Shown here in pieces: positions 1-43,448 of a DNA stretch of 43,448 nucleotides. Position 1 is the stretch's first letter. Every line of letters starts with the position of its first letter. The notes under the pieces were generated by a model. That model did no database searches and was not told where the DNA came from. It saw only the letters and a list, made by a program, of their open reading frames with translations. The DNA comes from Thermoplasmata archaeon (GTDB lineage Archaea; Thermoplasmatota; Thermoplasmata; Thermoplasmatales; Thermoplasmataceae), in the NCBI GenBank assembly GCA_021792655.1, contig JAJYUG010000005.1, positions 6,405 to 49,852 on the forward strand. Direction: 5' to 3'. Made by a program: the position numbers and the translations under genes.

Positions 1-38
1 GTCCTGATTTTCCGTCGCTGGCAAACTTATTTAATCAC

Positions 39-47
39 TAATATAAT
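39..47 (+). promoter_or_regulatory. TATA box of the tRNA-Gly gene
   Basis: The A/T run TAATATAAT is centred about 22 bases before the first base of the mature tRNA, which suits an archaeal TATA box driving a short 5' leader. A second A/T-rich stretch lies just upstream, at 28-36. The assignment rests on spacing and composition only. Confidence 0.5.
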
Positions 48-64
48 CACGTGTGGCTTTAACA

Positions 65-138
65 GCAGGTGTAGTGTAGACTGGTCCAGCACGAGAGCCT
101 TCCAAGCTTTCGACCCGGGTCCAAATCCCGGCACCTGC
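65..138 (+). tRNA. tRNA-Gly (anticodon UCC)
   Basis: This folds as a complete cloverleaf. The acceptor stem pairs 65-71 with 132-138 over seven base pairs, the D stem pairs 74-77 with 89-92, the anticodon stem pairs 94-98 with 106-110, and the T stem pairs 115-119 with 127-131. The anticodon loop 99-105 reads CTTCCAA, so the anticodon is UCC and the tRNA reads glycine GGA and, by wobble, GGG codons. There is no intron, and CCA is not encoded. One oddity is the T loop TCCAAAT, which has C where nearly all tRNAs have U55. The variable loop is four bases long. Confidence 0.93.
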
Positions 139-298
139 ATTTTACTGTAGATTGCAAACCCCTGTTTTCATTTCCAGTACAATTGTATTTATTCACTCAC
201 TAGCAGTGACCACGCAGGCTTGTGCCTTTCAATCATTTGATTAATGCACACTGATCCGATCGGACCTGCAACAGTGGCCGCAAAAGGGAAGCAAAGCG

Positions 299-1408
299 TC
301 AGTGAAGAAAGATTGCGATCAGGATGATCACGAATGGCAAGGTTATGAGAGCTATAGTCCCCGGGTGACCGAAATTGAGTGTATAGCCAACTCCGAATCG
401 CTTTGGGACCAGCCATCTTGGGTCTTTCCTGTTTACATAGACAACTCCTCCACGCCAGTAAAGGTCATCGTCCATCATCGATTCCTGTTTCATGCCGGCA
501 GTATTACCTGAAGCTGCCAGGATTCTAGGTTTTCGGATGTTGCTGCCGAGCTGTCCTGTCAGATAGGAGACCACAACTATCAGAACAAGCATGGCAAATA
601 CCGGTGCAAGAACCAACGGGAGCAGATAATTTCCCGGCTTGAATATACCCCATATCTGGAGACTCGAAAGCAGCAGAGTAGTGTTTATGAAAACCGGGAT
701 GAGCAAGAGCATAGCTGTCATGCGGTACCGGAATATCTCGCCTCTCTCCATGGACTCCCTGGACGGGTTGTCTACCCTGAATGAGGTTCTGGAAATTGCG
801 TATGCGATTATCAGCATGAGGGCAGTTGTGGCGATGCTTATGAAACCAACAAGGAACACGCTCCCTATGGATTTAGCCGAGTACTGGTTAGGCACGCCAT
901 TGGAACCAAAGTGAGTGGGAAAAATTGAAGGAATGCTTGGATAGTACAGGATGCCAATCACAAAAAGGGCAATCAGAACAAGCAGACCTGGAACTGCATA
1001 AACCCACGGGAACTGTGCTGTTTCTGCTGTCACAAATTGTGCAGTGACGGTTTGGCTTGCCCGTTCAACCCATCTTTCATCTCTCTTTCTCTTCGCAATT
1101 GCGTAATGCTCCGGAAGATAGACAAAGAACGCCATCAGTACAACGAACAACGGGTATACGGCAAGCAATAGATAGTAACGGTATACAACAGTGAAAATCA
1201 ATACTTCAGACAGGACGGTGATCAGCAGCACCGCAATGAGATAGGTCCTCTGTGCCTTTCTTACAGGTGCTGTTGACCTGAATTCCGCTGGAGTTCTTAC
1301 TCCAAATATTATGGACTTCTCTGTAACGTAGGGTATGATAGACAGTATAATGCCGATTGCGGCAACAAGCAGCATTTCCATGACTTCAAGGGCTGATGGG
1401 CTAAACAT
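299..1408 (-). CDS. DUF1648/DUF5808-type multi-pass membrane protein
   Basis: A 369-residue integral membrane protein with roughly eight hydrophobic segments. About residue 160 it carries the DUF1648 hallmark, a run resembling IPTHFGSNGVPNQYSAKS between membrane helices. The C-terminal part has the DUF5808 signature: acidic DDDLYWRGG, then PRWLVPKRFGVGYTLNFGHP before a last helix. Bacterial relatives with this layout often sit beside a YtrA-type GntR repressor, as here, where the start overlaps the regulator's end by eight bases. Expression is probably controlled by that repressor as one bicistronic mRNA. The biochemical role of the family is not established. A part in the cell envelope or in sensing is only a guess. 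Confidence 0.75.
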   Translation of the reverse strand: MFSPSALEVMEMLLVAAIGIILSIIPYVTEKSIIFGVRTPAEFRSTAPVRKAQRTYLIAVLLITVLSEVLIFTVVYRYYLLLAVYPLFVVLMAFFVYLPEHYAIAKRKRDERWVERASQTVTAQFVTAETAQFPWVYAVPGLLVLIALFVIGILYYPSIPSIFPTHFGSNGVPNQYSAKSIGSVFLVGFISIATTALMLIIAYAISRTSFRVDNPSRESMERGEIFRYRMTAMLLLIPVFINTTLLLSSLQIWGIFKPGNYLLPLVLAPVFAMLVLIVVVSYLTGQLGSNIRKPRILAASGNTAGMKQESMMDDDLYWRGGVVYVNRKDPRWLVPKRFGVGYTLNFGHPGTIALITLPFVIILIAIFLH

Positions 1409-1802
1409 TTCGGCAGTCTCCCTTCTTATTCCTTGACCTGGTTTTCAGTATCTTCTTTATGGCGTCAATGATTTCGTCTTCGCCAAATCCTCTTGCAAGC
1501 GCGTCGCTTATCAGTTCCTGTTCCCTGCTGAAGAATTCGCTGACAGACCTCTCATCATGCCTGCCGGCCGTCACCACATATTTCCTGTTTCTGGTAAGTG
1601 AAATAATTCCATTTTCTCTCAGCATCTGGTAGGATCGGTTGACCGTATGGAAATTGACGTCAAGAACTCCTGCCAGTGTTCTGGATGGTGGCAACACGTC
1701 GTCCATGACAAGAACTCCCGCCGATATCTGTGATACTATCTGGTCGTAAATTTGTTTGTAAGGCGGTTCCTTTGAGTTGTGATCCACAGTTATTGTAAGC
1801 AT
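1401..1802 (-). CDS. GntR-family (YtrA-type) transcriptional regulator
   Basis: A 133-residue protein with an N-terminal GntR winged helix. Residues about 10-75 contain the family pattern PPYKQIYDQIVSQI, then LPPSRTLAGVLDVNFHTVNRSYQML, followed by the wing. It has only a short helical C-terminal tail of about 45 residues, as in the small YtrA subfamily, so no large ligand-binding domain is present. The ATG at 1802 has an archaeal TATA box (TTTTATAC on the minus strand) about 30 bases upstream. A palindrome at 1812-1826 sits between TATA box and start, so autorepression is likely. The membrane protein downstream overlaps it and is the probable co-regulated target. Confidence 0.85.
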   Translation of the reverse strand: MLTITVDHNSKEPPYKQIYDQIVSQISAGVLVMDDVLPPSRTLAGVLDVNFHTVNRSYQMLRENGIISLTRNRKYVVTAGRHDERSVSEFFSREQELISDALARGFGEDEIIDAIKKILKTRSRNKKGDCRNV

Positions 1803-1811
1803 ATGACATAG

Positions 1812-1826
1812 TCTATATCGTATAGA
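1812..1826. promoter_or_regulatory. Palindromic operator in the GntR promoter
   Basis: TCTATATCGTATAGA is a perfect inverted repeat: six-base arms around a three-base centre (1818-1820). It lies between the minus-strand TATA box at about 1830-1837 and the ATG of the GntR-type regulator. Repressor binding here would cover the transcription start. Position and symmetry are seen directly; use as the regulator's binding site is inferred. Confidence 0.6.
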
Positions 1827-1969
1827 ACGTATAAAATTTTTCCTTCACTTCTGACTCACACCCGGCTGACAGTGATTTAACGGGTGGAGGGCAAGCAAAG
1901 CATGGGAGCATAGAATGTTTAAGGCTACCTTCCAAACAACTATTTAGTTTTCAGGGATATGAGTGCCAT

Positions 1970-3478
1970 ATGATAGAACTTGACGGTGAAAACCTTACCA
2001 TAGAAGGAGTTTACAGAATTGCCGTGCTTCAGGAGAAAGTTTCATTTTCTCCCGGCGCAGTCAAGAGAATCAATGATTCCAGGGAAAACCTTGAAAAACA
2101 GATAAGGAAAGGATCCACAATTTATGGCGTCAACACCGGGTTTGGCAGCCTGCTCAATGTAAAGATTGAAAGCGATGACATAATGGAGTTGCAGAGGAAC
2201 CTTATCCGTTCTCACTCATCCGGGGTCGGCAGCCCATTGCCAAGAGAATATGTGAGGGCCATGATGGCCATAAGGCTGAACAGTTTTTGCAGGGGCTTTT
2301 CAGGCGTCTCTGAAAACCTCGTTAAGTTCGCGCTGATGATGCTCAATGAGGGGATTACCCCGGTGGTTCCGAGATATGGATCAGTGGGTGCAAGCGGAGA
2401 CCTTGCCCCACTTGCCCACATAGCCCTGGCCATAATGGGTGAGGGATCGGTTTATTACCGGGATGAGGTGACCGACACCCACGACCTGTACAAGAAACTC
2501 GGTATTTCGCCGTACCAGTTCACTGAAAAGGAGGGGGTTGCGTTCATAAACGGGACCGCTGCAATATCGGCCATACTTTCCGTGGAGATTTTCAGGGCCT
2601 TGAGGTTGATGAGAAATTCACTCGCTTCCGCCGCCCTCTCCTTCGAGGGACTGGGAGGAACTCTCAAAGCCTTCAGGGAATGGGCGGTAGGGACAAGGAG
2701 TCACCCCGGACAGGTATCTGTTGCGACCATTTTCAGGGATCTGCTTTCCGACAGCACTATTCTGAAGAAATCTACTGCCGAGAAGGTACAGGACCCCTAT
2801 ACACTGAGGTGTATTCCACAGGTATACGGTGCAGTGCTGGATACAATAAACTATGCGAGCAGGGTAACCGCAACAGAAATAAATTCTGCGACCGACAATC
2901 CCCTAGTCTCTGAGGAAGAGATAGTATCGGCCGGCAATTTTCACGGTGAGCCTGTCGCGCTTGTATGTGACTTCCTTGCCATCGCCCTGACCGACCTTGG
3001 GAACATGATTGAGAGAAGAATAGCCCGGATAACTGACGGAAATTTGAGCGGACTCCCACCATTCCTGGTAAGGAACAGCGGCCTTAATTCAGGATACATG
3101 ATTCCGCAATACGTGGCTGCTGCACTCTGCAACAGGAACAAGACCCTCAGTTTCCCCTCTACTGCAGACTCGATCCCAACTTCGGCGAATCAGGAGGATC
3201 ATGTCAGCATGGGGATGAATGCGGCGATCAAGCTTTCCGAGATTGTCTCAAATGTGTATCACATTATTTCCATAGAATATCTTACCGGCGCACAATCGCT
3301 TGAATTCGCCAGTGATAAGCCGTCAAGGTTTGTCTCCGGCATTTATGATGAGATAAGAAAGATAGTGCCTGCTCTTGGCAATGACAGGCCACCATACATT
3401 GACATCGAGAGAATCTACGAAAAGATAACGGGAGATGGGTTTGACATGGAGAAGCTGAAAGCAGTCAAGTTAAAATAA
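1970..3478 (+). CDS. hutH: Histidine ammonia-lyase
   Basis: 502 residues, the normal length for this enzyme, which removes ammonia from L-histidine to give urocanate. The MIO prosthetic group would form from Ala141-Ser142-Gly143 in GSVGASGDLAPLAH. The N-terminal YGVNTGFG contains the catalytic tyrosine (Tyr53), and SHSSG supplies His82, which favours histidine over phenylalanine as substrate. A TATA-like TATTTAG at 1941-1947 is 26 bases before the ATG. No hutU, hutI or other histidine-degradation gene lies in the window, so the gene stands alone. The enzyme could supply urocanate, or ammonia as nitrogen source; the physiological role cannot be told from this window. Confidence 0.95.
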   Translation: MIELDGENLTIEGVYRIAVLQEKVSFSPGAVKRINDSRENLEKQIRKGSTIYGVNTGFGSLLNVKIESDDIMELQRNLIRSHSSGVGSPLPREYVRAMMAIRLNSFCRGFSGVSENLVKFALMMLNEGITPVVPRYGSVGASGDLAPLAHIALAIMGEGSVYYRDEVTDTHDLYKKLGISPYQFTEKEGVAFINGTAAISAILSVEIFRALRLMRNSLASAALSFEGLGGTLKAFREWAVGTRSHPGQVSVATIFRDLLSDSTILKKSTAEKVQDPYTLRCIPQVYGAVLDTINYASRVTATEINSATDNPLVSEEEIVSAGNFHGEPVALVCDFLAIALTDLGNMIERRIARITDGNLSGLPPFLVRNSGLNSGYMIPQYVAAALCNRNKTLSFPSTADSIPTSANQEDHVSMGMNAAIKLSEIVSNVYHIISIEYLTGAQSLEFASDKPSRFVSGIYDEIRKIVPALGNDRPPYIDIERIYEKITGDGFDMEKLKAVKLK

Positions 3479-3512
3479 AGGATTTTATCCGGAGACAAAA
3501 TCACCCATCATC

Positions 3513-5534
3513 ATGATCGCCCACGATGATAAGATAAAGCTGCGGTTCAAACCTGGCAAAGCGTTTCTGGATTCCATCCCTGATAAGCTCAGGAAGGATG
3601 CAATTGCAGTTGAATGCGCAGGAAAAGTATTTGACCTGTCGATCGTGCCCGAAGGTGAAATGGAATGCAACCTGTTGACCAGATATTCTGCGCAGTCTCT
3701 GGAAATCCTGAGACATTCTGCTGCACATCTGCTGGCCCAGGCTGTCACTGAAATGTACCCGGGGGCCCTTCCCAATGCCGGGCCGGTGACAGAAGATGGT
3801 TTTTACTATGATTTTGACATGAAACCGGTCTCGTCAGATGACCTTGCTGTGATCGAATCCAGAATGAAGGATATAGCAAGGAGCGGAATACCGGTAGTAA
3901 GGGAGGAACACAGCAAGCCGGAACTCCTCGATATATTCAGGTCCAACCGGTATAAGGTCGACAAGATAAGGGATAATGTTGAGGAATCGGGAAAATCAAC
4001 TGCGTACAGGCAGGGCAACTTTGTCGATTTCTGCAAGGGGCCCCATGTGCCGAATACGGCATTCCTCCAGGCAGTGAAGCTGCTCTCAATTGCTGCCACA
4101 CATTATAAGGGGGAAGTTGACGGAACACCAATGATACGCATTTATGGAACTGCATTTCCTGACGAAAAGCAACTGAACGCATTCCTCAAGATGAAGGAGG
4201 AGGCATCGAAGAGGGATCACCGTAAGATAGGCGTCGAGATGGACCTGTTCCTGTTCAACTCTGAAAGGGCTCCCGGATTCCCCCTCTATACCCCCAACGG
4301 CACAATAATCAGGAACGAGCTGATGAACTACATGCGGGAGAAAAACTCCGGAAGAGGATGGATGGAGGTCTGGACTCCACACGTATTCAGGGACACCATG
4401 TGGAAGCAATCAGGCCATTACGCGAAATACAAGCCAGACATGTTCACATTCGAGCTTGAGAACCACGAGGGGTACGGCCTTAAGCCCATGAACTGTCCTG
4501 GCCATATCACAATATTCGAACGGGAACACCACAGCTACAGGGACTTGCCAGTCAGGTACAGCGAGTTCGGGACGGTCTACAGGTATGAAAAATCCGGCGA
4601 GGTTGGTGGATTGACAAGACCCAGGGCTTTCACGCAGGATGATGGTCATGCATTTCTCTCCATGGACCAGATACTTGAAGAGGTCAAGAGCCTGATTTCC
4701 CTGGTGCGTGAGACTTACGAAACCGTACTTGGAAATACAGAGGCAACTTTCGACCTGAGCCTTATGGACAGGGATCATCCAGAGCTCTACCTTGTCACAT
4801 TTGTATGCAGGGATTGCCAGACAAAGGTCGAGACAAGGAGAGGAGCCTCGGAAGAAAAATTCCTGTGCCCGAACTGTGGATCAGAGCATCTCGATCCTGA
4901 TCTTTCTCTGTGGGATCAGGCGAGTGACCAGCTGAGGGAAGCCCTGGTACAATCTGGACTGAACTTCAAGGAATACCCAGGGGAATCCGCATTCTACGGC
5001 CCGAAAATAGATGTACACACCAAGGACGCAATAGGCAGGAGCTGGCAATTGTCCACGATTCAGCTTGACTTTTTCCTTCCGACGAACTTCGGTCTTTACT
5101 ACATAAACAGCGAAAGCAAGAAAGACAGGATCGTGATGATTCACAGGGCAATATTTGGCAGCCTTGAGAGATTTATGGCAATTCTCCTTGAGCATTATGC
5201 CGGAAAGCTCCCGACGTGGCTGTCGCCCATGCAGGTATACCTTTCTCCAGTAAGCATAGGTTCACAGGAATACGCTGAGCAGGTTTATAAAAAACTTAAG
5301 GACAGCGGCATCCGGACGACCCTCGATGTTTCGCCGGAGACCATCAGCAAGAAAATCAAGATGGTCCGGGAGAAAAGACCCTCGTATGTAGGGATAGTCG
5401 GGGAAAATGAGCTTAAGGACGGGACCATAACAATCAGGGGCAGAGACAACAAACAGAAGACCTACCAGATTGATGAGTTTATTGACGAAATAAAGAAAGA
5501 GATCAGGGAAAGAAGAATTGCCCAGATGATCTAG
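3513..5534 (+). CDS. thrS: Threonyl-tRNA synthetase, bacterial type, with an inserted zinc ribbon
   Basis: 673 residues. Order: TGS-like domain (about 1-60); N2 editing domain with HSAAH (68-72) and a later FCKGPH (Cys174, His178); class II catalytic core with zinc ligands Cys328, His379 and His544; anticodon-binding domain from about 570. This is the bacterial architecture, with no archaeal DTD-like editing domain. Between the FTQDDGH motif and the FYGPKID motif there is an extra stretch of about 35-40 residues holding CxxC (432/435) and CxxC (452/455), a typical zinc ribbon absent from the E. coli enzyme. The start is supported by a TATA-like element at about 3482-3488. It is convergent with etfA. 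Confidence 0.95.
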   Translation: MIAHDDKIKLRFKPGKAFLDSIPDKLRKDAIAVECAGKVFDLSIVPEGEMECNLLTRYSAQSLEILRHSAAHLLAQAVTEMYPGALPNAGPVTEDGFYYDFDMKPVSSDDLAVIESRMKDIARSGIPVVREEHSKPELLDIFRSNRYKVDKIRDNVEESGKSTAYRQGNFVDFCKGPHVPNTAFLQAVKLLSIAATHYKGEVDGTPMIRIYGTAFPDEKQLNAFLKMKEEASKRDHRKIGVEMDLFLFNSERAPGFPLYTPNGTIIRNELMNYMREKNSGRGWMEVWTPHVFRDTMWKQSGHYAKYKPDMFTFELENHEGYGLKPMNCPGHITIFEREHHSYRDLPVRYSEFGTVYRYEKSGEVGGLTRPRAFTQDDGHAFLSMDQILEEVKSLISLVRETYETVLGNTEATFDLSLMDRDHPELYLVTFVCRDCQTKVETRRGASEEKFLCPNCGSEHLDPDLSLWDQASDQLREALVQSGLNFKEYPGESAFYGPKIDVHTKDAIGRSWQLSTIQLDFFLPTNFGLYYINSESKKDRIVMIHRAIFGSLERFMAILLEHYAGKLPTWLSPMQVYLSPVSIGSQEYAEQVYKKLKDSGIRTTLDVSPETISKKIKMVREKRPSYVGIVGENELKDGTITIRGRDNKQKTYQIDEFIDEIKKEIRERRIAQMI

Positions 5535-5556
5535 GACCGGATCACCGGACGATCAT
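5526..5556. terminator. Compound stem-loop at the thrS/etfA convergent junction
   Basis: ATGATC at 5526-5531 pairs with GATCAT at 5551-5556. Inside it, CCGG at 5537-5540 pairs with CCGG at 5545-5548 around an ATCA loop. The structure covers the last codons of both convergent genes. It may mark 3' ends on both strands; this is inferred from symmetry and position. Confidence 0.35.
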
Positions 5557-6605
5557 TTTCCGGCTGCCGGCGCCAGTTTTTTCTTCTCTTCCCTGATTGA
5601 ATTTACAAGAGCAGGTATGGCTTCATAGAGATCGGCATTTATGACATAGTCCGAATACTTTATAATTTCAGCATTAGGGTCTGTGTTTATCGCTATGATT
5701 GTCTCGCTGTTCTTCATGCCCATTATGTGCTGGATCTTTCCGGATATTCCAGCCGCGACGTATAATCTGGGACGAACGGTCTGCCCGGTCTGGCCAACCT
5801 GGTGATCCCTGCTTATCCATCCCATATCTGCGGCAGGTCTCGTGGATCCAACAACTCCGCCAATTTCACTGGCAAGCTCCTCAATGAGTTTGAAGCCATC
5901 TGCCTTTCCAAGCCCCATGCCCCCCGACACAACCACCTTGGCTGCAGTCAGGTCCACAGCGTTCTTCTTCTTGAACTCCAGCACTTCCTTTTTAAGTAGT
6001 GACTTGTCGACCTTCACGCTTTTGATCCTGATTTCTCCCTTTGGTGATTTTACCCTGTCCGGAACCGGAAATATTCCAGCCCTTGCGGTAGCCATCTGCG
6101 GGCGGTGTTTTTTACACAGTATTTCAGCCAGCATGCTTTCCCCATACGTTGGCCTGTTTGCAGAAAGAATTCTGGTGTCCTGCTCGATGTCGAGTTCCGT
6201 GCAGTCTGCTGTTACTCCTGCCTCGCAGCTGACGGCAATTCTTGAAGCAAGGTCCCTTCCGTTTCTTGTTGCCGGTATCAGGAAAATGTTAGGTTTCTCC
6301 TCCTTCACGAAATCCGAGATTATCTTGGAATATGGTAGCGTTCTGTATACGCTTAAATCCGGGGATTCGGCTCCTAAAACTATATCACATCCGTATGATA
6401 CCGCCTCCTTGGCCTCATTCTTGATATCTCCCCCGAGCAGCAGGCAGTAGAGTTTCTCCCCGACCTTGTCTGCTATCCTCTTTCCCACACCTATCATTTC
6501 CAGCGCGGGCCTGATCAGCCTGTCTTCCCTCGTTTCAAGGAACACAAATACATTCTTGTATTCTTCAGGCTTGGCTGCAGGGGTTGCCATCTTTATTCCT
6601 GCCAT
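5553..6605 (-). CDS. etfA: Electron transfer flavoprotein, alpha subunit (FixB/EtfA)
   Basis: 350 residues, last gene of a four-gene fix/etf operon. The alpha-subunit FAD domain is clear in the C-terminal third: VVSGGMGLGKADGF, then SEIGGVVGSTRPAADMGW, then the signature PRLYVAAGISGKIQHIMGMK and the INTDPNAEI segment. It forms a heterodimer with EtfB that carries electrons, via FAD, to the FixC/FixX quinone oxidoreductase encoded just upstream. The start is one base after etfB's stop, so translation is probably coupled. The alanine/proline-rich first 12 residues are atypical and could be an extension; MATPAAKPEE is an alternative start five codons in. Confidence 0.93.
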   Translation of the reverse strand: MAGIKMATPAAKPEEYKNVFVFLETREDRLIRPALEMIGVGKRIADKVGEKLYCLLLGGDIKNEAKEAVSYGCDIVLGAESPDLSVYRTLPYSKIISDFVKEEKPNIFLIPATRNGRDLASRIAVSCEAGVTADCTELDIEQDTRILSANRPTYGESMLAEILCKKHRPQMATARAGIFPVPDRVKSPKGEIRIKSVKVDKSLLKKEVLEFKKKNAVDLTAAKVVVSGGMGLGKADGFKLIEELASEIGGVVGSTRPAADMGWISRDHQVGQTGQTVRPRLYVAAGISGKIQHIMGMKNSETIIAINTDPNAEIIKYSDYVINADLYEAIPALVNSIREEKKKLAPAAGK

Positions 6606-6606
6606 T

Positions 6607-7410
6607 TTACTCCTCCTCCAGCTTAAGAATCTTCTTCTCGTAGAGTTCCCTTGCGAGATCCCCCAGTCCAGCGATATCTATCTTCTTTGCAGCCCTTTCT
6701 CTCTCCTTTATTGGCCTCATCTTCCTCACTATGGTTGGAGAGCCTCTAACACCCACCCATTCAGGCTGTAGGCCAATCTTATCATGATCCCAGACTTCCA
6801 TGCCTTTCTTTACGGCATCTATTTTTCTCCTGAGAGTCTGCATTCTTGGAGAATTAGAATTCAACAGCACAGTAACCAGGACAGGCGTTGGAACCCTCAC
6901 TGTTTCTGTGCCACCCTCCAGTTCGCGATCGGCGGTCACGTATCCATCCTCGTATTCCACACTGCTGGCGTAGGTGATCTGGTCTATGTTCAGGAACTCA
7001 GCAACACCTGGTCCGACATGTCCGGTGCTGGAATCCGACGATTCCTCCCCTGCAAATATTATGTCAAACTTACCAATCTTTGAAATTGTCGCTGCGACAG
7101 TCAGTCCCGTGGGGTACGTGTCAGCTCCACCGAAGAACCTATCCGATGCAAGTATTGCCCTGTCCGCACCTCTTGCAAGGCATTCGATCATCGTTGTTTC
7201 GGCCTGTGGCGGCCCCATGGAAATAACTGTTACATTTGCCCCAACCTTGTCCTTTATCCTAAGGGCAGCTTCAAGCGCATTCTCATCTGCACTGTTTGTC
7301 ACGTTTCTTGTAAGGCTCCTGTTCAGGTTCATTGTTACGGGATCAATTACGACCTCCTGGCTATCCGGAACCTGCTTGACCATGACTATAATTTCCAAAA
7401 CCATATGCAT
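6607..7410 (-). CDS. etfB: Electron transfer flavoprotein, beta subunit (FixA/EtfB)
   Basis: 267 residues with the EtfB pattern near the N-terminus (IIVMVKQVPDSQEVVID, then LNRSLTRNVTNSADENALEAAL) and the nucleotide-binding fold that follows. It pairs with EtfA. In Fix-type systems the beta subunit can hold the bifurcating FAD and take electrons from NADH; whether this one bifurcates cannot be decided by eye. The first ATG (7408-7410) directly abuts the fixX stop. A second ATG two codons later (7402-7404) is an equally good start. It lies between fixX and etfA on the same transcript. Confidence 0.92.
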   Translation of the reverse strand: MHMVLEIIVMVKQVPDSQEVVIDPVTMNLNRSLTRNVTNSADENALEAALRIKDKVGANVTVISMGPPQAETTMIECLARGADRAILASDRFFGGADTYPTGLTVAATISKIGKFDIIFAGEESSDSSTGHVGPGVAEFLNIDQITYASSVEYEDGYVTADRELEGGTETVRVPTPVLVTVLLNSNSPRMQTLRRKIDAVKKGMEVWDHDKIGLQPEWVGVRGSPTIVRKMRPIKERERAAKKIDIAGLGDLARELYEKKILKLEEE

Positions 7411-7689
7411 TCACCCGAATTTGTACTTTATCCCGTGCGCTCCCTTTGTGTTTGTCCAGGTAACGCTTCCGTGTGCACATGCCACATCGCACGTACCGCA
7501 TTCCACGCAGTCTTCATATTTGAAGTTCAGCTTTCCCTCAATCAGCGTATAGCAGTTTGCGGGACAGGCAAATGTGCAGAAGTGATCTGGACACGTCTCG
7601 CAAATGTCTGGTTTCACCGTGATATGTGCATAGGATTTGTCTGTTTTGTAATTTAATACTGATAATCTGTCCTCTATCTTCATTATCAC
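7411..7689 (-). CDS. fixX: Ferredoxin-like protein FixX
   Basis: 92 residues, rich in cysteine. One set lies in ICETCPDHFCTFACPANCYT and a second in EDCVECGTCDVACAHG, the FixX/ETF-QO ferredoxin arrangement. It supplies the iron-sulphur centre that works with the flavoprotein FixC to pass electrons from ETF to quinone; in mitochondrial ETF-QO both parts are one polypeptide. Its ATG overlaps the fixC stop by four bases (7686-7689), so the two are translationally coupled and probably made in equal amounts. The start could also be the third codon, another ATG. Confidence 0.9.
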   Translation of the reverse strand: MIMKIEDRLSVLNYKTDKSYAHITVKPDICETCPDHFCTFACPANCYTLIEGKLNFKYEDCVECGTCDVACAHGSVTWTNTKGAHGIKYKFG

Positions 7690-8978
7690 ATCCTCCTCAT
7701 CATTCTGTATGCTTCCATTATGCTGGAAGCTTTGAGCATGTCGTTTTCCGACATGGCGTCGAGAAGCATGCCAGTCATGTGCTTTTTTGGCTTCCCCTCC
7801 TCCATGAAGAGATTCAGCATAAGTGATTCGAGCATCGCAGGAACCTTCTTGTGAACAAAGGGGCTCCAGGTTACATTCTCTATGCCCTTGAATGTCCGCA
7901 TGTCCTTCATCACGTACGACGACTCCAGGCGATCCTGGTATAGTTTCAAGGCACTTTCCGAGTAATCCATTCCCTTTGATGCCTCAATAAATGTGTCAGC
8001 TGCTATTATGCCGGAATCTATGGCATAATTCATGCCCTGAAGCACAAGACCGTTGCTGAATGAGAAGCCAGCCGAGTCGCCAGCGATCATGTATCCATTG
8101 CCGTACAGCTTTGGCATGGATCCTATGCCGCCTTCCTGCACAAGATGAGCACTGTATTCCTGCATATTTCCCCCCTCAAGGAGAGGTGCTATATATGGAT
8201 GGCCGGTAAAGGACTCAATAATGTCAAAAGAATGGGTAGCATCGTTTTCCCGGAGGTGAGACATTGATACCACGATTCCCACGGAAATGCTGTCCTTATT
8301 TGTATAGAGGAATCCTCCTGCCTCGACCCCGTTCTGCAGGTACCCGAGTACATACTCGCAGGCGAAACCGGCACCGCTTTTCAGGTGAAAGCGCTCGTTT
8401 ATGGTTGCCTCTGGAAGAGTGATTACTTCCTTGACTCCAATAGCAACATCACGATCCGAAAGGCGCTTATGCAGTCCTGAATCAATCGCCACCCTTGGGT
8501 TGGCGCCTTCACAGAGGATAACAGCATCTGATGTTATAACATCCCCACCCTGTTCCACCCCTGTAACTTTCCCATTTTCCATGTGAAGCTTCTCAACGGT
8601 AACGCCGTTAATGACCATGGCTCCGGCTTCCTTTGCCTTCCTTGCCAGCCATTGGTCCAGCTTAGCCCTGAGTACCGTATAACCTGTCTTCTTCTGCTGC
8701 AACTTCTTTGAACTGAAATCTATTCCTATCTTGGAATCCTGTGTCAGAAATGCCACGGATTTTGTGTCCACGAATCTCTCTACCGGGGCACTTTTTTCCC
8801 AATCCGGAATTATGGATGAGAGGCTGCTGCCCCATAGAACTCCTCCAGAGACGTTCTTGCTGCCGGGCGGGTCGGATTTTTCAACGAGAAGCACATTTTT
8901 TTTAGAAGATGCGAGTCTAATAGCGGCTGATGCCCCAGCTGGGCCAGCACCAATCACAATGGCGTCAAACTCACTCAT
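7686..8978 (-). CDS. fixC: FixC-type ETF:quinone oxidoreductase flavoprotein
   Basis: 430 residues from the ATG at 8978. The N-terminus has a dinucleotide-binding motif, VIGAGPAGASAA, followed by the geranylgeranyl-reductase/FixC pattern KNVSGGVLWG. The middle has a GEG-like ILCEGANPRVA, and the later IAGDSAGFSFSNG closes the FAD site. The protein lacks its own iron-sulphur domain, which FixX provides. The open frame extends to a TTG at 9002, but the TATA box at 9002-9009 covers that codon; the ATG at 8978 is 27 bases downstream of it and gives the usual MSEFDAIVIG start. It heads the fixC-fixX-etfB-etfA operon. Confidence 0.93.
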   Translation of the reverse strand: MSEFDAIVIGAGPAGASAAIRLASSKKNVLLVEKSDPPGSKNVSGGVLWGSSLSSIIPDWEKSAPVERFVDTKSVAFLTQDSKIGIDFSSKKLQQKKTGYTVLRAKLDQWLARKAKEAGAMVINGVTVEKLHMENGKVTGVEQGGDVITSDAVILCEGANPRVAIDSGLHKRLSDRDVAIGVKEVITLPEATINERFHLKSGAGFACEYVLGYLQNGVEAGGFLYTNKDSISVGIVVSMSHLRENDATHSFDIIESFTGHPYIAPLLEGGNMQEYSAHLVQEGGIGSMPKLYGNGYMIAGDSAGFSFSNGLVLQGMNYAIDSGIIAADTFIEASKGMDYSESALKLYQDRLESSYVMKDMRTFKGIENVTWSPFVHKKVPAMLESLMLNLFMEEGKPKKHMTGMLLDAMSENDMLKASSIMEAYRMMRRM

Positions 8979-9001
8979 TTCTATTGGAGATTCCTGATTC
9001 A

Positions 9002-9009
9002 ATTATAAT
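9002..9009 (-). promoter_or_regulatory. TATA box of the fixCX-etfBA operon
   Basis: Read on the minus strand the region is CATTATAATTG, centred 27 bases before the ATG at 8978. This spacing fits a leaderless transcript and rules out the upstream in-frame TTG as start of translation. Confidence 0.6.
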
Positions 9010-9102
9010 GTTTTCTTCGGTTTTCCCCGCTATAATCATTACTTGAAAATAAGGAAGAAAGTTAACTTTGTACTATCTCCAGATCGATAATATAATTTAC
9101 CT

Positions 9103-9777
9103 TTGCTGGAATCTGGAAAAATATTGAACCTTCGGGAGATCTATGAGCTTCTTTACAGCCACTATGGTGATCTTGGATGGTGGCCTGCAGACAACGATGA
9201 GGAGATCATAATCGGATCTGTCCTTACTCAGAACACATCCTGGAAAAATGTCGAGATTGCACTCAGGAGGATGAAAGACTATCAGATCCTGGGATTATCA
9301 GAGATATGTGGAAGCAACATGGATACTATTAAGAAAGCTATAATGCCCTCCGGCTTCTATAACAGGAAAGCAATGACGCTTAAACGGCTATCAGCAGGCA
9401 TTATAGAGAGATTCGGCAGCGTGGAAGCCATGAAAAGGCAAACCGCAATAGACGTGACCACTTTTCTGAGAAGCATTCACGGAATCGGTCCAGAAACCAG
9501 GGATGATATATTGCTTTATGCTCTTGGATTCCCTGCCTTCATCATTGACAGCTACACAACCAGGATTTTCACCCGGTTCACCGGAAAGGAAAAATATCAG
9601 CACGACCTGCTAATGGGCAAAGTTCCCATCAGTGACATAGGCCTGAATGTTGATGAATTGAAAAACATTCACGCTATGCTGGTGCTTACAGCAAAGGAAC
9701 ACTGCCGCAAGATACCTGTTTGCAAAGGTTGCCCACTGGAAACAAAATGCTCATTTGCACTTGAAAAGGAAAAATAG
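9103..9777 (+). CDS. HhH-GPD base-excision DNA glycosylase (endonuclease III-related)
   Basis: 224 residues. It has the pattern LGWWPADNDEEIIIGSVLTQNTSW typical of the endonuclease III-related group that includes MagIII-like enzymes. The helix-hairpin-helix reads IHGIGPETRDDILLYA, the aspartate of the GPD loop is in FIIDSYTTR, and four cysteines near the C-terminus (CRKIPVCKGCPLETKC) suit a 4Fe-4S cluster. Where endonuclease III has its catalytic lysine this protein has no lysine, so a monofunctional glycosylase, perhaps for alkylated bases, is more likely than an AP lyase. There is no in-frame ATG ahead of the domain. TTG at 9103 or, better spaced from the TATA-like run at 9087-9097, TTG at 9124 are candidate starts. 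Confidence 0.85.
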   Translation: MLESGKILNLREIYELLYSHYGDLGWWPADNDEEIIIGSVLTQNTSWKNVEIALRRMKDYQILGLSEICGSNMDTIKKAIMPSGFYNRKAMTLKRLSAGIIERFGSVEAMKRQTAIDVTTFLRSIHGIGPETRDDILLYALGFPAFIIDSYTTRIFTRFTGKEKYQHDLLMGKVPISDIGLNVDELKNIHAMLVLTAKEHCRKIPVCKGCPLETKCSFALEKEK

Positions 9778-9781
9778 GATT

Positions 9782-11005
9782 CTATCCGATGCTGACTATC
9801 TTGCCGTAGCCTATGAGTCTCCACCTGTTTGAGATTCTCCTGCCAATGGATATTCTCTCTCCGATGTCTGAAGCCACGGGATATTTCAACGTTATCTCTA
9901 TGTTCTGATCTCTAACGGCAGTGGCAACCCCAACCGTATTAGCTGTGCCAACGGTGAGCATCAGGCTTTCCTTTGACTTCAAGGGCTCCACATTCTGTTC
10001 TTCCTCGAATCCTACCACCCTCTTTAGCAGACTGGCTTCAATAGACATGTTGAAAACAACGCTTGGTACCCTTCCCACCTTTCCTACTACCCGCCCAGTG
10101 AATGAATCTCCCTTCGTGAGGAATGGATCAAGTTTAGTGCCTACAGCGGCAAGTCCACCAGGGATTATCCTGTCGTATGAGCTCTTTCCGGCCATGAGGC
10201 TGACAATCTCTGTGACAACATTTTCCCAAGTTGTCTTGTTCCCCTTGGTGACCTGAATGCCTGGTGCAATTTCAATCTCGTCTCCAACGCCAAGCGAACC
10301 CCTGATGAGCGACCCACCCAGCACTCCTCCCTTTATGTTTTGAGGATTGGCTCCGGGTTTGTTGACGTCAAAGGATCTGGCAACATACATCAATGGATTG
10401 GCATTTATGTCATACTTTGGAGTTGGAATAACATCATTGATCGCCTTCATCAGAGCATCAATATTGGTGCTGTGATATGCGCTCACAGGTATAATGGGTG
10501 AATCCTGGGCGACGCTCCCCTTGAGGAACGCCTTTATCTCCCTGTAACTTTCCATGGCCCGCTCCCTTGTTACAAGGTCAATCTTGTTCTGAACTACCAC
10601 TATGTTCTTTATGCCCATAATGTCCAGGGCGATGAGATGTTCCCTGGTCTGTGGCTGAGGGCATTTTTCGTTTGCCGCTATCACAAGTAGAGCCCCGTTC
10701 ATTATGGACGAACCGGAGAGCATCGTCGCCATCAGCGTCTCATGCCCCGGCGCATCCACGATTGAGATTACCCTGCTCAATTCGCAGCTGTCATTAAGTT
10801 TCTTTCCTGAATATACTTCCTCTCCGGATTCATCGGTACACTTGTATACAGGAACATCGGCGTACCCCAGCTTTATTGAGATTCCCCTCTTGATTTCCTC
10901 AGAATGCACGTCGGTTCTCGTCCCCGTTAGCGCCAGGGTTAGCGTGCTTTTGCCATGGTCAACATGGCCTACCATTCCAATGTTAACAGACGGCTGTGGA
11001 AGCAT
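9782..11005 (-). CDS. eif2g: Translation initiation factor aIF2, gamma subunit
   Basis: 407 residues, full length for the GTPase that brings initiator Met-tRNA to the small ribosomal subunit. The G1 motif is GHVDHGKST (13-21), switch II is DAPGH (84-88) and the specificity motif is NKID. Domains II and III follow and end in a basic, glycine-rich tail. Oddity: the zinc knuckle between switch I and switch II normally has four cysteines; only Cys56 and Cys74 remain, so it probably no longer binds zinc in the usual way. The start overlaps the S6e stop by one base, giving a translationally coupled S6e-aIF2 gamma pair as in other archaea. Confidence 0.96.
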   Translation of the reverse strand: MLPQPSVNIGMVGHVDHGKSTLTLALTGTRTDVHSEEIKRGISIKLGYADVPVYKCTDESGEEVYSGKKLNDSCELSRVISIVDAPGHETLMATMLSGSSIMNGALLVIAANEKCPQPQTREHLIALDIMGIKNIVVVQNKIDLVTRERAMESYREIKAFLKGSVAQDSPIIPVSAYHSTNIDALMKAINDVIPTPKYDINANPLMYVARSFDVNKPGANPQNIKGGVLGGSLIRGSLGVGDEIEIAPGIQVTKGNKTTWENVVTEIVSLMAGKSSYDRIIPGGLAAVGTKLDPFLTKGDSFTGRVVGKVGRVPSVVFNMSIEASLLKRVVGFEEEQNVEPLKSKESLMLTVGTANTVGVATAVRDQNIEITLKYPVASDIGERISIGRRISNRWRLIGYGKIVSIG

Positions 11006-11394
11006 TACTGGGTATCCTTCTTTTCTTCCTTGGGGCCTAGTGGATCCGGGCCATACTGAGTTACGACAAGGTTAAGCTGAGAAATGTCAGGTCCGATAAT
11101 TGAACCCCTGAATGTGACCCTCTTTCTCTTGCCGTTTTTACCTCTTCTTCCTTCCCTGTATGTAACAAGTATTCTTTTCTTACCGCCGATCTGCAGATCC
11201 CTTTTCATGGGAAACCCGTCGCTGGAACTTCCGCCCGTGAGTTTCATCTTGTAACCGGGAAGGTTAAAGAATATGCCGTCCAGCTCATCCCCGATCTTCC
11301 TGCCAACAAGCGCGTTAAGTGAATCCTGTGTTACCTCGACTTTGTATGTCTTTCCGACCTTTGGATCTGCTATTATTGCAACCGAATTTTCCAT
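11005..11394 (-). CDS. rps6e: 30S ribosomal protein S6e
   Basis: 129 residues. The family signature is present: IIADPKVGKTYKVEV, then LVGRKIGDELDG, LPGYKMKLTGGSSSDGFPMK, and a basic GRRGKNGKRKRVTFRG run. Like other archaeal versions it lacks the long phosphorylated C-terminal tail of eukaryotic S6. It is a structural protein of the small subunit and is found only in archaea and eukaryotes. A TATA-like element at 11418-11427 (minus strand) is about 29 bases before the ATG, so it leads the S6e-aIF2 gamma transcript, probably leaderless. Confidence 0.96.
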   Translation of the reverse strand: MENSVAIIADPKVGKTYKVEVTQDSLNALVGRKIGDELDGIFFNLPGYKMKLTGGSSSDGFPMKRDLQIGGKKRILVTYREGRRGKNGKRKRVTFRGSIIGPDISQLNLVVTQYGPDPLGPKEEKKDTQ

Positions 11395-11694
11395 TTATAC
11401 AACCTTCTGCTAAATCAGTATTATAGAGCAAATTTGCCTTGAAATTGCTATTCTTAATTAATAGCTTCCTAATAAAATTATAGATTGCTGTAGGGTTGCG
11501 CCGCCTGATCCAGATACACTCACTTCGTCCTCGAATTCAAGGCTCTCAACTTGTTGGGTTTTTGTCCCTGCTTGCTGTTGATTTCCCTGGATCCATAGGT
11601 GCAGGATGATCTGTGGTTCGAATCAATTGCCAATCAAAAAACTTGATGTCCTGGTGATCATAAATGTTTTTTACTGATGGTACATCGGAGTTCG
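11395..11694. other. Intergenic region between divergent S6e and Kae1-Bud32 genes
   Basis: The ends hold the two promoters: a minus-strand TATA-like element at 11418-11427 for S6e and a plus-strand CATAAATG at 11659-11666 for Kae1-Bud32. The middle, about 11480-11640, has a more balanced base composition than the promoter ends and no credible reading frame. A fragment at about 11615-11626 resembles a tRNA T loop but does not fold into a tRNA. It could contain an uncharacterised RNA; I see nothing that identifies one. Confidence 0.4.
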
Positions 11695-13293
11695 ATGCTC
11701 GTTCTGGGAATTGAGGGGACTGCCCATACAATTAGTTCCGGGATCATAGACGAGGCACGCGTCCTTTCCAACGTAAATTCAACGTATATACCTCCCACTG
11801 GAGGTATCCATCCCAGAGAAGCTGCAATACATCATTCAGCAGAAGTCGTTTCAGTTATCCAGAGATCTCTTGAAGATGCCTCTGTAGAGATGAAAGACAT
11901 AGACGTGGTTGCCTTCTCTTCCGGACCTGGCCTCGGCCCATGCCTGAGAGTTGCTGCTACAGCTGCGAGGACACTATCAATCAAATTTGCGAAGCCCATA
12001 GTGAGGGTTAATCATCCGCTTGGTCATATCGAAATAGGCAGGAAATTAACTGGCGCGCTGGACCCCGTGATGCTTTACGTGTCCGGCGGAAACACACAGG
12101 TACTCGCCCACCTCGACGGAAGATACAGGGTCATAGGGGAGACCATAGATATTGGAGTCGGAAACATGCTCGATAAGCTTGCCAGAGAATTCGGCATACC
12201 GTTTCCTGGCGGTCCGATAATAGAGAAAATGGCAGCCAGCGGATCGGAACTGCATGAACTGCCATATTCCGTAAAGGGTATGAACTGTTCGTTCTCAGGA
12301 ATACTAACTGCAGCCCTGTCCCTGAATAAAAAGGGGAAGAGGACCGAGGATATTTTTTACAGCGTTCAGGAAACGAGTTTTGCCATGCTCGTGGAGATAC
12401 TTGAAAGAGCCCTCTATCTCACAGGCAAGAAAGAGATCATGATCGCCGGAGGCGTTGCCAGGAACGACCGCCTACGGCAGATGATAACTGATATGGCGGC
12501 AGAATCCGGTTATAATGCAATGCTGACCGACAAGCAATTCTGCATGGACAACGGGGCAATGATTGCACAGGCTGGAATTTTGATATACAAGTATCGCGGC
12601 GGTGAAAGGATAGAAGACACCCACATAAATCAGAGGGAGAGGATTGACGCTATCGAGGCTCCCTGGGTCAGGTCAAAAAAACTTTTTCCTGAAATGGGAA
12701 CCGGGGCAGAATCCGTGACTATTGAGGGAAGTTTCTACGGGAGGGACGTTGTGATAAAGAGAAGGGTATCAAAAAAGTACCGGAACCCCGTCCTTGATTC
12801 CCGGATAAGGTCGGCGAGGCAGAGAAACGAGTTCATAATTCTCAAAAAAATGGATGAAATGGGGATCAGTGTCCCCATTGTCTATGACTACGACCCGTAT
12901 GAAAATTCCATCACTATCGAGAGGATTGAGGGAGTGATGCTATCACAATTCCTTTCAGCAAATGAAGAGACAGGAACTGTTGTTCAAGATCTCGGTAACG
13001 TGATTGGCGCCATACATTCAAAGGGAATAACCCATGGGGATCTGACTACAAACAATATTATGGTCATAGACGGAAAAGTATGCTTGATTGATCCAAGCAT
13101 GGGGAAGCTGGATTCTACAATGGAGGAAATTGCTTCCGATGTCTTTCTCCTCATAGAATCTTTCAGGAGTCTGAACAGCAACAGGAAGGATCTTATTGAT
13201 GAGTTTATGGAGAGTTACAGCAAAAATTTTCCAGATTCACCGGCAGTTATAGAAACACTTGGTATTATGGAGAAAAGGAGAAGGTACGTTTGA
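11695..13293 (+). CDS. Kae1-Bud32 fusion: tRNA threonylcarbamoyladenosine synthesis protein and kinase/ATPase
   Basis: 532 residues from the ATG at 11695. The N-terminal ~320 residues are Kae1 (TsaD): VLGIEGTAHT, the metal-binding NHPLGHIE (HxxxH), LYVSGGNTQV and the AGGVARNDRLRQM ATP site. The remainder is the Bud32 atypical kinase with GRDVVIKRRVSKKYR, the catalytic HGDLTTNNIM and a metal-binding Asp in LIDPSMG. Most Bud32 proteins have DFG at this last site; here it is DPS. The protein is the catalytic part of the KEOPS complex that makes t6A at position 37 of ANN-decoding tRNAs. A longer frame begins at 11677, but the TATA box at 11659-11666 makes 11695 the better start. Confidence 0.93.
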   Translation: MLVLGIEGTAHTISSGIIDEARVLSNVNSTYIPPTGGIHPREAAIHHSAEVVSVIQRSLEDASVEMKDIDVVAFSSGPGLGPCLRVAATAARTLSIKFAKPIVRVNHPLGHIEIGRKLTGALDPVMLYVSGGNTQVLAHLDGRYRVIGETIDIGVGNMLDKLAREFGIPFPGGPIIEKMAASGSELHELPYSVKGMNCSFSGILTAALSLNKKGKRTEDIFYSVQETSFAMLVEILERALYLTGKKEIMIAGGVARNDRLRQMITDMAAESGYNAMLTDKQFCMDNGAMIAQAGILIYKYRGGERIEDTHINQRERIDAIEAPWVRSKKLFPEMGTGAESVTIEGSFYGRDVVIKRRVSKKYRNPVLDSRIRSARQRNEFIILKKMDEMGISVPIVYDYDPYENSITIERIEGVMLSQFLSANEETGTVVQDLGNVIGAIHSKGITHGDLTTNNIMVIDGKVCLIDPSMGKLDSTMEEIASDVFLLIESFRSLNSNRKDLIDEFMESYSKNFPDSPAVIETLGIMEKRRRYV

Positions 13294-13850
13294 TAAAATT
13301 TGTAACAAGCAACGAGCATAAATACAATGAACTCAGCAGCATTTTTTCAGCCAATGATATTAAAATAGAATGGGTAAGGATGAAATATGAGGAAATCCAG
13401 GCGGATACTACAGAGGAGATTTCCCTTGACAGCTGCAGAAAACTTCAGTTGGTGATTGAAGACACATTCTTCATGGAAGATACCGGGCTTTACATCTCCC
13501 CCCTGAAAGGATTCCCAGGACCGTATTCCTCCTATGTGAACTCGACGATTGGCAACAAGGGCATATTATCACTGCTTGGAGTAGACCGCAGTGCGTATTT
13601 CCAGACCGTAATTTCACTGAGTTATAGAAGGAAAGTCTACCAGTTCTCTTCTACACTGCGTGGGTCAATATCGACAGAGGAGCGCGGTAAAAACGGGTTT
13701 GGGTTTGATCCGGTCTTTATTCCGGAGGGTGAAGGTCTCACACTGGCCGAAATGGACCCTGAACGCAAGAACACGATTTCACACAGGAGGAAAGCTGCTG
13801 AAAAGCTGATCTATTTTATCAAGACTAGAAATGAATTAAATAATGAGTGA
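13290..13850 (+). CDS. Non-canonical purine NTP pyrophosphatase (HAM1/RdgB family)
   Basis: 186 residues. It hydrolyses XTP, ITP or dITP to the monophosphate, keeping deaminated purines out of nucleic acids. Family marks are KFVTSNEHKYNEL at the N-terminus, FMEDTGLYISPLKGFPGPYSSY with the metal-binding acidic pair, NGFGFDPVFIPEG, and the closing ISHRRKAAEKL. The start is TTG at 13290, overlapping the Kae1-Bud32 stop by four bases; no ATG is available before the conserved first strand. The tight overlap indicates co-transcription and translational coupling with Kae1-Bud32. Confidence 0.92.
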   Translation: MIKFVTSNEHKYNELSSIFSANDIKIEWVRMKYEEIQADTTEEISLDSCRKLQLVIEDTFFMEDTGLYISPLKGFPGPYSSYVNSTIGNKGILSLLGVDRSAYFQTVISLSYRRKVYQFSSTLRGSISTEERGKNGFGFDPVFIPEGEGLTLAEMDPERKNTISHRRKAAEKLIYFIKTRNELNNE

Positions 13851-13867
13851 TTATACTCTTCTTATAC

Positions 13868-14242
13868 ATGTCAGCCAGGATTAAGGATTACCAGTTTTAT
13901 ATTTATCTAGTTGCGTTTGTGATTTCTTTCTTTGTATTTGTGATATCAGCAAACGATGTCATATTCCACAGCGATTTTCTTTCGAACTCCGCCCTCTCCT
14001 TTTCCTCCCTTGGAAACTGGGACTACTGGATTTTTGTGGCGGGTATCATTTTTACGCTCCTCTTTTTCTATTTTCTTTACAGAATAACCATAGACATGAG
14101 AAAATTCGAGGAACTTGTCTCAAAGCAGAGCAAGTATAATTTTGTGAAATCAATGAAAGACCTGCAGAAGATAGCAAGACGCCTTGGGCCAAAGTACGAG
14201 AGGCAACTGACCGCAGCAATGGAAAAATTCAAGGTAAAATAG
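13868..14242 (+). CDS. Small membrane protein of unknown function
   Basis: 124 residues from the ATG at 13868; the frame also opens at a GTG at 13847 that overlaps the upstream stop, giving 131 residues. Two strong hydrophobic helices (about residues 11-27 and 51-72) flank a short loop. A charged C-terminal region of about 50 residues, rich in lysine and arginine, should lie in the cytoplasm (RKFEELVSKQSKYNFVKS onward). It is the third gene of the Kae1-Bud32/HAM1 cluster. I do not recognise a characterised family; it looks like a lineage-specific membrane anchor. Confidence 0.65.
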   Translation: MSARIKDYQFYIYLVAFVISFFVFVISANDVIFHSDFLSNSALSFSSLGNWDYWIFVAGIIFTLLFFYFLYRITIDMRKFEELVSKQSKYNFVKSMKDLQKIARRLGPKYERQLTAAMEKFKVK

Positions 14243-14292
14243 AACCCAGGGGATCATAAGTCTTTACAGCGTTTCCCGAGGCCAAGGCACAG

Positions 14293-14327
14293 GATTGAAA
14301 TCAAAAGTTGGGATCCTGATTTCATTC
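14293..14327. terminator. Stem-loop between convergent genes
   Basis: TGAAATCA at 14296-14303 and TGATTTCA at 14317-14324 form a perfect eight-pair stem, extended by two more pairs beyond a T-T mismatch, with a 13-base loop. It sits between the stops of the small membrane protein gene (14242) and speE (14335) and reads equally well on both strands, so a shared 3'-end structure is plausible. Confidence 0.4.
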
Positions 14328-14334
14328 AGGGTTA

Positions 14335-15162
14335 TTAACCCGATATCAGTTCATAAACAAACTGCGGAAGACTGAAAGCGCCTTCTAGCACCTGCGCATT
14401 GAAGTATTTTCCAGGGCTCACTTCGTCACCTCTAACCGAGAGAGCGGAGTCACTGCCCATTGTAAACGACCAGAAACCGCTGGGGTAGGTTGGAATGAAC
14501 GCAGTATATACCGAAACATTGCTAAAAACTTCTTTCATGCCATTATATGCAAGCTTGAGTCCATTCGGCTGATAGAACGGTGATCCAGATTGCGTAACTA
14601 TTATGCCATCCTTTGAAAGTGCCTTCTTGACAGAATTGTAGAATTCCTTATGGAAAAGCACCTCTGCTGGACCTACCGGATCCGTCGAATCAACAATTAT
14701 AATGTCGAACTTGTCTCTGTTTTCCTTAAGGAAATCAGCGCCGTCGCCGATGATAAGTGTCACCCGGCTGTCAGAAAATGAAGATGCAAGGGAGGGAAAG
14801 AATTTCCTGGAGACCTCTACTACCTGTGAATCGATTTCCACATTTGTGATCTTCTCAAGTCCGAGCTTGAGGAATTCCTTTGCCGCGCCACCGTCACCAC
14901 CACCAATGATAAGTGCACTCCGTGGTTTGCGAGTTGCCATGAAATATGGAACTCGAGTGATCATCTCATGATAAACAAATTCATCCTTTTCCGTCAGCTG
15001 GACAGTTCCATCAATGGAAAGCAGCTTACCAAAATCGTACGTCTCAAATACATCTATTCTCTGGAAATCGGTCTTGACTGAAAGAAGTTGATCCATGACC
15101 CTGAACGAAAGCTGGAGATTTTCAGAGTATCTCTCGGAGAACCAGTTTTCTATAAGTCTCAT
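14335..15162 (-). CDS. speE: Spermidine synthase-like aminopropyltransferase
   Basis: 275 residues, normal length. N-terminal beta-domain with [21 protein letters not shown]; the decarboxylated-SAM site [32 protein letters not shown]; and the catalytic [13 protein letters not shown]. It transfers an aminopropyl group to a diamine such as putrescine or to an agmatine-type acceptor; archaeal relatives are often relaxed in substrate, so the exact polyamine product is uncertain. A strong minus-strand TATA run at 15181-15195 is about 25 bases before the ATG, suggesting a leaderless mRNA. Confidence 0.92.
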
Positions 15163-15481
15163 CGGTCTTCATCATTTCTCCATATATAATTATATTTTTC
15201 CGCATTTGGTTTGCGGTTCCTACCAAGAGCCCTCGATTTTTATGAAATTGTGCTCATTGCTTGATGCAATACCTCTGCATCTGAATTTTACGAAACTGTT
15301 AAATAAGGAGAAGAGCAAACAGAAAAGAGCCATAATAGTGCTTCCGTGAGCTATAGTTATATCCAGAAATTTTTATTATAATAATGACATATCCCCAAAA
15401 TGTTTGTTATATGCTGTTTATATAAAATCCAATGCAAATATTTTAATACTTCTAATTATATTATCATAGTGGAGGGATTAA
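15163..15481. promoter_or_regulatory. Divergent speE/HTa promoter region
   Basis: About 320 A/T-rich bases. The left end has the speE TATA run (15181-15195). The right end has a strong TATA box, TTTATATAAAA (15417-15427), about 60 bases before the HTa start, and a Shine-Dalgarno GGAGGG at 15471-15476, five bases before the GTG. HTa thus has a leadered mRNA, unlike most genes here. A small inverted repeat, ATTGC-TTGAT-GCAAT, lies near 15260. No other feature was seen. Confidence 0.55.
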
Positions 15482-15754
15482 GTGGTAGGAATTAGTGAAA
15501 TCTCTAAGTCTGTAGCAAAGAAGACCAACACAACCCAGAAAGTGGCTAGAAATGTCATAAAGACTTTTCTGGACACAGTGATCATGGAGTCGGACAGGGG
15601 ATCTAAGATCAACCTTGCCGGATTTGGTATCTTCGAAAGAAGAACCCAGATGGCCAGGAAGGCTAGGAACCCACAGACAAAGAAGATTATTGACGTGCCC
15701 TCAAAGAAGAAATTCGTCTTCAGGGCATCCAGCAAGATAAAATACAAAAAGTAA
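15482..15754 (+). CDS. HTa, bacterial HU-type DNA-binding protein (chromatin protein)
   Basis: 90 residues. It follows the HU/IHF fold: ISEISKSVAKKTNTTQKVARNVIKTFLDTV, then INLAGFGIFERR, a basic arm MARKARNPQTKKIIDVPSKKKFVF, and the C-terminal helix. The arm carries the conserved asparagine-proline that intercalates into DNA in HU proteins. HTa is the well-known abundant chromatin protein of Thermoplasmatales, acquired from bacteria in place of archaeal histones. Start GTG at 15482, supported by GGAGGG five bases upstream. The strong TATA box, ribosome-binding site and T-rich terminator fit a highly expressed monocistronic gene. Confidence 0.95.
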   Translation: MVGISEISKSVAKKTNTTQKVARNVIKTFLDTVIMESDRGSKINLAGFGIFERRTQMARKARNPQTKKIIDVPSKKKFVFRASSKIKYKK

Positions 15755-15773
15755 TTTTAGAACTTTCTATTAA

Positions 15774-15794
15774 TTTTTTTTAAATTCTCTTTTT
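15774..15794 (+). terminator. T-tract terminator after HTa
   Basis: Eight thymidines (15774-15781) and five more (15790-15794) follow the HTa stop by about 20 bases, without a stem-loop. Archaeal RNA polymerase stops at such U-rich tracts. Confidence 0.55.
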
Positions 15795-15846
15795 GACCTG
15801 ATTATTAAGGCTCCTGTCTTTTATCCTAATTTAATATCCATCTGAA

Positions 15847-16962
15847 GTGATAGCGCATACTATTTATAAGCCCCAGCTTATTTTCTGGGAAACAACCAAG
15901 GCATGCCCGCTTGCATGCAGGCACTGCCGTGCCGAGGCTATTTTCGAACCCTTTCCTGGTGAATTAACTACGAAAGAGTCCTTCAAACTTCTTGATGAAA
16001 TAGCGCAGTTTCCCAAGCCATACCCCGTTCTGATCCTTACCGGGGGAGATGTACTCATGAGGAGCGATCTTGAGTCCCTGCTGAAGAGGGCAACAGAACT
16101 CGGGATCAAGACTGCATTGAGCCCGGCTGTGTCCGGGAGGATTGATGAAAGTCTGGTTGCCATGGCAAAGAGATACGGTGTACATTCGGTATCGCTGAGC
16201 CTTGACTGGGCCGATGCTAAAAAGCAGGATGAATTCAGAGGAAAACAAGGTGTTTTCGATGAAAGCATAAGAGCAATCAAAATGTTCAGCCGTGAAGGTA
16301 TTCCTCTGCAGATAAATACCACAGTGTTTGAGGACAATGCAATGGAGTTACCAAAGATCCTCAGCATGATCTCCGGACTTGGAGTTAGGGTCTGGGAAAT
16401 TTTTTTCCTCATAAGAATTGGCAGAGGAGAGACACTGATGGACCTCTCAGCTGAAAAGATGGAGGAAGTAAACAACTGGCTGTTCGACGTGAACGGACCC
16501 AGCATCACGATTAGAACTGTGGAATCACCCATATTCAAACGCATAGAGTTAAGCCGCGGTTCCGGTCAGATATATAGTGGCGGTAAGCTTTACAGAGACC
16601 TTATGGCAATTACCGATCCGAAATTTATCAGGAATGGGATCAGGGTGCAGGCAGGACATCCTGGCGGTCGGATGCGGACACTGTTTGTTGGCCATGATGG
16701 GAGCGTACTCATTAATGGATTTATAGAGCAGCCACTCGGCAATGTGAAAAACACACCTCTGCTTGATATATGCACAGATAATGACGTGCTCACCCGCCTC
16801 GAGGAACCATGGACTTTTGGAGGAAAATGCGGTTACTGCTCATACAACAGTGTGTGCGGTGGATCACGTGCGCGTTCCTTCACCTCAACGGGAGACCTCT
16901 TTGCCAGCGACCCTGCCTGCAATTATATTCCTGAACGGCGGGAACGGAAAGTTGCAGTGTGA
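15847..16962 (+). CDS. Radical SAM/SPASM-domain protein, AhbD/NirJ-like
   Basis: 371 residues. The radical SAM cluster motif is Cys20-x3-Cys24-x2-Cys27 in WETTKACPLACRHCRAEA, with TGGDVLMR as the SAM-binding loop. A C-terminal SPASM-type set (Cys328, Cys331, Cys337, Cys358) would bind an auxiliary 4Fe-4S cluster. The layout resembles enzymes of the alternative haem and haem d1 pathways (AhbC, AhbD, NirJ) and also peptide-modifying enzymes; no precursor peptide gene or haem gene is adjacent, so the substrate is open. Start GTG at 15847 is about 25 bases after the TATA-like CTTTTATC (15818-15825), consistent with a leaderless mRNA. Confidence 0.8.
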   Translation: MIAHTIYKPQLIFWETTKACPLACRHCRAEAIFEPFPGELTTKESFKLLDEIAQFPKPYPVLILTGGDVLMRSDLESLLKRATELGIKTALSPAVSGRIDESLVAMAKRYGVHSVSLSLDWADAKKQDEFRGKQGVFDESIRAIKMFSREGIPLQINTTVFEDNAMELPKILSMISGLGVRVWEIFFLIRIGRGETLMDLSAEKMEEVNNWLFDVNGPSITIRTVESPIFKRIELSRGSGQIYSGGKLYRDLMAITDPKFIRNGIRVQAGHPGGRMRTLFVGHDGSVLINGFIEQPLGNVKNTPLLDICTDNDVLTRLEEPWTFGGKCGYCSYNSVCGGSRARSFTSTGDLFASDPACNYIPERRERKVAV

Positions 16963-16965
16963 AAC

Positions 16966-16975
16966 TTTATATATT
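16966..16975 (+). promoter_or_regulatory. TATA box ahead of a small ORF
   Basis: TTTATATATT lies immediately after the radical SAM stop and about 24 bases before the ATG at 16994. It is one of the best TATA matches in the window, yet the only gene it could serve on this strand is a short hypothetical ORF. Confidence 0.45.
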
Positions 16976-16993
16976 GAGATAAACTGAAATAGT

Positions 16994-17224
16994 ATGCCAA
17001 TCCTAGAATGCTCTATTGCGCCTCCTGACGAGGATGAGCAAACTTCCAAGAATGATTACCCTGCGATTAAATACCTTGTTTTCGCCATCCTGTTTTTCAT
17101 TGTCTCTAAATTTAGCACGCTAAGAGCGGGGGAAAAATCTCGCAAGCGCACTGGAATTCCGGCCGATATAGATAATTCCGGAGGTAACTATGGCAAGGGC
17201 ACCCGCGATCAACCACGCATCTGA
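16994..17224 (+). CDS. Possible small single-helix membrane protein
   Basis: A 76-residue frame. It has an acidic N-terminus (PPDEDEQTSKND), one hydrophobic helix (about residues 27-42, KYLVFAILFFIVSKF), then a basic tail. The evidence for reality is the TATA box about 24 bases upstream. Against it, the last 105 bases overlap the 3' end of the convergent MFS gene, and the tail after residue 45 could simply be read-through of the antisense strand. No family is recognised. Confidence 0.35.
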   Translation: MPILECSIAPPDEDEQTSKNDYPAIKYLVFAILFFIVSKFSTLRAGEKSRKRTGIPADIDNSGGNYGKGTRDQPRI

Positions 17225-18304
17225 ATAATTCAGGAAATAAGCCAAAGAGGTGAATATTACCGGAAGAACTATGCTAAACCCCATCTGGATGGAATTTGTA
17301 AGGGAAAGCGAGAAGGAAACCATTGACCTGTCTGCGATCTCCATTGATACCATTGTATAGAGAACCGAAAACCCTGCAACAACAAACAAACCCTCGGCAA
17401 TGAGGATAAGCATCAGAATTATCACATTATATGTTACCGGGATCATGGCAATGAATATGCCTCCTATAAGCATCGTAAGGAAAAATGCACGTCCCTTGTG
17501 GGCAGTTTTCTGTATTTGTTTTCCGCCAATTATTCCACCGGCTATACCTATCACCATTGATACTCCAGCCATCAGGCCTGCAGTGAAAGATGGAATGTTG
17601 GCCACGTTTTCAGCATAGTAAACAAAAAATTGCCCGATGAGGGTTTCGCCGATTATGCTTGAAAGACCTGCGAGAGAAAGTATCCATATATGAGGTTTTT
17701 TCATAATGGAGATTATCTTCCCGGGGATGTCCTTCGTAACCGATCGTACCTCCCCGATGCCACGAAGGGCAACCACATTTTCTATTGCAAGAGCAATTGC
17801 CAGTATTCCGGAAAAAATCAGTGATGGACGCCATCCAAAGGCTTTATCGAGTATAGACCAGCCGAAAATGCCTACTCCTGCCCCAATGTTGAACGCCCCG
17901 TTATATATCCCCACATGCGTCCCGAACCTTTCTATAGGAACTATGTTGCTCAGGGCACCGATGCCTGGAGAGAAGAACAGCGCTGCACCAATACCGGCAA
18001 AAACCCTTGATACAAGAAGCATAACCAGGTTATATGAAAGGCCGCTGAGTACCGTCGAAATACCCAGAATCGCCAGGCCTGAGATTGCTATGTGAGCATT
18101 GCCTATCCTCGAAGCGAGTATTCCGCCTACGAGCTGGAAGGCAGCAAGACCTGCATAGAATCCTGTTGTTATCACACCCAGCTGAATTAATTGGAGGCTG
18201 AGGTCGCTGCTTATATAGATCAGGCTAGGGGCCATTACAAACCAGTTCAGGGCATAAACCGCCCTTGAAAAATGGATCGACCCTGCCTGCAGTCTGTACC
18301 CCAA
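17120..18304 (-). CDS. Major facilitator superfamily transporter
   Basis: 394 residues with about 12 membrane helices in two six-helix halves. Between helices 2 and 3 is an MFS motif A remnant, GGILASRIGNAH, and helix 4-5 has SRVFAGIGAALFFSPGIGALS. Such carriers move small solutes using the proton gradient, but the substrate cannot be predicted. The start is TTG at 18304, about 22 bases from an AAATATT element that lies at the very end of the upstream gene; no earlier ATG exists. It is the last gene of a same-strand group with the two genes upstream. Confidence 0.85.
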   Translation of the reverse strand: MGYRLQAGSIHFSRAVYALNWFVMAPSLIYISSDLSLQLIQLGVITTGFYAGLAAFQLVGGILASRIGNAHIAISGLAILGISTVLSGLSYNLVMLLVSRVFAGIGAALFFSPGIGALSNIVPIERFGTHVGIYNGAFNIGAGVGIFGWSILDKAFGWRPSLIFSGILAIALAIENVVALRGIGEVRSVTKDIPGKIISIMKKPHIWILSLAGLSSIIGETLIGQFFVYYAENVANIPSFTAGLMAGVSMVIGIAGGIIGGKQIQKTAHKGRAFFLTMLIGGIFIAMIPVTYNVIILMLILIAEGLFVVAGFSVLYTMVSMEIADRSMVSFSLSLTNSIQMGFSIVLPVIFTSLAYFLNYSDAWLIAGALAIVTSGIIYIGRNSSALARFFPRS

Positions 18305-18329
18305 ATGAGCTATCTCCGAATATTTTCTA

Positions 18330-18623
18330 CTAAACCTTTGACATCAGCTTTTTCCTTTCCTTTGAGGAGTAGCCGCTAATCTCCTCTATCAGCCGGTTGT
18401 AGATACGTAAAGCTTCTGCTGCGTTTTCCTTTATTCCATCCGACTTTGTCTGGACCATGAGTTTCTTTCCATCAGTGGTAAGATCAATTTCTGATAGGCC
18501 GGGGCATCTGGAAAATACGTGAGACCCGTCAATTCTAGCCTCACCAGTTATGCTCTCCGCCTTTAGTTTGATCGCTTCCAGACTCAGTTTTATTCCTTTT
18601 TTAACCGGATATTCTCTCACCAT
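18330..18623 (-). CDS. Conserved hypothetical protein, possibly DUF5611-type
   Basis: 97 residues, no membrane segment or signal peptide. Predicted mixed alpha/beta: a strand-rich core (GEARIDGSHVFSRCPGLSEIDLTTDGKKLMVQT) then two charged helices. The size and core recall a small domain of unknown function found in Thermoplasmata and other Euryarchaeota, but I could not confirm this. The ATG has GAGG eight bases upstream. It lies 11 bases after the endonuclease IV-like gene and is likely co-transcribed with it. Confidence 0.65.
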   Translation of the reverse strand: MVREYPVKKGIKLSLEAIKLKAESITGEARIDGSHVFSRCPGLSEIDLTTDGKKLMVQTKSDGIKENAAEALRIYNRLIEEISGYSSKERKKLMSKV

Positions 18624-18634
18624 GTTTTTCGCCT

Positions 18635-19657
18635 CTAGTGAATTGCTTTCTTAATCGGTGATTTCTTCTGGAGCCTCTTTGAAAAAGTTCTCAGGTATAT
18701 CAGATACATGTATTGGGCATCGTGTTCAAGGAGCGGAGATGAAGATATCAGGGTGATGTCTTCCTCCCTGTTAGCAATTGCTTCAGCAAGCGTCTCAAAC
18801 TTCAGGTCCCCATGCTTTATTGCAGTCAGCTTCGTTTCGTTGTGATCCTGGTATTCAACACCTGAGAATTCTGTGTACAGATCACCCTTTGAAAATTTTG
18901 AAAATTCGTCGAGGACGTCTTCAAAATCCTTTATTTCAATAAGGGAACCTCCGGTCAGTGAATGAATGTGTGGGAAATTTATTATAGGCTCTATCTCGGG
19001 AACTTTCTTTGCAAGCGCTGTCAGATCTGACGTTGCGCCAAAAATTTCTGCCTTTCCTGAACATTCTACCGATACAAATGGAAAATTTTCACTGGGCGGG
19101 CATGCCTTTGCTACACGGGTATAAACCTCAATTGCCCTTTTCAGGCTTTCCTTCTTGTTGGCTTTGTAAAAACCTGTATGAGTAACAACCCTCTTTGCCT
19201 GCATTGCTTTTCCCGTTATGAGAGTCCATCTCAGGTGATCGTACGACTTTTCCCCTATGTCTCCATCATCAAGCAGGTCCATGTAATAAGGCGCGTGCAT
19301 AGACAGGTTGACATCAAGCTCTTTTGCCAGCTCTCCACCTTCCCTCAACTCGTCGTAATTTTTAGCCATGTTCCAGAATATCTCCTGGACTATGTCATCT
19401 TCCTCTATTGTTGATTCGATCCCTACGGGTCTGTAGTTACCGTTCTCGTCGCTCCTCAGCACCTCTACAATAATTGAACCCTCCACGTCCTTTGGCTTCA
19501 TGCCTGTGTATTCCAGTGCCGGCCTCTCCTCAATGTTCACCCTGAGCAGTTGCACTTCAAGCGCATTCAGTCCCAGGTTGTGAACATCCTCAACTGATTC
19601 AATGAAAGTTCTTCCCTTGCTGGTCAAAGGAATCCCGGCAATGCCAAATCTAATCAT
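18635..19657 (-). CDS. Endonuclease IV-like TIM-barrel protein
   Basis: 340 residues with the AP endonuclease family 2 barrel. The metal-site positions of endonuclease IV can be followed: MHAPYY, VVTHTGFY, VECSGKAEIFG, NFPHIHSLTGG and YTEFSGVEY. This suggests cleavage at abasic sites, although the superfamily also contains sugar isomerases and the C-terminal metal positions are less clear here. An A/T-rich TATA candidate lies at 19689-19697, about 35 bases before the ATG. It leads a group with the 97-residue protein gene and perhaps the MFS gene. Confidence 0.75.
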   Translation of the reverse strand: MIRFGIAGIPLTSKGRTFIESVEDVHNLGLNALEVQLLRVNIEERPALEYTGMKPKDVEGSIIVEVLRSDENGNYRPVGIESTIEEDDIVQEIFWNMAKNYDELREGGELAKELDVNLSMHAPYYMDLLDDGDIGEKSYDHLRWTLITGKAMQAKRVVTHTGFYKANKKESLKRAIEVYTRVAKACPPSENFPFVSVECSGKAEIFGATSDLTALAKKVPEIEPIINFPHIHSLTGGSLIEIKDFEDVLDEFSKFSKGDLYTEFSGVEYQDHNETKLTAIKHGDLKFETLAEAIANREEDITLISSSPLLEHDAQYMYLIYLRTFSKRLQKKSPIKKAIH

Positions 19658-19883
19658 AATAAACTTTTTAGTTAATAGTTAATGCATTATATAATTTTAC
19701 GATGAATTTACTGCGACTGGATCGGAGCACCAGAGTTGCCCTTTTTTAAAAACCCTATGCTCAATCGGGGAATACGCTAGCGAACAGATTATATATTCAT
19801 AAGTTATACAAACTCGATGGTGATAGAGGGAAAAACTTCTTGTTCTATCGTTATCTTAAATGAAGATATCAAGGGTGATAGTG

Positions 19884-21188
19884 ATGAATGTAGATCCAAA
19901 TTTAACGAAATACATGATCAAAGCCAAAATTGCAACCGATGGGGTGGTTGAAAAACCAGACGTAGTCGGCGCCATATTTGGTCAGACCGAAGGATTATTG
20001 GGAAACGAGCTTGACTTAAGAGACCTGCAGAAAAGCGGAAAAATAGGAAGAATAGAAGTCGAAATAGACAGCAAGAAAGGAAGGACCGAGGGTTTTGCAC
20101 TTATTCCATCCGGACTTGATCAGGTTGAAAGCTCCATACTTGCCGCATCTCTGGAAACTATAGACAGGATTGGCCCATGCAAGGCGAAAGTAGAGATAGA
20201 GAACATAGAGGACGTAAGGATACAGAAAAGGAAAAAGGTAGTCGAAAGGGCAGAAGAGCTTTACAAAAGAATGGGCGAGAACGGCAAGACTGTTAGCGAA
20301 TCCATAGTACAGACTGTAAGGGAAGAGGTAGAGAAGGGAGAAATAATGAGCTATGGCGAGGAGCACCTCCCAGCGGGCCCCGCAGTGAAGGATTCCGATT
20401 CAATAATCGTTGTAGAAGGCAGGAGTGATATCCTGAACCTTCTGAGATATGGGATAAAGAACACAATAGCAGTGCAGGGAACTAACATCCCGAAAACAGT
20501 ACAGATGCTATCCAGAGAGAGAACAGTTACGGTGTTCCTGGATGGCGACAGGGGTGGAGACCTAATACTGAAAGAAATGCTCCAGGTAGCCGAGGTAGAT
20601 TTCGTTGCCAGGGCACCGCCTGGAACCGAAGTTGAAGAGTTGACATACAAGCAGATAGTTAAAGCACTGAGATACAAGACTCCTGTGGATCAATACCTAT
20701 CCATGAGAGGGATGACAGAAGAGCTGAAGGAACTTTCAGAAAGAAATGCTACTGAATCCCAGAAGATACACAAAAAGCCCGTTCAGAAACAGGCAGAACC
20801 TGTGGAGCAGAAAAAACCACGGGAGGAGATTCTACCCCCGGAGGAAGCAGTACCTGAAGAGGAGCTAATTGAGGATAACCCTGATAAGGTGGATCTTTCT
20901 AACCCTCGGGCAATTGAGAAAAGAGCGAATTCATTGCTCCAGGACAAGCTTACGGAGTTCTATGGAAACGATGGTACAAAAATTGCCTCGTTCCCGGTAG
21001 CTGAAGCTGTGGATAAGATGGCGGAAGTGGCTTCTGCGGACACTCTCATCACAGGTGGAGTCATATCACAGAGGCTTGTTGACGTAGCTTTTACTAAGGG
21101 TATCAAGAACATTTACGGAGTGAAGATGGGGCACGTGACAAAGAAGCCTTCTGAAATTAGGGTAGTATCATGGGAACGCCATTCCTGA
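19884..21188 (+). CDS. dnaG: Archaeal DnaG (toprim-domain primase / exosome-associated protein)
   Basis: 434 residues from the ATG at 19884. The N-terminal segment KYMIKAKIATDGVVEKPDVVGAIFG is diagnostic of archaeal DnaG. The toprim domain follows with the catalytic glutamate in IIVVEGRSDI and the DxD in VFLDGDRGG. A charged linker and a conserved C-terminal domain complete it. Archaeal DnaG can make primers but is also an RNA-binding component of the exosome. The frame opens eight codons earlier (19860); GGTGAT at 19874-19879, matching the anti-Shine-Dalgarno, is four bases before the internal ATG, which also gives the usual N-terminus. The next gene overlaps its end by 19 bases. Confidence 0.94.
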   Translation: MNVDPNLTKYMIKAKIATDGVVEKPDVVGAIFGQTEGLLGNELDLRDLQKSGKIGRIEVEIDSKKGRTEGFALIPSGLDQVESSILAASLETIDRIGPCKAKVEIENIEDVRIQKRKKVVERAEELYKRMGENGKTVSESIVQTVREEVEKGEIMSYGEEHLPAGPAVKDSDSIIVVEGRSDILNLLRYGIKNTIAVQGTNIPKTVQMLSRERTVTVFLDGDRGGDLILKEMLQVAEVDFVARAPPGTEVEELTYKQIVKALRYKTPVDQYLSMRGMTEELKELSERNATESQKIHKKPVQKQAEPVEQKKPREEILPPEEAVPEEELIEDNPDKVDLSNPRAIEKRANSLLQDKLTEFYGNDGTKIASFPVAEAVDKMAEVASADTLITGGVISQRLVDVAFTKGIKNIYGVKMGHVTKKPSEIRVVSWERHS

Positions 21189-22669
21189 ACGCTAATTTTG
21201 AAGAATTTCCTGACACTTCATATGTGAAGATTCCCAGCAATCCACTGGATAGAGTAATTGGCCAGGACGAAGCAGTGAAGATGGCCATGATTGCAGCCAG
21301 GCAAAGGAGACACCTGCTCCTGGTGGGGCCGCCTGGAGTGGGAAAGTCCATGATTGCCCAGGCGATGTCGTTTTATATTCAGAGACCTAAGGAGGAGATC
21401 AGGGTAGTGCACAATCCACAGTACCCAGAACGTCCCTTTGTGGAAGTAAAGAGCGCGGAAGAGGTAAATGCAGAAACCCTGGAACTTGGATCCGTCGAAG
21501 GAATGATAATGGATCCTCAGAACGTCCCCGTCAGTGTTGCAGAGAGGCTCGGATATCGCTGCCCTAAGTGTGGTTTTTATTCTATTTATACAGAGCAGGT
21601 ATGCCCGAATTGTAATTCTCCCAAGGTACAGGTTAATACCCAGGGGCCGTTCGGTGATGTTTTTAATGTGATTGGAGCGGCCTTTGGCGTACAGAACAAC
21701 AGCGAGCGTGTCACCTCGACAAGGAAATTCGGGGACCGTGAAGAGGTTATTGTTTATGAAAGGGCTGGGGAGAACATCAGGATACTTGACGAGAAAACAC
21801 TGGAACGCAAGAGAAAAATGGAAAAGAAAAGCCCTAGCAAGGTCATAGTTCCTCTCGACAGAAACCCGTTTGTACTGGCAACCGGAGCAAGCGAGACCGA
21901 ATTGCTTGGGGATGTAAGGCACGACCCTTACGGCGGGCATCCGCAGCTCGGCACCTTACCCTATGAAAGAGTCATAGCAGGTTCTGTGCACGAGGCACAC
22001 GAGGGTGTACTGTTTATTGATGAGATAACCCATCTTGGAAACCTGCAGAGGTTCATTCTGACCGCCATGCAGGAGAGAAATTTCCCCATAACCGGGCGTA
22101 ACCCACAGAGCGCAGGAGCAAGCGTAAGGGTAGACAAGGTCCCGGCAAATTTTATTCTCGTGGCAGCCTGCAACATACAGGACCTTCAGTACATATTGAG
22201 TCCATTGAGATCCAGGATTGTTGGAAGCGGTTATGAGATACTGATGGAGACAACAATACCAGATACTCTGGAAAACAGGACAAAATACATTCAGTTCATC
22301 GCACAGGAAATTATTGTTGACGGCAAGATACCGCATATGGCAATGGACGCAGCCACAATGATAATAGACGAGGGAGCAAGAAGGGCAAAGGATATAGACC
22401 ACAAGGAAAGGGCTCTCACCCTTAAGCTCCGCGAACTTGGCGGATTAATCAGGGCGGCAGGGGATATATGTGTCTCTGAAGATGGAAAACTAATCGAGAA
22501 AAGACACGTGAAGGAAGCTTTGAACATGTATCTGCCAGTCGAAGAGAAGATCAAAAAATACTACGGAAATTTCGGTGCGGCGGTATCATCAGAATCTACT
22601 GACTCACAGAAGCAGAGTGAATACTTTTCCAATTACCACAACTACAGGGACGACCGCTCCTATCAGTGA
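21170..22669 (+). CDS. Lon-like AAA+ ATPase with zinc ribbon and no protease domain
   Basis: 499 residues. Walker A is GPPGVGKS (53-60), Walker B LFIDEI (281-286), sensor 1 Asn335 and arginine finger in LRSRI, all close to archaeal LonB. A zinc ribbon (Cys131, Cys134, Cys145, Cys148) is inserted between Walker A and Walker B. The chain ends in a glutamine/serine/tyrosine-rich tail at 499: the Lon serine-lysine protease domain is missing, and so are LonB's two membrane helices. It therefore cannot be a Lon protease as such and may unfold or remodel substrates. The ATG overlaps the dnaG frame by 19 bases, implying coupled translation. Confidence 0.88.
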   Translation: MGTPFLNANFEEFPDTSYVKIPSNPLDRVIGQDEAVKMAMIAARQRRHLLLVGPPGVGKSMIAQAMSFYIQRPKEEIRVVHNPQYPERPFVEVKSAEEVNAETLELGSVEGMIMDPQNVPVSVAERLGYRCPKCGFYSIYTEQVCPNCNSPKVQVNTQGPFGDVFNVIGAAFGVQNNSERVTSTRKFGDREEVIVYERAGENIRILDEKTLERKRKMEKKSPSKVIVPLDRNPFVLATGASETELLGDVRHDPYGGHPQLGTLPYERVIAGSVHEAHEGVLFIDEITHLGNLQRFILTAMQERNFPITGRNPQSAGASVRVDKVPANFILVAACNIQDLQYILSPLRSRIVGSGYEILMETTIPDTLENRTKYIQFIAQEIIVDGKIPHMAMDAATMIIDEGARRAKDIDHKERALTLKLRELGGLIRAAGDICVSEDGKLIEKRHVKEALNMYLPVEEKIKKYYGNFGAAVSSESTDSQKQSEYFSNYHNYRDDRSYQ

Positions 22670-22715
22670 ACGCATACACTAAATTTAAATCATTTTCTAC
22701 ATCACACTAAAAGTT

Positions 22716-24482
22716 ATGAATATAACATACACGCTTGAGATGAATAATCCACATACACACTTCTTCAGAGTAAAGATGAAGCTTGACGATGTCAGCGAGG
22801 AACGGACATTGCTCACTATGCCGGCATGGACTCCGGGATCTTACGCGATACTTGATTTTGCCAGGAATGTAAGGAAGCTTCAGGCCGTATCCGAATCAGG
22901 AGCGCCATTGGTGGTAACAAAGAAAGATAAGTCTACATGGATCGTAGCATCTTCTGGCATCAGGACTATAGAAATAAGCTATGAAGTATATGCAGATGAA
23001 TTTTCAGTGCATACAAGCCATCTTGACTCGACGCATGCATTTGTTCTTGGAACCAGCGTTTTCCTTTACATAGAAGGATACAAGGATCAGGCGGTGGAGC
23101 TCTTTGTTTCTCCGCCTGCGGAATGGAAAATATCTACCGGGCTTGAAAAGATAGGCGAAAACAGGTTCAGGGCAGTTAATTATGACATTCTTGTCGATTC
23201 TCCGCTGGAAATCGGTACTCACCGCAGCCTCTTTTTTGAGGTCGACGGAAAACAGCATGAAATAGCGATATACGGACACGGAAACGAAAACGAGACAATG
23301 ATTCTGAATGATGTCCAGAAAATAGTCTCCTCTTTTTCAAAGATGTTCAACCAGTATCCCTTCAAAAGATATGTTTTCATATATCACCTTGTTCAGGAGG
23401 GCGGGCAGGGGGGTGGCCTGGAACACCTGAATTCAACCACCATTGATATTGAAAGGTTCAGTTTTTCCCCGAGGGACAGATACCTGGATTTTCTTTCAGT
23501 CACGTCACACGAATATTTCCACCTGTGGAATGTAAAACGGATCAGGCCGATCGAACTGGGGCCATTCAACTACAAGGAAGAGAACTACACAACAATGCTG
23601 TGGGTAAGCGAAGGGATAACCAGCTACTACGAATGGATTGCACTCTTCCGTGCAGGGCTGATTACGGAGGAGGAATATCTGAAACATATCCTTGAGTATG
23701 TAAGGTACTACGAACTCCTGCCCGGATCTGCCATCGAATCCGCATCCGATTCCTCTTTCGACTCATGGATAAAGCTTTACCGCCCGTCTCCAAACAACAC
23801 CAATAGTTACATATCATACTATCTCAAGGGAGAGATCCTCGGCTTCCTCCTTAGCAGCAGAATATCTGAAGCTACGGGGGGATCAAAGAGCCTTGATGAT
23901 GTAATGAGGCATCTCTATGAAAAATACAAGAAGGATGGCAAGGGCTTTGTGGAGAAGGACCTGCTTTCCGCACTCAGGGATGTGTCAGGGAAGGATTTTT
24001 CAGAATTTTACTCACGATATGTCAAGGGTACTGAGAAAATAGACTTCGATTCTGAGTTTGCCAGAATAGGGGTGAAAATCAAGAAGGGATACAAGAAAAT
24101 AGATAATAACGAACCTGCGGAGAAATCGTACATGGGTTTGTTCACAAAATCAGAGAACGGCAAAATTATCGTGTCCTCGGTCCTTGAAGGATCACCTGCG
24201 TTCCAGGCAGGAATCAATGCCGGCGATGAGCTGGTTGCTATCAACCGTGTCAGGTTTTCCGATCTGTTTCTGAAAAATATAAGGGATGATATAAGATCAA
24301 TCAAGACTGATAACCCTTATATTTTCAAGCCTGGTGATAAGGTGATGATCGACCTGTTCAGGAGAGGCATACTATATACTGTGGAAGTGCAACTTATGCG
24401 GGCTCCGCCAGAATATTATGAACCGATACTTGATCGTGAGGACAAGACTTCGGCAATTCGCAGCAGAGTAATTCTGGGGTAA
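22716..24482 (+). CDS. M61-family metallopeptidase with PDZ domain
   Basis: 588 residues. N-terminal beta-domain starting YTLEMNNPHTHFFRVKM; a gluzincin active site with His265-Glu266-x2-His269 (HEYFH) and the downstream glutamate Glu299 in WVSEGITSYY; and GGLEHLNS just upstream, all family M61 marks. A PDZ domain occupies about residues 470-560 (SPAFQAGINAGDELVAINRV). Glycyl aminopeptidase activity is the known function of the family. There is no signal peptide, so it should be cytosolic, probably in peptide recycling. A TATA-like AAATTTAAA at 22680-22688 precedes the ATG by about 31 bases. Confidence 0.92.
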   Translation: MNITYTLEMNNPHTHFFRVKMKLDDVSEERTLLTMPAWTPGSYAILDFARNVRKLQAVSESGAPLVVTKKDKSTWIVASSGIRTIEISYEVYADEFSVHTSHLDSTHAFVLGTSVFLYIEGYKDQAVELFVSPPAEWKISTGLEKIGENRFRAVNYDILVDSPLEIGTHRSLFFEVDGKQHEIAIYGHGNENETMILNDVQKIVSSFSKMFNQYPFKRYVFIYHLVQEGGQGGGLEHLNSTTIDIERFSFSPRDRYLDFLSVTSHEYFHLWNVKRIRPIELGPFNYKEENYTTMLWVSEGITSYYEWIALFRAGLITEEEYLKHILEYVRYYELLPGSAIESASDSSFDSWIKLYRPSPNNTNSYISYYLKGEILGFLLSSRISEATGGSKSLDDVMRHLYEKYKKDGKGFVEKDLLSALRDVSGKDFSEFYSRYVKGTEKIDFDSEFARIGVKIKKGYKKIDNNEPAEKSYMGLFTKSENGKIIVSSVLEGSPAFQAGINAGDELVAINRVRFSDLFLKNIRDDIRSIKTDNPYIFKPGDKVMIDLFRRGILYTVEVQLMRAPPEYYEPILDREDKTSAIRSRVILG

Positions 24483-24518
24483 TCACACAGTATTTATATT
24501 TTCACCAAATTACATTTT

Positions 24519-25118
24519 ATGCTATTGTTGCTTGAAGAATACTTCAAATCGTATCCAACAAGAAAAAGGGTCATAGAGGGGCTCTACAACAACGGCATTT
24601 CAATAGTTGACGGAAAACTTTTTCTCCGAAACATAGAAATTTCTATCTCTGAAATAGCCAAATCCCTGGACGTGAACAGAAGAACTGTGTACGAGACCAT
24701 CAAAGTTGTGGAATCAGTTGAAGTGCTGAAGATGGTCATGAGCAAATTGCTTCCAATGGAGGATATTTCCCGGGTAGCACCGGTAATAGGTAGCCAGGTC
24801 ATAACCGTCGTGACCTCACCCGGCTATTTCTCGAGGGTGCTGAATGAATTTACGGAGATAATAAAACGTTACGGATGCAATGTGAGAGACATAACAGGGA
24901 GGAATTGTGGAAAGGAAGACACCTTCATAAGAGCGGTATTTTACAGGTCAGTGCCAACTAAGATTTTCGACCAGGTCGGCAGCATCTTTGGCGTCAGCAA
25001 GGTAATAATAGCTACTCCAGAACTGAATCCTGAATACCTTGCGTGCGCGAAATGCGAAGTTATTGTCTGCCCGAACAAACTTTCCTCAAACGCCTGGGAA
25101 AAGGTTGAGATGGATTGA
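24519..25118 (+). CDS. HTH regulator with ACT-like domain
   Basis: 199 residues. The N-terminal part has a helix-turn-helix (ISISEIAKSLDVNRRTVYETIKVVE, about 40-66). The centre and C-terminal part (about 90-165) look like an ACT domain, beginning IGSQVITVVTSPGYFSRVL. This matches the archaeal group annotated as regulators of amino acid metabolism. A cysteine-rich tail (ACAKCEVIVCP) could bind metal or act as a redox sensor. The TATA-like GTATTTATATT is centred about 23 bases before the ATG. Confidence 0.75.
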   Translation: MLLLLEEYFKSYPTRKRVIEGLYNNGISIVDGKLFLRNIEISISEIAKSLDVNRRTVYETIKVVESVEVLKMVMSKLLPMEDISRVAPVIGSQVITVVTSPGYFSRVLNEFTEIIKRYGCNVRDITGRNCGKEDTFIRAVFYRSVPTKIFDQVGSIFGVSKVIIATPELNPEYLACAKCEVIVCPNKLSSNAWEKVEMD

Positions 25119-25188
25119 ATTCCATACATATGCACGTAAGGAGCAGGAAATAGAATAACTTAAATACTGGATGCAATATTTGTTAAAT

Positions 25189-26142
25189 ATGGAGGAGAAC
25201 AGGCGTATTTTTATCAGGAAGCTTTGCGAAGCTCTGGAAAAAAGAGGCTTTGTCACCTCTGACCCTGATCTTGGCGGACTGGTCAGCTTTGAGCTGATAG
25301 CGCGCAGGGAACAGGAAAAATACATTATAAAGATTCTCCACAACGTTGATACCTTCAGGATTTCAAATGCAATAGAGATGGTCAGGCTGTCCAGGGTTAC
25401 TGGAGCAGCAGCAGTGGTTATAGGCGAGAGAGCCGGAAACGGACTGCTTGAGGACGGTGTTGTTTACTACAGACACCACGTTCCCATAATGTCACCCTTA
25501 ACCTTCATGGATTATGTGGACGGAAGGAAGCCTAACATATTCTCTGGCCCGGGTGGATTCTATATTTCCATAAACGGCATCGCGATGCACACCATCAGGG
25601 AGAAGCTTGGATATTCCATAGGTTTTGTATCAAACAAGGTTGGAACATCCAGGCGGTCTATCTCTCTTTATGAAGGGGGAAGTGCCTCCACAATTGACGT
25701 GTACACGAAACTCGAAAAACTGCTGAGGCATGACATCAGTTCCAGCATTGATATCCTGAGAATGGTAAATGAAATCGAGCTGCCGGCCGATGACCCTGGA
25801 GAAATTAACGAATTCATAAGGGAAGTGATAGACAATATAGTGAAGACCGGCTACGAATTCTACAGCATGAAGAAGGCACCCTTCGACGCCATAGCGAACA
25901 GGGCAATGGACACCATGTTCCTGATAGGTCTTTTCGAGAGCCTGAGCGAGAAGATGGGTAGAGCCTTAGCAATAAAGAACGTCAGCGAAATTTTCCAGAC
26001 AGAACCCCTGATAATCACCAGAATGGAAACAACTAAGGACAATATAGCGAAGTGCCCGGTTGTGAGCCTGCATGAATTGAAGGAAGCGTCATCAAAGGAT
26101 AGCCTGGAAATGATTATTGAGAGAAAGAAGAATCTTCAATGA
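25189..26142 (+). CDS. Archaeal HTH-type transcriptional regulator
   Basis: 317 residues from the ATG at 25189. The N-terminal half resembles a nuclease-like fold lacking obvious catalytic residues. An XRE/Cro-type helix-turn-helix follows at about 130-175 (IREKLGYSIGFVSNKVGTSRRSISLYEGG). The C-terminal half is helical. This layout is that of a conserved archaeal family annotated as putative HTH regulators. The frame extends six codons further upstream, but the TATA-like CTTAAATAC (25160-25168) is about 25 bases before the internal ATG, which is therefore preferred. The next gene overlaps its stop by four bases. Confidence 0.8.
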   Translation: MEENRRIFIRKLCEALEKRGFVTSDPDLGGLVSFELIARREQEKYIIKILHNVDTFRISNAIEMVRLSRVTGAAAVVIGERAGNGLLEDGVVYYRHHVPIMSPLTFMDYVDGRKPNIFSGPGGFYISINGIAMHTIREKLGYSIGFVSNKVGTSRRSISLYEGGSASTIDVYTKLEKLLRHDISSSIDILRMVNEIELPADDPGEINEFIREVIDNIVKTGYEFYSMKKAPFDAIANRAMDTMFLIGLFESLSEKMGRALAIKNVSEIFQTEPLIITRMETTKDNIAKCPVVSLHELKEASSKDSLEMIIERKKNLQ

Positions 26143-26801
26143 ATGAAGACGCCAGTAAACCCGAAACAGGGCTGATTTGGTTATTTGGCGGGATTAAGGG
26201 ACTTGTAAGGGATGGCGAAATCCTTTCTGCAGATCTCACGAAGCTCAATCCGGAAGTGGTACTCATCACACTCTCGGACGAGCACATTCTGGGCCTGCGT
26301 GACTTTCTTGAACGGCCATATGAAATTGAACTTTCAGATTATGAGATAATCTATGGCGTCAGGCTTTCGATGTATGGTGAGGTTATGACTCCTCCGCCGG
26401 TTTACATAGAGGCATTGAAATACTGTGACTCCACGGGCATTCCAATAGTCCCCATGGACATGAACGAGGAAGCGTATGGAGACCTTTACACGAAATCAAT
26501 GAGAACTCTTGATCTTGTCAGGCATTCAATAAGGAAGAAGAGATTATTGAAGAAGGACTTCAAGGACAGGAACGTTGAAGAGTTCGTGCGAAACTGGGAA
26601 AAAGCCATAAACCGGATAAAGGGGTTCAGAGCAATTGACGAGGAAAGGCTCTCATACATAGAGGATAGGATGAAGCAGGCACTGACGCAGTATTCCGGGA
26701 AGTCCATATTTATAATCGTTGATTTTGAATTTACCGACAGGATAGAGCAATTTCTGAAAAACAGCCAAATCAAGTTCACAAGGGTTTACTCATTAGATTG
26801 A
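26139..26801 (+). CDS. Conserved hypothetical protein, possibly TraB-like
   Basis: 220 residues, soluble, translationally coupled to the HTH regulator upstream by a four-base overlap. The order of segments recalls the TraB/ChaN superfamily: LNPEVVLITLSDEHILGL near the N-terminus, PPPVYIEALKYCDSTGIPIVPMD in the middle, and ERLSYIEDRMKQALTQY then IFIIVDFEF near the end. The histidines and glycines expected of a functional TraB site are mostly missing, so this is a weak match. The 3' end overlaps the convergent rlmE gene by 26 bases. Confidence 0.6.
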   Translation: MNEDASKPETGLIWLFGGIKGLVRDGEILSADLTKLNPEVVLITLSDEHILGLRDFLERPYEIELSDYEIIYGVRLSMYGEVMTPPPVYIEALKYCDSTGIPIVPMDMNEEAYGDLYTKSMRTLDLVRHSIRKKRLLKKDFKDRNVEEFVRNWEKAINRIKGFRAIDEERLSYIEDRMKQALTQYSGKSIFIIVDFEFTDRIEQFLKNSQIKFTRVYSLD

Positions 26802-27375
26802 AGAAAATTATGTATATCTCTCGACTACCAGATCTTGACGCCTTCGGTGTTGTTACCTTATGGCCCCTGAATTTGGGTGACCATTTGTCAATGAGCTCCT
26901 TCGTCATGTCTCCCTGAAAATGCTTAACGAGGACATTCCCTCCCGGAGACAGGAATTCCATGGAAATTGTCATCACCCTGTCGCAGATGAGGTAAGAGGA
27001 CGCATGATCCCTGCTATGGTTTCCGCTTGTATTTGACATGGCATCAGACAGAACTGCGTTAAATTTTCCTCCGCCAATCAAGCCCGCCGCTTCCGAAATA
27101 AGATCAAAAATATCTGTGGAGAATATGTCCCTGCGTATGCTCACGGAGTTTTCGACCGGATCGTGAGGAGCAATATCCACGCTTACAACCCTGACTCCTT
27201 CAATGGTTGTCAGGTACTGGGTCCATCCACCGGGGGAGGCCCCAATCTCGAGCACAAAATCCCCCTCCCTGACGATGCGGAACTTATCCTCCATCTCCTT
27301 AAGCTTGTATACTGCACGGCTCCGGAAGTTCTCTCTCTTTGCCTTGAGATAATAGCTATCCCTGCGATCAGTCAT
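26776..27375 (-). CDS. rlmE: Ribosomal RNA 2'-O-methyltransferase (RlmE/FtsJ family)
   Basis: 199 residues. Basic N-terminus with SYYLKAKRENFRSRAVYKLKEM, the SAM site LEIGASPGGWTQYL, and the K-D-K-E tetrad spread through RSRAVYKL, SDAMSN, VKHFQG and SREIYI. These mark the RrmJ/FtsJ family, which methylates the ribose of a U in the 23S rRNA A-loop in bacteria; archaeal members probably act on rRNA or tRNA. It starts one base after the gcvH stop codon, so the two share a transcript. It overlaps the convergent gene to its left by 26 bases. Confidence 0.93.
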   Translation of the reverse strand: MTDRRDSYYLKAKRENFRSRAVYKLKEMEDKFRIVREGDFVLEIGASPGGWTQYLTTIEGVRVVSVDIAPHDPVENSVSIRRDIFSTDIFDLISEAAGLIGGGKFNAVLSDAMSNTSGNHSRDHASSYLICDRVMTISMEFLSPGGNVLVKHFQGDMTKELIDKWSPKFRGHKVTTPKASRSGSREIYIIFFNLMSKPL

Positions 27376-27376
27376 T

Positions 27377-27757
27377 TTAATTTTCTGCAGTTAGCTCCCT
27401 GTATTCTGCTGGAGAAAGTGATTGAGCCATTGTGTTACCTGATACCCTGATCTTGACCAGCCAGTTTGCATAAGGATCCTGATTCAGGATCTCCGGCTTG
27501 GATGCAACTGCCTGATTTACCTCAACAATCTCTCCTGTTGCAGGAGAAAAAACGTCCTCCGCTGACTTAACAGATTCGATGGTGAGCATAGGCTTGCCTG
27601 CAATCAGCTCGGAGCCAGGCTTTGGAAAATCAACATAAACTATATCGGTTAATTGGTGCTGCGCGTAATCAGTGATGCCTACAGTTACTGTTTTCCCGTC
27701 GCTCCTGAACCACTCATGTGTCTTTGTGTATTTCAAGTCCTCTGGTACCTTAAACAT
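27377..27757 (-). CDS. gcvH: Glycine cleavage system H protein
   Basis: 126 residues from the ATG at 27757, the usual H protein length. It carries the lipoyl-lysine motif ESVKSAEDVFSP, and conserved THEWFRSDGKTVTVGITDYAQ and DPYANWLVKI. H protein shuttles the methylamine group among the glycine cleavage enzymes; in archaea lacking the others it can serve as lipoyl carrier in lipoate metabolism. None of the P, T or L genes is nearby. The frame extends to 27799, but the TATA element at 27778-27794 lies inside that extension; the ATG at 27757 is 27 bases beyond it. Confidence 0.93.
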   Translation of the reverse strand: MFKVPEDLKYTKTHEWFRSDGKTVTVGITDYAQHQLTDIVYVDFPKPGSELIAGKPMLTIESVKSAEDVFSPATGEIVEVNQAVASKPEILNQDPYANWLVKIRVSGNTMAQSLSPAEYRELTAEN

Positions 27758-27777
27758 ATCTCCAAGAGCATAAGAGA

Positions 27778-27794
27778 ATATATAAATAATATTT
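27778..27794. promoter_or_regulatory. Shared bidirectional TATA element for gcvH and thpR
   Basis: A 17-base A/T run with core TATATAAATA is centred near 27784. The gcvH ATG (27757, minus) and the thpR TTG (27811, plus) are each 27 bases away, the normal distance for a leaderless archaeal start. No second TATA candidate is visible for either gene, so one element may serve both directions. Confidence 0.55.
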
Positions 27795-27810
27795 TTCAAA
27801 TCTATGTGAG

Positions 27811-28326
27811 TTGAGAACCTTTATAGCCTGCCATGTCAAGAAGACAGCGGAAATTGATGATCTTCTAAGCGAAGTAGAGTCAATAGGGGGCGTGACGCCC
27901 GTCAGGACTCCAGAACTTCACCTGACGCTTTATTTTAACGGAGATACTCCTAACGAAACCGTTGAGCGTGTGTCAGCTGCATTGAAGCGCTTTAACTACA
28001 GGAAATTCAGCATTGGCCTGACTGGAATAGGATTCTTCCCATCTGCCGCCAGTCCAAGAGTCGCTTACATCAGGGTTTCGGGATTCCCCCATGATCTTCA
28101 CGCAAAGCTGGTTGAAAGCCTGGGAAGTAATATTGGTGGCAAGGCGTTTGTGCCGCATATAACATTTGCCAGGTTTCACGCACGCACAGATGCATCGGTT
28201 CTGATTGCAAAATACGGCAAAACTTATTTCGGGGATGCAGACATCAATGAACTCTGCTATTATAAGAGTGAACTCAGTCCTTCAGGTCCAGTGTACACAG
28301 TTATCAGTTCCGTTCAGCTTATGTAA
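27811..28326 (+). CDS. thpR: RNA 2',3'-cyclic phosphodiesterase (ThpR/LigT family)
   Basis: 171 residues. Two HxT(x) motifs, HLTLYF (about 37) and HITFAR (about 119), define the 2H phosphoesterase fold; FIACHVKK opens the first strand as in ThpR. The enzyme opens 2',3'-cyclic phosphates on RNA and may act in tRNA splicing or repair. The start is TTG at 27811; no ATG lies in frame before the first conserved strand, and its distance of 27 bases from the TATA element supports it. The 3' end overlaps the convergent gene by 13 bases. Confidence 0.9.
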   Translation: MRTFIACHVKKTAEIDDLLSEVESIGGVTPVRTPELHLTLYFNGDTPNETVERVSAALKRFNYRKFSIGLTGIGFFPSAASPRVAYIRVSGFPHDLHAKLVESLGSNIGGKAFVPHITFARFHARTDASVLIAKYGKTYFGDADINELCYYKSELSPSGPVYTVISSVQLM

Positions 28327-28586
28327 GTGGTCTTGTCCTTGTCCTCTGTTTTCGCCTTCGGGCTGAGCAATGCCTCATCGCTAAATTCTATTGCAATAAT
28401 TCCGGAAACCGGTATAAGCCTGAACAATGTCTTATTCTCGGCGTCGCTTATCTTGAAACAGATGGCTCCATCCTCCCCAAGAATCGTATATCCAACGAAT
28501 TCTCCCTCTGTCTTCATTGGAGCATCATCACCACTGTTCGATATTACCAGATATTTTCCTCCTTTCTTTATTTCGATCATTTCCAT
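28314..28586 (-). CDS. Small conserved hypothetical protein
   Basis: 90 residues from the ATG at 28586 (a longer frame opens at 28607; another ATG is two codons in). Predicted all-beta: IEIKKGGKYLVISNSG, then GEFVGYTILGEDGAICFKI, then FRLIPVSGIIAIEF, ending in an acidic and lysine-rich tail. The pattern resembles a small SH3- or Sm-like barrel, possibly for nucleic acid or protein binding, but the family is not recognised. The TATA-like TTCTTAAAG on the minus strand is about 26 bases before the chosen ATG. It is convergent with thpR and separated by 120 bases from the regulator upstream. Confidence 0.6.
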   Translation of the reverse strand: MEMIEIKKGGKYLVISNSGDDAPMKTEGEFVGYTILGEDGAICFKISDAENKTLFRLIPVSGIIAIEFSDEALLSPKAKTEDKDKTTYIS

Positions 28587-28625
28587 ATTTATCAGCGAGC
28601 GCGACAAAACTTTAAGAATATTATT

Positions 28626-28644
28626 CGTCCGCTTCCCCCGGACG
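28626..28644. terminator. Stable GC-rich hairpin
   Basis: CGTCCG (28626-28631) pairs perfectly with CGGACG (28639-28644) over a seven-base loop (CTTCCCC). It is downstream of the winged-helix regulator gene and upstream of the next same-strand gene. No U-tract follows, so it may be a 3'-end protecting structure rather than a classical terminator. Confidence 0.4.
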
Positions 28645-28708
28645 GCTTAGGCATTATTATCATAAAAATGTTTTCGAGACCGCAATGGAACAAGAATGAG
28701 AAATACAA

Positions 28709-29146
28709 CTATTTCAGTGCACTGATTCCTGCTTCAATTTGCTCCACAGTCTTTTTGTAATTATCAAGTGCCATCTTGATATTGACTTCCACCCAGCTCC
28801 AGGCTCTGAGTATGTCTCCGGAACGCAGCCTGTATTTCTTGACCTTGCCTTCCTGGATCTCCTCGAGTATATCCATGGCCTTGAGCTTATTCAGGTGCCT
28901 GTAAAGAGTGGTCCTGCTTGTGTTTAGATATGCCAGGAGTTCATCTCCAGTCCAGTATCTGTCTGATCTCGCGAGGAAGCATTCCTTGAAAAGCCTGAAA
29001 TAAGCAGATTTTGATATTACCTGAAAATCCGTTGATGGCTTGAGCCGCGGTATGTAACCAATGTCCGATAGAAAAAATGCTATTGTTTTATCCAGATCAT
29101 TCTCCACTGCTCTGGATGGTGCTGATACGATTGTCATCCTGAACAT
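28709..29146 (-). CDS. Winged-helix transcriptional regulator
   Basis: 145 residues. The winged helix is at about 62-110, with YWTGDELLAYLNTSRTTLYRHLNKLKAMDILEE as recognition region, followed by a long C-terminal helix (WSWVEVNIKMALDNYKKTVEQIEAG) likely for dimerisation. It resembles ArsR/MarR-like archaeal regulators, with no visible ligand or metal site. The ATG has a good Shine-Dalgarno (GGAGGA) six bases upstream and a TATA box (GTTTTATAC, minus strand) at about 29184-29192. It faces aroD, so it might regulate that gene or itself; this is only positional. Confidence 0.8.
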   Translation of the reverse strand: MFRMTIVSAPSRAVENDLDKTIAFFLSDIGYIPRLKPSTDFQVISKSAYFRLFKECFLARSDRYWTGDELLAYLNTSRTTLYRHLNKLKAMDILEEIQEGKVKKYRLRSGDILRAWSWVEVNIKMALDNYKKTVEQIEAGISALK

Positions 29147-29247
29147 TTGACTTCCTCCAGTTAGATACTCAAGACGTATAAAACCGTTTAGAGCGTGAAG
29201 TAACGATATTCGTAAAAATCTTTAATAGACCGATATAATATTCACAT

Positions 29248-29943
29248 ATGCCCATAATCGAAGCTAACCCCGTCAATATTGGGGGCACTGCCATCGGCGG
29301 AAGGAAAACGACAATAGTCACTTCCATATTTTCAGGCGACTCGGATTCCCTCCTTTCGAGATTCCGTGACGGTACCTATGATCCCGGATTTGTCTATGAA
29401 GTCAGGTATGACCTTTTCAGAGAAAGAGATTCAGGCGATCTGGGGAAACTTGTTTCCGGCCTTAAAGACCTGTCGGTTGACTTCATCTTCACTTACAGGT
29501 TCTCTGCTGGACAGGAAGGCAGGCTGATGTATGAAACTGCCATTGCGCTCGATGTTCCTGCGCTGGATATTGAGGTCGGCGTCATGCCAGGAATAGACCT
29601 TTCGGCATATGGTGGAACGGTTATCATCTCTACGCATGACTTCAAGGGAGGAAGAGTGTCGCATATGCTTAGCGGGATGATGCGGCTCGGTGGAAATATA
29701 TACAAATTCGCCTCGTCGTACTCGGACCCCCATGGCTTCCTGCTTGATCTATCTGACCTCTATACTTTCAAAAGAGACAGCAGGGTACCGGTATCCCTGG
29801 TTCCAATGGGCGATGGCAACTCTGCGCTGAGACTCTTCTCGGGATACATGATCTCCGACATCGTGTATGCCAGTGCGGAAGCTGGAACAGCCCCAGGGCA
29901 GTTGTCAAGGAAAGACTATAAGGAATTCTTCGGAAAATTTTAG
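29248..29943 (+). CDS. aroD: 3-dehydroquinate dehydratase, type I
   Basis: 231 residues, normal for the type I class. Key sites: EVRYDLF (substrate-binding acidic/arginine pair), FTYR, the catalytic histidine in STHDF, and the Schiff-base lysine in IYKFASS; PGQLS closes the barrel. It converts 3-dehydroquinate to 3-dehydroshikimate in aromatic amino acid synthesis. No other aro gene is in the window, so the pathway is dispersed in this genome. The TATA-like CTTTAATAG at 29220-29228 is about 24 bases before the ATG. It overlaps the convergent marC gene by four bases. Confidence 0.93.
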   Translation: MPIIEANPVNIGGTAIGGRKTTIVTSIFSGDSDSLLSRFRDGTYDPGFVYEVRYDLFRERDSGDLGKLVSGLKDLSVDFIFTYRFSAGQEGRLMYETAIALDVPALDIEVGVMPGIDLSAYGGTVIISTHDFKGGRVSHMLSGMMRLGGNIYKFASSYSDPHGFLLDLSDLYTFKRDSRVPVSLVPMGDGNSALRLFSGYMISDIVYASAEAGTAPGQLSRKDYKEFFGKF

Positions 29944-30581
29944 AAGAGACCGGATGATGTTACGATGAATGCGATTCCTGAGATCACGAAATTCACCGCA
30001 ATTGCGGCAAGCAGAAGCCCCATTATCCTGGATATAATTAGGGATCCGGTCTTTCCGACCTTGTCAAAAATCTTCGTTGAGAATTTCAGTATATAGTATG
30101 TAGCGACCATGACTATCACCACAGAAAGAAAAACACTCCCCTTTTCGGGTATGCTGACACTCAGGGAGTTGAAATAAATGATTGCGGTGGTTATGGTTCC
30201 GGGTCCGGCGAGAAGCGGGGTTCCGATTGGAACTATACCAATCGCTTCCTTTTCCTGTGATTCCTCTGTTTCGGCCTGTGTCAATTTTGTATTTGAGGTT
30301 TTGCCCTGCAGCATGTCGAATGCAACCTTGAAAAGCAGGATCCCTCCCGCGATCTTGAAATCGGAGATATCTATTCCAAGCACACTGAATATGTATACGC
30401 CAATAAGCATGAAGCCAATGATCATTCCCGATGCTACTAAGACACTTTTCCTTATGACTCCGTCCTTTTCCTTTGTGCTGTAGTTCTGCGTAAGAGAGAC
30501 AAGAGTTGGCACAGCCCCGATAGGATTGAGTATGGCAAAGAGTGCTATCGTAACAGTGGTGAAGAAGAGGACAATGGACAT
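29940..30581 (-). CDS. MarC-family membrane protein
   Basis: 213 residues with six membrane helices, the MarC (UPF0056) architecture. Conserved marks are LFAILNPIGAVPTLVSLT in helix 1 and the loop VPIGTPLLAGPGTITTAI after helix 3, and a charged, glutamate-rich cytoplasmic loop between. The family's role is unknown, despite its name's link to multiple antibiotic resistance. A TATA-like GTTTAATATTTG (minus strand) is about 27 bases before the ATG. It overlaps the convergent aroD by four bases. Confidence 0.9.
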   Translation of the reverse strand: MSIVLFFTTVTIALFAILNPIGAVPTLVSLTQNYSTKEKDGVIRKSVLVASGMIIGFMLIGVYIFSVLGIDISDFKIAGGILLFKVAFDMLQGKTSNTKLTQAETEESQEKEAIGIVPIGTPLLAGPGTITTAIIYFNSLSVSIPEKGSVFLSVVIVMVATYYILKFSTKIFDKVGKTGSLIISRIMGLLLAAIAVNFVISGIAFIVTSSGLF

Positions 30582-30817
30582 TTTTGATGTTGATGTTTAT
30601 CAAATATTAAACCTTCTGGATATACAACAATTAACATATACCGTAACGCTGACTGGCTCCCAATCTTGCAAGTCTGGGTACCCTGAATTATTTTGCGTCT
30701 TTTCCGAGGATGGTGATTCCCATTCTGCTGCACGGCTATTAATTCCATCGAAAACTTGGATCCTGTCCTCCTCATGGTAATATTTAGGAAATGTGACGTG
30801 CCAGGGAGGTAGATAAC

Positions 30818-32308
30818 CTATCCGATGTTGTACACCACTGTCTTCAGGTTGGTGAATTCATCTATGCTGTAACTTATGCCTTCCCTGCCCAGTCCACTCT
30901 TCTTGACTCCTCCGAATGGGAAAAATCCAATGCCATGAGATGGAAAGCAGTTGATGGATATCTCCCCGCTCTCCAGTTTCTTCCCGAGCCTCCACGCAGT
31001 CCTGATATCATCGGTGAAAATAGCATTGTCCAGCCCGTACTCCGATGAGTTGATTATGTCCACTGCCTCTTCCTCATCGCTGAAAGAATGTATCGGTATT
31101 ACGGGGCCGAATGTTTCCTCCCACATGATCTTTGCGCTCAGCGGAACGTTAGAGAGCACAGTAGGCTTGAAATAATTCCCGTTGGATTTCCCTCCTACGA
31201 GAATCCTCGCTCCTTTCTCAACCGCATCCTTCACGAGGCCATCCACCCTGTCAACAGCCCTGGAATCTATAAGCGGACCGATATCCGTTTCCCTTGAGAA
31301 AGGATCGCCAGTCTTCAATTTCCTTACCAGCGTCACTATTTCCCTGGTCAACCTTTCTTCATGTGTACTGTGAACGAGAACCCTGCTGATTGCATCACAT
31401 CTCTGCCCGGAGAATTTGGTTGACCCGGCAACAATGTTCTGAGCAGCGCTCTTGATGTCTCCACAGTCCTTCATAACCAGGGCTGCCGCCTTTCCTCCGA
31501 GTTCGAGGTGAATGCGTTTTATTCCTGAAATCTTTGTCAGCTTAAGCCCTACTTCAGTGCTTCCTGTAAACGTTATCATGTCGACTTCATCCCTCGTAGC
31601 CAGGTAGCTTGCAACATCCGTGGCAGTCGGGATTATGTTAAGGGCACCAGCAGGTAATCCGGCCTCCTCAAGGATCTTGCCCATCATAATCGGAGCGATT
31701 GGGACCAGAGATGGCGGACGCAGTATCACCGTATTGCCAGCTAGCAGTGCCGGAATAACCTTGGTGTACGAAATGAACAGCGGCATATTGAATGGCGCAA
31801 TCGCGAGTACCACGCCAACCGGTTCTCTCAGTACAATGGCGATCCTGCCCCTGTTGGGTTTAGCCCATTCACCCGGAATAAAATCCCCCTGTATCCTCTG
31901 TGAATCACTCTTTACCCGCCGGATCCTTTCTATCGTGGCATCGACTTCCCCTTCGGCTTCCTTTATGGGTTTCCCTACATTCTTAACCAGCGCAGTAACG
32001 AAGAGTTCCCTGCTGGCCTTCAGCAAATCCGCGGCTTTTTCCAGTATTGCGATCTTTTCATCGCCACTGAGGCTCTTCATTGTCTCCTTCTTCTCCCTCG
32101 CGGAATCCAGCGCCTTATCCACGAGTTCCAGGTCCGCAATCGAAACATTGCAGAGTACTGAGTTGTTGTCAGGGTCCTTCACCGGTTTGCTGCTATTCCC
32201 GATCCAGTTTCCTGCCACATACATTTTAAAAGTTGCCATCCCGTCCTTCATCTCTACGATGTCCGGGAATCTATCCTTAAGGGCGGAAAAAAATTCACCG
32301 CTATCCAT
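30818..32308 (-). CDS. Aldehyde dehydrogenase of the GAPN type (non-phosphorylating glyceraldehyde-3-phosphate or glyceraldehyde dehydrogenase)
   Basis: 496 residues from the ATG at 32308. In the longer frame's numbering, the catalytic Cys is 311 in FSGQRCDAI, the general base Glu276 is in LELGGK, and Asn181 is in FNMPLF. The cysteine region and the C-terminal HGIGFFPFGGVKKSGLGREGISY are close to archaeal GAPN. It probably oxidises glyceraldehyde-3-phosphate or glyceraldehyde with NADP, by-passing GAPDH and PGK; Thermoplasmatales use a non-phosphorylative Entner-Doudoroff route, so glyceraldehyde is a serious alternative. The frame opens at 32329, but the TATA box at 32331-32338 makes the ATG at 32308 the real start. 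Confidence 0.9.
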   Translation of the reverse strand: MDSGEFFSALKDRFPDIVEMKDGMATFKMYVAGNWIGNSSKPVKDPDNNSVLCNVSIADLELVDKALDSAREKKETMKSLSGDEKIAILEKAADLLKASRELFVTALVKNVGKPIKEAEGEVDATIERIRRVKSDSQRIQGDFIPGEWAKPNRGRIAIVLREPVGVVLAIAPFNMPLFISYTKVIPALLAGNTVILRPPSLVPIAPIMMGKILEEAGLPAGALNIIPTATDVASYLATRDEVDMITFTGSTEVGLKLTKISGIKRIHLELGGKAAALVMKDCGDIKSAAQNIVAGSTKFSGQRCDAISRVLVHSTHEERLTREIVTLVRKLKTGDPFSRETDIGPLIDSRAVDRVDGLVKDAVEKGARILVGGKSNGNYFKPTVLSNVPLSAKIMWEETFGPVIPIHSFSDEEEAVDIINSSEYGLDNAIFTDDIRTAWRLGKKLESGEISINCFPSHGIGFFPFGGVKKSGLGREGISYSIDEFTNLKTVVYNIG

Positions 32309-32330
32309 GTTCCAACGATTTTCCGGCATC

Positions 32331-32338
32331 TTAAATAC
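32331..32338 (-). promoter_or_regulatory. TATA box of the GAPN-type dehydrogenase gene
   Basis: GTATTTAA on the minus strand. It is only two bases from the first ATG (32329) but 26 bases from the second (32308), so it places the translation start at the second. Confidence 0.6.
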
Positions 32339-32529
32339 TTTTGCAGAAAGCCGGAGCTATTTGTAAAACCACTGTATTATGTCTATTCAGCAAACCATGA
32401 ATGAAGCCATTTCCCTCCACAGATTCTGTGCTCCCGAAACGAAGGATAAAGGTCATAAAAGTGCTGCACACCATCGTTCCACACAGTTAGGGTAGAAAAA
32501 TATCAAAATAATGGGTTAAAGTGAAGGAA

Positions 32530-32997
32530 TCAACGGGCGTTGTGTTCCAGACCTGATTTTTTCGTTATCCGGAGCTTGCAGTACTGGTAAAGGGCATCGT
32601 AGAGTGGAAACTGCAAGCTCATGTTTTCATGGTCATCTCTTGCGATCTCGCGAAAACCCATTGCTGCCGCCTCCAGACCAGCCGATTCCGGCCTTGGGTT
32701 GGCGAGTGACGCATCCGCACCCCTGACAATTTCGGCAAGATCCAGCAATGCGCTATCCTTCAGGTTGTATTTTCGCATGATGGAATCAAAACTCACGCGT
32801 TCCTCACCATGGTCCACATAATGCATCAGCTCAGCACCTTCTATGTCAAAGGGGATGGCAGATTTATCCTTCGCAACCTCCATCACCTTTTCCCTTGGGA
32901 CGAATATAAACTCGGCATCCGGGTCCACAAACCTCTTAATCAGCCAGGGACACGCTATTCTGTCAACTTTTGCCTTTTCCCTTGTTACCCATCTCAT
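32530..32997 (-). CDS. ChrB-type chromate-resistance domain protein
   Basis: 155 residues from the ATG at 32997. The N-terminus MRWVTREKAKVDRIACPWLIKRFVDPDAEFIFVP is the mark of the chromate-resistance domain found at the C-terminus of ChrB. The rest includes HYVDHGEERVSFDSIM, then a C-terminal helical part. In bacteria ChrB regulates the chromate pump ChrA; here only this single domain exists and no chrA gene is in the window. The conserved Cys-Pro and the histidines may bind metal. The frame opens five codons earlier at 33012, but the TATA-like element near 33024 favours 32997. Confidence 0.8.
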   Translation of the reverse strand: MRWVTREKAKVDRIACPWLIKRFVDPDAEFIFVPREKVMEVAKDKSAIPFDIEGAELMHYVDHGEERVSFDSIMRKYNLKDSALLDLAEIVRGADASLANPRPESAGLEAAAMGFREIARDDHENMSLQFPLYDALYQYCKLRITKKSGLEHNAR

Positions 32998-33090
32998 GTA
33001 TTGACAGTTCATTCCTGCGTAAAGATTTTGTGCAGTGTGATTGAGTTTTGCATTTCATCAGGATTATATACGACCTAGCAATGCGCCTCA

Positions 33091-33768
33091 ATGGTAAATT
33101 CTGGCTTCCTCAAGAGAATTATGGTAGTGGGTGAGAAGCACGTCCTTGGTGAAATGACCGGATACATGGACATGGCGCTGGAGGCGACCGGGCTTCTCTA
33201 TGAGATGTTAGACACCAACCAGAAGAGAATGCTGGAAATTAATGACAAGATCAGGCTTCTTGAAAGGAAGGCTGATGACTACGGTATGAAGCTGACGCAC
33301 GAAATAACAAGCGGTGCAATAAGCTCCAACCTGATGGACAACCTTCTTAACCTCACCGACAAATGTGACGACATTCTGGACAAGACCCATTATCTGAGCA
33401 GAGAAATAAAGAGGATGAACATCGATTACAAGAGAACAAACGGGACTGCAATCATTGCCTCCTCCTACAAGACGTTCCGCATCATGATCGAGAAAAGCAG
33501 GGAAGCCATAAAATCCGTTTCAGCCATGTTCACAGATACAAACATGGATTCCCTTAAGGAGGAAAGGATGAAGATAGAGGTCCTCGAGGAATCCGTGGAC
33601 GAACTCAAGGACAATTTAATAGACGATATATATCGGCATGCCGACGAGATGCACTTCCTCGTATACGACCACCTGATGAGCCTTGTGCACAAAATCGACG
33701 ATATGGTCGACGACTGTGAAGACATATCTGACCTTCTCCTGAACATAATTCTTTCAGTGTCTAAATGA
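33091..33768 (+). CDS. DUF47/PhoU-like protein (Pit accessory protein)
   Basis: 225 residues, nearly all helical, with the PhoU-like pattern of two three-helix bundles: ERKADDYGMKLTHEITSG and LTDKCDDILDKTHYL in the first, LVHKIDDMVDDCEDISDLLL near the C-terminus. The acidic helices can bind metal clusters in PhoU proteins. DUF47 proteins commonly accompany PiT-type phosphate transporters, as here, where the stop overlaps the next start by four bases. A TATA-like ATTATATACG at 33063-33072 precedes the ATG by about 25 bases. Confidence 0.9.
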   Translation: MVNSGFLKRIMVVGEKHVLGEMTGYMDMALEATGLLYEMLDTNQKRMLEINDKIRLLERKADDYGMKLTHEITSGAISSNLMDNLLNLTDKCDDILDKTHYLSREIKRMNIDYKRTNGTAIIASSYKTFRIMIEKSREAIKSVSAMFTDTNMDSLKEERMKIEVLEESVDELKDNLIDDIYRHADEMHFLVYDHLMSLVHKIDDMVDDCEDISDLLLNIILSVSK

Positions 33769-34670
33769 TCACCTTAGCATACCTTACAACCATTGCCCTT
33801 GCGGGTATACTCACTGCTTTCGTTGCAGGGAACAATCTTTCGGCAGCGGTGGGCACCATAATCGGCTCCAGAATCACCAGCAGGGCGATAGGAATAGCGA
33901 TCGGAATCTTAGGGTTCACTCTTGGGCTGATGCTTGAAGGCTCCGCCCTTCATACTGCTTCCGCGAATCTTCTCCCCCACTCTTACACCCTTGTAAGCTA
34001 CGCATTCCTTGTATCATTTGCACTCTTCATCCTTGCCTATTTTCTCCGGTCTCCGCTCTCCCTTACCATGGTCCTGGTTGGTGTTGCCATAGGGTTGTCT
34101 ATACATCATGGATATACGGTGAACGGAAATTTTGTCATACTAATGGTAATCACATGGATTCTTGCCCCTCTGGGATCTGTCCTATTCGCATTTCTTCTAA
34201 ACAGGGAGCTTCAAAAGAGGCAATCCAGGAATTTCTGGAGCGAAATCTCATACCTTAAGGTCATACTGATTGCCGTATCCTTTCTTACTGCATTCACGCT
34301 GGGCGCAAACACCCTCGGGTTGATAGCGAATATGGCGGGATTCGATATCTGGGTTATAGCATCAATGATCACTGGCATTGTCACCGGATCCCTGTTCCTC
34401 AGCAAAGGCATAATCAAGAGGGTCGGTGAAGAAATGTACCTGATGAGGTATTCAAATGCCCTCACATCTCTGCTGGTGTCATCAGTATTCGTCGAGATTG
34501 CAACGCTGTTCAGCATCCCGCTGTCCAATACGCAGACCCTAACATCCAGCGTGCTTGGAACAGGAATGTCTTACAGGACAAAGGCAATTTACATGAGACC
34601 ATTCATGATAGTGCTTGCAACCTGGATCATTGCACCCATTGCTGGACTCTTCCTGGGCCTCGTGATATGA
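33765..34670 (+). CDS. PiT-family phosphate transporter, divergent
   Basis: 301 residues with about nine or ten membrane helices, shorter than most PiT proteins. The duplicated PiT signature survives in outline, as AGNNLSAAVGTIIGSR in helix 1 and LGANTLGLIANMAG in the second half, but both aspartates of GANDxxN are replaced (Asn and Thr). Coupling to a DUF47 protein by a four-base overlap supports a PiT-type anion transporter. Loss of the aspartates may mean an altered coupling ion or substrate, for example sulphate. Substrate is not proved. Confidence 0.82.
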   Translation: MITLAYLTTIALAGILTAFVAGNNLSAAVGTIIGSRITSRAIGIAIGILGFTLGLMLEGSALHTASANLLPHSYTLVSYAFLVSFALFILAYFLRSPLSLTMVLVGVAIGLSIHHGYTVNGNFVILMVITWILAPLGSVLFAFLLNRELQKRQSRNFWSEISYLKVILIAVSFLTAFTLGANTLGLIANMAGFDIWVIASMITGIVTGSLFLSKGIIKRVGEEMYLMRYSNALTSLLVSSVFVEIATLFSIPLSNTQTLTSSVLGTGMSYRTKAIYMRPFMIVLATWIIAPIAGLFLGLVI

Positions 34671-34764
34671 TCTGATCAAATAAAGCAACATCAGTTCTAC
34701 TGTGTGGCCACATTTGTCAATGGGCAACATACGAATGGTTTTTCTTTGTGTCATGATTTCCCAC

Positions 34765-35019
34765 ATGTTGGAAATACAGCTTAATGATTATGAGATGCCC
34801 ACGTCTGCCAGGCTCGTATTCATGGTGCTGAAACGGCTGCGTATTGCTGATTTCAGAACCATAGAAATGGAATCGGGACTATCCAAAAGGAGCGTCCTCT
34901 ATGCCGTCAAAAGGCTGCGCGAGATGGGGTTGATCGATATCCAGGTATGCCTTAACGACACCAGGAAGAGATTCTACTGCATCAGGATTAAAGAGAGAAA
35001 TCCCTCAGAGACGGCTTAA
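34765..35019 (+). CDS. Small winged-helix DNA-binding protein
   Basis: 84 residues from the ATG at 34765 (the frame opens at a GTG at 34702). The helix-turn-helix and wing are FRTIEMESGLSKRSVLYAVKRLREMGLIDIQVCLNDTRKRFYCIRI, a MarR/TrmB-like fold with nothing else attached. It is the third gene on the strand of the DUF47-PiT pair, 94 bases on, and could regulate it, though this is inferred from position only. It overlaps the convergent gene to its right by 15 bases. Confidence 0.7.
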   Translation: MLEIQLNDYEMPTSARLVFMVLKRLRIADFRTIEMESGLSKRSVLYAVKRLREMGLIDIQVCLNDTRKRFYCIRIKERNPSETA

Positions 35020-35337
35020 AATGTCCCTGATTTCATCATCCTTGAAAGGACCTTCCACGGCCACAGGCAGGATTAAAGCACCTTCCTGGTTTCCCTCTCC
35101 GCCCTCTTCTGACTCAAACTCACCCATCCATACCATGTAATTGTAGTTCCCATACCTGTAAACCTTGGCAAACTCTGAATCGTGTATGAGTTCAGTAGAG
35201 GAGCTTTCCGAGAGGACTCCGTAAATATAGCCAACCAGAATGTCCTCGTCCCTCGATCCAGAACCGCCAAATCTTGTGTCTCCAAGGGAGTGGCAGGAAT
35301 CCATCAGATCATAAAGATTTGCATCATCAAAACTCAA
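35005..35337 (-). CDS. Acidic hypothetical protein
   Basis: 110 residues, strongly acidic, with no membrane segment. The N-terminal half has repeated small polar residues (SLGDTRFGGSGSRDEDI), the middle looks like a beta-sheet (FAKVYRYGNYNYMVWMG), and a glutamate/glycine linker (EFESEEGGEGNQEGA) leads to a short C-terminal part. I do not recognise it. It is convergent with the winged-helix gene (15-base overlap) and divergent from the first glycosyltransferase gene. Confidence 0.55.
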   Translation of the reverse strand: MSFDDANLYDLMDSCHSLGDTRFGGSGSRDEDILVGYIYGVLSESSSTELIHDSEFAKVYRYGNYNYMVWMGEFESEEGGEGNQEGALILPVAVEGPFKDDEIRDILSRL

Positions 35338-35443
35338 TGCAGAACACCGTGTTCATCTGCATTGTTAAAGGGCTTATAAAAATTGAGACATGGTGTAAGG
35401 AAATCAAAAGGTTGATAAGCCTCGTTTATAATATCAATTTATA

Positions 35444-36220
35444 ATGTCTCAAAACGAGATCAAGCGCGTTGACGTTCTGATCAGGACCTTCAATTCCGCG
35501 GACACCATTGCTGACTGTCTCCAGTCAGTCATTAGATTCATTCCCGTCAGGAAAATTATAGTTGTCGACCATAACAGTACGGATGGGACACCGGAAATTG
35601 CCGGTAGATTCGGCGCAGAAGTACATTCAGAAGAAACCGGTCTCGGATTTGCAACCAAACTGCTGATATCCAAGGCGGATACCAAGTATATCCTGTTTGT
35701 CGACGGGGATGTAACAGTGACGAGTGCTGAGTTCTTTGAAAGTGCGGCCCGGTTGTTCAACGATCGCAGGACCGGAGCGGTGGTGGGATGCGCCGCAGGC
35801 CATGATTTCCTTTATGGCATTCCACTGGGACTTACCATGCTGCCTCTGGATCTGGCTCGGAAAATAGAGATGCCAGACGTTATCCAGGGACGAGAGACAT
35901 TCTATTTTGAGGAAATCCTGGCAAATTCTTCGCTGAAAGTTAGATATGTCAGGGACGCGATGGTACACAGGTCAACCTACAGAAAATACCGCTATTGGCC
36001 TGAATGGCAGGGGGCACAAATAAGGTATACTCCCTCGAGGCATTTCGGCCAGTTGCTTGGAGCAATATTTGTGGTGTACATGATGCACCTCAACAGCAAG
36101 AGCGCCAAGAATTTCCTTTACTCCCCGATATACTACGTAAAGATTGTTTCCGGCTTCCTGAACCCTGAAAAGTGGGGAGATGTCGACAGGAGGAGAATAG
36201 CCAGTGCTGTCCGGGAATGA
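35444..36220 (+). CDS. Family 2 glycosyltransferase
   Basis: 258 residues. GT-A fold with VDVLIRTFNSADTIADCLQSV at the N-terminus, then IIVVDHNSTDGTPEIA and the DxD-type metal site in FVDGDVTV. Acceptor region features VIQGRETFYFEEIL. No strong membrane helix, so it is probably cytosolic or peripheral, using a nucleotide or dolichyl-phosphate sugar to modify a lipid, protein or polysaccharide. It opens a block of glycan-type genes ending near 40.4 kb. Its promoter is unclear: the best TATA-like run, at 35425-35434, is only about 15 bases before the ATG. Confidence 0.88.
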   Translation: MSQNEIKRVDVLIRTFNSADTIADCLQSVIRFIPVRKIIVVDHNSTDGTPEIAGRFGAEVHSEETGLGFATKLLISKADTKYILFVDGDVTVTSAEFFESAARLFNDRRTGAVVGCAAGHDFLYGIPLGLTMLPLDLARKIEMPDVIQGRETFYFEEILANSSLKVRYVRDAMVHRSTYRKYRYWPEWQGAQIRYTPSRHFGQLLGAIFVVYMMHLNSKSAKNFLYSPIYYVKIVSGFLNPEKWGDVDRRRIASAVRE

Positions 36221-36274
36221 TGTGAACAAGGACAGTGGCAGAAACCCGTAAAATCTCTGCAGGATGTGGTATGG

Positions 36275-36487
36275 ATGAAAGTATATTCCGAAAGATTTCC
36301 GATTAAATACCTGATTTCAGACAGGGGCATCTGCCTTGGTGTCGATACCAAGAAGAGATCCTTCCTTTTCATAATATGTGCAGCAGGCATGATGTTCAGG
36401 CAGAGGCCGGTAGGAGACAAGGTGGTTGAAAACCTGGATTATGAAATCATGGATATCTACAATCACATATGGTCTGAAACTGGATAG
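36275..36487 (+). CDS. Possible small protein ahead of the methyltransferase fusion
   Basis: A 70-residue frame from ATG 36275 (it opens three codons earlier at GTG 36266): MKVYSERFPIKYLISDRG, then a central hydrophobic stretch SFLFIICAAGMMF, then an acidic end. It fills most of the 280-base gap between the glycosyltransferase and the methyltransferase genes, and stops 14 bases before the next start, as expected for an operon member. No family is recognised and another frame on the opposite strand overlaps part of it. Confidence 0.4.
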   Translation: MKVYSERFPIKYLISDRGICLGVDTKKRSFLFIICAAGMMFRQRPVGDKVVENLDYEIMDIYNHIWSETG

Positions 36488-36501
36488 AAGCCCGAGGTAT
36501 T

Positions 36502-37680
36502 ATGACAGACTCTTTTAAGCAACTGACAACCGGTGAGGATATGAGCGCAAGTTCCCAGTACGTCACGGTTGAAACAGGAGACAGACCCGTAAAACTTGCT
36601 TATGTATACGAGGCAGACACGTTATATCTGATCTCTTCAGATTTCGACGCACGCTGGCCTTCTCATCTGCTCAGGGAGAGAAAGGCTGATTTTGTCATAA
36701 GCAGCGAATACCGTTCAGGAGTGCCTGAACTCATTACGTCAGGGGAGGACAGATCCATTGTTCTCGAAAAGTTCATATCCAAGTATGGAAAAAATTACGT
36801 ATCAAGATACTTCAATTCTCCTGGAAGATTCCTGAGGATAGTGGGTGGAACCAAACCGGAAGGTAAAGGAGACAATTATTACAGGTGGCTTGAGGAGGAA
36901 TTTGACAGCGTCGCCGATGATTATGACAAGCACATATTCGGCAACAGGGTAAATGTTCTTCTAAGGGACAGGTCCCTTAGCAAGATCAGAAAATTCGCTG
37001 TAAAGGCTGGGCACGTACTTGAGATAGGATGTGGAACCGGAGCGGAGACCCTTGAGCTGCTGAGGGACGGACACGAGGTTTTTGCCATAGACATATCCGA
37101 AAGGATGCTGGAAAACATACAGAGAAAAGCGAGAGATGAAGGCCTGATTGGAAGCCTTAGAACTATGAAGCTGAGAGCCGCGAATGTCGGGGAACTGCTG
37201 GAAACTACCGGTCAGAAATCATTTGACATCGGGTACTCCACCTATGGAGCCCTAAACTGCGAACCGAACATTGAAAACATGCCCAGCGCGTTAAGCTTGC
37301 TTTTAAAGCCTGGTGGTTACTTTATTGCAGGAGTGTACAACAAATTCTGTATTGCCGAAATGGCCAGCAATGTGCTCTCGATGAACAGTTCGCGATTATT
37401 CTGGCGCCTGAAGAACCCGATCAGGGAGGGCAGGTCCAGATTCTGCATCGATGTCTATTCCTTCAGCTTCAGGGAATTTATGGGAATTTTCGGAAGATAT
37501 TTCAGGGCTCTTGAAACTGAAGGCGTACCGGTAATTCTGCCCCCATCGAATTTCAGGCGCCTGTTGGGCCTGCTTGAAAGAAGATTTGAAATGCTTGACG
37601 CGGCTGACCGGAAAATTTCCGGGATCTGGCCGCTGAAGTATCTTGGAGACCATTTCCTCACAGTGCTTCAGAATAGATAG
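36502..37680 (+). CDS. Fusion of a split-barrel (F420/FMN-binding-like) domain with a class I methyltransferase
   Basis: 392 residues. The N-terminal ~120 residues contain VKLAYVYEADTLYLISSDFDARWP, then RERKADFVISSEYRSGVP and VLEKFISKYG, the pattern of flavin- or deazaflavin-binding split-barrel proteins of the Ddn/pyridoxamine-oxidase-like group. The remaining part is a SAM methyltransferase with the glycine-rich VLEIGCGTGAETLELL, acidic VFAIDISERML, and a C-terminal lid domain. I do not know this combination from characterised proteins. The domain assignment of the first part is tentative. It is probably co-transcribed with the 70-residue ORF and the glycosyltransferase. Confidence 0.72.
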   Translation: MTDSFKQLTTGEDMSASSQYVTVETGDRPVKLAYVYEADTLYLISSDFDARWPSHLLRERKADFVISSEYRSGVPELITSGEDRSIVLEKFISKYGKNYVSRYFNSPGRFLRIVGGTKPEGKGDNYYRWLEEEFDSVADDYDKHIFGNRVNVLLRDRSLSKIRKFAVKAGHVLEIGCGTGAETLELLRDGHEVFAIDISERMLENIQRKARDEGLIGSLRTMKLRAANVGELLETTGQKSFDIGYSTYGALNCEPNIENMPSALSLLLKPGGYFIAGVYNKFCIAEMASNVLSMNSSRLFWRLKNPIREGRSRFCIDVYSFSFREFMGIFGRYFRALETEGVPVILPPSNFRRLLGLLERRFEMLDAADRKISGIWPLKYLGDHFLTVLQNR

Positions 37681-37711
37681 TTATGTATGCCTTTTTATGC
37701 GTGTCATCCGG

Positions 37712-38578
37712 TCACACATATATGACGCCGTTCCTGATTTCGAAATTATGCCCACAATTGCGGCAGTTCGTTGCCTGGCCAGAATGAAGAAATTCAGTGA
37801 AGATCAGTTCATGGCAGTCAGGACAAGCCATTATTTCCTCATCGTTCCTGATTGCAGCAGGATGCGCCCCAACTTTCTGGATGTAAATGAAGACGTGTGG
37901 AAACAGGCCCAGAACATCCGGCAGAACTGAAAGTTTTACGAATAATTTCGCGGGCAGCGGGGCAAATGGACTATAATCCTCAAGGCCGCAGGATCTGCTG
38001 GATACAGCCCTGAAACCGGCTGCCGAGGACATTTCTTTGAAATATGACACAGAATAAAATGATTCCTCAAAGTTGGAGTTCAATACCCTTCGTGCATGCC
38101 TTGATCCCGGTACTGCGGTCTTCCCCTTATGCTTTACTCTGTCCAGGATAGTTGCAACTGATCCAGTGTGGAAGAAGCTAATTATTGCAGATCCACCCGG
38201 CTTCAGAACACGTGCAAACTCCCTGAACGCCATTTCTGGGCTCTGCAGGAAATTGAAGACCCTGATCATCACGATTGTGTCCAGGCTATCGTCCAGGAAT
38301 GGCATATTGTAAAGGTCTCCGCCTATCCTGATCAGTTTGTTTGCTCCCGGAGGAGGATTGATTTGTTCAAGGAAAGAAGGGGTGACATCCAGCGCATAAT
38401 ATCGCCTGAATTTTCCTGCCAGAGCCTGTGTAATTCTTCCATTCCCTGCACCTATTTCCAGGACTTTCATCTCTGGTGACAGATCAATCATCGACAGGAT
38501 AACTTCCCTCTCAACCGTGGTTACCTTTTCACGCCCTTTCCAGAGCTTTTCAAAGTCCAGCAAAGAGAAATCATTCAT
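37712..38578 (-). CDS. Class I methyltransferase with C-terminal zinc ribbon
   Basis: 288 residues. SAM site VLEIGAGNGRITQAL, acidic YALDVTPSFLEQI, GGDLYNMPFLDDSLDTIVMI and the post-motif LKPGGSAIISFF identify a UbiE/Coq5-like methyltransferase. The C-terminal 40 residues hold CPDC and CRNC, a zinc ribbon (MACPDCHELIF, NCRNCGHNFEIRNG). Such ribbons in methyltransferases often bind nucleic acid or mediate protein contacts. It lies convergent with the fusion methyltransferase, 31 bases away. The TATA-like GTATAATTC (minus) is about 25 bases before the ATG. Confidence 0.85.
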   Translation of the reverse strand: MNDFSLLDFEKLWKGREKVTTVEREVILSMIDLSPEMKVLEIGAGNGRITQALAGKFRRYYALDVTPSFLEQINPPPGANKLIRIGGDLYNMPFLDDSLDTIVMIRVFNFLQSPEMAFREFARVLKPGGSAIISFFHTGSVATILDRVKHKGKTAVPGSRHARRVLNSNFEESFYSVSYFKEMSSAAGFRAVSSRSCGLEDYSPFAPLPAKLFVKLSVLPDVLGLFPHVFIYIQKVGAHPAAIRNDEEIMACPDCHELIFTEFLHSGQATNCRNCGHNFEIRNGVIYV

Positions 38579-38811
38579 CTGTGCTCACACTCCATTGAAT
38601 TATACCCTCCTCCATGGCAGTGTGGTCTGCCCTTAAACATAAACCACATATAATGATTGTAAGAAGGTTTTTTACTATATTATTCTTCGGAATTACTCCA
38701 CAGGCATAAGGCGGATTATTTCCATGCCTCATGTTTTAGACTGGAGATGTAGAACATTTATCATTTCAGATATCAGATAATATTAATTACTTATTTTGAT
38801 TAATTACGACA

Positions 38812-39516
38812 ATGGATATCTCCTCATTGCATGGTTCATCATCTCGCGGAGCAATGGAAATTAGCCGTACAGAAATGAAGCTGCAGGCCAGGAGGAAGAA
38901 GCTTGAGGAGGCAAACGAGTTTGTGCACTCCATGGTATCAGGGAATGTCCTCTTTGCCGGAGTGTCAGGATCGGTTTCATACCTCCCGGAGCCAGATGAC
39001 GATATCGATATTTTCCTCATAGTAAAGACCAACAAGCTATGGAAAGAACTCCTCAAATCCTTTGTAGTCCGCAGGCTAAGAGGAAACAGTGACATATGCC
39101 TGTGCCTGGCGTTTGACGATAAATATGCCCTGCATTATTACAGGCAGGAAATATCAGGACTTGCCGTGAAGGATTCTGTCAATGTTGTAAGCATATTTGG
39201 AGGTGAATATTACTCAAGGATACTGCACTCATCGCCGGCCGTAATCGCACATTACAAGCCCAGCAAAAAGAGCAATTCTGAGGATCTGGCCGATGTTAAA
39301 GAGAGAAACTCCTGGGCATCATCATTTATCAACAGCATCTTTTTTATAATAGGATCCAGCTGGCTTTATCTGAAGCAGCTTTATGTGAATAAAATGCTGG
39401 AGAGGCAGGGAAGAACCTCAGAAAGATTCCGGACAGTAGCAGGACCGCACAGGTTTTATCTGGAGACTGAAAAATATCGTGAACTGGACAGGAAATACAG
39501 GGAGGGACCTGAATAA
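38812..39516 (+). CDS. Nucleotidyltransferase-fold protein with membrane-associated C-terminus
   Basis: 234 residues. The polymerase-beta-like signature is plain: VSGSVSYLPEPDDDIDIFLI, with Gly53-Ser54 and the metal-binding Asp64 and Asp66. A further aspartate in SDICLCLAF may complete the triad. The C-terminal third has a hydrophobic segment (FINSIFFIIGSSWLYL) that would tie it to the membrane. The start overlaps nothing upstream; the TATA-like TAATATTAAT lies about 29 bases before the ATG. Its stop overlaps the start of the next gene by one base, so it is coupled to a glycosyltransferase. Substrate unknown. Confidence 0.75.
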   Translation: MDISSLHGSSSRGAMEISRTEMKLQARRKKLEEANEFVHSMVSGNVLFAGVSGSVSYLPEPDDDIDIFLIVKTNKLWKELLKSFVVRRLRGNSDICLCLAFDDKYALHYYRQEISGLAVKDSVNVVSIFGGEYYSRILHSSPAVIAHYKPSKKSNSEDLADVKERNSWASSFINSIFFIIGSSWLYLKQLYVNKMLERQGRTSERFRTVAGPHRFYLETEKYRELDRKYREGPE

Positions 39517-40385
39517 TGACGGCTTCGACTGCGATCATCACAAGTTTCGATGATGGATTATCCCTCAGAAAACTCCTTAACAGCGTAATATCGTCGAATG
39601 TGGACCGGATCGTCCTTATGTATGGTGGAGAAAGGACGGACAGAAACTACCTGACCACATTACAAGATGACAGGCTGATTTGCGAAGAGGAGAAGGAAAG
39701 GCTTGGAAAAAGCGAGTCTCTGAATAGGTCATTCAAGTATGCAGTTGGGGACCTTGTGTTTATTGTTTCAGGAGACATATCCATAGAGAACAACGTCTTT
39801 GATCAATGTGTCGAAGCGTTCTCCGACGATATAGGCGTAATCGTGCCTCGCGTCATCCCGGCACCAATGGGAGGAATCCATGGCAGGATTGGAAGAGCAT
39901 TATGGAAACTTCACGATTGTGAACTCCGTTACATGTCCGCCAGGAACCTAAATGCCCACGGCGGCGAATTCATTGCCATAAGGAAGAAGCTTCTGTCTGA
40001 ACTTCCCAGGATTGTGAACGACGACGCATACCTGTGTGTGAGTGCCAGAAACAGTGGTTACAGGGTGGTTTACAGGGATGACATCCTTGTTACCAACGAA
40101 CTGCCTGGAACTCTTCTCGATCTTTTTGTGCAGAGGATCAGGATAAACTTCGGCCATCAGGAACTTCTTAAAATGAAGTTTGATCCTTTGGTAATGACAA
40201 CCCTCATCAGAACCGACCGCAGGACATTTTTTTCCATAATGGCGACGTTCCTGAAGAGATACCGGGAAGAAATTGTTATGCTGCCCGTTGTATGTTTCAT
40301 GGAAAGCCTCGCCCTGGTGGTGGCATGGCACCACGCCAGGAAAGGAAAGTCTTACCACAAATGGCCGATAGCAACCAGAGGCTGA
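39516..40385 (+). CDS. Family 2 glycosyltransferase-like protein
   Basis: 289 residues. The GT2 pattern is TAIITSFDDGLSLRKLLNSV at the N-terminus, then KSESLNRSFKYAVGDLVFIVSGDISI, where a single SGD replaces the canonical DxD, and HGGEFIAIRKKLL, then NDDAYLCVSARNSGYRVVY, which resembles the acceptor site of membrane-sugar transferases. Two weak hydrophobic segments occur near the C-terminus (MATFLKRYREEIVMLPVVCFMESLALVVAW). It overlaps the nucleotidyltransferase by one base and completes the glycan-type block. A convergent hairpin follows. Confidence 0.82.
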   Translation: MTASTAIITSFDDGLSLRKLLNSVISSNVDRIVLMYGGERTDRNYLTTLQDDRLICEEEKERLGKSESLNRSFKYAVGDLVFIVSGDISIENNVFDQCVEAFSDDIGVIVPRVIPAPMGGIHGRIGRALWKLHDCELRYMSARNLNAHGGEFIAIRKKLLSELPRIVNDDAYLCVSARNSGYRVVYRDDILVTNELPGTLLDLFVQRIRINFGHQELLKMKFDPLVMTTLIRTDRRTFFSIMATFLKRYREEIVMLPVVCFMESLALVVAWHHARKGKSYHKWPIATRG

Positions 40386-40398
40386 AGATGCAGGGGGA

Positions 40399-40427
40399 GA
40401 TCTCTTTCATTATGTGTGAAAGGGATC
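40399..40427. terminator. 11-base-pair stem-loop between convergent genes
   Basis: GATCTCTTTCA (40399-40409) pairs with TGAAAGGGATC (40417-40427), a perfect stem apart from one G-T pair, around a seven-base loop (TTATGTG). It sits between the glycosyltransferase stop (40385) and the stop of the minus-strand membrane protein (40426), so it could mark 3' ends on both strands. Confidence 0.5.
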
Positions 40428-40905
40428 AGCTTGGCATTTTGCGGTAAACGTAAAGCCCGACTCCTATTGCAATTATATATATCGCAAAGAGAAGGTCATA
40501 CATTCCGGGAATGTATGGAAGTGCGCCGCTGAATTTTGTAACTCCAAACAGATATTGTGCAAAGCTACCCGCTGAAAGTCCCACATTCAGCATGCTGTAG
40601 GTCGCTATGTCAGCTATCTGGAAAATTGTCATGAAAACTGCCCAGCCTACTCCCACACCGACCATGGATCTTTTTCTTACCGCAAGAAGCACAATGAATG
40701 CTATGATATCCACAAGCCCCGTGGCAAGGAGCCCGTACCAGTGAATGAAATATTTGGGTACCGTCCCGAAATCTGTCTGCAGATTCTGGTCTGTGAGCAG
40801 TATTACAATGGTTACAAAAAACTGGATAAGAAACAGAAATGAAAAGTATGCAGATAGCCTGCCTGACCCAGTAGAATTGTTCTTTTTGCCTTCACTTGTA
40901 TCCAT
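40426..40905 (-). CDS. Four-helix membrane protein of unknown function
   Basis: 159 residues. After a polar serine/lysine-rich N-terminus there are four hydrophobic helices (about 22-40, 56-74, 83-101 and 133-152). The loops are short and no catalytic or binding motif is visible. The TATA-like ACTTAAATAG on the minus strand is centred about 27 bases before the ATG, so it is probably an independent leaderless gene. No family is recognised. Confidence 0.7.
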   Translation of the reverse strand: MDTSEGKKNNSTGSGRLSAYFSFLFLIQFFVTIVILLTDQNLQTDFGTVPKYFIHWYGLLATGLVDIIAFIVLLAVRKRSMVGVGVGWAVFMTIFQIADIATYSMLNVGLSAGSFAQYLFGVTKFSGALPYIPGMYDLLFAIYIIAIGVGLYVYRKMPS

Positions 40906-41066
40906 GACTGCAATTAATAGTTGATACTATTTAAGTTTATACCTATAAATGACTTCCGGATTCCAAAAGTCTGCCCAAGGTTCCGTAACAGCAACCCCAA
41001 TAGCGTTTTCTCACTTTGCAGTCATGTAGAACAGCTTTAATAGTAGGTAGAATTGATTAAGACTGG

Positions 41067-42311
41067 ATGGAGTTCAAGACCGCATACAAAATACCGGCGT
41101 CGCTGTGCATAAGGTGCAGGGGGGCAAAGATGCTATGCGGACTTTCCTACTGCCCGATTTCGGTGAAGAATCTCCTTCAGCCGAAGATAGCAAGATTCAA
41201 CGGGACGGAAATAAGCGGATCAACCCCTCCTTCAATTTTTGTCGGGAGATATGGGTATCCCAAGGTTAACATCTATCCATCAGCCCCAAACATTCATGGG
41301 GATACCAGCGGATATGAAGACCCCTCAAAATGGATGAATGTGGATATGGAGGAGTTCCTCTCAATGAGACTATCACTGCTGAGGGGAGGAATGGAAGTGA
41401 ACGTAAAGAATATCTCCGATCCAGGGAAGACGCTTCAGGATATACAGGTGATGACGCTATCCGAGAAGCCTGTGGAGGTTGAAATGGAATTCACGAAGAA
41501 CATTAACAATGCAAAGATTGTTCTGGATGAGCATGTTGCCCCTATGGGCCCTTCGGCTCCTGTCAAGAAGCTCACCATTGGCAATGGCAAAATAGAGGGA
41601 TTTGTGGAGAGGATATACTCAGAGGACGACCTTCTCGCAGTGGAAGGGATCAACACCATGTACAGGAGGGGAGTAGACGTCACCAGGATTTCCAAGATAC
41701 TCAGCGTCGGGGCGCTCGGGGTTAGAAAGCAGAGAAAAGCCGTTCCAACAAGATGGGCGATAACTGCTGCGGACAAGAATGTCTCTGACCAGCTTACAGA
41801 CGAGATCAAGGAAAAGCCACAGCTCGGAGAATACCTGGCCTACGTGAGGAAGACGCCGGGAAATCTCTTCACCGCAATACTCTCTCCCAGAAACTGGATG
41901 TTTGAATGGGGGGAAGCTTGGTATCCGGGAAGCACGTGGAACCAGTGGAGCGACACGCCGTTTGTCGAGATTGACTACGAAATGTATGGCGGGAGAAAGG
42001 ATTACCCGGGAATAGGCGGTTGCTACTACGCTTCCAAGCTGGCGGCACTTGAAGCGCTTAAGGGCCTGAACAGGCAGGGTTCTGCTACCCTTTGGAGGGA
42101 GATATACCCGGGCTTCAACCTGCCTGTGGGCGTTTGGTATGTCAGGGAAAACGTGAGGGAGATGTTCCGGTCGAAGCCGGAAAGATTCAGCAGCTATCAG
42201 GAAGCCCTGAAATATATAGCCTCCTTCCTTACAGTTCCGGTTAACAAGTGGAGGCAGAAATCAGGGCTCGACCAGATACTGTATTACGGTGGGCTTGACA
42301 GGTTTCTCTGA
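41067..42311 (+). CDS. Nre-family archaeal DNA-repair protein
   Basis: 414 residues. The N-terminal zinc finger is Cys14-x2-Cys17-x6-Cys24-x4-Cys29 in ASLCIRCRGAKMLCGLSYCP, followed by the conserved FVGRYGYPKVNIYPSAP that defines the Nre family. Nre proteins have been linked to DNA damage tolerance and PCNA in archaea; no clear PCNA-interacting motif is visible at this C-terminus (LDQILYYGGLDRFL is a weak fit). The TATA-like GCTTTAATAG is about 29 bases before the ATG. Eleven bases separate it from the radical SAM gene, so they form an operon. Confidence 0.9.
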   Translation: MEFKTAYKIPASLCIRCRGAKMLCGLSYCPISVKNLLQPKIARFNGTEISGSTPPSIFVGRYGYPKVNIYPSAPNIHGDTSGYEDPSKWMNVDMEEFLSMRLSLLRGGMEVNVKNISDPGKTLQDIQVMTLSEKPVEVEMEFTKNINNAKIVLDEHVAPMGPSAPVKKLTIGNGKIEGFVERIYSEDDLLAVEGINTMYRRGVDVTRISKILSVGALGVRKQRKAVPTRWAITAADKNVSDQLTDEIKEKPQLGEYLAYVRKTPGNLFTAILSPRNWMFEWGEAWYPGSTWNQWSDTPFVEIDYEMYGGRKDYPGIGGCYYASKLAALEALKGLNRQGSATLWREIYPGFNLPVGVWYVRENVREMFRSKPERFSSYQEALKYIASFLTVPVNKWRQKSGLDQILYYGGLDRFL

Positions 42312-42322
42312 AAGAGGGATCC

Positions 42323-43189
42323 ATGGTACGAAGGATAAATATCATAGAGGTAACAGCAAAGAGCGCTCTTTCCAAGTCTGGACTCCCGGAGCTTGACTAC
42401 GCCCTGAACCCATACATGGGATGCATGCACTCCTGCGTGTACTGCTTCGCAATAGATTTCACTTCCAACGCGCGGGCAAGAGATGACTGGGGAGGCACTG
42501 TGGCGGTCAGGACAAATCTAATTGATGTGCTCAGACGGGAAGTGAGAACAGCAAGGAGGGGAATTGTAGGAATTTCTACCATCACAGATCCATACCAGGC
42601 AATAGAGGGTCGATATATGCTGACGAGGAAAGCCGTTAAGTTACTGGCGGAGAATGGGTTCAGGGTTTCGATCCAGACTAAATCCCCCCTTGTTGTCAGG
42701 GACATGGACATACTGACGCAACATCCCCGTTCCATTGATGTGGGAATGACGGTAACAACGATGGATAGTAAGGCGTGGAAACTTATCGAACCGGGAAGTC
42801 CTTCACCGGCATCCCGTATTAAAGCCCTTTCCTCCATTCAGTCTAATGGCGTGAAGACATGGATTTTCCTTGGGCCTATTCTGAAGGGAGTGAACGACGC
42901 GAGGGAAAGCATTTGGAAGGTTATTGATAAAGCACGCGAAACAGGAACGAGAATTATTTATGACAGATACCAGCCGTACAGAGGTTCATCAGAACTGATT
43001 AGGGGAATAGGCCTGAACATTTCAGATTTTAGCAGGACACAGGAAAACGACAGATGGTGGGAATCCACCAGAAACGCTATAGAAAGCATCTGTGATTCCA
43101 TGGGTGTGACCTGCACATACCAGCCGGAAGAATGGAAATATGAGAGGAACGTGAATTACGGTTCCATTTTCCAGGATAACTTTCAGTGA
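42323..43189 (+). CDS. SplB-like radical SAM protein
   Basis: 288 residues. The cluster motif is Cys34-x3-Cys38-x2-Cys41 in NPYMGCMHSCVYCFA, the pattern of the group related to spore photoproduct lyase. Later conserved parts are ITDPYQAIE, LTRKAVKLLAENGFRVSIQTKS and the RIKALSSIQSNGVKTWIFLGPILKGVND stretch. There is no SPASM domain. Spore photoproduct lyase repairs thymine dimers, but most members of the wider group have unknown substrates. Sharing an operon with an Nre gene hints at DNA repair, an inference from context only. Confidence 0.87.
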   Translation: MVRRINIIEVTAKSALSKSGLPELDYALNPYMGCMHSCVYCFAIDFTSNARARDDWGGTVAVRTNLIDVLRREVRTARRGIVGISTITDPYQAIEGRYMLTRKAVKLLAENGFRVSIQTKSPLVVRDMDILTQHPRSIDVGMTVTTMDSKAWKLIEPGSPSPASRIKALSSIQSNGVKTWIFLGPILKGVNDARESIWKVIDKARETGTRIIYDRYQPYRGSSELIRGIGLNISDFSRTQENDRWWESTRNAIESICDSMGVTCTYQPEEWKYERNVNYGSIFQDNFQ

Positions 43190-43224
43190 ACACTTTTATA
43201 TTGAACGTTGTCCATTGTCATCCT

Positions 43225-43448
43225 ATGGCTGAGAGAACAATAGCCGGTACATTGCTCGTGGCATTTGGAATTATTGCAATTATCTCGATATTCCTCCCGT
43301 GGTGGTTCATCACAGGCAATGTCCTGGGGTTTCCGGGCCATGGAACTACGACGTTCCTATACCCATTCTATACGATCCCGTCAAGCAGTTCATCCATTCC
43401 GGTGTATTTCCCAGTATCCGGTACACTTACGCTTATATCCGGCCTGCT
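43225..43448 (+). CDS. Membrane protein, truncated by the window end
   Basis: The frame starts at ATG 43225 and is open to the last base (74 codons seen). One strong helix lies at residues 8-28 (GTLLVAFGIIAIISIFLPWWF), then a proline/serine-rich extracytoplasmic loop with many tyrosines and threonines, then what may be the start of a second helix. The TATA-like CTTTTATATT (43193-43202) is about 27 bases before the ATG, supporting this start. The family cannot be named from the fragment. Confidence 0.65.
   Translation, partial: MAERTIAGTLLVAFGIIAIISIFLPWWFITGNVLGFPGHGTTTFLYPFYTIPSSSSSIPVYFPVSGTLTLISGL

Follow-up and report, generated by a model that had tools for sequence, protein, structure and literature searches.

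The gene directly downstream of dnaG in the window (the whole stretch of 43,448 nucleotides that was analysed) encodes a LonB paralogue that has neither protease domain nor membrane helices. The pairing of this gene with dnaG is above chance and is kept across many families. The tail end of the ATPase suggests an unrecognised proteasome motor, and we give an even chance to the proposal that the protein is a soluble Lon-derived AAA+ unfoldase that would dock on the 20S proteasome and be made in step with DnaG. The features of the locus are collected in Table 1.

Table 1. Position of dnaG, the ATPase gene and their features in the window
Feature	Position	Strand	Basis or conservation
dnaG, archaeal DnaG (TOPRIM)	19860..21188	+	NF003108 profile match, 524.9 bits vs cut-off 300
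TOPRIM domain of DnaG, ORF residues 181-260	20400..20639	+	PF13662/PF01751
Protease-less LonB-like AAA+ ATPase, 499 aa	21170..22669	+	ORF, LonB profile and structure matches
19-base overlap, dnaG 3' end and ATPase 5' end	21170..21188	+	ORF coordinates
Walker A, GPPGVGKSM	21326..21352	+	K and S in 100/100 full-length copies
Four-cysteine ribbon, replacing LonB membrane segment	21560..21613	+	four Cys in 100/100
RHDPYGG, putative pore loop, aromatic Y254	21917..21937	+	Y 97, F 3 of 100; role by analogy
Walker B, VLFIDE	22007..22024	+	D and E in 100/100
Sensor 1, N335	22172..22174	+	100/100
Arginine-finger region, R347-S-R349	22208..22216	+	both R in 100/100
Sensor 2 region, RELGGLIR	22430..22453	+	R421 and R428 in 100/100
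C-terminal tail, 33 residues, ending S-Y-Q	22568..22666	+	low model confidence, probably disordered
C-terminal S-Y-Q, putative proteasome-docking end	22658..22666	+	penultimate Y/F in 103/104 complete tails

The first-pass annotation had described the two genes as overlapping by 19 bases, which is exact by the ORF coordinates. Within the dnaG frame, an internal ATG at 19884 is the likely start and agrees with the beginning of the family profile. On the ATPase side, 21170 is the sole in-frame ATG, GTG or TTG upstream of T16, a residue that is invariant in an alignment of 28 rows. As this is the only start codon before an invariant residue, and the identical overlap is found in other copies, the overlap does not depend on the choice of start. 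Among the 101 distinct copies that were measured (those with dnaG found in the first count), the two genes overlap in 55, by the identical 19 bases in 24.

Using a ribbon-centred piece of the ATPase as query, with which carriers score at least 190 bits and LonB at most 58 bits, we found the ATPase in 89 of the 244 genomes of the phylum and in 72 of the 73 in its own class. By rank, it is present in all 27 genomes of its own family (f1), in 4/5 of the rest of the order, in 41/41 of the rest of the class and in 17/171 from other classes. Among 41 near relatives that were sampled, three families of its own order (f2, f3 and f4) had LonB alone or no match, with the ATPase in 0/11. A scan reaching close relatives gave Ferroplasma acidarmanus Fer1, Acidiplasma aeolicum and Thermogymnomonas acidicola as named carriers.

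With copies told apart by their last 60 residues, 104 of 107 have dnaG directly upstream of the ATPase gene. In a first count, dnaG was within 200 nt upstream on the same strand in 98 of them. Re-examination of the nine remaining copies by tblastn placed the end of dnaG directly upstream in four, where it is partly lost at the contig end (L110, L114, L115 and L124), and likewise in the two frameshifted copies L084 and L086. In L058 the distance from dnaG to the ATPase is 971 nt, L057 (genome G078) has no dnaG in the 4 kb upstream and carries it on another contig, and L117 begins inside the ATPase gene, where the linkage is unreadable. As to whether the gene pair is conserved, a point that the first-pass annotation had left to be checked, the pair recurs across families and well beyond close relatives within the 244 genomes of the phylum. 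The dedicated partnership that had been suggested is supported at the level of the genes, and the conserved linkage together with the correlation of DnaG and ATPase distances (Spearman 0.81 over 36 genomes) indicates that it is also old. The trees of the two proteins have 13 bipartitions in common (of 22 and 23). We would like to point out that plain vertical co-inheritance would also give the distance correlation.

No neighbour other than dnaG is conserved over long distance. Neighbouring genes were rejected as a clue to function, since dnaG alone is kept at a distance and the two other candidates, an M61 peptidase and a TIM-barrel gene, accompany the ATPase gene only locally. The TIM-barrel gene (AP-endonuclease-2-like; 18635-19657, - strand) is divergent from dnaG and has a homologue there in about 23 loci, a count from coarse clustering that may merge two genes. 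The M61 peptidase, which has a PDZ domain (22716-24482, + strand), is located 46 nt downstream of the ATPase gene and adjoins it in 13 related loci. Elsewhere in the window are a Kae1-Bud32 type fusion (TsaD and RIO domains in one ORF; 11677-13293, + strand), followed by a Ham1-like gene, and an archaeal Nre protein with Nre_N and Nre_C (41067-42311, + strand).

That dnaG is the sole neighbour conserved over long distances would fit an ATPase that acts on DnaG itself, or on a DnaG replication or RNA complex in loading or release, with the aromatic tail docking on DnaG and the proteasome uninvolved. The common bipartitions and correlated distances point the same way, and DnaG was among the proteins detected on chromosomes isolated from T. 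acidophilum, according to the available part of PMC7325993. However, DnaG is above cut-off in 230 of the 244 genomes (any match in 234) and the ATPase is present in 89, and therefore DnaG can do without it; the distance correlation is equally expected from plain vertical descent; and the tail end of the ATPase is like that of proteasomal ATPases. We consider such a remodeller of DnaG rather unlikely.

The assignment of the downstream gene to the LonB-like AAA+ ATPases is confirmed by its best matches. The best profile match is TIGR00764 LonB, with 340 bits (under its cut-off of 516.6), and the nearest solved structures are those of LonB (PDB: 3k1j and 4zpx). The Lon protease domain, with its Ser-Lys dyad, is absent; the ORF stops after the AAA+ lid and the tail, and its 499 residues compare with 631-725 in six LonB ORFs, in agreement with the loss that had been noted. 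The membrane helices, also described as lost, are indeed missing: the highest 19-residue Kyte-Doolittle mean in the family is 1.66, compared with a lowest value of 2.06 among 27 LonB frames. LonB has hydrophobic segments between Walker A and Walker B, and the ATPase family has none there. The ribbon C131-x2-C134-x10-C145-x2-C148 is located between Walker A (residues 53-60) and Walker B (residues 280-285). Of the zinc ribbon in the first-pass annotation, the four cysteines and their position stand, whereas the binding of zinc itself is what we infer from them. Against other families, the ribbon gave weak zinc-ribbon matches only, including Nop10 and rubredoxin (best E 0.0074).

Residue conservation was read by aligning six LonB sequences with 100 full-length members of the family. 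Since the motor residues are invariant and the pore residue is aromatic in 100/100, selection appears to maintain an ATPase of the translocase type. The predicted structure of the ATPase is poor (mean pLDDT 59.5). Inspection of the tail by eye gave no match to the consensus of a PCNA-binding (PIP) box. Identity as a defence system was rejected, the PADLOC matches being generic AAA similarity, and plasmids and viral contigs gave two LonB from haloarchaea and a single weak viral match.

In an unrooted tree, the ATPases form a single clade apart from LonB, on a long branch and with a split support of 1.0. It is conceivable that the ATPase modulates LonB by forming mixed rings with the membrane protein or by competing for its substrates, as the two share descent (46-54% identity over the aligned ATPase part) and LonB occurs in genomes that also carry the ATPase. 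The well-separated clade argues against this possibility, as does the separate genomic location of lonB in the loci read; moreover, the possibility leaves the constant tail end without a role. We regard it as very improbable.

The tail end is C-terminally anchored in the family. In 104 complete distinct tails, Tyr occupies the penultimate position 80 times and Phe 23 times, and the lone non-aromatic end belongs to the frameshifted L086, whose tail aligns in another frame. Every one of the 15 families whose tail could be read has an aromatic residue there; in the 16th ATPase family, f20, the tail is cut by the contig end. Tail length ranges from 28 to 38 residues in 103/104. That a tail of variable length is fixed at its last-but-one residue suggests docking in a pocket that reads the C-terminus. 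Among background ORF ends (n=756, spurious ORFs included), the penultimate residue is Tyr in 3.2% and Phe in 5.7%. Given the conservation against this background, a chance end motif is unlikely, with the LonB of family f5 as a caveat. Complete LonB ends are aromatic in 4/25, three of these in f5, and such ends can therefore arise without known docking. The membrane LonB of f5 (L092, L171 and L174) ends in G-Y-E or V-Y-E, the same end type as in the ATPase.

A free-standing chaperone or unfoldase with no peptidase partner, the tail being a feature of assembly or solubility, would also account for a protein with intact motor residues and no protease, and the low confidence of the tail in the structure model is in line with it. 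The combination of variable length and a fixed last-but-one residue, suggestive of a pocket that reads the C-terminus, makes such a protein improbable in our judgement, and we return to docking on the 20S proteasome as the preferred reading.

The residue before the Tyr or Phe is S in 37, G in 27, M in 26, T, I and A in 4 each, and Y and R in 1 each of the 104 tails. By the HbYX criterion, 35 tails have M, I, A or Y as the preceding residue, and 69 have S, G, T or R. As the penultimate residue is aromatic and the residue before it often Ser or Gly, we describe the end as a partial HbYX. All eight families read outside its own class have the ends GYE, GYR or GYD, while MFN, MFH, MYN, IYR and similar ends are found in f8 and f9. 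The full HbYX is the minority form among these ATPases and perhaps a derived one, to judge from the tail sequences. For comparison, PAN in ATPase-bearing genomes ends in MFA (8), MFG (2), LYG (1) or MYH (1) in the 12 read of 13 fetched, the end of L157 being unreadable and left out of the count, and LYQ is the end of Cdc48 in both f1 genomes from which it was read.

Published work, in the parts available, supports binding by incomplete motifs, by analogy with other activators. Mpa/ARC and Bpa end in GQYL, of which the Q is freely changeable (PMC6017811). The YX residues are assigned to binding and Hb to opening of the archaeal gate, and Rpt1 has the Tyr without a hydrophobic residue (PMC12352868). 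Either Phe or Tyr is functional in some activators, valency overrides motif strictness in PAN, and the human 20S is reported to need Tyr at the position before the last-but-one (PMC8907193). Since the Hb group opens the archaeal gate, ATPases with an S-Y-X or G-Y-X end might attach to the 20S yet leave its gate closed. The ProEnd catalogue of HbYX proteins, in its available part, defines the motif as hydrophobic-Tyr-X (PMC11475706), and should by that definition miss most ends of the ATPase.

The 20S alpha subunit is found in 241 of the 244 genomes, including every one of the 89 ATPase carriers (a weak match in G071). As it is nearly universal, its presence carries little weight. PAN is above cut-off in 120/244 genomes and in 0/27 of the own family, f1. 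Replacement of PAN by the ATPase was rejected as an explanation, because f5 and f7-f11 carry both (PAN above cut-off in all except G130). The ATPase is absent from 155 genomes, whereas 20S alpha is found in 241, and its constant genomic partner is dnaG, with no proteasome gene in that role. According to the available part of one study, an isolated chromosome fraction of T. acidophilum contained DnaG (Ta0097), VAT and both 20S subunits (PMC7325993). Ta0096 or Ta0098, which flank Ta0097, should be the ATPase; neither is mentioned in the protein tables of the fraction in that part of the source. This co-detection is weak, as the fraction is rich in ribosomal proteins and Ta0096 and Ta0098 are unmentioned. 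We judge the likelihood of docking on the 20S to be about one half.

How the ATPase could work is suggested by its anatomy. We infer that a LonB-descended AAA+ motor that has dropped its built-in protease would form a homohexamer, unfold proteins and pass them to a separate peptidase, the 20S proteasome. The Cys4 ribbon, in the position of the membrane segment, would probably select substrates, and the six C-terminal Tyr/Phe-X ends may enter the pockets of the alpha ring, as in PAN, Cdc48/VAT and Mpa. The overlapping genes could bring the synthesis of the ATPase and DnaG in step by coupled translation. Because the two would be co-produced in this way, the substrates or the workplace of the ATPase are probably complexes associated with DnaG, a protein that it may contact.

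The first-pass annotation had proposed that the ATPase may remodel the exosome, in this case the complex of DnaG, Csl4 and Rrp41/42. Going by the title of Hou 2013, archaeal DnaG reportedly requires Csl4 for exosome binding, and Rrp41 has a match in 83/89 ATPase genomes. Six carriers (G059, G067, G072, G101, G078 and G105), which are drafts of 79-95% completeness with four from one family, gave no match to Rrp41, and the ECR1_N domain of Rrp4/Csl4 was found in 0/6 of them, compared with 7/7 comparison genomes (one weakly). All six keep 20S alpha and DnaG; in five the two genes are still linked, and the tails there end in GYE or GYR. Their RNase PH domains are mainly in long two-domain frames, which we take to be of PNPase size, with single-domain frames too in G072 and G078; such long frames are also present beside the exosome in 4/7 comparison genomes. 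Since five exosome-less genomes keep the linked pair, the pair is independent of the exosome, and the ATPase is not restricted to exosome-bearing genomes as far as these six drafts, four of one family, can tell. Moreover, of 227 genomes in which Rrp41 was matched, 144 are without the ATPase. The proposal is weakened by these results, and we hold remodelling of the exosome to be quite improbable. The replisome, which the first-pass annotation had named as the other target, is still a possible one.

In the available parts of two reviews, the archaeal proteasome ATPases named are PAN, Cdc48 and AMA (PMC13022661, PMC4192671), and one of the two calls the lack of PAN in T. acidophilum long puzzling. 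Archaeal DnaG has been tied in print to the exosome and to replication, and the gene-context study of Berthon 2008, in its available text, discusses neighbours of DnaG without the ATPase among them (PMC2643942). No title or abstract start on a DnaG-linked Lon-like ATPase was found in the open-licence literature, among the matches listed. The Tyr/Phe-X end of the ATPase, which the first-pass annotation does not mention, is a new observation. In addition to PAN, Cdc48 and AMA, the ATPase could represent a fourth type of proteasome motor in archaea, a tentative possibility that we put below even. Such a motor would have evolved from Lon by exchanging the built-in protease for the 20S core and, through its co-production with DnaG, would couple DnaG-centred nucleic-acid complexes to protein destruction independently of the exosome. 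If true, evolution can redirect an ATP-dependent protease away from its built-in proteolytic domain and towards the proteasome, and archaeal DnaG gains a new partner.

Among known systems, the ATPase is closest to archaeal LonB (S16; TIGR00764; PDB: 3k1j). The AAA+ modules are 46-54% identical, with the same motifs and helical subdomain, and both have an insert at the same site between Walker A and B. In contrast to LonB, the ATPase has no protease domain or membrane segment and has a Cys4 ribbon instead, carries an extra conserved C-terminal tail and forms a separate clade. HslU of HslUV likewise carries a domain inserted between the two Walker motifs, and its C-terminal tails dock on a proteasome-related peptidase; the ATPase differs in that its proposed partner is not HslV and its insert is a Cys4 ribbon. 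PAN (TIGR01242) and Cdc48/VAT are AAA+ motors with a penultimate aromatic residue at the C-terminal end, as is the ATPase. They belong to the classical AAA, whereas the ATPase is of the Lon lineage and has no space for their N-terminal domains ahead of its ATPase module; the residue before its Tyr is often Ser or Gly, and its docking is putative. Mpa/ARC, for which we know of no DnaG link, is of another ATPase lineage and another host group. With its GQYL end, Mpa/ARC docks via the penultimate Tyr without a preceding hydrophobic residue, according to the available part of PMC6017811.
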